Below, one piece after another: positions 1 to 64,000 of a stretch of DNA of 64,000 nucleotides. Origin of the DNA: Herbaspirillum sp. (lineage in GTDB: Bacteria > Pseudomonadota > Gammaproteobacteria > Burkholderiales > Burkholderiaceae_D). The notes beneath the pieces are model-generated. The model was given only the letters and a program-made list of their open reading frames with translations. It ran no database searches and had not been told where the DNA came from. The stretch is from NCBI RefSeq assembly GCF_017744395.1, contig NZ_JAGIBI010000002.1, positions 558,001-622,000 of the forward strand, read 5' to 3'. The position numbers and the translations under genes are program-made. Every line of letters begins with the position of its first letter. Position 1 is the first letter of the stretch.

Positions 1-1258
1 CGAACATGCCGTGCGGCGTAAGCATGTATTTTTGAGTTGTGACACGAGAAATAGTGCTCTCGTGTAGACCCAGTGTATCAGCAATTTCACGCAGCACAAG
101 GGGGCGCATCGCAACTGCGCCGTGCGAAAAGAAGTTTCTTTGACGTTCGACAATAGCTTGCGCGACTCGCAAAATCGTATCGAAGCGCTGCCGCATGTTT
201 TTGATCAGCCACTTCGCCTCTTGCAGCTGCGATGTGAGCGAAACATCGCCTTTGGACTGCTTCAGGGCGCTCGCATACATGGCGTTCACGCGCAGCCTGG
301 GCATCACGTCATGGTTGAGCATGACCTGCCAGCCGTTCTTTGCCTGTTTGACAATCACGTCCGGCACCACGTAGTCGGAGGCGTCGCGCGCGAATTCGGC
401 GCCCGGGTGCGGGCGGCATTGGCGGATCACGGCCTGGGCTTCGCGCAGGTCTTCGTCGTCGCAGTCGAGCGCCTTCTTGATCTTGTTGAAGTCGCGCTGG
501 GCGAACAGCGGCAGGCAGTCCTCGACGATCCTCAGCGCCAGCCGGCGCGTGACGAACGGAACCTTGGGCAGGCGGCGGATCTGCAGCGCCAGGCATTCGC
601 CGGGGCTGCGCGCGCCGACGCCGGCGGGATCCAGGCTCTGCAGCAGCTTGAGCGCGATCGACAGTTCTTCGAGGTCGATACCCAGTTCCTGCGGCAGGTA
701 CGACAGGATGTCTTCCAGCGGTTCGTCCAGGTAGCCGTCGTCATCCAGCGCATCGGCCAGCAGCTCCAGCAGCGCGCGGTCGCGCGGCGTGCGGGCGGTG
801 ATGCGGATCTGTTCCAGCAGGTGTTCGCGCAGCGTGGTCTGGTGCGCTTCCAGTTGCGGCCGGGCATCTTCGTCGTCGGACGATTTGCCGCTGCGGGCGA
901 CGTCGTCGAAGCTCCACTCGGACTCTCCGCTGACGCTGTTGTCGGGCGCGTTGTCCTGGTATTCGAGGTTGGATTCGCCGTCGCCGGCGGGGGCTGCCGT
1001 TTCATTGCCGCTGTCGCCGGCGGCGGGGCTTTCCGCCACGCCGCTCGAAGGCGAGGCCGAGAGGGCACCGTCGGCCAGCAGGCGCACCGAGTTGTCGAGC
1101 GCGTCGTCGAGCCGTTCGAGCAGCGGATTGTCGGACAGGATCTGTTCCAGCTCCTGGTGTAGCTCCAGCGTGGACAATTGCAGCAGCCTGATCGACTGCT
1201 GCAGTTGCGGCGTCAATGCGAGGTGTTGCGATGTGCGTAGCTGGAGAGACTGTTTCAT
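1..1258 (-). CDS. rpoN: RNA polymerase sigma-54 factor RpoN (C-terminus off the window)
   Basis: Alternative sigma factor for -24/-12 promoters, which depend on AAA+ activators (nitrogen control and related regulons). About 419 codons are visible. The first 50 residues form the Gln/Leu-rich region I (TPQLQQSIRLLQ), followed by an acidic stretch to about residue 115 and the core-binding domain. The visible part ends in the helix-turn-helix (REIADTLGLHESTISR). The family is about 475-500 residues, so the C-terminal RpoN box lies beyond base 1 and the gene is cut by the window, not broken. The start is the ATG that begins MKQSLQLRTSQ. It is the last visible gene of the kdsD-kdsC-lptC-lptA-lptB-rpoN run, with about 70 bases after lptB. 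Confidence 0.97.
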   Translation of the reverse strand, partial: MKQSLQLRTSQHLALTPQLQQSIRLLQLSTLELHQELEQILSDNPLLERLDDALDNSVRLLADGALSASPSSGVAESPAAGDSGNETAAPAGDGESNLEYQDNAPDNSVSGESEWSFDDVARSGKSSDDEDARPQLEAHQTTLREHLLEQIRITARTPRDRALLELLADALDDDGYLDEPLEDILSYLPQELGIDLEELSIALKLLQSLDPAGVGARSPGECLALQIRRLPKVPFVTRRLALRIVEDCLPLFAQRDFNKIKKALDCDDEDLREAQAVIRQCRPHPGAEFARDASDYVVPDVIVKQAKNGWQVMLNHDVMPRLRVNAMYASALKQSKGDVSLTSQLQEAKWLIKNMRQRFDTILRVAQAIVERQRNFFSHGAVAMRPLVLREIADTLGLHESTISRVTTQKYMLTPHGMF

Positions 1259-1329
1259 CTGGTTTTCAGGAGCCGCATGCCCGGCTTGCCGCCTGTGCGT
1301 TGGCGGCGCGGCCTGGCCTGGCGGGGTGC

Positions 1330-2070
1330 TTACATGCGGAAATGTTCGCCCAGGTAGACGCGCCGCACCGATTCGTTGGCGATGATGTCGTCCGGGCTGC
1401 CGCTGGCCAGCACCGTTCCCTGGTTGATGATATAGGCGCGGTCGCAGATGCCCAGCGTCTCGCGCACGTTGTGGTCGGTGATCAGCACGCCGATGCCGCG
1501 CTCCTTGAGGAAGCGCACGATGCGCTGGATCTCGATCACGGCGATCGGGTCGATGCCGGCGAACGGTTCGTCCAGCAGCACGAAGCGCGGATCGGTCGCC
1601 AGCGCGCGCGCGATTTCGACGCGGCGCCGTTCGCCGCCCGACAGCGACAGCGCCTGGCTGTCGCGCAGCTTCTCGATCTGCAGTTCGTGCAGCAGGTTGT
1701 TGAGGCGGCCTTCGATCTCGTCGCGCGAGAGCGGCTTGCCGTTTTCCTGGCGCAGCTCGAGCACGGCGCGGATATTGTCTTCCACCGTCAGCTTGCGGAA
1801 CACCGAGGCTTCCTGCGGCAGGTAGGACAGGCCCAGCGTGGCGCGCTTGTGGATCGGCAGGCCGGAGATGGCCGAGCCGTCCAGGTCGATCGCGCCGCCA
1901 TCGGCCGGCACCAGACCGACGATCATATAGAACGAGGTCGTCTTGCCCGCGCCGTTGGGGCCGAGCAGGCCGACCACTTCGCCGCTTTGCACTTCCATCG
2001 ATACGTCGCGCACCACCTGGCGCGCGCCATAGCTTTTCTTCAGTCCGCGTACTACCAGCGAGCTCACCAT
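1330..2070 (-). CDS. lptB: LPS export ABC transporter ATPase LptB
   Basis: Cytoplasmic ATPase of the LptB2FGC extractor that pulls LPS from the inner membrane toward the LptA bridge. The 246 residues show Walker [10 protein letters not shown] (37-45), the signature [15 protein letters not shown], and Walker [13 protein letters not shown], all typical of LptB. I chose the ATG giving [15 protein letters not shown] because it aligns with known LptB starts. The reading frame stays open further upstream, but that part overlaps lptA. The start lies one base past the lptA stop, so translation is probably coupled. rpoN follows, the usual order in proteobacteria. Confidence 0.97.
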
Positions 2071-2071
2071 C

Positions 2072-2659
2072 TTATTGGGCCTTTCCGGGTTGGGCCGGCT
2101 GTGCCGGCGGCGCGGGCTGGGCAGGCGGGTTCTTGGGCTGGATGACCGCGGTGATGCGGCCCGCGCCCGGCTTGCTTTCACCCGAGGCGGTATTGTTGAC
2201 CGAATAGAATTCGGCGCGGCTGTCGTAGGAGATGAACTCGCCGTTGACCTCGTCGGTGATGCGCTTGCCGTCCATGCGCTGGATGTGGGCGCGGTTGAAC
2301 AGCTTGGAAATCTCGGTCTGCTCGGAATACTCGATGCGCTCGGCCTGGCCTTCGATCCACAGGTCGGGGCCGCCGTCGCGCTTCTGGCGGAAGCTGGCCA
2401 GCGTACCCGGCGCCGCGTACAGCACCGCATATTCATAGCCGTACTGGTCGGTGGTCAGCACCACGCGGCCGGCCTTGATCAGCAGCGTGCCGCGCGTGAG
2501 CACCACGTTGCCGGTAAAGGTCTTCACCTGGCGCACGTCGTCGTAGACCATCTGGTCGGCCTCGATGTTGGTCGGCTTGGTGGAGTCGGCCTTTTCCGCG
2601 CGCGCCGCGCCGCAGGCGGCGATCAGCAGCAAGCAGGGCAGCAAGAGTGAGCGTTTCAT
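2072..2659 (-). CDS. lptA: Periplasmic LPS transport protein LptA
   Basis: Periplasmic beta-jellyroll protein that forms the bridge carrying LPS from LptC to LptD. It has 195 residues. The N-terminus is a Sec signal peptide ([21 protein letters not shown], probable cleavage before EKADS). The body carries the OstA-like repeat pattern ([19 protein letters not shown], then similar strand blocks). The C-terminus is a Pro/Ala/Gln-rich tail, longer than in E. coli LptA (185 residues). A Cys lies in the hydrophobic segment, but the A-A-R-A end favours signal peptidase I over lipoprotein processing. It sits between lptC and lptB. Confidence 0.95.
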
Positions 2660-2708
2660 AAATTCCTGTCAGGTCGATTCTTGGCGATATTTTTCAACGG
2701 TCGCCGGT

Positions 2709-3317
2709 TCAGCGCTTCTTCGGCGCCGGTTCGTAATGGCCGCGCACGCTGCCCAGCAACTGCAGTTCCTGCGTGGCGTTGTTGGCGATCATCCCCACGC
2801 CGTTCAATCTGGTGGTTCCCATCGTCATGGCAACCGCTTTGTCGGTCTTGACGATCTCGTCGTCCGGCAGCAGCAGCAGGTATTCCGAGACCAGGCGCAT
2901 CGGGTCGCCGCCCTTGGCGCCGCCGCGGATGGCGTTGGCGTTGCCGTACATGTGGATCCTGGTCTGGTCGTCGGTGACGCGCGCGGTGTCGGAGTACAGC
3001 TCCATCGGCGGCTTGTCCTTGTCCAGGTTGTGCACCACCGGCTTGGTGATTTCGAAGGAGTCGTCGCTCGGGAAGTGGACCATCCTGGTGCCGGAGACGT
3101 CGTAGCGCGGCAGCCCGGTCGGGCCCAGCTTCACGTAGCTGAAGTTATCCAGGTAGTAGTCGGGTTTGCCGGTGGGACGCGCGGCCGGCTGCAGGTCGCC
3201 GCTGGTGCGCAGCGTCTGCAGGATCCAGAAGCTGCCCAGCGCCAGCGCGATCAGCACCACCAGCAGCACGCCCAGGCGGATGCGTTGCGCCGCGCGTTCG
3301 CCGCTGTGGTTGCTCAT
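2709..3317 (-). CDS. lptC: LPS export protein LptC
   Basis: Inner-membrane bitopic protein that accepts LPS from LptB2FG and hands it to LptA. The 202 residues have one N-terminal membrane segment at about 15-33 (LGVLLVVLIALALGSFWIL), then a periplasmic OstA-like domain (FSYVKLGPTGLPRYDVSGTR; YSDTARVTDD). I chose the start at MSNHSGERAAQ because it overlaps the kdsC stop by four bases (ATGA), a standard coupled junction. Longer in-frame starts would sit deep inside kdsC and encode Arg-rich nonsense. Confidence 0.93.
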   Translation of the reverse strand: MSNHSGERAAQRIRLGVLLVVLIALALGSFWILQTLRTSGDLQPAARPTGKPDYYLDNFSYVKLGPTGLPRYDVSGTRMVHFPSDDSFEITKPVVHNLDKDKPPMELYSDTARVTDDQTRIHMYGNANAIRGGAKGGDPMRLVSEYLLLLPDDEIVKTDKAVAMTMGTTRLNGVGMIANNATQELQLLGSVRGHYEPAPKKR

Positions 3318-3865
3318 GCCAGGTACGGCGCCAGCGCCGCCTCGTAGTTGCCCTGCGCGGCCAGCACCAGGTCGCATATTTCGCGCACGGCGCCGTTGCC
3401 GCCGGTGGCGCTGGTCACATAGTCGGCGCGCGCTTTGACTTCGCGATGGCCGTTGGCCACGCAAGCCTTGAAGCCGACCTTGGTCAGCACCGGCAGGTCG
3501 ATGATGTCGTCACCCAGGTAGCCGCAGTCGGCGGCCTGCAGGCCGGTGTGCTGCAGCAAGTCGCGGAATGCCAGGCGCTTGTCGTGCGCGCCCTGGAACA
3601 CGTGGGCGATGCCCAGGTCCCTGGCGCGGCGCTGCACGAAGGGCGACTGGCGCGCGGTGATGATCGCCGCGGCCACGCCGAACTGCTGCAGCATCTTGAT
3701 GCCGTGGCCGTCCAGCGCGTTGAAGCGTTTCACCGATTCGCCGTCTTCCCCGTAGAACAGGCCGCCATCGGTCAGCACGCCGTCGACGTCGAAGATCATC
3801 AGCCGCGTGGCGGCGGCCTTGGCGAGGACGGCGGGGGCGAAGGTGTCGGCGAAGGCGCTCGTCAT
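3314..3865 (-). CDS. kdsC: 3-deoxy-D-manno-octulosonate 8-phosphate phosphatase
   Basis: HAD-family phosphatase that converts KDO-8-phosphate to KDO for the LPS inner core. At 183 residues it matches the family. The nucleophile motif DVDGVLTDG lies near residue 26, and the later HAD motifs are visible (ITARQS; GYLGDDIIDLPVL). There is no cap domain, as expected for this tetrameric C0 HAD enzyme. Its start overlaps the kdsD stop by one base and its stop overlaps the lptC start by four. Confidence 0.97.
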   Translation of the reverse strand: MTSAFADTFAPAVLAKAAATRLMIFDVDGVLTDGGLFYGEDGESVKRFNALDGHGIKMLQQFGVAAAIITARQSPFVQRRARDLGIAHVFQGAHDKRLAFRDLLQHTGLQAADCGYLGDDIIDLPVLTKVGFKACVANGHREVKARADYVTSATGGNGAVREICDLVLAAQGNYEAALAPYLA

Positions 3866-4893
3866 CAGATCACCTTGGCACGGGTCAGGTCGTGGATATG
3901 CAGTGCGCCTGTCAGCACGCCTTGGGCATCGGTCACCAGCAACTGGTTGATGCGGAACTCTTCCATCAGCTGCACGGCGTCCACCGCCAGCTGGTCCTGG
4001 TTCACGGTGCGCGGGCCGGCATGCATGACGTCGGCGATGGAGAACTTGCTGAAATCATGGCCGCGCTCCAGCAGGCGGCGCAGGTCGCCGTCGGTGAACA
4101 CGCCGATCGGGTGGAATTGCTCGTCGACCACGGCGGTCATGGCGATGCCCTTGCGCGTGATCTCCATCAGCGCCTCCGACAGCGAGACGTCCGGCCGCAC
4201 CGCGGGGATGGCGTCGCCGCTGCGCATGACGTCGCGCACATGGGTCAGCAGGCGGCGGCCGAGGGCGCCGCCCGGATGGGAGCGCGCGAAATCCTCTTCC
4301 AGGAAGCCGCGCGCATCCAGCAGCGATACCGCCAGCGCGTCGCCCATGGCCAGCGTGGCGGTGGTGCTGGCGGTCGGCGCCAGGTTCAGGGTGCAGGCCT
4401 CCTTGTCCACCCCCACATTGAGGTGGATGGTGGCCAGCTCGGCCAGGCTGGAGGCATCGTTGCCGGTCATGGCGATGATCGCCGTGCCCATGCGCTTGAT
4501 GATGGGGACGATGGCCAGCAGCTCGGCGGTTTCGCCCGAGTTGGAAATGGCGATGAGGACATCCTTGGGCGTGACCATGCCGAGGTCGCCGTGGGCGGCT
4601 TCGGCCGGATGCATGAACAGCGAAGGGGTGCCGGTGGAGGCCAGCGTCGCCGCGATCTTGCGGCCGATGTGGCCGGACTTGCCGATGCCCGAGACCACGG
4701 CGCGGCCTTGGCAGCCGAGCAACAGTTGCACGGCGCGGGCGAGCGGTTCGGAACTGTCGTCGGACAGGCGGTTTTTCAGCGCCAGGATGGCATCGGCCTC
4801 GATCTGCAAGGTTTGGCGGGCAAGCGCGATTGCGCGCCGCGCGTCCTCGGCCGAAAAAGATGCTGGCATGTTTTTATCATCGGTTACACTCAT
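3865..4893 (-). CDS. kdsD: Arabinose-5-phosphate isomerase KdsD/KpsF
   Basis: Interconverts ribulose-5-phosphate and arabinose-5-phosphate, the first step of KDO synthesis. The 342 residues consist of an SIS sugar-isomerase domain (about 40-190; GIGKSGHIGRKIAATLASTG, ISNSGETAEL) and two C-terminal CBS motifs (about 210-335; HVRDVMRSGDAIPAV, IADVMHAGPRTV). It heads the LPS/rpoN run. The 180-base region to the divergent antiporter gene should contain the operon promoter, but I could not place one with confidence. Confidence 0.96.
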   Translation of the reverse strand: MSVTDDKNMPASFSAEDARRAIALARQTLQIEADAILALKNRLSDDSSEPLARAVQLLLGCQGRAVVSGIGKSGHIGRKIAATLASTGTPSLFMHPAEAAHGDLGMVTPKDVLIAISNSGETAELLAIVPIIKRMGTAIIAMTGNDASSLAELATIHLNVGVDKEACTLNLAPTASTTATLAMGDALAVSLLDARGFLEEDFARSHPGGALGRRLLTHVRDVMRSGDAIPAVRPDVSLSEALMEITRKGIAMTAVVDEQFHPIGVFTDGDLRRLLERGHDFSKFSIADVMHAGPRTVNQDQLAVDAVQLMEEFRINQLLVTDAQGVLTGALHIHDLTRAKVI

Positions 4894-5073
4894 AACCGAA
4901 GTATAAACGAATTAGCAAAGCAAGAAACTTGCCAGATGTAAGGCGGAGGTAAGGTCGGCAAGAATGCCGCCAGTGCGGTTGCGATGCAGCATGCGCGCCC
5001 CATGACCCAGGCATGTTTCTCGCTTAGTTGGTTCGCATATAACAATAAGTTCTGACAAGCGAATCCTCCCCAC

Positions 5074-7065
5074 ATGTTCTCCGGACTGGAACTGACCTTA
5101 TTCCTGCTCGCCGCCGCCGTGCTGGGCGTGGTGGCCTTCCGCATGATGCACCTGCCGCCGATGCTGGGCTATCTGGTGGTCGGCATCGTGATCGGTCCCC
5201 ACGGCCTGGGTTTCGCCGAGGACAATGAAACCACCCACGCGCTGGCCGAGTTCGGCGTGGTGTTCCTGATGTTCTCGATCGGGCTGGAATTCTCGCTCAA
5301 CAAGCTGTCGGCGATGCGGCACATCGTGTTCGGCCTGGGGCTGGCGCAGGTGCTCTCCACCATCGCCGTGACCATGGTGTTCGGCTGGGCGGTGGCCTAT
5401 TTCCTGCCGCAGTTCACCAACATCAGCTGGCAGGGCGCCTTCGCCCTGGGCGGCGCGCTGACCATGTCTTCCACCGCCATCGTCTCCAAGCTGCTCACCG
5501 AACGGCTGGAGCTGGAGACCGAACACGGCCGCCGCATCCTCGGCGTGCTGCTGTTCCAGGACCTGGCGCTGGTGCCGCTCCTGATCGTGGTGCCGGCGCT
5601 GGCCAGCCATTCCGGCAACCTGATGGTGACGCTGGGCTGGGCGGTGGCGAAGGCGATGATCGTGCTGGCCCTGCTGCTGTTCTTCGGCCACAAGCTCATG
5701 CGTAGCTGGTTCAAGATCGTGGTCAAGCGCCGCTCGCAGGAGCTGTTCATGCTCAACCTGCTGCTGATCACGCTGGGCGCGGCCTGGATTACCGAGAAGG
5801 CGGGGCTGTCGCTGGCGCTGGGCGCGTTCATCGCCGGCATGCTCATTTCCGAGACCGAGTTCAAGCACCAGGTGGAGGAAGACATCAAGTCCTTCCGCGA
5901 CGTGCTGCTGGGCCTGTTCTTCATCACCGTCGGCATGCTGCTCAACGTGCAGACGCTGATCGAGCACTGGTTCCTGGTGCTGTTGTTGCTGGCCGGGCCG
6001 GTGCTGCTGAAGTTCGGCCTGATCGCGGCGCTGGCGCGCCTGTTCGGCTCGGGCACGGGCGTGGCCTTGCGCACCGGCCTGGCGCTGGCGCAGGCGGGTG
6101 AATTCGGTTTCGTGCTGTTGAATCAGGCCGGCGGGCTGCAACTGATCGATCCCCTGCTGATCCAGGTGATCCTGGCCTCGATGGTGCTGTCGATGCTGGC
6201 CGCGCCGTTCATCCTGGCCAAGTCCGATGCCATCGTGATGAAGCTGTCGGCCAATGAATGGATGTTGCAGTCGCTGGCGCTGACCCAGCTGGCCACGCGC
6301 ACCATGAGCGTGCAGAAGCACGTGATCATCGCCGGTTTCGGCCGCAGCGGGCAAAGCCTGGCGCGCCTGCTGGAAGAGGAAGGCATCGCCTACCACGCGC
6401 TGGAGATGGATCCGGAACTGGTGCAGGACGCCCGCAGCGGCGGCGCCAACGTCTCCTATGGCGACGCCGCCCGGCGCGAGAGCCTGGTGGCCGCCGGCAT
6501 CCACCGCGCCGCGGCGCTGGTGGTGACTTACGCCAGCACCCCGTCGGCCCTGAAGGTGCTGCACCATGCGGCCGAACTGGCGCCGGAACTGCCGGTGATC
6601 GTGCGCAGCTACGACGACGCCGACCTCGACAAGCTGCTCGCCGCCGGCGCCACCGAGGTCGTGCCGGAGTCGCTCGAAGGCAGCCTGATGCTGGCCTCGC
6701 ACGCGCTGGTGATGCTGGGCATCCCGCTGCGCCGCGTGGTGCACCGGGTGCAGGACGCGCGCGACGAGCGCTACGCCTCCCTGCGCGGCTATTTCCACGG
6801 CGCTTCCGATATCGACGACGCCAACGACGGCCTCAACGTGCGCCTGCAGTCGGTGACGCTGATCGACGGCGCGCACGCCATCGGCAAGACCTTGGCCGAG
6901 ATCGACCTGCCCGGCCAGTGCGACACCGAGGTCGCCATGCTCAGGCGCGGCAAGCAGCGTGTCGAGGCGGCCCAGGAGACGGTCCTGATGGGCGGCGATA
7001 TCGTGGTGCTGCGCGGCACGTCGGAAAACATCCTGCGGGCGGAGAAGCGCCTGCTCAGCAAATAA
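5074..7065 (+). CDS. Monovalent cation:proton antiporter, CPA2 family (KefB/KefC-like)
   Basis: Probable K+/H+ antiporter of the inner membrane. The 663 residues comprise a 12-13 helix Na+/H+-exchanger domain (1-385), a TrkA-N nucleotide-binding domain beginning at HVIIAGFGRSGQSLARLL (about 416), and a TrkA-C domain at the C-terminus (about 585-660). This is the KefB/C and YbaL layout. I do not see the specific ancillary-subunit or glutathione features needed to name it KefB or KefC. The start follows the purine-rich AATCCTCCCC region weakly. It is divergent from kdsD and seven bases ahead of the next gene, so the two are probably cotranscribed. Confidence 0.9.
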   Translation: MFSGLELTLFLLAAAVLGVVAFRMMHLPPMLGYLVVGIVIGPHGLGFAEDNETTHALAEFGVVFLMFSIGLEFSLNKLSAMRHIVFGLGLAQVLSTIAVTMVFGWAVAYFLPQFTNISWQGAFALGGALTMSSTAIVSKLLTERLELETEHGRRILGVLLFQDLALVPLLIVVPALASHSGNLMVTLGWAVAKAMIVLALLLFFGHKLMRSWFKIVVKRRSQELFMLNLLLITLGAAWITEKAGLSLALGAFIAGMLISETEFKHQVEEDIKSFRDVLLGLFFITVGMLLNVQTLIEHWFLVLLLLAGPVLLKFGLIAALARLFGSGTGVALRTGLALAQAGEFGFVLLNQAGGLQLIDPLLIQVILASMVLSMLAAPFILAKSDAIVMKLSANEWMLQSLALTQLATRTMSVQKHVIIAGFGRSGQSLARLLEEEGIAYHALEMDPELVQDARSGGANVSYGDAARRESLVAAGIHRAAALVVTYASTPSALKVLHHAAELAPELPVIVRSYDDADLDKLLAAGATEVVPESLEGSLMLASHALVMLGIPLRRVVHRVQDARDERYASLRGYFHGASDIDDANDGLNVRLQSVTLIDGAHAIGKTLAEIDLPGQCDTEVAMLRRGKQRVEAAQETVLMGGDIVVLRGTSENILRAEKRLLSK

Positions 7066-7072
7066 GCCCCGC

Positions 7073-7987
7073 ATGGCGCTCATCGAACGCATCTGCAGCA
7101 TCATCCTTCCGGTGTTCGCCATCATCGGCATGGGCTACGGCTACGCCCGCTGGCGCGGCGAGGTGGTGCGCATGGACATGGCCTCGGTCAACCGCGTCTC
7201 GATGGAAGCGCTGGCGCCGCTGATGATTTTCAGCGCGCTCTCCTCCAAATCCTTTGACCTGTACCACAACGGCTGGCTGATCCTGGCCAGCGTACTGATC
7301 TCGCTCGGTTCCGGCTTGCTGGCGTGGCCGCTGGCGCGGGCGCTGGGCTACGACCGGCGCACCTTCCTGCCGCCGATGATGTACAACAACGGCGGCAACA
7401 TGGGATTGCCGCTGCTGGTGCTGGCCTTCGGCCAGGAGGCCTTGCCGGCGGCGGTGGCGCTGTTTACCGCCTCCACCTTCGTCTACTTTTCGCTGTGCGT
7501 GAAGATGATCCAGTCCGGCCGCGAGCAGCGCCCCGGCTCCTTGCTGCGGCTATTGTCCAGTCCAATTATGCTGGCCATGATCCTGGGCATCCTGTGCGCG
7601 GTGTTCCGCATCGGCCTGCCGGGGCCGCTGTTTTCGGCGATGAAGCTGCTGGGCGAGGCCAGCATCCCCATCATGCTGTTTTCGCTGGGCGTGCGCATGA
7701 TGGATATCAGTTTCAAGAGCTGGCGCATCGGCCTGATCGGGGCGGCGGCGTGCCCGCTGTCCGGGCTGCTCTGCGCGCTGCTGCTGGACCGGTTGCTGCC
7801 GCTGACCGCGGTGCAGCGCGGCGAGATGTACCTGTTCGCCGCCTTGCCGCCGGCGGTGCTGTGTTTCATGGTCGCGGAGCAATACCGGCAGGAACCGGAC
7901 AAGGTCGCCGCCATCGTGCTGATGGGCAACCTGGCGGCGATCGTGTTCGTGCCTTTCGGGCTCTGGCTGGGGTTGCCCGGCCATTGA
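7073..7987 (+). CDS. AEC-family permease (auxin efflux carrier-like)
   Basis: Inner-membrane permease of the AEC family (Mem_trans). Bacterial members include malonate and other organic-acid carriers, and the substrate here cannot be read from the sequence. The 304 residues are almost wholly hydrophobic with about ten membrane segments. Features typical of the family are the N-terminal ILPVFAIIGMGY and the mid-protein NNGGNMGLPLL. The Asn/Gly-rich break in helix 4 is the conserved AEC signature. It follows the antiporter by seven bases. The 3' end is followed by the leader of the chemoreceptor gene. Confidence 0.88.
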   Translation: MALIERICSIILPVFAIIGMGYGYARWRGEVVRMDMASVNRVSMEALAPLMIFSALSSKSFDLYHNGWLILASVLISLGSGLLAWPLARALGYDRRTFLPPMMYNNGGNMGLPLLVLAFGQEALPAAVALFTASTFVYFSLCVKMIQSGREQRPGSLLRLLSSPIMLAMILGILCAVFRIGLPGPLFSAMKLLGEASIPIMLFSLGVRMMDISFKSWRIGLIGAAACPLSGLLCALLLDRLLPLTAVQRGEMYLFAALPPAVLCFMVAEQYRQEPDKVAAIVLMGNLAAIVFVPFGLWLGLPGH

Positions 7988-8072
7988 CCGCGGCTGAAGC
8001 TCTGGTACGGGAAATGCTTGGACTTAGCCGCGCTATTCCTCCATATCGGTAGCCGCCGGTCGCGGTATAAAT

Positions 8073-8122
8073 AGGAAAACGCGAGAAAACGCGGGGAAAT
8101 GCGAAAAAACGCGAGAAAACGG
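8073..8122 (+). repeat. Five 10-bp tandem repeats with phased A-tracts
   Basis: Five consecutive decamers: AGGAAAACGC, GAGAAAACGC, GGGGAAATGC, GAAAAAACGC, GAGAAAACGG. Each carries a run of 3-6 A in the same phase, so A-tracts recur about once per helical turn. That is the arrangement known to bend DNA. The block ends 52 bases before the chemoreceptor start. A role in promoter architecture is inference. Confidence 0.8.
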
Positions 8123-8174
8123 ATGCCGCATGCATTTTTATCCGGCGTCCGTCGTCATGACTTTGGGGAGATAT

Positions 8175-9914
8175 ATGTTCAGTAAATTGACGATCAAGGC
8201 GCGCCTGATCTTCGTTATCGGTTTTCTGGCCGTTCTGCTGGTGGTTTCCGGCGTGGTCGGGTTGCTCAGCCTTAAATCCACCAATGCGCAAATGCGTTCG
8301 CTGTACGAGGACCGCATGGCCGCGCTGGCCCAGCTGGAGACGGTCGGGGGCGCCATCGATGCTGGCCGTTATGGGATTTCCACGGCCATTGTCGGCGACT
8401 CCGGGGAAATCGATAAAGGCATGGACAAGCTGGAAAAGACCATCAAGGACAGCGATGCGGTTCTGAAAGACTATCTCGCCACCTACCTGACGCCGGAAGA
8501 GAAGGTCCTGGCCGACAAGTTCATCCCGCAGCGCCAGAAGTTCATCGCCGAGGGCGTCAAGCCGGCGGTCGAGGCATTGCGCAACCGCGATTTCCAGAGC
8601 GCCGGCGACATTTACGGCGGCGTCATGCTCAAGCTGTTTTCCGAAGTGCATGCCACCATGGAAGAGCTGATGAGCCTGCAGCACCGGGTCGGCCGCGAAC
8701 TCTATGAGGATGCGCAGCGGCGCTACCAGATCCTGGTGGTGGTGATCGCGGCGACCATCGTGGCGGGGCTGGCGGTCGCGCTGGTCATGGGCGTGCTGCT
8801 GGTGCGCGCTATCTCGCGCCCGCTGGAGAAGGCGGTACGGCTGGCGCAAGGCGTCGCCGCGGGCGACCTGACCCAGGAGATAGAGGTGCGCAGCCAGGAT
8901 GAGACCGGCCAGCTGATGCAGGCGCTGAGGGACATGAACAGCAACCTGCGGAAGATCGTCGGCGAGGTGCGCATGAGCACCGACACCATCAATACCGCTT
9001 CGGCCGAAATCGCCAGCGGCAACCTCGACCTGTCTTCGCGTACCGAGCAGCAGGCCGGTTCGCTGGAGGAGACCGCTTCGGCCATGGAAGAACTGACTTC
9101 CACCGTCAAGCAGAACGCCGACAATGCGCGCCAGGCCAACCAGCTGGCCGCATCGGCCTCGGATGTGGCCTTGCGCGGCGGCGACGTGGTCAAGCAGGTG
9201 GTCGATACGATGAGTTCGATCAACGAATCCTCGCGCAAGATCGTCGACATCATCAGCGTGATCGACGGCATCGCCTTCCAGACCAATATCCTGGCCTTGA
9301 ACGCGGCGGTGGAAGCCGCGCGCGCCGGCGAGCAGGGCCGCGGCTTCGCGGTGGTGGCTTCCGAAGTGCGTTCGCTGGCGCAGCGTTCGGCGGCGGCGGC
9401 CAAGGAAATCAAGGGCCTGATCGACGATTCGGTGGAGAAGGTCGGCAACGGCAGCGCGCTGGTGGCGCAGGCCGGCGAGACCATGGAGGAAGTGGTGGCC
9501 AGCGTGCGGCGGGTGACCGACGTGATGGGCGAAATCACCTCGGCCAGCCAGGAACAGAGCACCGGCATCGAGGAAGTCAACCGCGCCATTACGCAAATGG
9601 ATGAGACCACCCAGCAGAATGCCGCCTTGGTCGAGCAGGCCGCCGCCGCCGCGCAGTCCCTGCAGGAACAGGCCGGCCGGCTGTTGGGCGCGGTCGGCGT
9701 ATTCCGCCTGGATGGGGCGCAGGAGGTGCGTACGCATGTTGCTGCTGTTGCCGATACGGCATCTGCTCCTGCAGTGAAGGCGGCTCCCAAGCCAGCTGCG
9801 CTGGCGCGCGCCAAGCCGTTGGCGGCGCCGAAAGCCGTCGCTGCCAAAGCGGAGGCGCCCAAGGTGGCCGCCGCCAGGCTGGCGACGGACGATGGCGATT
9901 GGGAGCAATTCTGA
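8175..9914 (+). CDS. Methyl-accepting chemotaxis protein
   Basis: Inner-membrane chemoreceptor of 579 residues. There is a short cytoplasmic tail, TM1 at about 9-31, a four-helix-bundle type periplasmic sensor (about 32-190), TM2 (about 191-214), a HAMP domain, and the coiled-coil signalling domain with the conserved hairpin tip ([23 protein letters not shown]). The C-terminus is an Ala/Lys/Pro-rich linker ending in DWEQF, which resembles the NWETF tether for CheR and CheB in enteric receptors. I start at the ATG of [10 protein letters not shown] because GGGGAG lies just before it. An in-frame ATG 15 codons upstream lacks such a site. The ligand is unknown. The gene stands alone, and a bidirectional terminator follows. 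Confidence 0.95.
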
Positions 9915-9953
9915 GTGGCTGACCCGTCTTGGCGGTTTGTCTCCGCCAACAAT

Positions 9954-9984
9954 AAAAAAGCGCAGCGGATGCTGCGCTTTTTTT
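9954..9984. terminator. Bidirectional rho-independent terminator
   Basis: Seven-base stem GCGCAGC / GCTGCGC with loop GGAT, preceded by A6 and followed by T7, so it works on both strands. It sits between the convergent chemoreceptor and PhyH-type genes. Confidence 0.92.
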
Positions 9985-10016
9985 GTCCCGGGAGTCCGGT
10001 CAGGATGGCCCGGGCT

Positions 10017-10784
10017 TCAGGCGTCCAACTGGATATCGTCCGACGCCGCCGAGCGCGTGCCCGGCACCGGCGGATTGCTGCGGCCATGGTAGGCGAACAC
10101 CGCCGAGCATTTGACCTGTTCGCTGTCGTTGCGGCCGGCGGCATGGAACAGGCCGCTATGGAACAGCACCACGTCGCCCGGCTCCAGGCTGAGGGCGATG
10201 CCCTGGGCGAACAGCGCCTGGTTGGCCGGCACTTCCGGGCGCAGGAAGTCGAGCTCGTCCATCTGTTCCGGCTGCAGCTGCAGCAGGTGCGAGCCGGGGA
10301 TGAACTTGAGCGCGCCGTTCTGCGGGGTTTCGGCGCCCAGCGCCAGCCATACCGAGATCAGCTCGTTGCGCGGGAAGGACCAGTAGCGGATATCGCGGTG
10401 CCAGCCGGTGGCGGTGCCGAAGGTCGGGTGCTTGGTCATCACGCAGTTGTGGTGGGCCAGCGTGATGCAGACCGGTTCGCCGAACAGCTGGTGCAGGATG
10501 GCGACCAACTGCGGGTCGCTGGCCCACTGGCGGTAGACCGGATCGCGCTGCCAGGCCGCGCGCAGGCGCCGGGCGGTGCGGCCGCCTTCGGCCTCGAGCG
10601 AGGAGGGGGCGCCTGCGTAGCCGACCTCGGCTTCGTATTCGAGCGGCGCGACGGCGCGGCTGAGGTGTTCCCGCGTCACGGCCAGCATCTGTTCGCGCCG
10701 GTCGGCGGGCAGCATGCCCTTCAGCAGCAGATAGCCCTCCTTGCGGAAAGATTCGACCTGGGCGGGGGAAAGCGGATTTTGCAT
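10017..10784 (-). CDS. Phytanoyl-CoA dioxygenase (PhyH) family protein
   Basis: Predicted Fe(II)/2-oxoglutarate-dependent oxygenase of 255 residues. The iron facial triad is visible as H129 and D131 (GWHRDIRYW) and a distal His near 214 in FHAAGRN. The downstream Arg for 2-oxoglutarate is probably among the following residues (218 or later). The substrate is unknown: the family includes hydroxylases of fatty acyl groups, ectoine and many small molecules. It is a single minus-strand gene between a terminator and the region behind uvrA, with no pathway context. Confidence 0.85.
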   Translation of the reverse strand: MQNPLSPAQVESFRKEGYLLLKGMLPADRREQMLAVTREHLSRAVAPLEYEAEVGYAGAPSSLEAEGGRTARRLRAAWQRDPVYRQWASDPQLVAILHQLFGEPVCITLAHHNCVMTKHPTFGTATGWHRDIRYWSFPRNELISVWLALGAETPQNGALKFIPGSHLLQLQPEQMDELDFLRPEVPANQALFAQGIALSLEPGDVVLFHSGLFHAAGRNDSEQVKCSAVFAYHGRSNPPVPGTRSAASDDIQLDA

Positions 10785-10929
10785 GGCGTTTTTTTAACAG
10801 GTTCTAAGGCACGGGCCTGCCGATATTGTGCGCCTGACGGCGGCCGGATGCATGACTCTAATCGCATCGGGCCGGCGCGCAAGATACAGTTGCCGTTTTA
10901 TCTGTATCGTTTGCGCGCCGTCAAGAACC

Positions 10930-13785
10930 TCACTTTTTCTTCTTGAGCAACGGCGCCAGGTACTTGCCGGTGACGCTGGCCGGGTTCTGCGCCACGTCTT
11001 CCGGCGTGCCGGTGGCCACGATCCGCCCGCCGCCGGCGCCGCCCTCGGGACCGAGGTCGATGATCCAGTCGGCGGTCTTGATCACGTCCAGGTTGTGCTC
11101 GATGATGGTCACCGTGTTGCCCTGGTCGCGCAGGCGGTGGATCACCTTGAGCAGCAGGTCGATGTCGTGGAAGTGCAGGCCGGTGGTCGGTTCGTCCAGG
11201 ATGTACAGCGTGCGGCCGGTGTCGCGCTTGGACAGTTCCAGCGACAGCTTCACGCGCTGCGCCTCGCCGCCCGAGAGCGTGGTGGCGCTCTGGCCCAGCT
11301 TGATGTAGCCCAGGCCGACGTCCAGCAGGGTTTGCAGCTTGCGCGCGATCAGCGGTACCGGCTTGAAGAACTCGTGCGCGTCTTCCACCGTCATGTCGAG
11401 GATCTCGGTGATGTTCTTGCCTTTGTACTGCACTTCCAGCGTTTCGCGGTTGTAGCGCTTGCCGTGGCAGACGTCGCAAGGCACGTACACGTCCGGCAGG
11501 AAATGCATCTCGACCTTGATCACGCCGTCGCCTTGGCAGGCTTCGCAGCGGCCGCCCTTGACGTTGAACGAGAAACGGCCGGCGCTGTAGCCGCGTTCCT
11601 TGGCCATCGGCACGGTGGCGAACAGGTCGCGGATCGGCGTGAACAGGCCGGTGTAGGTGGCCGGGTTGGAGCGCGGGGTGCGCCCGATCGGCGCCTGGTC
11701 GACCGCGATCACCTTGTCGAAATGCTCCAGTCCGCCGATCGCCTCGTGCGCCGCCGGCTCGGTCTGCGAGCCGTACAGGTGGCGCGCCGCCGACAGGTAG
11801 AGGGTGTCGTTGACCAGCGTCGACTTGCCCGAGCCGGACACGCCGGTCACGCAGGTCAGCAAGCCCACCGGCAGTTCCAGGTCGACGTTCTTCAGGTTGT
11901 TGCCGGTGGCGCCGGAGATGGTCAGCATGCGCTCTTCGTCGCAGGGCGTGCGCTTCTTGGGCACGGCGATTTCCAGCGCGCCGTTGAGGTACTTGGCGGT
12001 CAGGGATTTCTTGTTCTTCAGGATGTCTTCCAGCGGGCCCTGGGCGATCACGTCGCCGCCGTGCACGCCGGCGCCGATGCCCATGTCGACCACGAAGTCG
12101 GCGGTGCGGATGGCGTCTTCGTCGTGTTCCACCACCAGCACCGTGTTGCCGATGTCGCGCAGGTGTTTCAGGGTATCGATCAGGCGGTCGTTGTCGCGCT
12201 GGTGCAGGCCGATTGACGGCTCGTCCAGTACATACATCACGCCGGTCAGGCCGGAGCCGATCTGCGAGGCCAGGCGGATGCGCTGCGCTTCGCCGCCGGA
12301 GAGCGTATCGGCGCTGCGCTCAAGGGACAGGTAGTCGAGGCCGACGTTGTTGAGGAATTTCAGGCGCGAGACGATTTCCTTGATGATGCGGTCGGCGATT
12401 TCCTTCTTGGCGCCGGTCAGCTTCAGGGTTTCGAAGAAATGCAGCGTGTCGCGTAGCGGCGTGGCCGCGACTTCATAGATGGCGCGCTGTTGCTTGCCTG
12501 CGCCGACTTTCACGTAGCGCGCTTCCACCCGCAGGCGGGCGCCGTGGCAGGAGGGGCACTGCTTTTCATTGATGAACTTGGCCAGTTCTTCCTTGACCGC
12601 CATCGAGTCGGTTTCGCGGTAGCGGCGCTGCAGGTTGTTGACCACGCCTTCGAAGGTGTGCTCCTTGACCACGGTGCGGCCGCGCTCGTTGACGTAGGCG
12701 AACGGAATCGTCTGGCGGCCGGAGCCGAACAGCACCGCCTGCTGGGCCTTTTCATCCAGTTGCTCGAAGGGGATGTCGAGGTCGAAGTTGTAGTAGGCGG
12801 CGATGCTGGTGAGCATCTGGAAATAGAACTGGTTGCGGCGGTCCCAGCCCTTGATCGCGCCCGAGGCGAGGGACAGGTTGGGGAAGGCGACGATGCGCTT
12901 GGGATCGAAGAACTCGATATGGCCCAGGCCGTCGCATTCCGGGCAGGCGCCCATCGGGTTGTTGAACGAGAACAGGCGCGGCTCCAGTTCCTGCAGCGAG
13001 TAGCCGCAGATCGGGCAGGCGAACTTGTTGGAATACAGGTGTTCCTTGCCGGTATCCATTTCGAGTGCGATGGCGCGGCCCTCGGCCAGGCGCAGCGCGG
13101 TCTCGAAGCTCTCGGCCAGGCGCTGCTTGATGTCGGCCTTGACCTTGACGCGGTCGATGACGACGTCGATGGTGTGCTTCTCGGTCTTCTTCAGCTTGGG
13201 CAGGTCGTCGACCTCGTATACCTTGGCCGTGCCGGTGCCGCTCTGGATGCGGAAGCGGATGAAGCCCTGGGCCTGCATTTCTTCGAACAGGTCGGCGTGC
13301 TCGCCCTTGCGGTTGGCCACCACCGGCGCCATGATCATCAGCTTGGTGTCTTCAGGCAGCGCCAGCACGGCGTCTACCATCTGCGACACCGACTGCGCTT
13401 CCAGCGGGTGCTCGGGATGGTCGGGGCAATACGGCGTGCCTACGCGCGCATACAGCAGGCGCAAGTAGTCGTGGATTTCGGTGACGGTGCCGACCGTCGA
13501 ACGCGGGTTGTGCGAAGTCGCCTTCTGCTCGATCGAGATCGCCGGCGACAGGCCTTCGATCATGTCGACGTCGGGCTTTTCCATGAGTTGCAGGAACTGG
13601 CGCGCGTAAGCCGACAACGACTCGACGTAGCGGCGCTGGCCTTCCGCATACAGGGTATCGAACGCCAGCGACGACTTGCCCGAACCGGACAGGCCGGTGA
13701 TCACGATCAGTTTGTTGCGGGGGAGGTCGAGGTTGATGTTCTTCAGGTTGTGCGTGCGTGCGCCGCGAATGCGAATTTCTTCCAT
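10930..13785 (-). CDS. uvrA: Excinuclease ABC subunit UvrA
   Basis: Damage-recognition ATPase of nucleotide excision repair, acting as a dimer with UvrB. The 951 residues contain two ABC modules: Walker [10 protein letters not shown] at 31-39 and a second [10 protein letters not shown] near 650, each with an LSGGEAQR signature. They also contain the two Cys4 zinc modules (CPICG...CPEC and CEACQGD...CDVC). I take the ATG of [12 protein letters not shown] because it matches the E. coli UvrA start and has GAAGG upstream; a TTG five codons earlier is less likely. An extended -10 (TGT-TATAGT) and an SOS-like half-site pair lie about 75-90 bases upstream. Confidence 0.97.
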
Positions 13786-13857
13786 GGATGCCTTCAGCAA
13801 AGTTTTCCTGCCGCCGCGCGGGCCAAGGCCGGGCGCGGGGGAACCGGGGGAGACAAT

Positions 13858-13872
13858 CTGTAACTATAACAG
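13858..13872 (-). promoter_or_regulatory. Candidate uvrA promoter -10 overlapped by an imperfect LexA-like box
   Basis: On the minus strand there is an extended -10, TGTTATAGT (13863-13871). It lies within a CTGT-N7-ACAG inverted repeat (13858-13872). The classical LexA box is CTGT-N8-ACAG, so the spacing here is one base short. No good -35 was found. Known SOS control of uvrA in other bacteria makes it worth noting. Confidence 0.35.
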
Positions 13873-13978
13873 GACTGCCAATCGCCGGCAGGGCTGGCCG
13901 GTGGGGCGAAGCGAGATAGGGACGGGGAGGGTAAATGCCCGTGGTGCCGGGCATGGGTCGAGGGTTGTTTCGTTGCGA

Positions 13979-14007
13979 AAACGCCCGATGCCATGCATCG
14001 GGCGTTT
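13979..14007 (-). terminator. Terminator after the GT39 gene
   Basis: Perfect 12-base stem AAACGCCCGATG / CATCGGGCGTTT with a five-base loop. On the minus strand it is followed by a T-rich tail (GTTTTCG). It lies about 60 bases beyond the glycosyltransferase stop. Confidence 0.85.
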
Positions 14008-14065
14008 GGGTTGCGGTGCGCTGGATTTCGGGTTTCCGTTACGCTGGGACAGCGGCTTGCCGGCG

Positions 14066-15805
14066 TCATTGCTCCCGACGGTAAAGCTTGAGCATCTGCC
14101 CGTCGTCACCATCCCGATGGCCTTCCCAGAACTGTTTCCACGAACCCTGTGGCAAGGGCGGTTGGCCAGGGGTACCCTGGAGCAGCCAGCGGCACAGGGT
14201 TTGGTCACGGCCATCGAGAGGCTGGTGGAGGATACCGGTGTAGTAATACAGCATGGGGGCTTCGGACTCGCCGATGTTCTGGCTGGCCATGCAATCGCCG
14301 GGTTCCCATGCCTGAGCGATGGCCCGATGCAGGTCACGATAGACATATTCATAACTCTTGCCGTAGTCGCTCCAGGGCAGCAGCAATGTATAGGCCAATC
14401 CCCAGATCAGCGTGATCCCCGCGAACCAGCTGAAGGCACCACGCCATTTTCCCGCCAGCCGGAGCTTGCCGAGCGACCAGATCCAGAGGGCGCTCATGAT
14501 GGCGGCAGCGGCCAGGGCCAGCGGCTGCAACGGCGTGACGAAGTCCAGCGGCAGCCACTTGCCGAAGTAGGCGATCCAGTGGTGCTGTTCGGCCGGCATG
14601 GACGAGACCACGTAGGTCACCCAGACGGCCGCGGCGATCAGGCCGAAACTGATGCGCGAGAACCAGTCCCAGGCGGTATACAGCCAATCCGGGAGCTGCG
14701 GCACCGCGCGGGCGCCGACCATGGCCAGCGGCAGCAAGACCGGCAGCAGATAGAGCTGGCGCGCCGTGGCCGAGCTTTGCAGCACGGCGATGCCGATGGC
14801 GGCAAACGACAGCGGCAAGGCTAGGCGCGGAGCCTGGATCTGGCGCCATTCGCCGGCGGCCAGGGCCAATACCGCGAGGAGCGAGCCCGGCAGGGCGAAA
14901 CCGGAAAGCGCCCGCAGGATCACGGTCTGGTCATTGTCGGAACCGAGCTTGGCGACCGAGAAGCCGAAGAAGCGCCCGACGTTGTTGTCCCAGAACCATT
15001 CCATGAACAGCGGCATCGAATGCTGCGCCAGCAGCGCCGGCCAGATCACGAAGAACGGCAGCGACACCAGCACGGCGATGCCGACCATCTTCCAGTACGA
15101 CCAGGAGCGGCATTCGCGCACCAGCACGCCTACGCACACGGCGGTGGCGGCGAACAGCAGCGGCACGAACAGGCCCTTGGTCATTTGCGTGATGCCGACT
15201 CCCAGGCCGAACCACAGCGCGGCCGCGAGGTGGGGCGTCTTGTTCTGCTCGTTCAGGGCGATGGTCAGCAGGCCGTAGATGGCGATGGCGCCGCCGCAGA
15301 CCAGGGCAACGTCGGTGAACATGTCGTGGGCGTGCTTGACCATGCCGGGCGAGCCTGCGAACAACGCCAGCGTGCCGAGTACCGGCAGGCTCCAGAGCGT
15401 GCGCTCGTTCCAGGCCATCATCGCAATCCTGGCGATGAACACCAGCGTGACGATGTTGTAGAACACCGTGGCTACGCGCGCGCCATTGTGGTACGCCAGC
15501 AGCGGATGCAAGGCCTTGGCGAACAGCAGCGCGGTCCAGTAATACAGCGGCGGCTTTTCCATGAACGGCTGGCCGGCGTTGGTGGGCACCAGGTAATCGC
15601 CCGAGACCAGCATGTGGTGGATGATGCCGAAGGTATAGGTCTCATCCTGTTTCCACGGGCCATGGCCGAAGATGCCGGGCAGCAGCCAGGCGCAGGCGAT
15701 GAGGATCAGCAGCAGCCAGGCGAAGCGGGGCGCGTAACCGGTGGTGGAGTTTGTGTGAAGCGGTTGGCCCGGTTTGGCGCCGGCAGCCGAAGTGAAGGAA
15801 AACAT
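14066..15805 (-). CDS. ArnT-like glycosyltransferase family 39 membrane protein
   Basis: Polytopic inner-membrane glycosyltransferase of 579 residues, similar to ArnT and the PMT superfamily. These enzymes move a sugar from a polyprenyl phosphate donor to lipid A or a protein on the periplasmic face. It starts with a cytoplasmic tail, a first helix at 29-45 and the acidic DE pair D54/E55 ([10 protein letters not shown]), the catalytic motif of Arn[17 protein letters not shown] follows near residue 78, also typical of ArnT. About 11-12 helices follow, then a C-terminal periplasmic region (about 480-579). No arnBCADEF genes are nearby, so the donor sugar is unknown. It separates uvrA from the MFS-ssb pair. 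Confidence 0.85.
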
Positions 15806-16273
15806 GCTGATATATACGAGCGCGGCGCTTGGCCGGCTGACAAGAAAAACAAAAAATCAAAGCTTGGGGACAGGTACGGGCCGACAATGGCCGCTGCAGT
15901 TGTCCGCCCAGGCTTTCCCCCTGCAATACCGAGAATGTCGAGCGATTGCTTCTTTTTCTTGGCGACAGTTATTGCTTAGGGGTAACGCGAATATGCATCG
16001 CGCGCCGGCGGCTTTTATGAATGGTGCAGAAAAATGAGCAAGGCCGTATTTTTACATAAAAATTTATGAACAATCCCGAGTTCAGCCGTGCGGGGATGAA
16101 TTTTTCCTGAAGACAAAATGAAGTGTTGGCGGAATGCCGCACGTGGACGGATGCCGATTCGAATAAGCGCTATTGATCCCCGTTGGCTGGGACTTGCGCC
16201 GATGCTGTTACCATAACGCTTTCGTCTTGTAGCAAGCGCGCAGCAGGAACGACGCGCAGCCGCCATTTTCGTC
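15806..16273. other. Intergenic region between divergent GT39 and MFS genes
   Basis: These 468 bases hold no convincing gene. They are more AT-rich than the surroundings, especially around 16010-16110, and should contain the promoters of both divergent genes. A motif TTGGGGACAGG at about 15864-15874 resembles the left flank of the transposase at 29614. No clear -35/-10 pair was identified. Confidence 0.6.
15861..15875 (+). repeat. Solitary copy of a transposase-flank-like motif
   Basis: AGCTTGGGGACAGGT shares the core TTGGGGAC-R-G with AATTGGGGACGGAGT at 29554, next to the REP-type transposase. There is no transposase here, so it could be a remnant or chance. Confidence 0.35.
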
Positions 16274-17515
16274 ATGACCCAGCCCGTTACCTTATCCGCA
16301 CAGTCCGAAAAATCCGGCATGTCGCGCGCGGAAGTGCGCGCCAGCGCGTCGCTGGCGTCCATCTTCGCCTTGCGCATGCTGGGCCTGTTCCTGATCCTTC
16401 CGGTGTTCGCCGTGTATGCCCGCGGCTTGCCCGGCGGCGACAACGCGGCCATGGTCGGCCTGGCGATGGGGATCTACGGGCTGGCGCAATCGTTCGGCCA
16501 GATTCCGTTCGGCATCGCCTCGGACAAATACGGCCGCAAGCGCATCATTGTCATCGGCCTGGCGCTGTTCGCGCTGGGCTCCTTCATCGCTGCGGCGGCC
16601 GACAGCGTGGCCTGGGTCATCGCCGGCCGCGCGATCCAGGGCGCCGGCGCGATCTCCGCCGCCGTCACCGCCTTCATCGCCGACTCCACCCGGGAAGAGC
16701 ATCGCACCAAGGCCATGGCCATGGTCGGCGCCTCGATCGGGCTGACGTTCGCCATTTCGCTGGTCGCTTCGCCGGTGCTCTACCGGCTCATCGGCATGGG
16801 CGGTATCTTCGGGCTGACCGGCGTGCTGTCGCTGCTGGCCATCGCCGTGGTGCTGTGGGTGGTGCCGGATGCGCCGATGATCAAGGCCGGCCGCGTGCCG
16901 TTCCGGGAGGTGCTGCGCCATGGCGAGCTGATGCGGCTGAACTTCGGCGTGTTCACGCTGCACATGACCCAGCTGGCCATGTTCGTGGTGCTGCCGGGCG
17001 CGCTGGTCCAGTATTCCGGTATTCCGGTCGATGAGCACTGGAAGATCTACCTGCCGGTGGTGCTGGCTTCGTTCGTGCTGATGCTGCCGCCGATCTTCGT
17101 CGCCGAGCGGCATGGCCGCATGAAGCAGGTATTCATCGGCGCCATCGCGCTGTTGCTGCTGGTGCAACTTGGTTTCTGGGCCGCGCTGTCGCACCCTGTC
17201 ACGCACTGGTGGGTATTGGTGGCGCTGCTGTTCCTGTTCTTTGTCGCGTTCAATATCCTGGAAGCCTCGCAGCCTTCGCTGGTCTCGCGCATTGCGCCGC
17301 CGGCCGCCAAGGGCGCGGCGCTGGGCGTCTACAACACCTTGCAGGCGCTGGGACTGTTCTGCGGCGGCGCCATGGGTGGCTGGCTCAAACAAAATGTGAG
17401 TACGTCGGCAGTGTTCCTGTTGTCGGCTGCGGTGACCCTGTCCTGGCTTATAATCGCGGCTAACATGAAAAACCTGCCGCGGCGCGGTGCGCATGCGGCA
17501 GGTGCAACTGCCTAA
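16274..17515 (+). CDS. MFS transporter
   Basis: Major facilitator superfamily protein of 413 residues with 12 predicted membrane segments. The loop 2-3 motif A variant [16 protein letters not shown] is clear, and so is a motif C-like region around [17 protein letters not shown]. The substrate cannot be deduced. Between uvrA and ssb, Burkholderiales usually carry an MFS gene of this kind, so this is probably the ancestral neighbour of ssb. The start at [10 protein letters not shown] lacks a strong ribosome site; MSRAEVRAS 15 codons later is an alternative. A TATAAT near its 3' end may serve ssb. Confidence 0.88.
17449..17454 (+). promoter_or_regulatory. Candidate -10 element for ssb inside the MFS gene
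   Basis: A consensus TATAAT lies 88 bases before the ssb start within the last codons of the MFS gene. No good -35 hexamer stands at 16-18 bases, so this is tentative. Confidence 0.35.
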
Positions 17516-17541
17516 CAGTCATCAGTAATCCAGGAGAAACA

Positions 17542-18042
17542 ATGGCCTCGGTCAACAAAGTCATCATCGTCGGCAACCTCGGGCGCGATCCGGAAACACG
17601 CTACATGCCGAACGGCGAAGCCGTCACCAACATCGCCGTCGCTACGACCGAAAGCTGGAAGGACAAGAACTCCGGCGAGAAGAAAGAGCTCACCGAGTGG
17701 CACCGCATCACCTTCTACCGCAAGCTGGCGGAAATCGCCGGCCAGTACCTGAAGAAGGGCTCGCAAATCTACGTCGAAGGCCGCCTGCAGACCCGCAAGT
17801 GGCAGGACAAGGAAGGCGTCGAGCGCTACACCACCGAAATCATCGCCGACACCATGCAGATGCTGGGCAGCCGCCAGGGCGGCGGCGGTGGCGGTTCCTC
17901 GATGGACGACGGCGGCTACGGCGGCGGCAGCCCGGCGCCGCGCCAGAACATGGGTGGCGGTGGCGGCAGCGCTCCGCGCCAGCAGCCGGCTTCGCGTCCT
18001 GCGTCGAATTTCTCGGACATGGATGACGATATCCCGTTCTGA
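17542..18042 (+). CDS. ssb: Single-stranded DNA-binding protein
   Basis: Binds single-stranded DNA in replication, repair and recombination. The 166 residues have the OB fold at 1-110 ([38 protein letters not shown]), a flexible Gly/Gln/Pro-rich linker at 112-155, and the acidic partner-binding tip DMDDDIPF at the very end. The ribosome site AGGAGAAAC precedes the ATG. It lies 26 bases after the MFS gene and is closed by a strong terminator. Confidence 0.98.
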
Positions 18043-18082
18043 CCGTTGCGGATCGGCTTGCCGGTTTCGGCAAGAAAAACGG

Positions 18083-18110
18083 AAACCCGTGAATTATTCA
18101 CGGGTTTTTT
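18083..18110 (+). terminator. ssb terminator
   Basis: Eleven-base stem AAACCCGTGAA / TTCACGGGTTT with a three-base loop and a T6 run, 40 bases past the ssb stop. Confidence 0.93.
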
Positions 18111-18130
18111 ATTGGGCGAACGCCAGGGGA

Positions 18131-18589
18131 TCAGCCGGAGCGCCGCTCTTGCCGACCGCCCAGTAATTCCAGCGTGGCGCGGTCATGCCGGTGGGCGAAG
18201 TACTGCCCCAGGGCATCGGCGAATTCGGGCTGCGTTGGCGCTGCCTGTGCGAATAGCGTCATTGATGAGTGGAATTTGATGTCGTCGGGATCGCCGAAGA
18301 TGTCGTGGGCGCAACGTTGCGGGTCTTTCTGGCGTACCGCCAGCACGAGCTGTGTGCATTCGATCAGCCGGGGCCCGAGGATGGGGTGGCGCAGGTAGGC
18401 CCGCGCTTCGTCGAGGGAGCGGATCGCATAATGCCGCGCTGTCTCGCTGCGGCCCAGCCCGGCGAGTTGCGGGAAGATAAACCACATCCAGTGGCTGCGC
18501 TTTTCCCCCGCAAGCAGCTCTGCGATGACGTGCTCGAACACCGGCGCCTGGGCGTCGACGAAGCGTTGCAGGGAATAGGGATCTTGCAT
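18131..18589 (-). CDS. DUF1810 family protein
   Basis: Small predicted cytoplasmic protein of 152 residues, about the family's usual length. Recognisable DUF1810 features are the N-terminal LQRFVDAQ, the central SHWMWFIFPQLAGLG, YAIRSLDEARAYL, and the late FGDPDDIKFHSSMTLF block. The molecular function of the family is not established in anything I can see here. It converges on ssb and has no operon partner. Confidence 0.88.
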   Translation of the reverse strand: MQDPYSLQRFVDAQAPVFEHVIAELLAGEKRSHWMWFIFPQLAGLGRSETARHYAIRSLDEARAYLRHPILGPRLIECTQLVLAVRQKDPQRCAHDIFGDPDDIKFHSSMTLFAQAAPTQPEFADALGQYFAHRHDRATLELLGGRQERRSG

Positions 18590-18748
18590 CGCCGTTCCTG
18601 TCCGGGAGAGGGAAGGGGAGGAAGGTTTTCATTATGGCCACTGCCGCGCGCTTTTCAAGGTCGGATAATTTCCCAATGCGGCGTCAGTGTTGGAGAGGGC
18701 CGGCGGCCGGCATCGCGTATAGGCCGTGGCGCGGATGGGCCCGGAAAT

Positions 18749-18782
18749 AGAAAAAGGGCCCATCTGACGATGGACCCTTTTG
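18749..18782 (-). terminator. Terminator after tRNA-Arg
   Basis: On the minus strand AAAAGGGTCCATC pairs with GATGGGCCCTTTT across a four-base loop with one mismatch, and a T5 tail follows. It begins just beyond the tRNA CCA end. Confidence 0.85.
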
Positions 18783-18786
18783 CATT

Positions 18787-18863
18787 TGGTGCGGCTGGCA
18801 GGAATCGAACCCACGACCCCTTGGTTCGTAGCCAAGTACTCTATCCAGCTGAGCTACAGCCGC
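18787..18863 (-). tRNA. tRNA-Arg (anticodon ACG)
   Basis: A 77-base cloverleaf with CCA encoded. The acceptor stem is GCGGCTG / CAGCCGC with discriminator A. The anticodon stem is CTTGG / CCAAG and the loop CTACGAA gives anticodon ACG (read as ICG). The T arm contains GTTCGAATC. A terminator follows directly. I see no integrase or attachment-site duplication at its 3' end. Confidence 0.98.
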
Positions 18864-18925
18864 GTAAGGAGCGAGATTATATAGGCAATTCAAAAAAATG
18901 GGCAAATTTTTTTTAATATGTCTCA

Positions 18926-20542
18926 TCAATACACCGGACTGGTCTTGAACGGGTGGTACTGGAACAGCCAGGTCTCGGTCAGCGCCTCGCCTTTGTCGCG
19001 CAGGAACAGGCGCATGTCGACCGGTTCGTCGCCATCCACCGCCAGGTCGAACTGGGCGCGCCAGTGGCCTGCCACGCCGTCGGGGACCGGTTCGGTGAAG
19101 ATGTAGGAGAAGTTGCCGCGCGAGGCGCTCAGCACAGCTTCCGGCCTGGCGCCGAAGGGCAGTTTTTCCAGCGGCGCGCCTTTGAACTCGACCATGAACT
19201 TGCGCACATTCGGCGGGCGCGGCTGTCCCGGCTGGCCGCCGTTGCCCAGGCGCGTGGCCACGCAGCGCGCCAGCGGGGTGGGGAAGGGCTCGTCCTTCTG
19301 CCAGTACAGGCGATAGCGCAGGCGGTAGCTGCTGCCCGCGACCGCCTTGGCCTTGGGTACCCACATGGCGACGATGTTGTCGTGGATCTCGTCGTCGGTC
19401 TTGATCTCGATCAGTTGCACCGTGCCTTCGCCCCAGTCTTCCAGCGGTTCCACCCACAGGCTGGGCCGGCGCTGGTACATGACGCCGTCCTGGTAATGGT
19501 CGAAGTCGCGGTCGCGCTGCAGCAGGCCGAAGCCATGCAGGCTGCTGCCGGCGAAGGCCGAGGCCATGGTATGCGGCGGATTGTTGAGCGGGCGCCAGAC
19601 GTGCTCGCCGTTGCCGCTCCAGATCGCCAGGCCGTCCGAGTCGTGTACTTCGGGGCGCCAGTCGACGCCGGCGCCTTTGACCGCTTCCGAGAACCAGTAC
19701 ATCGAGGTGGCCGGGGCCAGTCCCAGGCGTTCGACGTCGCGGCGCAGGAACAGCGACTTGTCGATTTCCATGGTCACGCCTTCGGCGCGGCGCATCGTGA
19801 ACCGGTACGCGCCGGTGACGCTGGGGCCTTCCAGCAGCGCATAGGCCACCACGGTATCGCTGTCCGGCGCCGAGGGTTCGAAGAAGAAATGGGTGAAGTC
19901 GGGAAATTCCTCTTTCTTGTCGGCGATTGCCGCGTCGATGGCGATGCCGCGCGCCGATAGCCCGTATTGGTACTGGTCGCCGATGGCGCGGAAATAGGAG
20001 GCGCCGAGGAAGGCGATCCAGTCGTTGCGGCGCCAGTCCTTTTTCTGCTGGTCGGCAAGGCGGCTTTCCTGGAAGCGGAATCCGGCGAAACCGCTGCCGG
20101 CCGGCAGCTTGTGGGCGGGGCTGTCGGCCGGCATGTCGAAGTAGCGGTCGTCGTACAAAATCTCGCGCGCGCGGGTGGGGGCGTTGCCGGGGCCGTCCAG
20201 GATATGCATGCGCACCGGCACCAGGAAGAACTTGCCGAGGTGGAAAAATGTCAGCGGAAACTGGCCCGGGCCGTTGGCGAACGGCGCGTAAGCGGTATTG
20301 AATTTGATCTTGCCGTGCGCTTCGTAGTCGATCTGGCCGAGTATGTCGCGCGGGACCTTGTTGCGCGGGTTGTATGGGGTCTTCGCCATGTCGCGCGCGC
20401 GGGCCACCAGCGCATCGAAGGAGAAGGCTGCGGGCGCCCCCATCCTGATCCGCCCGGCGGCCATCGCTTGCGGCGGGATGCCCAGGGCGGCCAGTGCGGC
20501 GGCTGCGGTAGCGGAGGTCAGGAAGCGGCGTCGATTCGGCAT
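18926..20542 (-). CDS. opgD: Periplasmic glucan biosynthesis protein OpgD-like
   Basis: Periplasmic protein for osmoregulated periplasmic glucan structure, homologous to OpgD/OpgG. The 538 residues begin with a twin-arginine signal (MPNRRRFLTSATAAAALAAL, cleavage after AMA). A Tat signal distinguishes OpgD from the Sec-exported OpgG. The MdoG domain fills the rest: start FSFDALVARARDMAKTPY, then WRPLNNPP, GFGLLQRDRDFDHYQD and EDWGEGTVQLIEI. I take the ATG directly before NRRRFL; earlier in-frame starts would put 75 extra residues ahead of the Tat motif. No opgH is nearby. The start faces the divergent riboswitch region. Confidence 0.92.
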   Translation of the reverse strand: MPNRRRFLTSATAAAALAALGIPPQAMAAGRIRMGAPAAFSFDALVARARDMAKTPYNPRNKVPRDILGQIDYEAHGKIKFNTAYAPFANGPGQFPLTFFHLGKFFLVPVRMHILDGPGNAPTRAREILYDDRYFDMPADSPAHKLPAGSGFAGFRFQESRLADQQKKDWRRNDWIAFLGASYFRAIGDQYQYGLSARGIAIDAAIADKKEEFPDFTHFFFEPSAPDSDTVVAYALLEGPSVTGAYRFTMRRAEGVTMEIDKSLFLRRDVERLGLAPATSMYWFSEAVKGAGVDWRPEVHDSDGLAIWSGNGEHVWRPLNNPPHTMASAFAGSSLHGFGLLQRDRDFDHYQDGVMYQRRPSLWVEPLEDWGEGTVQLIEIKTDDEIHDNIVAMWVPKAKAVAGSSYRLRYRLYWQKDEPFPTPLARCVATRLGNGGQPGQPRPPNVRKFMVEFKGAPLEKLPFGARPEAVLSASRGNFSYIFTEPVPDGVAGHWRAQFDLAVDGDEPVDMRLFLRDKGEALTETWLFQYHPFKTSPVY

Positions 20543-20787
20543 GGGCAGGCGTTCTTGCAGTTTGTTGTCGGGAGTACGGGGCACGAAGGGCGCCATGCTG
20601 CGGCGCATTCGTTCCGGCCATGCCATTAAAGAGTTGCCGCCGGAGGCGATGGTTCCGCCGTCGGCGGGGCGGGCCGCGAAGTTCAGCGCTTGTCTGACGC
20701 GCCGTGTGGGAAATGAGGGGGCGGGCGCCTTGGCGCGAAAAATTCGCCGGGCGCATGGACTCGGCAATCCAAAGTCAGTACAATGCG
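20543..20787. other. Intergenic region between opgD and the Mn riboswitch
   Basis: About 245 bases that should hold the opgD promoter and the start of the riboswitch transcript. No gene with a ribosome site was found. A -10-like TACAAT at 20779-20784 just precedes the riboswitch P1 stem. Confidence 0.5.
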
Positions 20788-20930
20788 CGGGTCATTGGGG
20801 AGTAGTCGCCCTTCGCCTGAGAAGGGGCCCGCGTCAACATACTTGATCCACAGATCATGGCGCCGGCGGTTCCTGGGAATGCATCCTTCAGCGGGATGTG
20901 TTCCTCGCTTGACAAGACCTTTGACCACGA
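20788..20930 (+). promoter_or_regulatory. yybP-ykoY manganese riboswitch
   Basis: The leader carries the family's hallmark blocks in order: GGGGAGTAG at 20797-20805, GTCAACATACTTGA about 30 bases later, and GACAAGACCTTTGACC at 20911-20926. The P1 helix can form between GGTCA (20790-20794) and TGACC (20922-20926). This family senses Mn2+ and typically controls Mn exporters. Here it precedes a TMEM165/GDT1 gene. The remaining 70 bases to the start codon contain competing pairings, described under findings. Confidence 0.9.
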
Positions 20931-20999
20931 AGCCTCCGACAATGGCCGGGGAGCGCGCGTGGTCATTCGTTTTAGTCCGGCCATGGAGAGAAAAACCCA

Positions 21000-21575
21000 A
21001 TGGATGCATTCCTTGTTTCCACAGGCATCGTCGCACTCGCCGAAATCGGCGACAAGACCCAGCTGCTGGCCTTCATCCTGGCCGCCAAGTTCCGCAAGCC
21101 CGTTCCCATCATCGCCGCCGTCCTGGTCGCGACCATCGCCAACCACGCCTTTGCCGGCGCGCTGGGCGCGTGGATCACTTCGCTGCTGTCTCCTGAAACC
21201 CTGCGCTGGGTGCTGGGCGTTTCCTTCATCGCGATGGCGGTGTGGACGCTGATTCCCGACAAGTTCGATGAAAGCGAAGCCAGGTTCGGCCGCTTCGGCG
21301 TGTTCGGCACGACCTTGCTGACCTTCTTCCTGGCCGAGATGGGCGACAAGACCCAGGTCGCCACCGTGGCGCTGGCGGCGCAATACCATGCCTTCGTGCC
21401 GGTGGTGGCCGGCACCACGCTGGGCATGATGATCGCCAACGTGCCGGCGGTGATCCTGGGCGACCGCATCGCCGGCAAGATCCCGGTGCGCGTGGTGCAT
21501 GCGATCGCCGCGGCGATCTTCGCCATCCTGGGCGTGGCGACCTTGCTGGGCGCAGGAAAATCGCTGGGATTCTGA
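21000..21575 (+). CDS. TMEM165/GDT1 (UPF0016) family cation exporter
   Basis: Inner-membrane protein of 191 residues with six or seven helices in two homologous halves. Each half carries the family's E-x-G-D-K-T-Q motif (AEIGDKTQLLAF near residue 14; AEMGDKTQVATV near 113). Family members export Mn2+ (and Ca2+ in eukaryotes). The yybP-ykoY riboswitch directly upstream supports Mn2+ as the substrate here. GGAGAG is the ribosome site, ten bases ahead of the ATG. The gene is monocistronic, closed by a terminator. Confidence 0.93.
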   Translation: MDAFLVSTGIVALAEIGDKTQLLAFILAAKFRKPVPIIAAVLVATIANHAFAGALGAWITSLLSPETLRWVLGVSFIAMAVWTLIPDKFDESEARFGRFGVFGTTLLTFFLAEMGDKTQVATVALAAQYHAFVPVVAGTTLGMMIANVPAVILGDRIAGKIPVRVVHAIAAAIFAILGVATLLGAGKSLGF

Positions 21576-21593
21576 GTTAGCTGGCCGGATAAG

Positions 21594-21631
21594 AAACAGC
21601 CCGCTGCATTTGCATGCAGCGGGCTGTTTTT
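21594..21631. terminator. Bidirectional terminator
   Basis: Fifteen-base stem AAACAGCCCGCTGCA / TGCAGCGGGCTGTTT with a six-base loop. It lies between the convergent GDT1-family and asparaginase genes. Confidence 0.94.
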
Positions 21632-21680
21632 ATTGCGCCTCCATGAAGCGGCGGCCTGTCCGGCGCGCCGCCCTGGCGGA

Positions 21681-22748
21681 TCAATATTCCCAGAACATCT
21701 TCTGGATTTCCTTGGTGTCGGTGGTCTTGGTCAGCGCCAGCATCAGCAGGATGCGGGCCTTTTGCGCGTTCAGCGTATCGGAGACGACGAAGTCCAGCTT
21801 GTCGTCGTCGGCTTCGCCGTTGCGCGCCACGATGCCCTGGCCGACACGGCTGGCGCGCACGATTACCACGCCCTTCTTGCGGGCTTCGGTCAGCGACGGC
21901 ACCACGGTGTTGTTCAGGCTGCCGTCACCCACGCCGGCGTGGATGATGCCTTGCGCGCCGGCTGCCACGAAGGCGTTGAGCGCGATCGGGTTCATGTTGG
22001 CGTAGCCGTAGACGATGTCGACTTGCGGCAGCTTGTCCAGGTTGCTGACGTCGAACGGGGTGTCAGCGGTGTTCTTGCGGGTCGACTGGCGATAGAAGAA
22101 CGGCTTGCTGCCCTGGATGTAGCCCAGGAAGCCCAGTTCCGGCGTCTTGAAGGTATCCAGCGTCGAGGTGTTGGTCTTGGTCACTTCACGGCCGGCGTTG
22201 ATCTGGTCGTTCAGGGTGACCAGCACGCCCTTGCCGATGGCTTCCTTGCTGCCTGCCAGCAGGACGGCGTTATACAGGTTGATCGGGCCGTCGGCGCTGA
22301 TCGCGGTCGACGGGCGCATGGCGCCGACGATCACGACCGGCTTCTTGCTCTTGACCACCAGGTCCAGGAAGTAGGCGGTTTCTTCGATGGTGTCGGTACC
22401 GTGGGTGATCACGATGCCGTCGACATCGCTCTGCGCCAGCAGGGTGTTGACGCGCTTGGCCAGCTTCAGCCAGTAGTCGTTGTTCATGTTTTCGCTGGCG
22501 ATCTGGAAGACTTGTTCGCCCTTGACGTTGGCGACCTTCTTCAGCTCGGGCACGGCGGCGATCAGCGCGTCCACGCCGACCTTGGCGGCGGTGTAGCCGA
22601 CCGTGGTGGTGCTGGTGGCGCCGGTGCCGGCGATGGTGCCGCCGGTCGCCAGGATGACGACGTTAGGCAGGTTTTGCGCTTGTGCGACGGCGGTTGCAGC
22701 CAGGCAGAGCAGGACCAGGATATGGCCGAGGAATTTTCTTGCGAGCAT
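21681..22748 (-). CDS. Type II (periplasmic) L-asparaginase
   Basis: Hydrolyses L-asparagine, and often glutamine, to the acid and ammonia in the periplasm. The 355 residues start with a Sec signal peptide (MLARKFLGHILVLLCLAATA, cleavage after AQA). Both active-site signatures are present: ATGGTIAG at 34-41 and ITHGTDTIEET about 90 residues later. I chose the ATG that begins the signal peptide; the frame continues 35 codons upstream without a plausible signal. It is alone on the minus strand, consistent with nitrogen scavenging. A glutaminase-asparaginase preference cannot be told from sequence alone. Confidence 0.93.
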   Translation of the reverse strand: MLARKFLGHILVLLCLAATAVAQAQNLPNVVILATGGTIAGTGATSTTTVGYTAAKVGVDALIAAVPELKKVANVKGEQVFQIASENMNNDYWLKLAKRVNTLLAQSDVDGIVITHGTDTIEETAYFLDLVVKSKKPVVIVGAMRPSTAISADGPINLYNAVLLAGSKEAIGKGVLVTLNDQINAGREVTKTNTSTLDTFKTPELGFLGYIQGSKPFFYRQSTRKNTADTPFDVSNLDKLPQVDIVYGYANMNPIALNAFVAAGAQGIIHAGVGDGSLNNTVVPSLTEARKKGVVIVRASRVGQGIVARNGEADDDKLDFVVSDTLNAQKARILLMLALTKTTDTKEIQKMFWEY

Positions 22749-23223
22749 GTGTGTGCCTCTGTAGGTATGTTGGGTGTTTTTATGACTCCGATAAGCCGGT
22801 GTGGATCGGTTGGCCGGCGAGCCGTGTGGGCTTCGGAGTCTGCAAGATAGCACTCGGCTGTGCCGCGATCAAAGTTTTTTTTAATGGATTTTGGGCATGC
22901 ACCGGCAACGGGAACGGATGCTCTTGGATGGTGTGCGGCAAGCACTGTTGCAGAGCAAAAATGCTGGACCTGTCCAGGATTTCCGGCCTCGATGCCGGTG
23001 TTTGGGACTGGGGGCGTCAAGCCCTATGGAAGAATTCCACGATAGCACCGAACCCGCGGTTGGCAAAGGGAATGAAAGGGGGATGTTGCGCCGCCAGATC
23101 GGCGCCGATGCAGAAGCGCCGACTCGGGTAATATCGGAGGTGCACACAAGGATTTTCAATCTCCGGCAATGGCCGGTAAAAGCCGCACACCGGTTGTGCT
23201 GCGTGCGGCAATGATGGAGAAAG
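22749..23223. other. Intergenic region between divergent asparaginase and amn genes
   Basis: 475 bases with no supportable gene. Short frames exist on both strands but lack ribosome sites and codon bias. Promoters for both neighbours must lie here. TAATAT at about 23130 is a candidate -10 for amn with no convincing -35. Confidence 0.5.
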
Positions 23224-24729
23224 ATGATGTTTGCCACCGAAAAATTCACCGACCCCGAAGCCGCGTATGCGCGCGTGCTTGAAATCTACGAACGCAACAC
23301 TTCCATCCTGCGCGATGCCTTCCGCAAGTTCTCGTCCGGAGCGGTCCTGGAGCAGCGCGTGCGCGCCTGCTATCCCTTCGTGCGCATCACGACCGAGAAG
23401 ACGGCCCATACCGATACCCGCCAGTCCTTCGGCTTCGTGGCCGGCCCCGGCTGCTACGAAACCACGCTGACCCGGCCGGCGCTGTTCCGCAATTACCTGC
23501 TGAGCCAGTTCAAGCTGGTGCTGGAAAACCACCAGGTGCCGCTGGAGATCGGCGTGAGCGATCTGCCGATCCCGGTGCATTTCGCTTTCCCGGAGGGCAT
23601 CCACGTCGAAGGCAGCCTCGATCCGGAGCACTTGCGTTCGCTGCCGGACGTGTTCGACCTGCCGGATCTGGCGGCCATGGACGACCGCATCGTCAACGGC
23701 ACCTATGAGGTCGACAACGGCGCCTGGCGCGACGGCGTGCATCCGCTGGCGCTGTTTACCGGACCGCGCGTCGATTATTCGCTGCATCGGCTGCGCCATT
23801 ACACGGCCACTTCGCCGGACCAGTTTCAGCGCTACGTGCTGTTTACCAACTATGCGTTCTATGTGGACGAGTTCGTGCGCCTGGGGCGCAAGCTGATGGA
23901 ACCTACCGACGATCCGCAAGAGCGCGCCTACCGCCAGCAATATGTGGCCTTCGTCGAACCGGGCAACGTCACCACCTGGAGCGCCAACCAGGAAGGCGGC
24001 GGCGCCCAGCCCGCTTCGGGCGTGGCGCCGGCGCGCCAGCCGCAGATGCCGGCCTACCACCTGCAGCGCGCCGACGGCAGCGGCATTACGCTGATCAATA
24101 TCGGCGTGGGGCCGTCCAATGCCAAGACCGTCACCGACCATGTGGCGGTGCTGCGCCCGCACGGCTGGCTGATGCTGGGCCACTGCGCCGGCCTGTCGGC
24201 GTCGCAGCGCATGGGCGACTACGTGCTGGCGCACGCCTATGTGCGCGACGACCACGTGCTGGACGACGACTTGCCGCTGTGGGTGCCGATCCCGGCGTTG
24301 GCCGAGGTGCAACTGGCGCTGCAGGATGCGGTGGCCAGCATCACCCAGCTCAAGGGATACGAGCTCAAGCGCATCATGCGCACCGGCACGGTGGCGTCGG
24401 TGGACGACCGCAACTGGGAGCTGCGCGATCACCGCCTGCCGCTGCTGCGCTTTTCCCAGAGCCGCGCCATCGCGCTCGACATGGAAAGCGCCACGGTGGC
24501 GGCCAACGGTTTCCGTTTCCGCGTGCCTTACGGCACCTTGCTGTGCGTGTCGGACAAGCCGCTGCATGGGGAGATCAAGCTGCCCGGCATGGCCAACAGC
24601 TTTTATGAGCAGCGGGTGGCGCAGCACCTGCAGATCGGTATCCGCGCGCTGGAGCTGCTGCGCACCAACGGCATCGAACAGTTGCATAGCCGCAAGCTGC
24701 GCAGCTTCGCCGAACCGGCGTTCCGCTGA
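23224..24729 (+). CDS. amn: AMP nucleosidase
   Basis: Splits AMP into adenine and ribose 5-phosphate, adjusting the adenylate pool. At 501 residues it is close to E. coli Amn (484). The N-terminal Amn domain (FTDPEAAYARVLEIYERN onward) and the C-terminal nucleoside phosphorylase-like domain are visible, the latter with INIGVGPSNAKTVTDHVAVLRPHGWLMLGHC split by short loops and ALDMESATVAANGFRFRVPYG near the end. AGAAAG precedes two adjacent ATG codons, either of which could be used. A terminator follows. Confidence 0.95.
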   Translation: MMFATEKFTDPEAAYARVLEIYERNTSILRDAFRKFSSGAVLEQRVRACYPFVRITTEKTAHTDTRQSFGFVAGPGCYETTLTRPALFRNYLLSQFKLVLENHQVPLEIGVSDLPIPVHFAFPEGIHVEGSLDPEHLRSLPDVFDLPDLAAMDDRIVNGTYEVDNGAWRDGVHPLALFTGPRVDYSLHRLRHYTATSPDQFQRYVLFTNYAFYVDEFVRLGRKLMEPTDDPQERAYRQQYVAFVEPGNVTTWSANQEGGGAQPASGVAPARQPQMPAYHLQRADGSGITLINIGVGPSNAKTVTDHVAVLRPHGWLMLGHCAGLSASQRMGDYVLAHAYVRDDHVLDDDLPLWVPIPALAEVQLALQDAVASITQLKGYELKRIMRTGTVASVDDRNWELRDHRLPLLRFSQSRAIALDMESATVAANGFRFRVPYGTLLCVSDKPLHGEIKLPGMANSFYEQRVAQHLQIGIRALELLRTNGIEQLHSRKLRSFAEPAFR

Positions 24730-24759
24730 TGCGCCGTCCGGGCTCCAGGCCCGGATGCG

Positions 24760-24796
24760 AAAACGCCCGCTGCATCGTCTGCAGCGGGCGTTTTTG
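24760..24796. terminator. Bidirectional terminator
   Basis: Stem AAACGCCCGCTGCA / TGCAGCGGGCGTTT with a five-base loop and T5 on the plus side, T4 on the minus side. It separates convergent amn and the YbfB-type MFS gene. Confidence 0.93.
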
Positions 24797-24817
24797 TTGG
24801 GGGCTTCGGCAGCCTGG

Positions 24818-26044
24818 TCAAGCCGCCTTGCTGGCCAGCTTGTGGCTCAGCGTCAGCCGGTAATAGAGCAGGGCGCCGAGCAGCAGGGCCGCCACCGCCA
24901 CGCACAGCGATGGCGTGAACGAGCCGCTGCTGCGCACCAGGGCGGTCGCCAGCGGCGGGCCGGCGATCTGGCCGATGCCGTAGGCGGCCGTCATCAGCCC
25001 CATCAGGCTGCTGGCTTGCGCCTGGCGCAGGCGGCGCGCCTCGCGCATCGCAAACAGCGTGATGGCGGTGAACGGCAGGCCCAGCAGCAGGCAGCTCAGC
25101 GCGAAGCCGATGGCGTTGGGCAGCAGGATAGAGAGCGCCACGCCCGCGGCTTGCATGACGTAGCTGCAGGCCAGCAGCCGGCGCTGGTCGCCGTGCACCG
25201 GCAGGCGCGTCGCGCCGAAGGCGCCCAGCGCCACGCCGAAGCCGAAGATGGGCCAGAAGAAATCGGGCCAGTTCGACCCCGGCAAGGCCTGGCGGGCGAT
25301 CACCGGAAGGAAGGTGGCAGTGATGATGTAGCCGAAGCCGGCCATGCCGTAGGCGATCACCTGCTGGCGCACCTCGCGCTTTTGCTCCGGGGATCCCTGC
25401 CGGAGGTTGTCGGCGTGGGCGGTGGACGCGCCGTTTTGCGCGTGGCCGGCGTCGAACTGGAAGGTCTTCCAGATCAGGCCCGTCAACAGCAGCGAGATGA
25501 GGCCGAACGCAATCCATCCCGAGGCGGCCAGCCAGCCGGCCGTCACCATGGCGCCGGTCAGCAGGCCGCTGACGGCGATGCCGATGCCGGGGCCGCAGAA
25601 GATCACGCCGCCCAGTTCGGGATGCTTCAACTGCGTCAACTGCTGCAGGCACCAGCCGGCGGTATAGACGAACACATAGGCGCTGGCGACGCCCGAAAGA
25701 AAGCGCAAGCCCAGCCACACCGCATCGTCGTGCAGCAGCCCCATGCCCAGCGTGAGCAGGATGGTGGCGACCAGGCCGCCGCGTATCAGCGGCACCGGCT
25801 TGTCGCTGCGGCGCAAGGCGCACAGCATGGCGCCGATGAAATAGCCCAGGTAGTTGGCGGTGGCCAGCCAGCCGCCCATCTGCAGGTTGAGGCTGCCTTC
25901 ATGCAGCATCATCGGCAATAGCGGGGTGAAGGCGAAGCGGCCGATGCCCATGGCCACCGACAGGGCCAGCATGCCGGCCAGGCAGACTTTCCAGGCGGTG
26001 GCGCGGCCGGCTTGCGGCGTTGGGTTGGGGGCGGCGGCGTTCAT
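24818..26044 (-). CDS. YbfB/YjiJ family MFS transporter
   Basis: Inner-membrane permease of 408 residues with 12 helices. The family signature is the first helix GMGIGRFAFTPLLPMM (seen here as AMGIGRFAFTPLLPMM) and the second-helix GWLATANYLGYFIGA. The substrate of this family is unknown. It is divergent from a LysR gene with 164 bases between the starts, the classical arrangement for a regulator and its target. Two ATTC/GAAT inverted repeats lie in that interval. Confidence 0.88.
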   Translation of the reverse strand: MNAAAPNPTPQAGRATAWKVCLAGMLALSVAMGIGRFAFTPLLPMMLHEGSLNLQMGGWLATANYLGYFIGAMLCALRRSDKPVPLIRGGLVATILLTLGMGLLHDDAVWLGLRFLSGVASAYVFVYTAGWCLQQLTQLKHPELGGVIFCGPGIGIAVSGLLTGAMVTAGWLAASGWIAFGLISLLLTGLIWKTFQFDAGHAQNGASTAHADNLRQGSPEQKREVRQQVIAYGMAGFGYIITATFLPVIARQALPGSNWPDFFWPIFGFGVALGAFGATRLPVHGDQRRLLACSYVMQAAGVALSILLPNAIGFALSCLLLGLPFTAITLFAMREARRLRQAQASSLMGLMTAAYGIGQIAGPPLATALVRSSGSFTPSLCVAVAALLLGALLYYRLTLSHKLASKAA

Positions 26045-26100
26045 GTGCGAGATCTCGGCTCGGCGGCAAGATGGCGGGGATGGTTTCGGCTGCGATGGCG

Positions 26101-26117
26101 ATTCATGGCGGGCGAAT
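26101..26117. promoter_or_regulatory. Candidate LysR operator (distal)
   Basis: ATTC-N9-GAAT inverted repeat in the region between the divergent MFS and LysR genes. It fits the loose T-N11-A style of LysR-type sites. A second related repeat lies 42 bases downstream. Confidence 0.35.
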
Positions 26118-26158
26118 ATTCTTATTGGGAAGGGGCTCCATGCTATCTTGTTTCATGC

Positions 26159-26174
26159 ATTCGAAAAAATGAAT
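26159..26174. promoter_or_regulatory. Candidate LysR operator (proximal)
   Basis: ATTC-GAAAAAAT-GAAT inverted repeat 35 bases before the LysR start. With the site at 26101 it could form the usual paired recognition and activation sites. Confidence 0.35.
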
Positions 26175-26208
26175 AATAAGAATGACTTCATCTTGAATGG
26201 AGAATGAT

Positions 26209-27072
26209 ATGGAACTGGCCGAGCTGGAAATCTTCCGCGCCGTGGTGGCTGAAGGCGGCATTACGCGCGCCGCGGAACGCCTCAACCGCGTGCAATCCAA
26301 CGTCACCACGCGCATCAAGCAGCTGGAGGAATCGATCGGCGTGCCGCTGTTCGTACGCGACCGCCGCCGCATGGTGCTGACCGCCGCCGGCGAGGCCATG
26401 CTGGATTACGCCGAGCGCATCCTCGACCTGGTGCAGGAGGCGCGCCAGGCGGTCGCGCCGCAAAGCCCGCGCGGGCGCCTGCGGATCGGTTCGATGGAGA
26501 GCGCCGCGGCCAGCAGGCTGCCGGTGCCGCTGGCCGAATTCCACAGCCGCTGGCCGGAGGTGCGGCTGGAACTGTCGACCGGCCCGACCGAGACGCTGAT
26601 CGCCCAGGTGCGCGACTTCAAGCTCGACGCCGCGCTGGTGGCCGGCCCCATCGACGATCCGGCCTTCGATGCCACGCCCCTGTTCAAGGAAGAGCTGCTG
26701 CTGGTGGCGCCCAAGAGCCACCGCCGGGTGCGTTCGCCCGAGGATGTCGTGCTCGATACGCTGATCGTGTTCGAGCAGGGCTGCGCCTATCGCCGCCATG
26801 CCGAGAGCTGGTTCCTGGCCGCCGGGAAGGGGCGGCGGCCCGGCCGCACGCTGGAGTTGGCGTCTTACCATGCCATCCTGGCATGTGTGGCCGCCGGCGC
26901 CGGCGTGGCGGTGGTGCCGCGTTCGGTGATCGATATGCAGAGCGAGCCGCACGGCTTTTCGACTTATTCGCTTGGCAAGGATGGACGCATCATCACTTAT
27001 CTGATCAGTAGGCGAGAGCAGCATTCCTCGTCTTTTCTGGCGTTGCGTTCTTTACTTATGGCTCGTGTTTGA
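26209..27072 (+). CDS. LysR family transcriptional regulator
   Basis: DNA-binding regulator of 287 residues. An N-terminal winged helix-turn-helix at 1-60 (LEIFRAVVAEGGITRAAERLNRVQSNVT) is followed by a periplasmic-binding-like effector domain from about 88 (GRLRIGSMES). The protein resembles the YfeR/PtxR-type subgroup only loosely, so no name is given. I take the ATG of MELAELEIF because GGAG stands seven bases before it; an ATG four codons earlier overlaps that site. It is divergent from the YbfB/YjiJ-type MFS gene, its likely target. Confidence 0.93.
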   Translation: MELAELEIFRAVVAEGGITRAAERLNRVQSNVTTRIKQLEESIGVPLFVRDRRRMVLTAAGEAMLDYAERILDLVQEARQAVAPQSPRGRLRIGSMESAAASRLPVPLAEFHSRWPEVRLELSTGPTETLIAQVRDFKLDAALVAGPIDDPAFDATPLFKEELLLVAPKSHRRVRSPEDVVLDTLIVFEQGCAYRRHAESWFLAAGKGRRPGRTLELASYHAILACVAAGAGVAVVPRSVIDMQSEPHGFSTYSLGKDGRIITYLISRREQHSSSFLALRSLLMARV

Positions 27073-27448
27073 TATATTGAAATCAGCGATGGAGGCAGCG
27101 GTTCGCTTCGTATCTACGTCATATGAAGATGGCGTAACAATTTGTAAAAAACACTGCGGCCCAACACTGTTTTTTTTATATTGAAGTTCCCCCTCCATTC
27201 TCTCCCCCGAGAATGGGATTTGCCCCACGGACTGCAAAGGACGTGGGGCCTTTCTTTTGCATCTTCCCTTTTTTTTCTTCTTCGAAACCCGCAGCAGGAC
27301 TGGCTTTGCGAGGAATGCGCAAAATGTGCGCGACAACATCGGGCATGTCGGTTCCCGTTGCGCGGGAGGATTTTCATCTTGTCTCCACTCCATCCGGATT
27401 ATCCGTGCGGCAAGCCGGGAGCAGCGCTTTGCTTGTGTATCTGCAAGC
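27073..27448. other. Intergenic region between convergent LysR genes
   Basis: 376 bases without a supportable gene. It is unusually T-rich on the plus strand around 27160-27180 and 27250-27285. It contains one plausible terminator hairpin at 27222. The lower GC content compared with neighbours is the only other feature. Confidence 0.5.
27222..27258 (+). terminator. Probable terminator for the LysR gene
   Basis: GCCCCAC pairs with GTGGGGC across a 14-base loop and is followed by the T-rich tail CTTTCTTTT. The long loop makes it weaker than others in the window. Confidence 0.5.
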
Positions 27449-28363
27449 TTATCGGCGCGAGCTGCCGATGATGAGGTTGTCGCGCGCCGCGGATTGGATG
27501 GCGAGCACGGCCGGGTGCGTGAGCTTGCGTTCTACCGAGATGGCGTAGAACTGTTCCCTGACGGCATCCGTCTTGCCTATTTCCACCAGGCCATATTGCT
27601 TCTTGATCTGCGCGGCGATGGCGGCGGGCGCGGCAAAGATGCCGGCGCCGGCATCGCCGAAGGCCAGCAGCAGGGCGCCGTCGTCGAATTCGCCGGTGAT
27701 TTGCGGGCGGATCCTTTCCTTTTCGAACCAGCGCAGCAGGCGTGGACGCACCGCCGCATCCTCTCCCGGCATCAGGAACGGCGCGCCGTCCAGGCTGTGC
27801 GGGAATCCCTTCTTGTAGCGCCTGGCCAGTTCGGGCGTGGCGAAGAAGCTGGTATCGCACTCGCCCAGCAGGTGGTGGTAGCCGCGTACGTCGACGTTGG
27901 CCGGCATCGGGCTGTCGGCGATGACGATGTCGAGACGATGGATGGCCAGGTCGGCCAGCAGCACGTCGAGTTTGCCTTCCCGGCAGACGATACGGATCGG
28001 TTCCTGCATCGCCAGCGCGGTTTCCAGCAGCAGGTAGGCGATCGCCTTGGGGACGGCGTCGGCCACGCCCACGCGCAGCTGCAGCGCACGGCCGCCGGGG
28101 CGGAAGCGCAAGGCTTCTTCCAATTCCTCGCCGATGGTGAAGATGCGGTCGGCGTAATCGAACACCATGCGCCCTTCGTCGTTCAATTCCAGCCTGCGCC
28201 CGACGCGGTCGAACAGCTGGTATCCCAGGTTTTCCTCGAACAGCGCCAGCTGGCCGCTGACGGTTTGCGCCGTCAGGTGCAAGCGTTCGCTGGCGCGCGC
28301 TACGCCGCCGGCCTTGGCGATGGTCCAGAAATAATGGAGATGCTTGTAATTGAGCGAGGCCAT
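27449..28363 (-). CDS. NhaR-like LysR family transcriptional activator
   Basis: Regulator of 304 residues that resembles E. coli NhaR (301 residues) along its length. Shared blocks are NYKHLHYFWTIAKAGGVARA in the helix-turn-helix, LTAQTVSGQLALFEE, VGVADAVPKAIAYLLL in the effector domain, and LLRWFEKERIRPQITGEFDD. NhaR activates the Na+/H+ antiporter gene nhaA in E. coli. Here the divergent neighbour is an Alx/TerC-type gene instead, 139 bases away. A 7-base inverted repeat 16 bases before its start may be its own operator. Confidence 0.88.
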   Translation of the reverse strand: MASLNYKHLHYFWTIAKAGGVARASERLHLTAQTVSGQLALFEENLGYQLFDRVGRRLELNDEGRMVFDYADRIFTIGEELEEALRFRPGGRALQLRVGVADAVPKAIAYLLLETALAMQEPIRIVCREGKLDVLLADLAIHRLDIVIADSPMPANVDVRGYHHLLGECDTSFFATPELARRYKKGFPHSLDGAPFLMPGEDAAVRPRLLRWFEKERIRPQITGEFDDGALLLAFGDAGAGIFAAPAAIAAQIKKQYGLVEIGKTDAVREQFYAISVERKLTHPAVLAIQSAARDNLIIGSSRR

Positions 28364-28378
28364 CTTGGGATCGTCGTA

Positions 28379-28397
28379 TCATCGGTTTTTCCGATGA
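28379..28397. promoter_or_regulatory. Candidate operator between nhaR-like and alx-like genes
   Basis: Perfect inverted repeat TCATCGG-N5-CCGATGA. It lies 16 bases from the nhaR-like start, in the shared intergenic region. The T5 loop could also suggest a hairpin, but its place favours an operator. Confidence 0.45.
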
Positions 28398-28502
28398 ATT
28401 ATCTCAGAATATTCGAATTTTCATTCATATCGTTTTTCCCTAAAGTGACGCTGTTTACGGTCGGACTACGGCCGGACGGCCAACAATGGAAAGGGGAAAA
28501 AC

Positions 28503-29468
28503 GTGAACGGCGTTGAGAGTTTCGCAACCGGGCCGATGTGGCTGGGTTTCATCGTATTTGTGCTGGGCATGCTGGCGCTGGATATGTTCGCCCTGGGCGG
28601 ACGCCAGGCGCACCGCGTCTCGCCCAGGGAGGCGCTTGGCTGGTCGCTGGTATGGGTGTCGCTGGCGCTGCTGTTCGCGGGCGCGCTGTGGTGGTACCTG
28701 GATGTGAACGTGGGGCGCGAATTCGCCAACCAGAAGGGGGCCGAATTCCTTTCCGGCTACCTGATCGAGAAGGCGCTGTCGGTCGACAACATCTTCGTGT
28801 TCCTGATGATCTTCGGCTACTTCGCGGTGCCGCCCGAGATGCAGCGCCGCGTCCTGCTGTATGGCGTGTTCGGCGCAATCGTGATGCGGGCGGTGATGAT
28901 CCTGCTGGGCGCCTGGCTGATCGCGCAATTCAGCTGGATCCTGTACCTGTTCGGCGCTTTCCTGGTCTTCACCGGCGTGAAGATGCTGCTGTTCGCCGAC
29001 AAGGAGGCCGACCTGGGCGACAACCCGCTGCTGCGATGGCTGCGCAATCATCTGAAGATCAGCAAGGATTATGACGGCGAGAAGTTTTTCACCGTCCAGA
29101 ACGGCGTCAAGTACTTCACGCCGCTGATGCTGGTGCTGCTGCTGATCGAGATATCCGACCTGATCTTCGCGGTGGACAGCATCCCGGCCATCTTTGCGAT
29201 CACCAAGGACCCGTTCATCGTCTTCACCTCGAACATGTTTGCGATCATGGGCTTGCGCGCGCTGTACTTCCTGCTGGCCGACTCGGCCGAGCGCTTCCAC
29301 CTGCTCAAGTACGGCCTGGCGTTGGTGCTGCTGTTCGTCGGCGTGAAGATGCTGGCCGCTTACTGGTTCCACATTCCGGTGGTGTGGTCGCTGGCGGTGG
29401 TGGGGGCGATCCTGCTGGTGTCGATCGTCCTGAGCCTGCTGTTGTCGCGGAAGGCCAAAGAAGTCTGA
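28503..29468 (+). CDS. TerC family membrane protein, Alx-like
   Basis: Inner-membrane protein of 321 residues with nine predicted helices, matching Alx (YgjT) in length. The TerC signatures EKALSVDNIFVFLMIF (about 90) and IEISDLIFAVDSIPAIFAIT (about 215) carry the acidic residues thought to handle metal ions. Alx responds to alkaline pH and is linked to Mn2+ export in E. coli. I choose the GTG start because AAAGGGGA stands six to eight bases before it. Unlike E. coli alx, the leader lacks the GGGGAGTAG block of a yybP-ykoY riboswitch. The divergent NhaR-like regulator may control it. Confidence 0.92.
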   Translation: MNGVESFATGPMWLGFIVFVLGMLALDMFALGGRQAHRVSPREALGWSLVWVSLALLFAGALWWYLDVNVGREFANQKGAEFLSGYLIEKALSVDNIFVFLMIFGYFAVPPEMQRRVLLYGVFGAIVMRAVMILLGAWLIAQFSWILYLFGAFLVFTGVKMLLFADKEADLGDNPLLRWLRNHLKISKDYDGEKFFTVQNGVKYFTPLMLVLLLIEISDLIFAVDSIPAIFAITKDPFIVFTSNMFAIMGLRALYFLLADSAERFHLLKYGLALVLLFVGVKMLAAYWFHIPVVWSLAVVGAILLVSIVLSLLLSRKAKEV

Positions 29469-29492
29469 GTGGTGGGCGAGTTGGCATTGAAG

Positions 29493-29521
29493 CGGCCGGA
29501 GCGATCCGGCCGTTTTTTTTT
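29493..29521 (+). terminator. Terminator after the alx-like gene
   Basis: Eight-base stem CGGCCGGA / TCCGGCCG with loop GCGA and a T9 run. Confidence 0.94.
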
Positions 29522-29553
29522 GTGCAAGTGGCCAGCGGCAAATGTCTTGCAAT

Positions 29554-29568
29554 AATTGGGGACGGAGT
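29554..29568 (+). repeat. Left inverted flank of the transposase element
   Basis: AATTGGGGACGGAGT, 45 bases before the transposase start. It is inverted relative to the sequence at 30395-30409, matching at 12 of 15 positions. Confidence 0.55.
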
Positions 29569-29613
29569 GGATTAGAATATCGCCTCCCTATCCAGTATTG
29601 AGCGAATCGTCCC

Positions 29614-30336
29614 ATGGCCCGTCTTCCGCGTCTTGTCGTTCCCAACCATCCCCACCACGTCATCCAGCGGGGCCATGACGGTTTGGTGATTTTCCGCGAC
29701 ACGGACGATCACCTTGCCTTCCTCGGCTGGCTGAAAGAGGCCGCGCGCCAGTTCAAGGTCGCGATCCATGCGTATGTCCTGATGCCCGACCATCTGCACT
29801 TGCTGGCCACGCCGGCCGACGACCAGGGGCTGGCACGGATGATGCAATGGATAGGACGCCACTACGTCCCCTATTTCAACCAGAAATACGGACGCAGCGG
29901 CACGCTGTGGCAGGGGCGCTACCGGGCCACCGTGATCGATGCCGAGCCCTACCTGCTGGCCATTTGCCGCTACATCGAGCTCAATCCCGTGCGCAACGGG
30001 CTGGCAAGCGCGCCCGGGGAATATCCGTGGTCCAGCTATATGCATCATATTGGTGCCAAGCAGGATGGCTTGATCACCGACCATCCGATGTATTGGTCGA
30101 TTGGCAACACGCCGTTCGATCGCGAGATTGCCTACAGGCAATCGATCGAAGACGGTTTGGCGCAGGAAGAGGTCGCGCGTATTACGGACGCCACACTCAA
30201 AGGCTGGGCGCTCGGAACCGACGCCTTCAAGCTGGCGCTGGAACGCCAGACGCAGCGCCGGGTCAGCCCGGCCAAGCGCGGGCGGCCGGCTATTGTGCGG
30301 CCGCTGCCGGATGCCGAAGGAACGCAGGAAGAATAG
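29614..30336 (+). CDS. REP-associated tyrosine transposase (Y1/IS200-like HUH enzyme)
   Basis: Single-strand DNA transposase-like protein of 240 residues. The HUH metal-binding motif is H60-L-H62 in VLMPDHLHLLATP, and the catalytic Tyr is probably Y120 in CRYIELNPVRNGL, both characteristic of the COG1943 and RAYT group. The C-terminal tail is basic (KRGRPAIVRPLP). It appears intact. It lies between the alx-like terminator and gltB. Imperfect inverted 15-mers flank it at 29554 and 30395, the expected kind of end for such an element. RAYTs are often single-copy and domesticated. Confidence 0.9.
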   Translation: MARLPRLVVPNHPHHVIQRGHDGLVIFRDTDDHLAFLGWLKEAARQFKVAIHAYVLMPDHLHLLATPADDQGLARMMQWIGRHYVPYFNQKYGRSGTLWQGRYRATVIDAEPYLLAICRYIELNPVRNGLASAPGEYPWSSYMHHIGAKQDGLITDHPMYWSIGNTPFDREIAYRQSIEDGLAQEEVARITDATLKGWALGTDAFKLALERQTQRRVSPAKRGRPAIVRPLPDAEGTQEE

Positions 30337-30394
30337 GTCGGAGCGATATCGAAAAATAAAGTTGCTGAATCAATGACTTAAGTCGAAGTCTTTT

Positions 30395-30409
30395 ACTTTG
30401 TCCCTAATT
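30395..30409 (-). repeat. Right inverted flank of the transposase element
   Basis: Minus strand reads AATTAGGGACAAAGT, pairing with the left flank at 29554-29568 at 12 of 15 positions. It lies about 60 bases beyond the transposase stop. Confidence 0.55.
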
Positions 30410-30465
30410 TAAAAATCACAAAAATAATGAGAGTATTAATTTAACTCAGACCCTATTTATTCTTG

Positions 30466-30494
30466 TTGAACAATTAGGTGCGCTGCACTATTCT
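30466..30494 (+). promoter_or_regulatory. Sigma-70 promoter of gltBD
   Basis: TTGAAC, a 17-base spacer and TATTCT, close to the -35/-10 consensus. The expected transcription start is near 30501, giving a leader of about 29 bases before the gltB ATG. Confidence 0.65.
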
Positions 30495-30529
30495 TCAAAT
30501 CCTTACTGTCAATGTGGTGGAGTACCGTT

Positions 30530-35206
<4,677 letters not shown>

Positions 35207-35300
35207 GCGGCGGTCTTTTCGGACCAATCAAGCACGCCGACGGGCGCCGCGGAATTGAATCGCCGCCCGTCGCATCCTTAGCGAGAAATGTGAGAGGAAA

Positions 35301-36764
<1,464 letters not shown>

Positions 36765-36805
36765 TGCCGGTTCGATAATAAGTTTTGCTTCATTTTTTCC
36801 TGGAG

Positions 36806-36837
36806 CCGGACAGATGAAAGTCTGTCCGGTTTTTTTT
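36806..36837 (+). terminator. gltBD terminator
   Basis: Nine-base stem CCGGACAGA / TCTGTCCGG with a six-base loop and a T8 run, about 40 bases beyond gltD. Confidence 0.95.
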
Positions 36838-36943
36838 CGCCCGGTCGGACGGCCCGCGCCAATCCTTGGAATGCGCGAGGTGCCGGGCGCTCAAGTAAAA
36901 TGAGCCGGTTCACTGTTGTATTCGCTAGGCTCACAGGACCCAC

Positions 36944-38734
36944 ATGGCTACTCCCATCCGCTACACCATCACTTCCAACGATCCGGCCTCGCACGTCTAC
37001 GACGTCACCGTCACGGTCGACAAGCCTGCTGCCGACGGCCAGGTGTTTTCGCTGCCGGCATGGATTCCGGGCAGCTACATGATCCGCGAGTTCGCCAAGA
37101 ACATCGTGCGCCTGCGCGCCGAGTCCGGCGGCAAGAAGGTGTCGATCAGGAAGATCGACAAGCACACCTGGCAGGCCGCCGCCTGCGCCGCGCCATTGAC
37201 GCTGAGCTACCAGGTCTATGCCTGGGACTTGTCGGTGCGCACCGCGCACCTGGACCAGACCCACGGCTTCTTCAACGGCACCAGCGTGTTCCTGGCGGCG
37301 CATGGGTTCGAGCAGGCGCAGCACGTGGTCGACATCCGCCGTCCGGAAGGCGAGGCCTTCAAGCGCTGGCGCGTGGCGACCGCCATGCCGGAACTCAAGG
37401 CCAAGCGCTATGGCTTCGGCACGTATGCGGCACGGAACTACGATGAACTGATCGATCATCCGGTTGAACTCGGTGATTTCGCGCTGGCCAGTTTCAAGGC
37501 GCATGGCGTGCCGCACGACGTGGTGATCACCGGGCAGGTGCCCAATCTCGACATGCCACGCCTGTGCGACGACCTCAAGAAGATCTGCGAGGCGCAGATC
37601 GCGTTCTTCGAGCCAAAGAGCAAGCGCGCGCCGATGTCGCGCTACGTCTTCATGACGCTGGCGGTGGGCGACGGCTACGGCGGCCTGGAGCATCGCGCCT
37701 CGACCGCGCTGATCTGCGCGCGCGCCGACCTGCCGGTCAAGGGCCGGCCGGAGCAGACCGAGGGCTACCGCACCTACCTCGGCCTGTGCAGCCATGAATA
37801 CTTCCATACCTGGAACGTCAAGCGCATCAAGCCGGCGGTGTTCGCGCCCTACGACCTGCGCCAGGAAAACTACACTTCGCTGCTGTGGCTGTTCGAGGGC
37901 TTCACCAGCTATTACGACGACCTGTTCCTGGTGCGCACCGGCGTGATCGATACCGATGCCTATCTCGACATGCTGTCCAAGACCGTCACCGGCGTGCTGC
38001 GCGGCAGCGGGCGCAAGAAGCAGAGCGTGGCCGAATCCAGTTTCGACGCCTGGGTGAAGTACTACCGCCAGGACGAGAATGCGCCCAACGCCATCGTCAG
38101 CTATTACACCAAGGGTTCGCTGGTGGCGCTGGGGCTGGATTTGACGATACGCCAGCAGACGCGCGGCCGTCGGACCCTGGACGATGTCATGCGCGGCTTG
38201 TGGAACCGTTTTGGCCGGGATTTCTATGAAGGCGGCGCGCGCGGGCAGGGGGTGCCGGAGGACGAAATCCTGGTGCTGCTTGAAGAATTGGGCGGCGCCG
38301 ACCTGAAGCGTTTCTTCGAGCGCTGCATCAAGGGAACGGAAGATGTGCCGATGGCTGATTTGTTGCCGGGATTTGGCGTCAGCTACGATGATGCATTGCC
38401 GAAGGAGGCCAAGCCCTGGCTGGGCGCGCGCATTGTCAAAGACGGCGGCGACGCCAAGCTGGCCAGCGTCTACGAAGGCAGCCCGGCTGCGCAGGCGGGC
38501 TTGTCGGCCGGCGACAAGCTGGTGGCGCTGGACGGTTTGCGCGTGCCGGCGTCCGGCCCGGATGGCTTGCTGGCGCGCTATCGCGTCAACGATGCGGTGC
38601 GTGTGCATGCCTTCCGCCGCGATGAATTGATGGAGTTTGTCGTGCGCCTCAAGGCCGATGTCGCGCCAAAGGTGAAGCTGTCGGCGCTGGGCAAGCCGGC
38701 GGCGGTGCGCCAGCGCGAAGCCTGGTTGAAATGA
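36944..38734 (+). CDS. M61 family metallopeptidase with PDZ domain
   Basis: Predicted zinc aminopeptidase of the glycyl aminopeptidase family (M61), 596 residues. An N-terminal beta-sandwich (PAWIPGSYMIREFAKNI) precedes the catalytic domain with HEYFH at 284-288 (SHEYFHTWNVKRI) and the family's downstream Glu in LWLFEGFTSYYDD. A PDZ domain fills about 480-570 (SVYEGSPAAQAGLSAGDKLVALDG). No signal peptide is seen, so a cytoplasmic location is likely. The physiological substrate is unknown. The gene is single, ending at a bidirectional terminator. Confidence 0.92.
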   Translation: MATPIRYTITSNDPASHVYDVTVTVDKPAADGQVFSLPAWIPGSYMIREFAKNIVRLRAESGGKKVSIRKIDKHTWQAAACAAPLTLSYQVYAWDLSVRTAHLDQTHGFFNGTSVFLAAHGFEQAQHVVDIRRPEGEAFKRWRVATAMPELKAKRYGFGTYAARNYDELIDHPVELGDFALASFKAHGVPHDVVITGQVPNLDMPRLCDDLKKICEAQIAFFEPKSKRAPMSRYVFMTLAVGDGYGGLEHRASTALICARADLPVKGRPEQTEGYRTYLGLCSHEYFHTWNVKRIKPAVFAPYDLRQENYTSLLWLFEGFTSYYDDLFLVRTGVIDTDAYLDMLSKTVTGVLRGSGRKKQSVAESSFDAWVKYYRQDENAPNAIVSYYTKGSLVALGLDLTIRQQTRGRRTLDDVMRGLWNRFGRDFYEGGARGQGVPEDEILVLLEELGGADLKRFFERCIKGTEDVPMADLLPGFGVSYDDALPKEAKPWLGARIVKDGGDAKLASVYEGSPAAQAGLSAGDKLVALDGLRVPASGPDGLLARYRVNDAVRVHAFRRDELMEFVVRLKADVAPKVKLSALGKPAAVRQREAWLK

Positions 38735-38783
38735 TCGGTGACCGGTTCCGGAGGATCTGCCGGAATTGGAATTGGCAGGCATA

Positions 38784-38815
38784 AAAAAACCCGCTTCGGT
38801 TGAAGCGGGTTTTTT
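38784..38815. terminator. Bidirectional terminator
   Basis: Fourteen-base stem AAAAAACCCGCTTC / GAAGCGGGTTTTTT with loop GGTT. It serves the convergent M61 peptidase and rplY genes. Confidence 0.95.
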
Positions 38816-38832
38816 CTTGATGCCGAAGCGAA

Positions 38833-39441
38833 TTACTTGGCTTCTGCAGCGTCGCCGGCAGCGGCTTCGCCTTCAGCGGACACTTGACCGGCCGGCACGG
38901 TAGCGGTGACGATGGTCAGGTTTTCCTGGGACACGGCGGTCACGCCGTTGGGCAGCTTCAGGTCAGCCAGGTGGATCGATTGGCCGACGTCCAGCTTGGA
39001 CAGGTCGACTTCGATGAATTCCGGCAGGTTCTTCGGCAGGCAGGAAACGTCCAGTTCCGATTGCACGTGGGAGATGATGCCCGAGTGCAGCTTCACGGCC
39101 GGCGAGACTTCAGCGTTCACGAAGTGCAGGGGGACCTTGGTGTGCAGCTTTTGCGATGCGTCGACGCGTTGGAAGTCGACGTGCAGGACCAGTTGCTTGT
39201 ATGCGTGGACTTGGAAGTCGCGCAGCAGGACTTGCTCGACCTTGCCGTCGATTTCCAGATCCAGGATCGACGAGTGGAAGGTTTCCTTCTTCAGCGCGTG
39301 GTACAGCGCGTTGTGGTCCAGGGAGATGTTCAGCGGCGCAGCGGTGCCGCCGTAGACGATACCCGGGGTTTGGCCGGCATTACGCAGGCGGCGGCTCGCT
39401 CCGGTGCCCTGTTCTTTGCGCGGAAATGCGATGACTTTCAT
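38833..39441 (-). CDS. rplY: 50S ribosomal protein L25/general stress protein Ctc
   Basis: Binds 5S rRNA in the large subunit. The 202 residues are the long Ctc-type form: an L25 domain at 1-95 ([25 protein letters not shown]) and a C-terminal TL5-like beta domain (about 96-185). An Ala/Glu-rich tail follows. It lies downstream of prs in the conserved ispE-tRNA-prs-rplY order, with a terminator hairpin between. The pth gene that often follows rplY is not present here; the convergent M61 gene takes its place. Confidence 0.96.
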
Positions 39442-39525
39442 GTTAAAGCTCCAATGTTGGCAGGGCGCGTCGTTGGTTTGACGTATGCCCTGCGTGGTAA
39501 ATATCCCCCGCGACCAGGGGATACG

Positions 39526-39554
39526 AAAAACCTCGCTGCATTGCTGCAGCGAGG
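39526..39554 (-). terminator. Terminator hairpin between prs and rplY
   Basis: On the minus strand a ten-base stem CCTCGCTGCA / TGCAGCGAGG with a four-base loop and a T5 tail. It probably ends or attenuates prs transcription before rplY. Confidence 0.85.
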
Positions 39555-39567
39555 CGAATCCTGTTTC

Positions 39568-40518
39568 TTACTCGGCGAACAGCGACATCACCGAGTCGCC
39601 CTTCGTGATGCGCTTGAAGGTCTCGGCCAGCAGGTCCGCGCAGGTCAGTTGGCGGATCTTCGGGCAGGCGCGGGCGGCGGGCGACAGCGGAATGGTGTCG
39701 GTCACTACCAGCTCGTCCAGCGGCGAATTGCTGATGCGGTCGATGGCCGGGCCCGACAGCACCGGGTGCGTACAGTAAGCCACGACCTTCTTGGCGCCGC
39801 GGTCCTTCAGCACTTCGGCGGCCTTGGTCAGGGTGCCGGCGGTGTCGACCATGTCGTCCATGATCACGCAGTTGCGGCCTTCGACTTCGCCGATGATGTT
39901 CATCACTTCCGAGACGTTGGCCTTCGGGCGGCGCTTGTCGATGATGGCCAGGTCGCAACCGAGGCGCTTGGCCAGCGCGCGGGCGCGCACCACGCCGCCG
40001 ACGTCGGGCGAAACCACCAGCAGGTCGTCGTAGTTCTTGGCCACCAGGTCGCCCAGCAGGATCGGCGAAGCGTAGATGTTGTCCACCGGGATGTCGAAGA
40101 AGCCCTGGATCTGGTCCGCATGCAGGTCCATGATCAGGACGCGTTCGACGCCGGCTTCCTGCAGCATGTTGGCGACCACCTTGGCCGAGATCGCGACGCG
40201 CGCCGAACGCGGGCGGCGATCTTGGCGGGCGTAGCCGAAATAGGGGATGGCGGCGGTGATGCGGCCGGCCGACGCGCGCTTCAATGCATCGACCATGATC
40301 ATGATTTCCATCAGGTTGTCATTGGTCGGCGCGCAGGTGGACTGCAGCACGAAAACGTCCTTGCCGCGAACGTTTTCATTGATCTCGACCATGACTTCGC
40401 CGTCGGAGAACTTCGAGACGTTGGCCTTGCCCAGCGGGATACCGAGCTTGTCAGCGACGCCGCGCGCCAGTTCCGGGTTGGCGTTGCCGGTAAAAACCAT
40501 CAGGTTCTCAAGTGCCAT
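39568..40518 (-). CDS. prs: Ribose-phosphate pyrophosphokinase
   Basis: Makes PRPP from ribose 5-phosphate and ATP, feeding purine, pyrimidine, His, Trp and NAD synthesis. At 316 residues it matches the class I bacterial enzyme. Visible motifs are [18 protein letters not shown] at the N-terminus, the Mg/ATP loop with [12 protein letters not shown], the flexible loop [10 protein letters not shown], and the PRPP-binding [15 protein letters not shown]. It is preceded by tRNA-Gln and an unusual leader with a hairpin and tandem 15-mers. Confidence 0.98.
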
Positions 40519-40544
40519 GTGGGTATCCCTGAATGCAATCGTAA

Positions 40545-40574
40545 AAAAAGTCGAAAAGCAAAAAGTCGAAAAGC
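40545..40574. repeat. Perfect tandem 15-bp repeat in the prs leader
   Basis: Two exact adjacent copies of AAAAAGTCGAAAAGC (40545-40559 and 40560-40574). On the minus transcript they read GCTTTTCGACTTTTT twice, forming a T-rich tail right after the hairpin at 40571-40612, 27 bases before prs. Confidence 0.9.
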
Positions 40575-40612
40575 CGACAATGCTTGACTGTTCGGTCTCA
40601 CATTGACGGCTT
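40571..40612 (-). terminator. Terminator-like hairpin after tRNA-Gln, ahead of prs
   Basis: Minus-strand AAGCCGTCAATG pairs with CATTGTCGGCTT (11 of 12) across an 18-base loop, then runs into the duplicated T-rich tail. It may separate tRNA-Gln from prs, or attenuate prs. Confidence 0.6.
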
Positions 40613-40656
40613 ATTTTTCTGACTGGACGCTCAGTCTGAGACCGGTCCTGAATTAA

Positions 40657-40733
40657 TGGCAGGGGAACAAGGATTCGAACCTTGGAATGCCGGAATCAAA
40701 ATCCGGTGCCTTAACCAGCTTGGCGATTCCCCT
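40657..40733 (-). tRNA. tRNA-Gln (anticodon TTG)
   Basis: A 77-base cloverleaf including CCA. The acceptor stem is AGGGGAA / TTCCCCT with discriminator G. The anticodon stem is CCGGA / TCCGG and loop TTTTGAT gives anticodon TTG. The T arm contains GGTTCGAATCC. It lies between ispE and prs, a conserved betaproteobacterial position. Confidence 0.98.
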
Positions 40734-40813
40734 ACACAATCTGCTGTTTTCCGTTTCATCTCGCCTGCGACTGCTTTGCATGCGGCGCTGATTCTACGTC
40801 AAACCAATTCTTT

Positions 40814-41689
40814 TCACGACTGCAACAAATGGGCGAGAGGATGTTCCTGCATCGCTTTGGCTTTCCAGCCGATCCAGCGCGAAGGCAATTGTTTCAGCAC
40901 TTCGTCTGCCTGTCGTTCGTGCTCGAAGGCACAAAATACACAGGCGCCGGACCCGGTCATTCTGGCGTTTCCGAATTTGCCGAGCCACTCGATGGCTTCT
41001 GCAATTTGCGGGAAATGCCGTGTTGCCACCATTTCCAGATCGTTCTTCCCGAAGCTCGAAGCGATTTGTTTCGTCGCATCAGGAAAGTCCGTTATTCTGA
41101 CGGCTTTTGTATCTCGTGTCAATTCTATTGACGAAAAAATTATTGCGGTCGGTACGGAGACGCCCGGTTCGATCACCACATACCAGCAATTCGCGGTTTC
41201 CAGCGGCGAAAGCGCCTCGCCGACACCCTCGGCGAAGGCATTGCGGCCGAACAGGAAGAACGGGACGTCGGCGCCCAGTTTCAGGCCGATGTCCATCAAT
41301 TCCCGGCGCTTGAAGCCGGTTCCCCATAAATGATTCAGCGCCAGCAGGGTGGTGGCGGCGTCGGAAGAACCGCCGCCCAGGCCGCCGCCCATGGGCAGCC
41401 GCTTTTCCACGGTGATCGAGGCGCCCAGATCCGGCTGGCCGGCGGCTTCGCGCAGCAGGCGCGCGGCGCGCACCACCAGGTCGGTTTCGGCCGGCACGCC
41501 CGGGATGTCGTTGGTGCGCACGATCCGGCCGTCCGCGCGCACGGCGAAGTCCAGGCTGTCGCAGCGGTCGATCAGCTGGAACGCCGATTGCAGCAGGTGG
41601 TAGCCGTCGGGGCGGCGGCCGGTGACGTGCAGGAACAGGTTGAGCTTGGCGGGGGCCGGGCAGGCCTTCAGGGTGGCGGTCATGGTCAA
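40814..41689 (-). CDS. ispE: 4-diphosphocytidyl-2-C-methyl-D-erythritol kinase
   Basis: Fourth enzyme of the MEP isoprenoid pathway, phosphorylating CDP-ME. The 291 residues show the GHMP kinase ATP loop [14 protein letters not shown], the N-terminal [21 protein letters not shown], and GSGACVFC near the C-terminus. It starts at either of two close ATG codons (MTMTATL). It follows lolB by ten bases on the same strand. Confidence 0.97.
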
Positions 41690-41699
41690 GCGTGGTGCG

Positions 41700-42341
41700 T
41701 CAGGGTTTCTTCCAGCTGTCGACGGCGATGCGGATCGACACCTTGCCGGCTTGTTCGGTGTTGCGGGTCAGGTCGATGCGCTTGGGGCGGGTGGCGCCGC
41801 TGTCCGGGTCGGTTTGCCAGTTGGCATACGCCACGCGCCAGCCGTCCAGGGTGGCGAAGGCGGCGTAGTCGGTGCCCGGCTGGGCACGGAACGGCTTGCC
41901 GGCGCTGTCGGTGCCGCTGCCTTGCAGCCACTGGCGCATGCCTGAGACCGGCAGCGGCCAGCCCAGCGATTGCGCGGCCAGTTCATCCACATCAGGCGCT
42001 ACCCGCGGCGGCTTGCCCGACTCCACCAGCGTGGCGATGCCCGGCTTGACGCTGATGGTCGCCACGGTCTGGCCCAGCGGAGAGAGCAGTTCCAGGTCGG
42101 TGTTTTGCGCGGTCTGCGACCAGATGAAGCTGCCGTGCAAGGATTGCGGGCGGTCGTTCTGTTCGTATTGCACCGAGATGCGGCCGCTGATATCGATGCT
42201 TTCCTGATAAGCAGGCGCCGCCGTCGCAGGCGCGGCCGATTCTTGCCCGGGCATGCCGGCGCAGCCGCCCAGCAGCAATGCGGCCGAAGCCGCGCCCAGC
42301 GCGGCGGCCCGGCGCAGGCCGGGGCGTGGCAGTCGCGTCAT
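41700..42341 (-). CDS. lolB: Outer-membrane lipoprotein receptor LolB
   Basis: Accepts lipoproteins from LolA and inserts them in the outer membrane. The 213 residues have a lipoprotein signal ending in the lipobox LLGGC (about 23-27). A LolA/B-type beta-barrel fold follows ([42 protein letters not shown] split by turns). The start overlaps the TPR gene's stop by four bases. The lolB-ispE arrangement is conserved. Confidence 0.94.
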
Positions 42342-44146
42342 GGCTTCACGTTCAGCCGCGCCAGCGTGCTTTTCAGGACGTCGTTGTTGGGATCCTTGGC
42401 TTGCACTTCACGCCAGACCTGCCGGGCTTCATCCTGCTTGCCGCGCGTCCACAGCACTTCGCCCAGGTGTACGCCGATTTCCGGATCGGGGCGCAGCGAA
42501 TAGGCCAGGCGCATCTGGGTTTCGGCCTGCTCCAGGCGGCCCATGCGGAATTGGACCCAGCCCAGGCTGTCGGCGATGAAGGCATCCTGCGGCGCCATGT
42601 CGGCCGCCTTCTGGATCAGTTCCAGCGCCTCCGGCAGGCGGATGTTGCGGTCGGCCAGCGAATAGCCCAGCGCGTTGTAGGCGTGCTGGTTGCCGGGCGC
42701 CAGCTTCATCACGCGGCGCAGCGAGCTTTCCATCTCGGTGTAGTTGCCCAGCTTCTCGCTCACCATCGCATAGTCGTACAGCAGGTCGGTGTTGTTGGGG
42801 AAGCGCCCCAGGCCGCCCTTGAGGACGTCGGCCGCTTCCCGGTTGCGGTTGGCGTCGCGCAGCAGCAGCGATTCGGCCTGGATCAGTTGCAGCTGTTCGG
42901 CATCGGTGGCCGATTCGGACTGGGCCGCTTCCAGCGCCTTGCGGGCGCCGTCGATGTCGTTCTTGCGCGCCAGCAGCTGGGCGCGGCGCACCTGGATGTT
43001 GATGTAGCCGTCGGCGCCGAGTTCGGCCTGGTCCAGGTAGCGCAATGCGCCGTCGAGGTCGTTGCGCTCTTCGGCGATGCGCGAGAGCAGCAGGATGGCC
43101 TGGCTCGGGTCGCGATCGTCTTCCGGCTGCGCGGCCAGCACCTGCAGGTAGCGTTTCAGGTAATTTTCGGCATCGTTCAACTGGTCGGTCTGGGCCGACA
43201 GCACGCCCAGCGCGAACAGCGTGGTCGGATCGTCGCCGTCGTCCTTGAGCAGCGTCTCGAACTGGGAACGGGCATCCTTGTAGTTCTTCTGTTCCACCAG
43301 GCTGCGCGCATAGGCTACGCGCACTTCCCGCGAATTCGGGTACTTGCGCAGGAAGTCCGACACCAGCCTGGTGGCTTCCCTGGTATCGGGGGCGACTTGC
43401 GCCGCGGTCAGGATCGCCAGTTCGGAGTCGGGCTTGATCTTCAGCGCCGCGCGCGCTTCGCGCTGCGCATAGGCGGCGTCGCCGGTGTTGAAGGCGCCTT
43501 GCGCCAGCGCCAGATGGGTTTCCATCAGGTCGCCGTAGGGCTGCGTCACTTTTTGCAGGATGGCGAAGCTGGCCTGTTTATCCTTGGCGCGCGCCAGCAG
43601 GCGCTGGATCTGCAGGATCATCGGGCCGCGCGCCTGCGGCGCGGCATCGGCCAGGCGCTGGGTCAGCAGCGGTTCGATCTCGTCGATGCTGTCGGAGAGC
43701 ATGATCAGGCCGAGGTAGTTCTGCAGCGCCTCATCCGAGTGCGGCGCCAGTTCGGTCCACAGGCGCACCGCCACCAGCGCTTCGCTGGGCTGGCGGGCGG
43801 CCACCGCCATCTCGGCGGCGCGCTTGGCCAGGCGCGGATCGCGCGTTTGCTGGGCGGCGGCCAGGATGGTCACATAGGCCGATTGCCACTGGCCGCGCTG
43901 GAAAGCGATCTCGGCCGTCAAGACCTTGTACAGGATGTCTTCGCTCAGTTCGACCGCCGGCAGCGCGTCTTCCTGTTGCTGGGCGCGGGCCTTGGGCGTT
44001 TTCTTGCGGCTGGCCGCGGAGGATTTCGCGAGAGCGGGTTTCTTGTCTTGCGCCGCTTCGGCATTCGCCTTGTCGCCGGACTGCTGGAAGCTTGCGCACG
44101 CGGTCAGCAGCAGGGAACTGGTGAGGAGGGCGAGAGTTTTTTTCAA
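42338..44146 (-). CDS. TPR-repeat lipoprotein
   Basis: Predicted lipoprotein of 602 residues with a signal ending in LLTAC (about 14-18). A Lys/Ala-rich stretch (30-60) is followed by many tetratricopeptide-type helices to the C-terminus (for example YARSLVEQKNYKDARSQFE; YDYAMVSEKLGNYTEMESSL; LGWVQFRMGRLEQAETQM). TPR proteins bind other proteins. A homologue sits before lolB in many betaproteobacteria, which suggests a link to lipoprotein or envelope assembly, but the function is not established. It overlaps lolB by four bases. Confidence 0.9.
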   Translation of the reverse strand: MKKTLALLTSSLLLTACASFQQSGDKANAEAAQDKKPALAKSSAASRKKTPKARAQQQEDALPAVELSEDILYKVLTAEIAFQRGQWQSAYVTILAAAQQTRDPRLAKRAAEMAVAARQPSEALVAVRLWTELAPHSDEALQNYLGLIMLSDSIDEIEPLLTQRLADAAPQARGPMILQIQRLLARAKDKQASFAILQKVTQPYGDLMETHLALAQGAFNTGDAAYAQREARAALKIKPDSELAILTAAQVAPDTREATRLVSDFLRKYPNSREVRVAYARSLVEQKNYKDARSQFETLLKDDGDDPTTLFALGVLSAQTDQLNDAENYLKRYLQVLAAQPEDDRDPSQAILLLSRIAEERNDLDGALRYLDQAELGADGYINIQVRRAQLLARKNDIDGARKALEAAQSESATDAEQLQLIQAESLLLRDANRNREAADVLKGGLGRFPNNTDLLYDYAMVSEKLGNYTEMESSLRRVMKLAPGNQHAYNALGYSLADRNIRLPEALELIQKAADMAPQDAFIADSLGWVQFRMGRLEQAETQMRLAYSLRPDPEIGVHLGEVLWTRGKQDEARQVWREVQAKDPNNDVLKSTLARLNVKP

Positions 44147-44315
44147 GGTCTAGTCCTGAATATTCGGTAAGTTTCGATTTTACGCCCAACGACAATGTGT
44201 TTGCTGTAGGCAGAGTGTAATTCATCCCTGTGCTGAGATAGCGCCTGCGGCCTCGTTTCCGGCATCTGGATTATCATACGGGGCTTCTCATCCGCAGCCT
44301 TACCGACGTAGCCAG

Positions 44316-45137
44316 ATGCCAGAACTGCCAGAAGTTGAAGTCACCCGACGCGGGGTCGCCCCTTATCTAGAGGGGAAGACCGTGACCGGCGTCGTCACCC
44401 GCCACACCGGGCTGCGCTGGCCTTTTCCGGCCGGGCTCGACGCGCTGCTGGCCGGGCGCACCGTGCGCAGCACCAGCCGCCGCGGCAAATACCTGCTGAT
44501 CAATTTCGACCACGGCACCCTGATCGTGCACCTCGGCATGTCCGGCCACCTGCGCATTTTGCCGCCCGGCATCGCCCCGCAGAAGCACGACCACTTCGAC
44601 CTGCTGGTCGGCGGCCAGGTATTGCGGATGACCGATCCGCGGCGCTTCGGCGCGGTGCTCTGGCACGACCTGGCAGACGGCTCGGTCGAAGAGCATATGC
44701 TGCTGCGCAGCCTGGGGCTGGAGCCGCTGGAAGACAAATTCACCGCGCGCGAGCTGTTCCGGCAGACACGCGCGCGTTCGGCGCCGATCAAGCAGGTGCT
44801 GCTGGCCGGCGACATCGTGGTCGGGGTGGGCAACATCTACGCATCGGAAAGCCTGTTCAAGGCGCGCATCAATCCCAAGACGCCGGCCTACAAGATCAGC
44901 CTGGCGCGCTACGAGCGCCTGGTCGATGCCATCCGCGAGACGCTGGCGGCGGCCATCGAGCAAGGCGGCAGCACGCTGCGCGACTTCATCGCCGTCAACG
45001 GCCAGTCCGGCTACTTCCAGCAAAGCTATTTCGTCTATAACCGCGCCGGCCTGGAATGCCGCGTGTGTGGCACGGCTATCCGCCAGATCAAGCAGGGCCA
45101 GCGATCCACCTTCTACTGCGTGAGTTGCCAGAAATGA
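44316..45137 (+). CDS. mutM: Formamidopyrimidine-DNA glycosylase
   Basis: Removes 8-oxoguanine and formamidopyrimidines from DNA. The 273 residues begin with the catalytic PELPEVE (P2, E3 after Met removal). The helix-two-turn-helix region lies near residue 165 ([15 protein letters not shown]). The C-terminus is a Cys4 zinc finger ([24 protein letters not shown] with turns). The stop overlaps the mutY start by four bases, so the two 8-oxoguanine repair enzymes are probably made together. Confidence 0.97.
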
Positions 45138-46270
45138 AGGGCCTGGTTGACAAGCCGCGACGCAAGGGCGCGCCGGTCGATGGCGAGCGTTATGAAGATC
45201 CGTCGTTCTCGGCGGCGGTGATCGCCTGGCAAAAACAGCATGGCCGCCATGCGCTGCCCTGGCAGAACACGCGCGACGCCTATCGCGTGTGGCTGTCGGA
45301 GATCATGCTGCAGCAGACCCAGGTGGCCGCGGTCATCCCTTATTACCAGCGCTTTCTGGAGCGCTGCCCGGATGTGTTCAGCCTGGCGGCGGCGCCTTCC
45401 GAAGACGTGATGGCGCTGTGGAGCGGCCTCGGTTATTACACCCGCGCGCGCAACCTGCACAAGTGTGCGCAGCGCGTGGTCGCCGAATATGGCGGGCGCT
45501 TTCCCGACGATCCCGATTTGCTGGCCGACCTGCCGGGCATCGGCCGTTCCACCGCTGCCGCCATCGCGGCCTTTTCCTACGGTCGGCGCGCCGCCATCCT
45601 GGACGGCAACGTCAAGCGCGTATTCGCGCGCGTGTTCGGCATCGACGGCTATCCCGGCGCCAAGCCGGTCGAAGACAAGCTGTGGCTGCGCGCCGTGGCA
45701 TTGTTGCCGGATGAAGGCATCGAAGCCTACACGCAAGGTTTGATGGATCTCGGCGCCACGCTGTGCGTGCGCGGCACGCCTTCATGCGGCAAATGTCCGC
45801 TGGCCGATCGTTGCGTGGCGCTGGCGCAGGGCCGGGTGGCGGAGCTGCCAGTGAGCAAGCCGAAGAAGGCGGTGCCGGAAAAGGAAACCGTCATGCTGGT
45901 GGTCGCGCACGGCGGCGATGTGCTGCTGGAGCAGCGCCCCGACAGCGGCATCTGGGGCGGTTTGCTGTCGCTGCCGGAAATCGCGGCAGGCGATGCCGAA
46001 CGCTTCGACGCGGCAGTGCGCACTCTGGTCGCGCCCTATGGGGAACTGGAAGGCTGTCGCAAGCTGCAGCCGTTCTCGCACGTCTTCACGCACTTCAAGC
46101 TGCACGTCGCGCCGTTCCAGGTCGCGCTGAAAAGCCGTTCGCAGCGCATCGCGCAACATGCGCTGGTCTGGTATCCGGTGCAAAAGCTGGCTGACGCGCC
46201 GTTGCCGGCGCCGGTGAAGAAGCTGCTGCTTGGGGTATTGCGCAGCGACGACCTGTTGTCGGCGGTCTAG
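45134..46270 (+). CDS. mutY: Adenine DNA glycosylase MutY
   Basis: Removes adenine mispaired with 8-oxoguanine. It has 378 residues. The catalytic Glu lies in [13 protein letters not shown], the helix-hairpin-helix in [15 protein letters not shown], and the conserved Asp region in [11 protein letters not shown]. The [4Fe-4S] ligands are in the pattern C-x6-C-x2-C-x5-C ([17 protein letters not shown]). A C-terminal NUDIX-like domain follows from about 245. I start at the ATG overlapping the mutM stop; this leaves a basic N-terminal extension of about 30 residues compared with E. coli. Its stop is 15 bases from the convergent rapZ. Confidence 0.96.
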
Positions 46271-46285
46271 GCGGCGCGGGCCGGA

Positions 46286-47149
46286 TCAGTCCAGCTGGCG
46301 ATGCCGGCACACGACCTGTTCGGTGGCGCGGAAATGCCGCGCCAGCTGTTCGGCGATGTAGACCGAGCGGTGCTGGCCGCCGGTGCAGCCGATGGCGACG
46401 GTGAGGTAGCTGCGGTTGTCGTCCTTGAAGGACGGCAGCCATTTCTCCACGAAGCCGCGGATGTCGCCCAGCATGTCGGCCACTTCCTGGTAGCCCGAGA
46501 GGAACTCGATCACCGGATCGTCGCGCCCGGTCAGCGGACGCAGCGCCGCGTCATAGTGCGGGTTGGGCAGCATGCGCACGTCGAACACCAGGTCGGCGTC
46601 CAGCGGCAGGCCGTGCTTGAAGGCGAAGGATTCGAACAGCAGGGTCAGCGGCGAGCGCTCGATGTCCACCAGGCCCTTGATCCAGCGGCGCAGCTTGTTC
46701 GAACTCAATTGCGAGGTGTCGATCACGTGCGCGATTTCCTGCATGTCGCCCAGCATCTCGCGCTCGATGGCGATGCATTCGATCAGCGTCAGGCGGTCGG
46801 CCGGGTTGCGGCCGGGCAGCAGGCGGTGCGACAGCGGATGGCTGCGGCGGGTTTCGGAGAAGCGGGTGATCAGCGCCTCGTCGGAGGCGGTCAGGAAGAA
46901 TACCTTGACGTCGTGGCCGGCAGCCTTGAGCTTGTCGATATCGGTGCGCAGTGTCGCCAGCGAGTCGGCGCTGCGGGCGTCGGTGGCCACGGCCAGCGTG
47001 CTGGCGCCTTCGCGGATGCGGGTGTCGACCAGGTCGCACAGCAGGGCTGGCGGCAGGTTGTCGACGCAGAAATAGCCGGCGTCCTCGAGCACATGCAGTG
47101 CCACCGATTTGCCGGAACCGGAGATGCCGGTGATCAGAACGATTCGCAT
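46286..47149 (-). CDS. rapZ: RNase adapter protein RapZ
   Basis: Nucleotide- and RNA-binding protein that in E. coli directs RNase E to the sRNA GlmZ to control glucosamine-6-phosphate synthase. The 287 residues have Walker A GISGSGKS at 8-15, VDNLPP at 34-39, and a conserved C-terminal domain with [17 protein letters not shown]. It lies directly downstream of hprK and ptsN, the typical PTS-linked context. Confidence 0.96.
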
Positions 47150-47216
47150 GCGGACAATGATAACGCATGCGACATGAACGCCGCATGACAGAACAGAGGC
47201 GTCTCGCCGGGCGGGA

Positions 47217-48155
47217 TTATTCTCCGTTCATCGCGCGGCGCTGGCGTTCGATGAATTCCTTGAGGGTGTCGATGCCGCGCAGCTGCAGGATGGTGTTGCG
47301 CACCGCCGCTTCCAGCAGCACCGCGATGTTGCGGCCGGCGGCAACGGGGATCACCACCTTGCGGATCGGCAGGCCCAGCACTTCCTCGTATTGCGCATCC
47401 AGCGGCAGGCGTTCGTAGTTCTCTTCCAGCGTGCTGCGGCGGACCAGGTGCACGATCAGCTTCAGGCGCATCTTGCGGCGCACCGCGGTCTCGCCGAAGA
47501 TGGCCTTGATGTCCAGGAGGCCCAGGCCGCGCACTTCCAGCAGGTTCTGCAGCAACGGCGGGCAACGGCCTTCGATCATGTTGGGGGCGATGCGCGCGAA
47601 CTCCACCGCGTCGTCGGCCACCAGGCCGTGGCTGCGCGAAATCAGTTCCAGCCCCAGTTCGCTCTTGCCCAGGCCGGATTCGCCGGTGATCAGCACGCCC
47701 ACGCCCAGCACATCCATGAACACGCCGTGCATGGTGATCTGCTGGGCCAGTTTCTTGGACAGGTAGACGCGCAGGTAGTCGATCACCTGCGCCGCCGGCA
47801 GCGGGGTCGAAAACAGCGGGATGTTCTTCTCGTCGCACACCGCGAGGATGTCAGGCGGCGTCGACAATCCTTGCGCGATGATGAAGGCGGGCGGCTCGCC
47901 GGCCACCAGCTCGGAGGTCTGGTAGGCGCGCGAGGTGTTGGACAGGCGCTGGTAATACTCGACTTCCTGGTGCCCGAAGACCTGGATGCGGCCGGGGTGG
48001 ATCAGGTTGAGGTGGCCGACCTGGTCGGCGGCCGAGACCGCGTCGCCGGAGATCAGGCGTTCGCCGCCAGGGAAACCGGCGAACCAGCCCAATTGCAGGG
48101 ATTCGCGGTTTTCTTCATAGAGCTGCTGTATCGACAGCGCGGAGTAATGGGGCAT
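47217..48155 (-). CDS. hprK: HPr kinase/phosphorylase
   Basis: Phosphorylates HPr on a serine and also removes the phosphate. In betaproteobacteria it is linked to a partial PTS and ptsN. The 312 residues have an N-terminal regulatory domain (1-130), the P-loop [14 protein letters not shown] near 155, and the HprK family signature with [14 protein letters not shown] near 205. It follows ptsN by about 50 bases and precedes rapZ. Confidence 0.97.
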
Positions 48156-48206
48156 GTAGATCCGATTCTGCTGGCAGAGGTGGGCAAGGGACGGCCAGGG
48201 CGCGCT

Positions 48207-48680
48207 CTACCCTGCTTTTTCCAGAGACGGTTGCCAGGTCACGATACGGGAATGCACCGTTGCGCTGTCGGGTTCGGCGGTCAGCTCGTTGCGGAAGGCG
48301 TCGTCGGAAAACATCTCGGCGATCTCGGAGAGGATTTCCAGGTGCTGCTGCGTGACATGGTCAGGGATCAGCAGGAACACCAGCAGCTTGACCGGTTGCC
48401 CGTCGGGGGATTCGAACGGGATCGGGTCTGCCAGCCGCATGAACAAGGCCAGCGGCGCCTTGAGGCCCTTGATGCGCCCATGCGGGACTGCGACGCCATG
48501 GCCAAGCCCGGTCGAACCGAGGCGCTCCCGCGCAAACAGGTTTTCGGAAACGGTGGAGCGGGCGATGCCGCAGTTGTTTTCGAATGTCAGGCCGGCTTGT
48601 TCGAAAGCTCTTTTTTTGCTGGAGACTTCCAGGTCCAGAACGACATTTTCTGGAGACAGGATTTTTGCAAGATTAGTCAT
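48207..48680 (-). CDS. ptsN: Nitrogen-regulatory PTS EIIA component PtsN
   Basis: EIIA-Ntr protein, a phospho-acceptor of the nitrogen PTS that regulates K+ transport and other systems. The 157 residues show the EIIA fold and the active-site His in GHGVAVPHGRI. I take the ATG of MTNLAKILSPEN; a TTG three codons earlier is possible. In many betaproteobacteria ptsN lies beside hpf and rpoN. Here the upstream neighbour is pagP, and rpoN lies 47 kb away at the other end of the window. Confidence 0.94.
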   Translation of the reverse strand: MTNLAKILSPENVVLDLEVSSKKRAFEQAGLTFENNCGIARSTVSENLFARERLGSTGLGHGVAVPHGRIKGLKAPLALFMRLADPIPFESPDGQPVKLLVFLLIPDHVTQQHLEILSEIAEMFSDDAFRNELTAEPDSATVHSRIVTWQPSLEKAG

Positions 48681-48896
48681 GACGCTCAAAGAATTACTAC
48701 AGGGGTGGTACTTTGAGCAGGATTATAGGCTTGTTTGGGAACCCCGCAATGCTCTGGAAGCGTGAAACAACGGGGGAATTTGACCAGACCGGCGGGATTT
48801 GAAGCGAGCTGGGGGATTTCCCCGGGAAATCAGGCGGAAGTTGTTGAAAATCAAGTCTTTCCGCCCTTGTCCCGGCCGCGCGGGGCCGGGCCGGCT

Positions 48897-49520
48897 TTAC
48901 ATTTCGATGCGGCCGAAAATCAGCAAGACGTCGCCGTTGTTCTTGTTGGCACTCAGGCGCGGCACGTAGGCGAACATCAGCTTGCCTTTCTTGGTGCCGA
49001 TGGAGGCCAGCGGCAGCGGTACCGGGAAGGGGATGCTGTTGAAGTAGTCCTGGCGGCTCATGAGCATGGCGGTGCCACCCAGGCCGAGCTCCAGTCCGGT
49101 GTGCGCAATCGGGAACACCCATTCATAGGCATAGCCGGCCATGTATTGCGGATGGCGGTGGGAGTCCTTGATCACCAGGCCGTACAGCGATTCGTCGTCG
49201 CCCTTCTCGTTGCGCAGGGTCTTGCCGTAACCCAGGCCCCAGGCATGCTCGTTGAGCTCGTTCAGTTTTTCCTTGGTGTAGGTGCCGCGTCCATGGTGCG
49301 CCACGCCGGACAGGTAGATGGCGTCGTCGCCCTTGTCCCAGATGTTGGAGACATGGTCCTTGGTGCTTTGCCACAGGCTGTTCTGGTTGTCGTCGGCATG
49401 CGCGGCCAGCGGCATGCTCAAGGCGCAGGCGGCAGCGACGGCGGCAAGCAGGCCGGCCTTGTTGCGGCGGCTGGAATGGAATGAAGAAGAGGCGCCGTGG
49501 CGCGGGATGGTGTTTGTCAT
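48897..49520 (-). CDS. pagP: Lipid A palmitoyltransferase PagP
   Basis: Outer-membrane enzyme that moves a palmitate from a phospholipid to lipid A, giving resistance to cationic peptides. It has 207 residues. The signal peptide is in the first 45 residues (with an unusually long N-region, LAAVAAACALSMPLAAHA). The eight-strand barrel domain follows, aligning with E. coli PagP at GVAHHGRGTY (catalytic His), KDSHRHPQYMAGY (catalytic Asp-Ser pair), LGLGGTAMLMSRQDY and FPVPLPLASIG. A long upstream region with three hairpins precedes it. It is the second candidate lipid A modifier in the window. Confidence 0.93.
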   Translation of the reverse strand: MTNTIPRHGASSSFHSSRRNKAGLLAAVAAACALSMPLAAHADDNQNSLWQSTKDHVSNIWDKGDDAIYLSGVAHHGRGTYTKEKLNELNEHAWGLGYGKTLRNEKGDDESLYGLVIKDSHRHPQYMAGYAYEWVFPIAHTGLELGLGGTAMLMSRQDYFNSIPFPVPLPLASIGTKKGKLMFAYVPRLSANKNNGDVLLIFGRIEM

Positions 49521-49863
49521 ATTTATTGTCCGATGGGCCAATCCTCCGCGGGCCGGGGCCGGGAAGATGGCTGCATGTTGCTGATTGATCGGTGTTTTGT
49601 TTCGGCAGTCACTGCCGAAACGCGATGAGTGCCGTGAAGACAGGCATTTTCAGGGAAAAATTCCCTGACGGCTCCGTTTTACCTGGGCAATTTGTTACGA
49701 ATGTGCAGGTTGCGTCGCCGGCGGTTGAACCCGGTGGCTGCCGCAAGCATGCGCTTGCGGCAAATTCCTCCGACATTTTAGCGTTTACCGGCGGCAAGAA
49801 TCTGTAACAATTTATTGACGGATATTTGCCGCGAAACGAATCGTTCCGTGCCTTTGCCGGCAC
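49521..49863. other. pagP upstream region with three hairpins
   Basis: 343 bases without a gene, between queF and pagP. Three perfect hairpins occur: TTTCGGCAG / CTGCCGAAA (49600-49620), CAGGGAA / TTCCCTG (49651-49667) and TGCCGCAAGC / GCTTGCGGCA (49739-49762). None has a T-run on the minus strand that would mark a strong terminator. A clear PhoP direct repeat was not found. The queF transcript must end here and the pagP promoter must lie here. Confidence 0.6.
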
Positions 49864-50724
49864 TTACTGGCGCGCGTTGCGCAACTGCGAAGGCGCGTGG
49901 CCGCTGGAGAAATTGCTGCGCCAGGGATTGATGTCCAGGCCGCCGCGGCGCGTATAGCGCGCGTAGACCGCCAGTTTCTGCGGTTTGCACTGGCGCATGA
50001 CGTCGATAAAGATGCGCTCCACGCACTGCTCATGGAACTCGTTGTGCTCGCGAAAGCCGATGATGTATTTCAGCAGCCTTTCCTGGTCGATCGGCGCGCC
50101 CACGTAGTGGATCTGCACGCTGCCCCAGTCGGGCTGGCCGGTCACCGGGCAGTTCGATTTGAGCAGGTGCGAAACGAAGGTTTCCTCCACAGTGGCTTCG
50201 TCCTGGCTGGCGCGCAGGATGCTGCCGTCAGGATGGGACGATGCCTCGATTTCCACATCCAGGCGGTCGAGCGGCAGGCCGCCCAGTTCGCCGAATTGCA
50301 ACTGGCCGAATTGCGCCGGTTCGGTCAGTGCTACCTGCACCGGGGCGCCGGCCGCGGCCGACAGGTCGGTGCGCAGTTTTTCCAGCAACTGCGCCGAGCT
50401 TTCCAGGCGTTCCTGGTTGAACGAATTCAGATACAGCTTGAACGACTTCGACTCGATGATGTTGGGCGAGTCGGCCGGCACCGTAAAGGTGGCGATGGCG
50501 ATCTGCGGCTTGCCGCGCAGGTTCAGCCACGAGATTTCGTAGGCGGTCCAGATGTCCACGCCGAAAAAGGGCAGGGTGCCGGCGATCTGCAGTTCGGCGC
50601 GCTTGGGCGCGCGCGGGATCGGGAACAGCAGCGACGGATCGTAACGGTCGGGATAGGCCGAGCTCTTGCCCAGCGGCGAGGTTTCCGGCGAGTGGCCGGA
50701 AGCGGACGGGTTTGGCTTGTCCAT
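49864..50724 (-). CDS. queF: NADPH-dependent 7-cyano-7-deazaguanine reductase QueF
   Basis: Reduces preQ0 to preQ1 in queuosine synthesis. The 286 residues represent the long, two-domain QueF form: an N-terminal half ([29 protein letters not shown]) and a C-terminal half with the catalytic Cys in [14 protein letters not shown] and the [11 protein letters not shown] block. I take the ATG preceded by AGGAGA; an upstream in-frame start lacks a site. No other queuosine gene is in the window. Confidence 0.95.
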
Positions 50725-50783
50725 ATGATTTCTCCTGCGATGTTGCCGCGGCATCGCGATGGCGAGGCCGCGGCGCCCGGAAT

Positions 50784-52322
50784 TTATCCGAGGAACAGCT
50801 TGTACAACGGGTTCTTGGTTTCATCCCAGTGACGGTAGCCGAGCTGGGCCAGGAAGGAGCGGAACTCCTTCATGTCCTTCTTCGGCACCTGCACGCCGAC
50901 CAGGATGCGGCCGACGTCGCCGCCCTGGTTGCGGTAGTGGAACAGGCTGATGTTCCAGTTCGGGTTCATGCTGCTGAGGAACTTCATCAGCGCGCCCGGA
51001 CGCTCGGGGAATTCGAAGCGGTACAGCAGCTCGTTGCCCGCCAGGTCGCTCTTGCCGCCGACCAGGTGGCGGATGTGCACCTTGGCCAGCTCATCGTGCG
51101 TCAGGTCCAGTACGCCGAATCCGGCCTTCTCGAAGTTGCGCGCGATCTTGCCGGATTCGTCGGCGCTGCCGATCTGGATGCCGACGAACACGTGCGCGGA
51201 CTTGGCGTCGCTGATGCGGTAGTTGAATTCGGTGACGTTGCGCGGGCCGACGGTTTCGCAGAAGCGGCGGAAGCTGCCGCGCTCTTCGGGAATGGTCACC
51301 GCGAACACCGCTTCGCGCGCCTCGCCGACGTCGGCCATCTCGGCCACGAAGCGCAGGCGGTCGAAGTTCATGTTGGCGCCGCAGGCGATGGTCACCAGCG
51401 ACTGGCCCTTGACCGGGTGCTTGCTGCCCTTGGCGCGTTCCACATACGCCTTGGCGCCGGCCACGGCCAGCGCGCCGGCCGGCTCGACGATGCTGCGGGT
51501 GTCCTGGAAGATGTCCTTGATGGCGGTACAGACGGCGTCGGTGTCGACGATGATGATGTCGTCGACATACTTCTTGGCCAGGCGGAAGGTTTCCTCGCCC
51601 ACCAGTTTGACGGCGGTGCCGTCGGAGAACAGGCCGACGTCCGGCAGCGCCACGCGGCGGCCGGCTTTCAGGCTGCGCGCCATGGCGTCGGAGTCGGCGG
51701 TCTGAACGCCGATGATCTTGATGTCCGGGCGCACCGCCTTGACGTAGGCCGCCACGCCCGAAATCAGGCCGCCGCCGCCGATGGCCACGAAGATGGCGTG
51801 GATCGGATCGGGATGCTGGCGCAGGATTTCCATCGCCACCGTGCCCTGGCCGGCGATCACGTAAGGGTCGTCGAACGGGTGGACGAAGGTCAGCTTGTGC
51901 TTCTTCTCCAGCGTCAGCGCGTGGTTGTAGGCGTCGGTGAACGAGTCGCCGAACAGCACCACCTCGCCGCCGCGCGCCTTGACGGCGTCGATCTTCACCT
52001 GCGGCGTGGTGGTCGGCATCACGATCACGGCGCGGCAGCCCAGCTTGGCCGCGGACAGCGCCACGCCTTGCGCGTGGTTGCCGGCCGAGGCGCAGATCAC
52101 GCCACGCTTCAATTGCGCCGGCGGCAGGTGCGCCATCTTGTTGTAGGCGCCGCGCAGCTTGAAGCTGAATACGCTCTGCATGTCTTCGCGCTTGAAGTAA
52201 ATTCGATTATCAATCCGTTGCGACAGCGTGTTGGCCAGTTCGAGTGGCGTTTCTTGGGCGACGTCGTAGACGCGGGCGGTCAGGATTTTCTGGAGATAAT
52301 CGTTATTACTCATTTTGGTCAT
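50784..52322 (-). CDS. ilvA: Threonine ammonia-lyase, biosynthetic
   Basis: Converts threonine to 2-oxobutanoate, the first step of isoleucine synthesis. The 512 residues carry the PLP Lys in SVFSKLRGAY-like context ([13 protein letters not shown]), the PLP-phosphate loop GGGGLISG, and two C-terminal ACT-like regulatory domains (about 330-512), which mark the feedback-inhibited biosynthetic form. I take the ATG of [10 protein letters not shown]; the second Met three codons on is equally possible. The long in-frame extension upstream is not protein-like. Confidence 0.96.
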
Positions 52323-52593
52323 GAAGAATGGCGTTTCAGCGCAGTCATAGAATGAAAAGATGGTGGGGAAAACGGCTTGGTAAGCCGGAGTCGGGCTCCT
52401 CCCGCATGCGGCAGGCGATAGCCGGCCGGCGCGGGGGAACTGATCATTATAATGGAGCCGCGTTGCCTGCCAACTTCTTGATATGCGCCGTTGCGGCACA
52501 GGCTAGAATGCGGGCTTCGCCATTTGCCGCGGCAGGGCCGCCGGCACGTTTCCATCCGGACTTCCGGCCGCCGACAATCCATATCTCGCCCGC

Positions 52594-53085
52594 ATGATCG
52601 AATCCGCCATCCTCTGGCTCCTGAATGTCCTCGCCGTTCCCACCGTTGGCCTGACTTCCGTCTTCCTTATCAGCTTCATTTCCGCGACCCTGCTGCCGCT
52701 CGGTTCGGAGCCGGCGGTGTTCGCCGTCATCAAGGCCAATCCGGAGCTGTTCTGGCCGGTGATCCTGGTGGCCACGGTCGGCAACACGCTGGGCGGCGTG
52801 GTGGATTACTGGATGGGCTACGGCGCCAAGCAGGCTTTCGCCAAGGAACGCTCGACGCGCTGGTTCCACTGGCTGGAGCGCTTCGGCCCCAAGACCATGC
52901 TTTTGGCCTGGCTGCCGGGCATCGGCGACCCGATCTGCACGCTGGCCGGCTGGCTGCGCCTGCCGTTCTGGCCTTCGGTCGTCTACATGGCGATCGGCAA
53001 GTTCCTGCGCTATATCGCGATGACCTGGCTGTTGATGAATGTGCCTGACGGCTTCTGGCGCAGCGTGGCGGACTGGTTGGCCTGA
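52594..53085 (+). CDS. YqaA family membrane protein (small DedA-like)
   Basis: Inner-membrane protein of 163 residues with four or five helices. It resembles E. coli YqaA and the SNARE-associated/DedA superfamily: LISFISATLLPLGSEP, VGNTLGGVVDYWMGYG and LLAWLPGIGDPICTLAGWLR, the last matching the G-x-x-P of the re-entrant loop. DedA relatives are lipid flippases or transporters. The specific role of this subgroup is unknown. It converges on two very small minus-strand genes. Confidence 0.88.
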   Translation: MIESAILWLLNVLAVPTVGLTSVFLISFISATLLPLGSEPAVFAVIKANPELFWPVILVATVGNTLGGVVDYWMGYGAKQAFAKERSTRWFHWLERFGPKTMLLAWLPGIGDPICTLAGWLRLPFWPSVVYMAIGKFLRYIAMTWLLMNVPDGFWRSVADWLA

Positions 53086-53089
53086 GCGC

Positions 53090-53257
53090 TCAGGCCGGCA
53101 GGACTGCGAAGTAAGTGTGCAAGCCTTCATAGGATTTGGCGGCGACGAACACCAGCGCCACCAGCAGCATGACGATCTGGCGCGGCTTGAGGCCCAGTCC
53201 GGGGCGGGCGTCGGCGGCGCGGGCGGGTAGATTCTGGTTCTGCGATGTCGATTTCAT
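53090..53257 (-). CDS. Small single-pass membrane protein, 55 residues
   Basis: An unrecognised small protein with a good ribosome site (AGGGAGATCGCC before ATG). The first 25 residues are polar and basic (MKSTSQNQNLPARAADARPG). A hydrophobic segment at about 28-40 (IVMLLVALVFVAA) and a short tail ending in HTYFAVLPA follow. The topology suggests an inner-membrane protein with its N-terminus inside. It starts 46 bases after the stop of the 21-residue gene, so the two are probably one transcript. Its last base is five bases from the convergent yqaA stop. The function is unknown. Confidence 0.65.
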   Translation of the reverse strand: MKSTSQNQNLPARAADARPGLGLKPRQIVMLLVALVFVAAKSYEGLHTYFAVLPA

Positions 53258-53303
53258 GGCGATCTCCCTGATGGTGAAATGGCGTGGGTGTCGATTGGGG
53301 CGG

Positions 53304-53369
53304 TCAGGCCTTGCACTGGGCGTAGTCGGCCAGGTTTTCCAGAAGGGCGGTAATCAGGTTTTGCGGCAT
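53304..53369 (-). CDS. Very small protein or leader peptide, 21 residues
   Basis: The frame MPQNLITALLENLADYAQCKA is preceded by a near-ideal ribosome site (GGAGGAAGCT, then ATG). It is predicted to form one amphipathic helix. There is no recognised family and no run of a single amino acid that would suggest attenuation. It lies ahead of the 55-residue membrane protein and downstream of an AT-rich region with an inverted repeat. It could be a free-standing small protein or a translational leader; sequence alone cannot decide. Confidence 0.55.
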   Translation of the reverse strand: MPQNLITALLENLADYAQCKA

Positions 53370-53670
53370 AGCTTCCTCCGTGTTTTCACGATGTATGGAT
53401 GAATTATAGATTTTAATAATCAAAAACAATAAATTGATTGTTTTTATAAATTCAATCATCTATGGCTATCGGCATCGCTGCCATTCGTCCTGCATTGCCA
53501 TCCCATCTTTTGCTGCTTTGCAAAAATTGATTGCAAGCCAATTTCCGCCAGCGCTTCGTTGATAAAGAGCAATCATTTGCATTGCGGCCGCAAAACCGGG
53601 GGCGTCCCGTCGCGACTCTTGGCAATAGGCTAAAATGCACATCCGGCAGCAGATTTATTTTTCTACATTA
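53370..53670. other. AT-rich divergent promoter region
   Basis: About 300 bases between the small-gene pair (minus) and the large oxidoreductase (plus). The part from 53400 to 53460 is far richer in A/T than the rest of the window. It contains the inverted repeat at 53422-53445. TAAAAT at 53631-53636 is a possible -10 for the oxidoreductase. Confidence 0.55.
53422..53445. promoter_or_regulatory. AT-rich inverted repeat, possible operator
   Basis: AAAAACAAT-N6-ATTGTTTTT, a perfect 9-base inverted repeat 53 bases before the 21-residue gene. It lies in the shared upstream region of two divergent transcripts, so it may be a regulator site. A hairpin terminator is less likely since no transcript ends here. 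Confidence 0.45.
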
Positions 53671-56600
53671 ATGAACGCCCCCGCTCACATCCAAGCCTTG
53701 CTCACCGACGCGCCGCACGGCGCCACGCCCACGCGCTTGCGCGAAATTCCGTACAACTACACCTCGTTCTCCGACCGCGAGATCGTGATCCGGTTGTTGG
53801 GCGAAGAGTCCTGGTCCTTGCTGGATGAGCTGCGCGCCAAGCGCCAGACCGGCCGCTCGGCGCGCATGCTGTACGAAGTGCTGGGCGATATCTGGGTCGT
53901 GCGCCGCAACCCTTACCTGCAGGACGACCTGCTGGACAACCCCAAGCGCCGCGCCGCGCTGATCGAGGCGCTCAACCATCGCCTGAACGAAGTCGACAAG
54001 CGCCGCATCGATGTCGGCCAGGCCGATGCAGGCGACGCCGAGGCGGTGCGCCGCAGCGCCAGCGTGGAAGCGCTGATCAAGGCGGCCAAGAAGGCCATTG
54101 CCGATTTCGCCGAAGAATTCCGCCGCACCTACGATTTGCGCAAGCGCGCCACCAAGGTGCTGGGCCGTTATACCGCCAAGGACAACATCAAGTTCGACGG
54201 CCTGTCGCGCGTGTCGCACGTGACCGACGCCACCGACTGGCGCGTCGAGTATCCGTTCGTGGTGCTGACCCCGGACAGTGAAGACGAGATGGCCGGCCTG
54301 GTGAAGGCTTGCATCGAGCTCGGCCTGACCATCATCCCGCGCGGCGGCGGCACCGGCTATACCGGCGGCGCCATTCCGCTCACGCCGATGTCGGCCGTCA
54401 TCAACACCGAAAAGCTGGAGCAATTGGGCGCGGTCGAGATGGAAGTGCTGCCGGGGCTGGACAAGCCCTACGCCACCATCTACTCGGGCGCCGGCGTGGT
54501 CACCAAGCGCGTATCGGATGCCGCCGAGAAGGCCGGCTTCGTGTTCGCGGTCGACCCGACCTCGGCCGAGGCCTCGTGCATCGGCGGCAACGTCGCCATG
54601 AACGCCGGCGGCAAGAAGGCCGTGCTGTGGGGCACCGCGCTGGACAACCTGGCCAGCTGGCGCATGGTCGACCCGCAGGGCGACTGGCTGGAAGTTACCC
54701 GCCTGGACCACAACCTGGGCAAGATCCACGACGTCGAAGTGGCCCGCTTCAAGCTGGAGTGGTCGCACCCCGGCGAAAAGGGCCAGAAGACCGAAGTCTT
54801 CAAGAGCGAGATACTGGAAATCTCTGGCAAGAAATTCCGCAAGGAAGGCCTGGGCAAGGATGTGACCGACAAGTTCCTGTCGGGCCTGCCGGGCGTGCAA
54901 AAGGAAGGCTGCGATGGTCTGATCACTTCGGCGCGCTGGATCCTGCACAAGATGCCCAAGCAGACCCGCACGGTCTGCCTGGAGTTCTTCGGCCAGGCGC
55001 GCGACGCGATCCCGTCGATCGTCGAGATCAAGGATTACCTGGACGCCGAAACCAAGAAGGGCGGCGCCATCCTGGCCGGCCTGGAACACCTGGACGAGCG
55101 CTACCTGCGCGCGGTCGGCTACTCCACCAAGTCCAAGCGCGGCGTGCTGCCCAAGATGGTGCTGATCGGCGACATCGTCGGCGACGATGAGAACGCGGTG
55201 GCCGCGGCCGCCTCGGAAGTGATCCGCATGGCCAACAACCGCGTCGGCGAAGGCTTCGTCGCGGTCAGCCCGGAAGCGCGCAAGAAATTCTGGCTGGATC
55301 GTTCGCGCACCGCCGCCATCGCCAAGCACACCAACGCCTTCAAGATCAACGAAGACGTGGTGATCCCGCTGCCGCGCATGGGCGAATACACCGACGGCAT
55401 CGAGCGCATCAACATCGAGCTGTCGATCAAGAACAAGCTGCAATTGCTGGCCGAGCTGGACGGCTTCTTCGCCAAGGGCAACCTGCCGCTGGGCAAGAGC
55501 GACGACGCCGAAGGCGAGGATATCCCCGCTTCCGAAATGCTGGAAGACCGCGTGCACCAGGCGCAGGCGCTGCTGGAGCAGACCCATGCGCGCTGGTCCT
55601 ACCTGCTGGCCAACCTCGACAAGCCGCTGACAGTCGCCAAGGGCGAGCTGGCCGCGCTGGGGCTGGACAAGATGATGGCCGTGTTCGACCAGCGCCTGGT
55701 CGAGCAGCCCGAAGCCAAGGTCTTCCACGTGGTGCAGGACCGCACCGTGCGCATCTCGTGGAAGCAGGAAGTGCGCGCCCAGTTGCGCCAGATCTTCAGC
55801 GGCGGCGCCTTCAAGCTGATCCTGGAAGAATGCCAGGCGATCCACAAGCGCGTGCTGCGCGGCCGCGTGTTCGTGGCGCTGCACATGCACGCCGGCGACG
55901 GCAACGTGCACACCAACATCCCGGTCAACTCCGACCACTACGAGATGCTGCAGGATGCCCACGTCGCCGTGGCGCGCATCATGGAACTGGCGCGTTCGCT
56001 GGATGGCGTGATCTCGGGCGAGCACGGCATCGGCATCACCAAGCTGGAATTCCTGACCGAAGACGAGATCGGCGAATTCCGCGAGTACAAGAAACGCGTC
56101 GACCCCGAAGGCCGCTTCAACAAGGGCAAGCTGCTCGACCTGCCGGGCATGGAAGCCGACCTGCGCAACGCCTACACGCCGTCGTTCGGCCTGATGGGCC
56201 ACGAATCGCTGATCATGCAGCAAAGCGACATCGGCGCCATCGCCAACAGCGTCAAGGACTGCCTGCGCTGCGGCAAGTGCAAACCGGTCTGCTCGACCCA
56301 CGTGCCGCGCGCCAACCTGCTGTACTCGCCGCGCAACAAGATCCTCGCCACCTCGCTGCTGGTCGAAGCCTTCCTGTACGAAGAGCAGACCCGCCGGGGC
56401 GTCTCGATCAAGCACTGGGAAGAGTTCGAAGACGTGGCCGACCACTGCACGGTATGCCACAAGTGCGTCACGCCCTGCCCGGTGGACATCGACTTCGGCG
56501 ACGTCTCGATGAACATGCGCAACCTGCTGCGCAAGATGGGCAAGAAGTCCTTCAATGCCGGCACGACGGCTGCGATGTTCTTCCTGAACGCGAAGGACCC

Positions 56601-57672
56601 GGCCACCATCAATGCCACCCGCAAGGTCATGACCGACTGGGGCTTCAAGGCGCAGCGCCTGGGCAACGACCTGCTGAAGAAGTTTGCCAAGAAGCAGACC
56701 GCGAAACCCGCGGCTACGGTCGGCCGCGCGCCGGTCAAGGAGCAGGTGATCCACTTCATCAACAAGAAGATGCCGGGCAACCTGCCCAAGAAGACCGCGC
56801 GCGCGCTGCTGGACATCGAGGACGACAAGATCGTGCCGATCATCCGCAACCCCAAGACCACCACGGCCGAGACCGAAGCGGTGTTCTACTTCCCGGGCTG
56901 CGGTTCGGAACGCTTGTTCTCGCAAGTGGGTCTCGCGACCCAGGCGATGCTGTGGAATGTCGGCGTGCAGACGGTGCTGCCCCCGGGCTACCTGTGCTGC
57001 GGCTATCCCCAGCGCGGCACCGGCAATTACGATGCGGCCGAGAAGATCATCACCGACAACCGCGTGCTGTTCCACCGCATGGCCAACACGCTGAACTACC
57101 TCGACATCAAGACCGTCGTGGTCTCCTGCGGCACCTGCTACGACCAGCTGCAGGGCTATGAATTCGAGAAGATCTTCCCCGGCTGCCGCATCATCGACAT
57201 CCACGAATACCTGCTGGAGAAGGGCGTCAAGCTGGAAGGCGTGACCGGTACCCGCTACATGTACCACGATCCCTGCCACACCCCGATGAAGCTGCAGGAT
57301 CCGCTGAAGACGGTCAACTCGCTGATCACCACCGTGGACGCGCAGAAGATCGAGAAGAGCGACCGCTGCTGCGGCGAGTCGGGCACCTTCGGCGTGTCGC
57401 GTCCGGATGTATCGACCCAGGTGCGCTTCCGCAAGGAAGAGGAAATCCGCAAGGGCGCCGACAAGGTGCGCGCCGACGGTTTCAATGGCGACGTCAAGAT
57501 CCTGACCTCGTGCCCGTCGTGCTTCCAGGGCCTGTCGCGCTACAACGAAGATGCCGGCACCACCGCCGATTACATCGTGGTGGAAATGGCCAAGCACCTG
57601 CTGGGCGAGAACTGGATGCCGGAATATGTCGAGCGCGCCAACAACGGCGGCATCGAGCGGGTCCTGGTGTAA
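53671..57672 (+). CDS. Large FAD/iron-sulfur oxidoreductase with DUF3683 N-terminus
   Basis: Predicted flavin-dependent 2-hydroxyacid dehydrogenase fused to iron-sulfur parts, 1333 residues. In order: a DUF3683-type N-terminal domain (1-190; [20 protein letters not shown]), an FAD-binding (PCMH) domain at 200-380 ([16 protein letters not shown]), an FAD-linked oxidase C-terminal domain ending in the [10 protein letters not shown] region (about 790), a 4Fe-4S pair ([11 protein letters not shown] near 865; [14 protein letters not shown] near 925), and two CCG domains (FPGCGSERL near 1073; [10 protein letters not shown] near 1235) as in GlpC/LutA-type subunits. I start at [10 protein letters not shown]; an ATG 12 codons earlier is possible. 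The substrate is unknown. The HIT gene follows after three bases. Confidence 0.9.
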
Positions 57673-57675
57673 ACG

Positions 57676-58116
57676 ATGAGCCAATGCGAACTGTGCGCCG
57701 GCGACGGCGGGGAACTGGTCTGGCGCCATCCGGATTTCCGGGTGTTGCTGGTCGATGAAGCCGCTTATCCCGGCTTTTGCCGCGTAGTCTGGAACGGCCA
57801 TGTCAAGGAAATGACCGACCTCGCGCCGGCCCAGCGCACGCTGCTGGCCAACGCCGTGTGGGCGGTGGAGGAAGCGCTGCGCGAAGTGATGCAGCCAGAG
57901 AAGGTCAACCTGGCCACGCTGGGCAACATGACGCCGCACGTGCACTGGCACGTGATTCCACGTTATCTGGACGATCAGCATTTCCCCACCCCGGTCTGGG
58001 CAAGCGCGCGCCGGGAAGTCGACCAGCCGTCGCTGGAGGCGCGCCGCGCCAAGCTGCCGCAACTGCGCGAGGCCATCCGCAGGCAATTGGCGGAGGCGGG
58101 TTTCAGCGAAGCCTGA
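57676..58116 (+). CDS. HIT family protein
   Basis: Histidine-triad nucleotide-binding protein of 146 residues. The HxHxH-type catalytic signature is HVHWHVIPRY (about 95). The N-terminus has a CELC pair (SQCELCAGDG) that could bind zinc, seen in some HIT proteins. It probably hydrolyses a nucleotide conjugate, substrate unknown. It starts three bases after the oxidoreductase stop, so the two are likely cotranscribed. Confidence 0.92.
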   Translation: MSQCELCAGDGGELVWRHPDFRVLLVDEAAYPGFCRVVWNGHVKEMTDLAPAQRTLLANAVWAVEEALREVMQPEKVNLATLGNMTPHVHWHVIPRYLDDQHFPTPVWASARREVDQPSLEARRAKLPQLREAIRRQLAEAGFSEA

Positions 58117-58181
58117 TCCTGCCGGGAGGCGGCGTCGCATTGACGCCATCGTCTTTTTCAAAGTTCACAGCGAGTATCGGT

Positions 58182-58601
58182 ATGGGTTCCCATTCTTCCC
58201 CGGTTCCAGTGTCGTTCAAGGTGCGCAAGGTATCGCGCGTGGTGGAAGTCGAATTCGACGACGGCGCCATGTTCGCGCTGCCGTTCGAGCTGATGCGCGT
58301 GTATTCGCCCTCGGCCGAGGTGCGCGGCCACGGTCCCGGCCAGGAAGTGCTGCAGACCGGCAAGCGCAATGTCGGGATCGACGGCATCGAACCGGTCGGC
58401 AACTACGGCGTCAAGCCGCTGTTTTCCGATGGACATGCCAGCGGCATCTACACCTGGGAGTTCCTTTACCAACTGGGCCGCGACCAGGGCACGCTGTGGG
58501 AAGCCTATCTGCAGAAGCTGGAAGATGCGGGTTTCACGCGTGAAAGCGGGCGCGACCAGGAAATGAGTGAAGGCGGCCACGGCTGCGGCCATCATCACTA
58601 A
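58182..58601 (+). CDS. DUF971 domain protein upstream of ubiE
   Basis: Small protein of 139 residues. The DUF971 fold (gamma-butyrobetaine hydroxylase N-terminal-like) is recognisable from VSRVVEVEFDDGAMFALPFELMRVYSPSAE (in pieces) and NVGIDGIEPVGNYGVKPLFSDGHASGIYTW. The C-terminus is a His/Gly/Cys tail, GGHGCGHHH, which could bind metal. Homologues are often next to ubiE, with an iron-sulfur or quinone-related role proposed but not proven here. The ATG follows a weak purine stretch (GCGAGTATC). ubiE starts 63 bases later. Confidence 0.85.
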   Translation: MGSHSSPVPVSFKVRKVSRVVEVEFDDGAMFALPFELMRVYSPSAEVRGHGPGQEVLQTGKRNVGIDGIEPVGNYGVKPLFSDGHASGIYTWEFLYQLGRDQGTLWEAYLQKLEDAGFTRESGRDQEMSEGGHGCGHHH

Positions 58602-58664
58602 CTTATAATGCGCAATTCGGCGCAAGCCGCGTCGGCAGGACAACATTCGGATTCAGGCTGAACC

Positions 58665-59399
58665 ATGACCAATACCACCCATTTCGGTTACGAAACCGTC
58701 GCAGAAGAAGACAAGGTCCGCAAGGTCGCTGAAGTGTTCCACTCGGTCGCCGCCAAGTACGACGTGATGAACGACTTCATGTCGGCCGGCCTGCACCGCG
58801 TCTGGAAGGCGTTCACTATCGCCCAGGCGGGCATCCGTCCCGGTTTCAAGGTGCTGGATATCGCCGGCGGCACCGGCGACCTGTCCAAGGCCTTCGCCAA
58901 GCAGGCCGGGCCGACCGGCGAGGTGTGGCTGACCGACATCAACGAATCGATGCTGCGCGTGGGCCGCGACCGCCTGCTCAACAAGGGCATCGTCACCCCG
59001 ACCGCGCTGTGCGACGCCGAGAAGCTGCCGTTCCCGGACAACTATTTCGACCGCGTGTCGGTGGCTTTCGGTCTGCGCAACATGACGCACAAGGATGTCG
59101 CGCTGAGCGAGATGCGCCGCGTGCTCAAGCCCGGCGGCAAGCTGCTGGTGCTGGAGTTCTCCAAGGTGTGGGAGCCGCTGAAGAAGCCCTATGACGTGTA
59201 CTCCTTCTCGGTACTGCCGTGGCTGGGCAAGAAGGTCGCCAACGACGCCGACAGCTACCGCTACCTGGCCGAATCGATCCGCATGCACCCGGACCAGGAA
59301 ACCCTGAAGCAGATGATGGAACAGGTCGGCCTGGAGCGCGTCCAGTATTTCAACCTGACCGCCGGCGTGGCCGCGCTGCATACCGGCATCAAGATGTAA
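58665..59399 (+). CDS. ubiE: Demethylmenaquinone/2-polyprenyl benzoquinol C-methyltransferase UbiE
   Basis: SAM-dependent C-methyltransferase of ubiquinone (and menaquinone) synthesis. The 244 residues show the N-terminal family block [28 protein letters not shown] motif [12 protein letters not shown], motif post-[11 protein letters not shown], and the late family block [15 protein letters not shown]. It leads the ubiE / Tim44-like / ubiJ / ubiB series. A short GC-rich hairpin follows. Confidence 0.97.
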
Positions 59400-59404
59400 A
59401 AAGT

Positions 59405-59423
59405 ACGGGCCCGTCGGGCCCGT
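59405..59423 (+). terminator. Weak terminator-like hairpin after ubiE
   Basis: ACGGGCCC-GTC-GGGCCCGT, an eight-base perfect stem six bases past the ubiE stop. No T-run follows, so it may be a pause or processing site. Confidence 0.4.
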
Positions 59424-59561
59424 TGCGTTGTTGGCGCCCGGTCTGCAGGGTTAAGGATGGCTTAAGTCTGTCCCGCGACAATGGCGCCAGACCGGAAAGG
59501 ATGGGCTTGCTTTCCCCGGGCGCCGTCCCCAGATCCGGCATTATCGACAAGAGGTAAGCGT

Positions 59562-60560
59562 ATGAAAAAATTCCTTCTCGCAATGATGCTGGCGATCACG
59601 TCGCTGGCCCTGGTCATGTCGCCGGCCGACGCCAAGCGTTTGGGCGGCGGCGGTTCGTTCGGCAAGCAATCGTCCAATTACTCGCGCCAGGCGGCGCCGT
59701 CTTCGCCTTCCTCACCTTCCTATAACCAGGCGCCGAGCGCCACGCCCTACCGTCCGTCGGCGCCGGCGGCCACGCCGCAAAGCGTTCCGGCCAAGCCGGC
59801 CAGCCCGTGGCGCAACATCCTCGGCGGCGCCTTGCTGGGCTTCGGCCTGGGCGCGCTGATGTCGCACTTCGGCATCGGCGGCGCGGCCGGCGGCATGCTG
59901 GGTTCGTTGCTGACCATCGCGCTGCTGGTGGGCGCGGCCTTCTTCCTGTTCCGCCTGTTCTCCTCGCGCAACCGGTATGAACAGAACAATAACCCGGCCT
60001 ATGCTACCCCGATGCCGGGTGTGAGCCCGATCGGCAGCGCCGCCGGCGCCACGCCCGAGATCGGTTCCGGCCTGAAAGATATCAATCCGCCGCCGGGCTA
60101 CGCGCCGGCCGCGCTGCAAGGCAACGGTTTCGGCAGTGCCGGCAACGGCGCCCAGGCGATCGCGCCGGCCCAGATCGAGAAGTGGGGCATCCCGGCCGAT
60201 TTCGACACCGCCGGTTTCGTGCGCAATGCCAAGACCTATTTCATCCGCCTGCAAGCGGCATGGGACAAGGCCGACATCAACGACATCCGCGAATTCACCA
60301 CGCCGGAAATGTTCGCCGAGCTGCGCATGCAGCTGACCGAACGCGGCGCCTCGCCCAATACCACCGATGTGGTCCAGCTGGATGCCGAACTGCTGGGCAT
60401 CGAGACCCTGGCCTACGATTACATGGCGACGGTGCGTTTCCAGGGCCTGATCAAGGAAGCGCCGGAGCTGTCGGCCGAGCCTTTCGCCGAAATCTGGAAC
60501 CTGTCCAAGCCGCAAAGCGGTGGCGGCGGCTGGGTGCTGGCGGGCATCCAGCAAGTCTGA
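59562..60560 (+). CDS. Tim44-like domain membrane protein
   Basis: Protein of 332 residues. It has a signal peptide or first helix (MKKFLLAMMLAITSLALVMS, ADA cleavage), a Ser/Pro-rich linker (30-85), two adjacent hydrophobic segments (about 88-130; ILGGALLGFGLGAL, LLTIALLVGAAFFLF), and a C-terminal Tim44-like domain (about 210-332; FVRNAKTYFIRLQAAWDKADINDIREFTTPEMF in pieces). Bacterial proteins of this type have no settled function. The position between ubiE and ubiJ is conserved in betaproteobacteria. GAGGTAAGC is the ribosome site. A terminator follows. Confidence 0.88.
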   Translation: MKKFLLAMMLAITSLALVMSPADAKRLGGGGSFGKQSSNYSRQAAPSSPSSPSYNQAPSATPYRPSAPAATPQSVPAKPASPWRNILGGALLGFGLGALMSHFGIGGAAGGMLGSLLTIALLVGAAFFLFRLFSSRNRYEQNNNPAYATPMPGVSPIGSAAGATPEIGSGLKDINPPPGYAPAALQGNGFGSAGNGAQAIAPAQIEKWGIPADFDTAGFVRNAKTYFIRLQAAWDKADINDIREFTTPEMFAELRMQLTERGASPNTTDVVQLDAELLGIETLAYDYMATVRFQGLIKEAPELSAEPFAEIWNLSKPQSGGGGWVLAGIQQV

Positions 60561-60609
60561 TCAGGCTTGCATGCTGCCTCGGCGCTTGGCCGGCAAACTG
60601 TTAAACTTG

Positions 60610-60641
60610 AAACCGCCCGGCTTTTCGGGCGGTTTTGTTTT
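60610..60641 (+). terminator. Terminator after the Tim44-like gene
   Basis: Ten-base stem AAACCGCCCG / CGGGCGGTTT with a six-base loop, then TTTTGTTTTT. It lies before ubiJ, so ubiJ-ubiB may have a separate promoter or rely on read-through. Confidence 0.85.
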
Positions 60642-60671
60642 TGTCCGTCGAATTTCCCTATTACCGCATCC

Positions 60672-61274
60672 ATGCCTGAACTGCCGCCACTGCCCGCGAT
60701 AAATCCCATGAAACCCGCCGCCGCCGTGGTCAACCACCTGCTGGCGCAAGAGGCATGGGCGCGCCAGAAGTTGGCGGCGCATGCGCGCAAGGTGGCCTGC
60801 ATCGACACCGGCGCCGCGCAACTGCGCCTGAGGGTTGCAGCTGATGGCTATGTCGAGGATGCCCCCGCCGAGGCTGCGGCTGACGTCACCATCCGCATCA
60901 AGCTGTCGGACCTGCTGCTGATCGCCGCCAACCGCGAGCGCGCGGTGTCCTACGTGAAGCTGGAAGGCGATGCCGACTTCGCCAATGCGATCTCGCAACT
61001 GAGCCAGAACCTGCGCTGGGACGCCGAGGACGACCTGTCGCGCGTGTTTGGCGATATCGCCGCCACCCGCATGGTGTCGGGCGCGCGCGGCCTGTTCGAG
61101 ACCATCCGCACCACGCATCAAAAATTGACTGAAAACGTCGCCGAGTATTTTCTGGAAGAACAACCGATGCTGATACGCCCCCGCATGCTGCAGGACTTCT
61201 CCGCCGATGTGGTGCGCCTGCGCGATGACCTGGAGCGTCTCTCCAAGCGCATCGAGAAACTGGAGCGCCGCTGA
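60672..61274 (+). CDS. ubiJ: Ubiquinone biosynthesis accessory factor UbiJ
   Basis: SCP2-domain protein that helps assemble the soluble ubiquinone-synthesis complex by binding lipid intermediates. The 200 residues start at [22 protein letters not shown] and contain the SCP2-like domain (15-130; [28 protein letters not shown]). A helical C-terminal region with a coiled coil follows ([19 protein letters not shown]). The stop overlaps the ubiB start by one base. An in-frame ATG 35 codons upstream would cross the terminator hairpin and is not chosen. Confidence 0.92.
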
Positions 61275-62845
61275 TGTTCCTGCGTTCCCTGCGCCTGTTC
61301 AAGATCATCCGCGTGGCGATCCGCTACGGCCTGGATGAAATCGTCGCCTCCGAATTCGCCCCGCCGCGCATCGCCCGCATCGTCAACGCCATCTTTTTCT
61401 GGCGCGACCTGTCGACCCCGCGCGGCGAGCGCCTGCGCCGCGCGCTGGAAGACCTGGGCCCGATCTTCGTCAAGTTCGGCCAGGTGCTGTCGACCCGGCG
61501 CGACCTGATGCCGCCGGACATCGCCAACGAGCTGACGCGCCTGCAAGACCGCGTGCCGCCGTTCGATTCCGACCTCGCCGTGCAGCAGATCCAGAAGTCG
61601 CTGGGGGCGCATCCGGATGAGCTGTTCGCCAGTTTCGAGCGCCAGCCGGTGGCCTCGGCCTCGATCGCCCAGGTCCACTTCGCTACGTTGAAAGACGGGA
61701 AAGAGGTTGCAGTCAAGGTGCTGCGCCCCGGCATGCGCGATGTGATCGACCATGACATCGGCCTGATGCACGTCGCCGCCGACTGGCTGGAGCGACTGTG
61801 GGCCGACGGCCGCCGCCTGAAGGCCAAGGAAGTCGTGGCCGAGTTCGACAAGTACCTGCACGACGAGCTCGACCTGATGCGCGAGGCCGCCAACGCCAGC
61901 CAGTTGCGCCGCAATTTCGCCGAATCGACGCTGCTGATCGTGCCCGAGATGTACTGGGACTACTGCTCACCGTCGGTGATCGTGATGGAGCGCATGCACG
62001 GCATCCCGATCTCGCAGACCGAACGCCTGCTCGAAGAGGGGGTGGACTTGTCCAAGCTGTCGCGCGACGGCGTCGAGATCTTCTTCACCCAGGTGTTCCG
62101 CGACGGTTTCTTCCATGCCGACATGCACCCCGGCAATATCCTGGTGTCGGTGGCGCCGGAGACCTTCGGCCGCTACATCGCGCTCGACTTCGGCATCGTC
62201 GGCACGCTCAACGATTTCGACAAGGATTACCTGTCGCAGAACTTCCTGGCCTTCTTCCGCCGCGACTACAAGCGCGTGGCCGAGGCGCACATCGAATCCG
62301 GCTGGGCGCCCAAGGATACCCGCGTGGATGAACTGGAAGCTGCGGTGCGCGCCTGCTGCGAACCGATCTTCGACCGCCCGCTGAAGGACATCTCGTTCGG
62401 CCAGGTGTTGTTGCGCCTGTTCCAGACCTCGCGCCGCTTCAATGTCGAGGTGCAGCCGCAACTGGTGCTGCTGCAAAAGACGCTGCTCAACGTCGAAGGC
62501 CTGGGCCGCCAGCTCGATCCCGACCTCGACTTGTGGAAGACCGCCAAGCCCTACCTGGAGCGCTGGATGAGCGAACAGATCGGCTGGCGCGGTTTCGTCG
62601 AGCAGCTGAAGGTGGAGGTGCCGCGCTACAGCCGCCTGCTGCCGCAGATCCCGCGCCTGGTGCAGCAGGCGCTGACCAAGTACAACGAGGGAGAGGGCGC
62701 GCAGCAGAGCGGCGAGCTGCTCAGGAAGCTGCTGGCCGAACAGCGCCGCACCAATATGCTGCTGGGCGTGATCGTGTATTTCGGCGGCGGCCTGATCGGG
62801 GGCATCATCGTGGTCCAGGTATTGATGCATCTCCTGCGCTATTGA
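61274..62845 (+). CDS. ubiB: Ubiquinone biosynthesis regulatory protein kinase-like UbiB
   Basis: Atypical kinase-fold ATPase of the ADCK/ABC1 family, required for ubiquinone synthesis and membrane-anchored. It has 523 residues. The ADCK KxGQ motif is in [15 protein letters not shown] (near 75). The kinase-like core has the ALVK-type [10 protein letters not shown] near 155 and the [10 protein letters not shown] (near 285) and DFGIVG (near 310) motifs. Two C-terminal helices ([22 protein letters not shown]) anchor it. It follows ubiJ with a one-base overlap and a terminator comes next. Confidence 0.97.
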
Positions 62846-62875
62846 GCGCAATCGGGTAAAGTCGACTCTTCAGGG

Positions 62876-62902
62876 AAAACGCCGGCGCATGCCGGCGTTT
62901 TT
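62876..62902 (+). terminator. ubiJ-ubiB terminator
   Basis: Eleven-base stem AAAACGCCGGC / GCCGGCGTTTT with loop GCAT and a T5 run, 30 bases past ubiB. Confidence 0.95.
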
Positions 62903-62967
62903 GCAGGCGAATCAGCGGCGTGTATTGGAGACCCGATGCACATTGCGCACAACGGAAGGAATGCCAA

Positions 62968-64000
62968 TTGGGAAGCAACGACCAGTCATTGAGCGACGCG
63001 CGTGTGCGCATGCTGCCCTACATCGTGGCGGCGACCTTCTTCATGGAGTACCTCGACACCACCATCATCGCCACCGCCTTGCCGCAGATGGCGCAGGCAT
63101 TCGGTATCGGCCCCAATGAGCTGAGCCTGGGCATGACGGCCTACATGCTGACGCTGGCGGTGTTCATCCCCATCAGCGGCTGGGTGGCGGACCGCTTCGG
63201 TTCCCGTACCGTGTTCGGCGCGGCGATTGTCATCTTCACCTGCGCTTCCATCCTGTGCGGCTTTTCGCAGAACCTGTGGGAATTCACCGCCGCGCGCGTG
63301 CTGCAAGGGCTGGGCGGGGCGATGATGGTGCCGGTCGGGCGCATGATCGTGGTGCGCAGCACCAGCAAGGCCAACCTGATGAAGGCGATCGCCACCATCA
63401 CCTGGCCGGCCATCGTGGCGCCGGTAGTGGGGCCGTCCATCGGCGGCTTCATCGTCACCTATGCGTCGTGGCGCTGGATCTTCCTGTTGAACGTGCCGTT
63501 CGGGATCGCAGCCCTGGCCGCCGTGATGCTGGTCGTGCGCAACGACCACGGCGCCGGCAAGCGTCCGCTGGACCTGGTTGGCTTCGTGCTCTCGGGCGCG
63601 GCATTGACCTCGATCCTGTACGGCACCGAAATCGCCAGCCACATGGAATCCAACATCAAGGTGGCGCTCGGCTTCATCGCCGCCGGCATCGTGCTGGGCT
63701 GGTGCGCGTATCGCCATGCCCGGCGCACCGAGCATCCCTTGCTGGACTTTTCCAATCTCAAGACCCCGACCTATTCCGTCACCGTCATCACCGGTTCGCT
63801 CACGCGCATCGGCATCGATTCGGTGCCTTACCTGATGCCGCTGATGTTCCAGATCGGCTTCGGTTTGACGGCGTTCCAGTCGGGTTTGCTGCTGCTGGCC
63901 ACCGCGCTGGGCAACCTCGGCATGAAGGCGTTCACCACGCGCGTGCTGCAGCGCTTCGGTTTCCGCCGGGTGGCGGTACGCAACGCCGTCATCGCCGGCA
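62968..64000 (+). CDS. DHA2-type MFS exporter (3' end off the window)
   Basis: Drug:proton antiporter-like MFS protein. About 344 codons are visible and the rest runs past base 64000. The first helix AATFFMEYLDTTIIATALPQMA carries the DHA2 motif D1 (LDxTIVNVALP-like). Motif A is ISGWVADRFGSRTVF, motif B is LQGLGGAMMVPVGR and motif C is GPSIGGFIVTYASWRWIF. DHA2 members have 14 helices and export drugs or dyes. I choose the TTG start because GGAAGGA stands seven bases before it; an ATG at 62961 is out of frame, and the next in-frame ATG at 63010 lacks a site. Confidence 0.88.
   Translation, partial: MGSNDQSLSDARVRMLPYIVAATFFMEYLDTTIIATALPQMAQAFGIGPNELSLGMTAYMLTLAVFIPISGWVADRFGSRTVFGAAIVIFTCASILCGFSQNLWEFTAARVLQGLGGAMMVPVGRMIVVRSTSKANLMKAIATITWPAIVAPVVGPSIGGFIVTYASWRWIFLLNVPFGIAALAAVMLVVRNDHGAGKRPLDLVGFVLSGAALTSILYGTEIASHMESNIKVALGFIAAGIVLGWCAYRHARRTEHPLLDFSNLKTPTYSVTVITGSLTRIGIDSVPYLMPLMFQIGFGLTAFQSGLLLLATALGNLGMKAFTTRVLQRFGFRRVAVRNAVIAG

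Follow-up and report, generated by a model that had tools for sequence, protein, structure and literature searches.

The leader of a gdt1 gene in Herbaspirillum sp. raises the question of how an RNA that would sense manganese controls the gene behind it, in which direction and at which step of expression. The gene lies in a stretch of 64,000 nucleotides that was analysed as a whole (the window), and all features described here are on its forward (+) strand. A preliminary description of this DNA had proposed a Mn2+ (yybP-ykoY) riboswitch on a GDT1-family gene, followed by a pairing that competes with the aptamer helix P1 and by another hairpin that involves the ribosome site. It had suggested a scan with the Rfam model as a check.

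The aptamer and the gdt1 gene

The scan bore out the proposed riboswitch, with an RF00080 (Mn2+ riboswitch) match at 20780-20989 scoring 76.7 bits against a curated cut-off of 45 (E 3e-18, Rfam covariance model). The match lies upstream of a metal transporter gene (GDT1, PF01169) and was the one RF00080 match found in the 4.3-Mb genome. The gdt1 leader is a genuine predicted Mn2+-sensing riboswitch of a well-known class. By our own delimitation, the aptamer spans 20790..20926. Its conserved blocks show no difference from known RF00080 members, whereas an extended peripheral arm (20875-20912), in which GGGAATGCATCC is paired with GGGATGTGTTCC, sets it apart. Such an arm is missing in some members of the genus, e.g. 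L088, and in L094 a much longer insertion separates the aptamer from the downstream platform.

The P1 5' strand GGTCATTGG (20790..20798) is conserved in the RF00080 alignment, and P1 is absent from the Rfam consensus structure line. From the known aptamer, we take P1 to be GGTCA (20790-20794) paired with TGACC (20922-20926); read from the sequence, the 5' strand also pairs with CC at 20918-20919. Upstream, a pattern scan found one promoter-like site where 0.3 were expected, TGGACT-17-TACAAT at 20756..20784. Because this site ends at 20784, transcription would be expected to start near 20790, the first base of P1. A -10-like hexamer starts 18 or 19 nt upstream of GGGGAGTAG in 47 of 84 gdt1 leaders.

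The gene itself (gdt1, UPF0016; 21000..21575) encodes 191 amino acids. The GDT1-family assignment was upheld by a PF01169 match of 152.3 bits (cut-off 27), which falls in two stretches, and by the presence in the translation of two E-x-G-D-K-T motifs, EIGDKT and EMGDKT; the family is defined by two E-x-G-D-(K/R)-(S/T) motifs (PMC7380456), and both are found here. Comparison of Gdt1 with NCBIfam models and PDB sequences gave no match. Its nearest named relative found, at 94% identity, is the protein of a metagenome-assembled genome labelled Herbaspirillum frisingense. We infer that Gdt1 is a putative Mn2+ exporter of the GDT1 family. MntP gave no match in the window genome, which, together with the single RF00080 match, makes Gdt1 the only exporter candidate found behind this riboswitch in the genome. 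The gene is preceded by the Shine-Dalgarno sequence GGAG (20985..20988). Downstream of it, a strong terminator-like hairpin with a T-run was seen by eye at 21598..21634, between gdt1 and a convergent asparaginase gene; it was not flagged by a terminator pattern scan.

Two hairpins in the leader, predicted to be mutually exclusive

The region between the aptamer and the start codon can form two hairpins. Hairpin A (anti-P1; 20922..20965) joins TGACCACG, which extends the P1 3' strand TGACC, to CGTGGTCA (20958-20965) in a lower stem, with an upper stem of GCCTCCG against CGGGG-A-GC; further downstream, GGTCATT at 20961-20967 duplicates the P1 5' strand. Folded alone, A reaches -22.9 kcal/mol (z -3.9), which none of 200 shuffles equalled. 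It is followed by the U-rich tail TTCGTTTT (20966..20973; 6 T of 8). Hairpin B has its 5' strand ATGGCCGGG at 20942..20950 and its 3' strand TCCGGCCAT at 20976..20984, directly upstream of the ribosome site. The segments from which the preliminary description had drawn its pairings were all found in place: TGACCAC (20922-20928) and GTGGTCA (20959-20965) for the anti-P1 competition, ATGGCCGG (20942-20949) and CCGGCCAT (20977-20984) for the second hairpin, and CTCC (20934-20937) and GGAG (20985-20988) for an extension of the latter. Together, A and B in the window were stronger than all 300 dinucleotide shuffles (z -5.6). The segment 20927-20999, which holds B with the CTCC-GGAG extension, was no better than shuffles (z -0.45, 59/200), so that hairpin B rests on conservation and not on energy.

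For the free window RNA, folding models gave a P(A) of 0.99 and a P(B) of 0.00; with P1 forced, these values became 0.00 and 0.93. In these models the platform is a two-state switch, predicted to fold into A when free and into B once P1 is forced. The P1 state was 5.6 kcal/mol costlier than A in the window and on average 11.2 kcal/mol costlier in models of 38 leaders, which implies that switching would need Mn2+ binding together with the order of co-transcriptional folding. Across the same 38 leaders, mean P(A) was 0.93 and mean P(B) 0.03 in the free state, against 0.02 and 0.57 with P1 forced. P(A) exceeded 0.5 in 36 of the free leaders, the two others favouring B (L051) or neither hairpin (L068). 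In most models P1 thus appears to decide whether A forms, and B gains when A cannot.

Conservation was assessed on leaders of related genes. Of 134 loci, 121 had a gdt1 match, and in 84 of these a strict aptamer motif stood at the distance expected. Automatic location gave 83 platforms, of which 42 non-redundant ones (<80% mutual identity) were aligned. In this set the lower stem of hairpin A was paired in 95.9% of cells, with compensatory changes at 6 of 7 pairs, and its upper stem in 74.3%. Hairpin B was paired in 93.2% of cells, with compensatory changes at 4 of 7 pairs. Another short stem, in which AGAC of the P1 3' strand pairs with the tail, was paired in 73.8% and showed no compensatory changes. 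Taken together, the lower stem of A, B and a short outer stem held 40 cells with changes on both sides, compared with 7.0 in shuffles, which ignore relatedness, and 3-10 with slid partners, a control that takes relatedness into account. The combined energy of A and B was reached by at most 2 of 100 shuffles in 41 of the 42 leaders, the sole exception being L113 (4/100). Both the anti-P1 competition and the second hairpin of the preliminary description are supported by these results. A and B are well supported as a predicted conserved output module of gdt1 leaders, mostly in Burkholderiales but also in some other Gammaproteobacteria; platform-bearing leaders include those of Thiolinea and Thiothrix (L038, L042).

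The B core lies a median of 12.5 nt from the start codon, and B ends 9-15 nt upstream of it in 32 of the 42 leaders. By scan, 6 of the 84 gdt1 leaders have no Shine-Dalgarno site, which argues that B is not simply a Shine-Dalgarno switch. In five leaders from Duganella and relatives (L011, L015, L017, L048, L058), the scan finds no such site and hairpin B stands at about its usual place. Two further leaders directly 5' of gdt1 (L003, L004) lack an RF00080 match at gathering score, yet their platform is preserved on its 3' side, with CCGGCC upstream of the Shine-Dalgarno site. They may be relics of a riboswitch that was lost, or may arise from the assembly.

Direction and step of control

The best explanation, and in our judgement a rather likely one, is a riboswitch that Mn2+ turns ON, placed before a GDT1-family gene for a Mn2+ exporter, with mainly translational output. 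Without Mn2+, the P1 3' strand TGACC would be captured by GGTCATT (20961-20967) to give hairpin A, which would also occupy part of GGCCGG. Once Mn2+ is bound, the aptamer would hold P1 and A could not close; GGCCGG would then pair with CCGGCC, and hairpin B would form immediately before the Shine-Dalgarno sequence. The step at which B acts would come later than the termination decision and would most simply be the start of translation. Untranslated RNA might in addition be lost through Rho, as reported for E. coli mntP, and in the window a contribution may also come from weak termination at the U-rich tail of A.

The ON direction is favoured for the window by the published induction of related exporter genes by manganese. 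The GDT1/UPF0016 member mneA is reported to be Mn2+-induced in V. cholerae (PMC7380456), as is mneA of V. parahaemolyticus (PMC13274385). The B. pertussis exporter gene BP3410 is described as induced by Mn2+ via its riboswitch (PMC8546581). In E. coli, the Mn-free mntP leader is reported to leave the ribosome site inaccessible, and Rho terminates transcription (PMC11647493). We conclude that the riboswitch probably turns the exporter on, not off, at high manganese.

The folds of the platform do not by themselves give this direction. The preliminary description had cautioned that polarity cannot be read from sequence, and the caution was justified. The energy needed to open the ribosome site was equal in both states (7.05 kcal/mol free vs 7.06 with P1 forced, p = 0.86, 38 leaders). 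Several results count against the best explanation: no fold was found in which the ribosome site is hidden specifically when Mn2+ is absent, P(B) exceeded 0.5 in only 22 of the 38 leaders with P1 forced, and the P1 state carries the energy cost given above. That the coding region might mask the Shine-Dalgarno sequence in the A state was first suggested by folds of a redundant set (mean opening 3.68 in A vs 2.80 in B, with A higher in 57/78). When codons were randomised synonymously as a control in 38 non-redundant leaders, this candidate failed (3.39 vs 3.24 randomised, p = 0.83; A vs B 3.39 vs 3.17).

As to the step, the 3' strand of B is synthesised after the tail of A, so B would act after any termination decision; by the same reasoning, hairpin B was ruled out as an antiterminator. 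The narrow distance between B and the start codon points to translation. In published RNA-seq of Vibrio mneA and terC, coverage does not drop at the riboswitch, and the regulatory step is not assignable from these data (PMC13274385).

The main competitor, which we regard as possible at perhaps half the weight of the translational reading or somewhat less, is a Mn2+-ON transcription attenuator in which A and TTCGTTTT form a weak intrinsic terminator, P1 with Mn2+ acts as antiterminator and B is secondary. The preliminary description had not noticed the tail after A, and with it a possible transcriptional contribution in the window. In favour of this reading, the window has a stable hairpin that shares P1 and, after it, a tail with 6 T of 8; tails after A average 3.7 T of 8 over the 42 leaders (47%, vs 23% T in whole platforms), and those of 11 of the 18 leaders in the genus set have at least 5 T. 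For the B. pertussis riboswitch, a ~200-nt RNA was also reported, which the authors took for a product of premature termination in the absence of Mn2+ (PMC8546581). However, tails with at least 6 T occur in just 5 of the 42 non-redundant leaders, the window's own included, which would make intrinsic termination at best lineage-specific, and five of the 18 genus-set leaders end in TTCGTCCG, two of them (L002 and L093) being identical. In addition, part of the tail can pair instead with AGAC of the P1 3' strand, the terminator scan, whose loop limit may exclude such a hairpin, did not flag A, and the conservation of B beside the start codon would be left unexplained. Within the genus, T-rich tails (e.g. 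TTGTTTTT) are found in L082-L086, vs TTCGTCCG in L002, L088, L091, L093 and L098; this split may indicate that output has shifted between transcription and translation.

The translational reading with Mn2+ as the ON signal has a more specific form, to which we give a low probability. Here, the Mn2+-bound state would be P1 plus an H-type pseudoknot, in which the inner part of A stays paired and B closes across it. A compact RNA fold would then be docked at an almost constant spacing from the start codon, as an activating and portable module on exporters of three Pfam families (GDT1, Mntp, Na_Ca_ex). In 30 of 42 leaders, an inner A helix that leaves the B core free exceeded the mean of the shuffles in strength (p = 2e-4); this helix has some overlap with the end of the lower stem, so that the test is not independent. 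B also keeps its distance where a Shine-Dalgarno sequence is not evident (L143, L150). The preliminary description had held that the two pairings cannot easily coexist. They are exclusive in the folding models, but inner A and B use different bases in some relatives, where a pseudoknot could form. If true, this would make B an activating fold and not a masking one. The energetics of the platform give no sign of the way in which Mn2+ would open the ribosome site, which makes the step from the two folds to expression a clean, testable question.

A Mn2+-OFF translational switch, in which B and the CTCC-GGAG extension would mask the ribosome site in the presence of Mn2+, is improbable. The preliminary description had derived such masking upon P1 formation as the plain reading of the sequence. 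The extension can be drawn, and it appears when 20927-20999 is folded alone, but it is weak, with a probability of 0.19 in the window with P1 forced. As a conserved mask it was rejected, since its pairing across 42 leaders (4.17 bp vs 3.89 bp in shuffles) was not significant (p = 0.06), and the unchanged opening energy likewise lends the proposed masking no support. Moreover, a like layout stands before the gene of the efflux pump MntP (L104), whose E. coli homologue is reported to be turned on by Mn2+ (PMC11647493). That the aptamer alone matters and A and B are by-products of GC-rich sequence is very improbable: the B region alone is not unusually stable, but the compensatory changes and slid-column controls contradict this reading, B is retained with quite different sequence in L143, L150, L101 and L100, and 41 of 42 leaders lie beyond the shuffles.

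Other exporters and known systems

We further surveyed the riboswitch in relatives of the window organism. An RF00080 match was present in all 34 genus genomes, above the cut-off in 29, and in 200 of 294 genomes of the family, above the cut-off in 184. Among 41 genus matches, 30 were examined, of which 18 lie upstream of gdt1, 10 of mntP and 2 of Na/Ca-exchanger genes; Pfam was run on 3 of the 12 non-gdt1 genes (L104, L099, L100) and on L134 from the family. Across these genus loci (L001, L082-L110) the exporters differ, as if swapped behind one switch.

The leaders of other exporter families also allow a like layout to be drawn, a point not noticed in the preliminary description. With different sequences, A and B were drawable on mntP leaders (L101, L104, L105), on Na/Ca-exchanger leaders (L100, L134, L145) and on divergent gdt1 leaders (L143, L150); in no case did more than 2 of 300 shuffles do as well. 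In L100, L104 and L105 the helix scored as A is the inner helix, and the P1 3'-strand pairing was drawn by eye only. For alx, the best helix pair found is of doubtful relevance (5/300 shuffles as good).

The window agrees with the RF00080 riboswitches known on UPF0016/GDT1 genes in aptamer, in gene family and in position. Such an arrangement is the rule: of 333 UPF0016-bearing bacterial strains that were screened, 328 are reported to have the gene under a Mn2+ riboswitch (PMC7380456). In Herbaspirillum seropedicae SmR1, the RNA Hsnc112 is described as an RF00080 member as in the window, but it is located on mntP and not on gdt1 (PMC7011215). The E. coli mntP leader, which is translational, ON and Rho-assisted, allows an anti-P1 helix GCACATCA/TGATGTGT of the same topology as in the window and a second helix GCTGGGG/CCCCGGT that ends 12 nt before the start codon. 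This likeness is modestly beyond chance (z -2.3, 6/300 shuffles as good), and the gene family differs from the GDT1 of the window. The mntP-type layout, an anti-P1 helix with a second helix by the ribosome site, is found in the window; its description is our own and not a published one.

B. pertussis belongs to the same bacterial order as the window organism. Its BP3410 locus shares with the window a Mn2+-induced exporter gene behind RF00080, but the gene is of the calcium:cation-antiporter type, and the description of calcium:cation antiporter domains rules it out as a GDT1 orthologue (PMC8546581). A gene with the Na_Ca_ex domain from the family of the window organism (L134) carries an A/B-like platform. 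Among the matches listed in openly licensed literature, we recognised no description of the two-hairpin platform. The link between the aptamer and GDT1 genes is already known, and what is added here is a conserved output module that is recognisable on two further exporter families.
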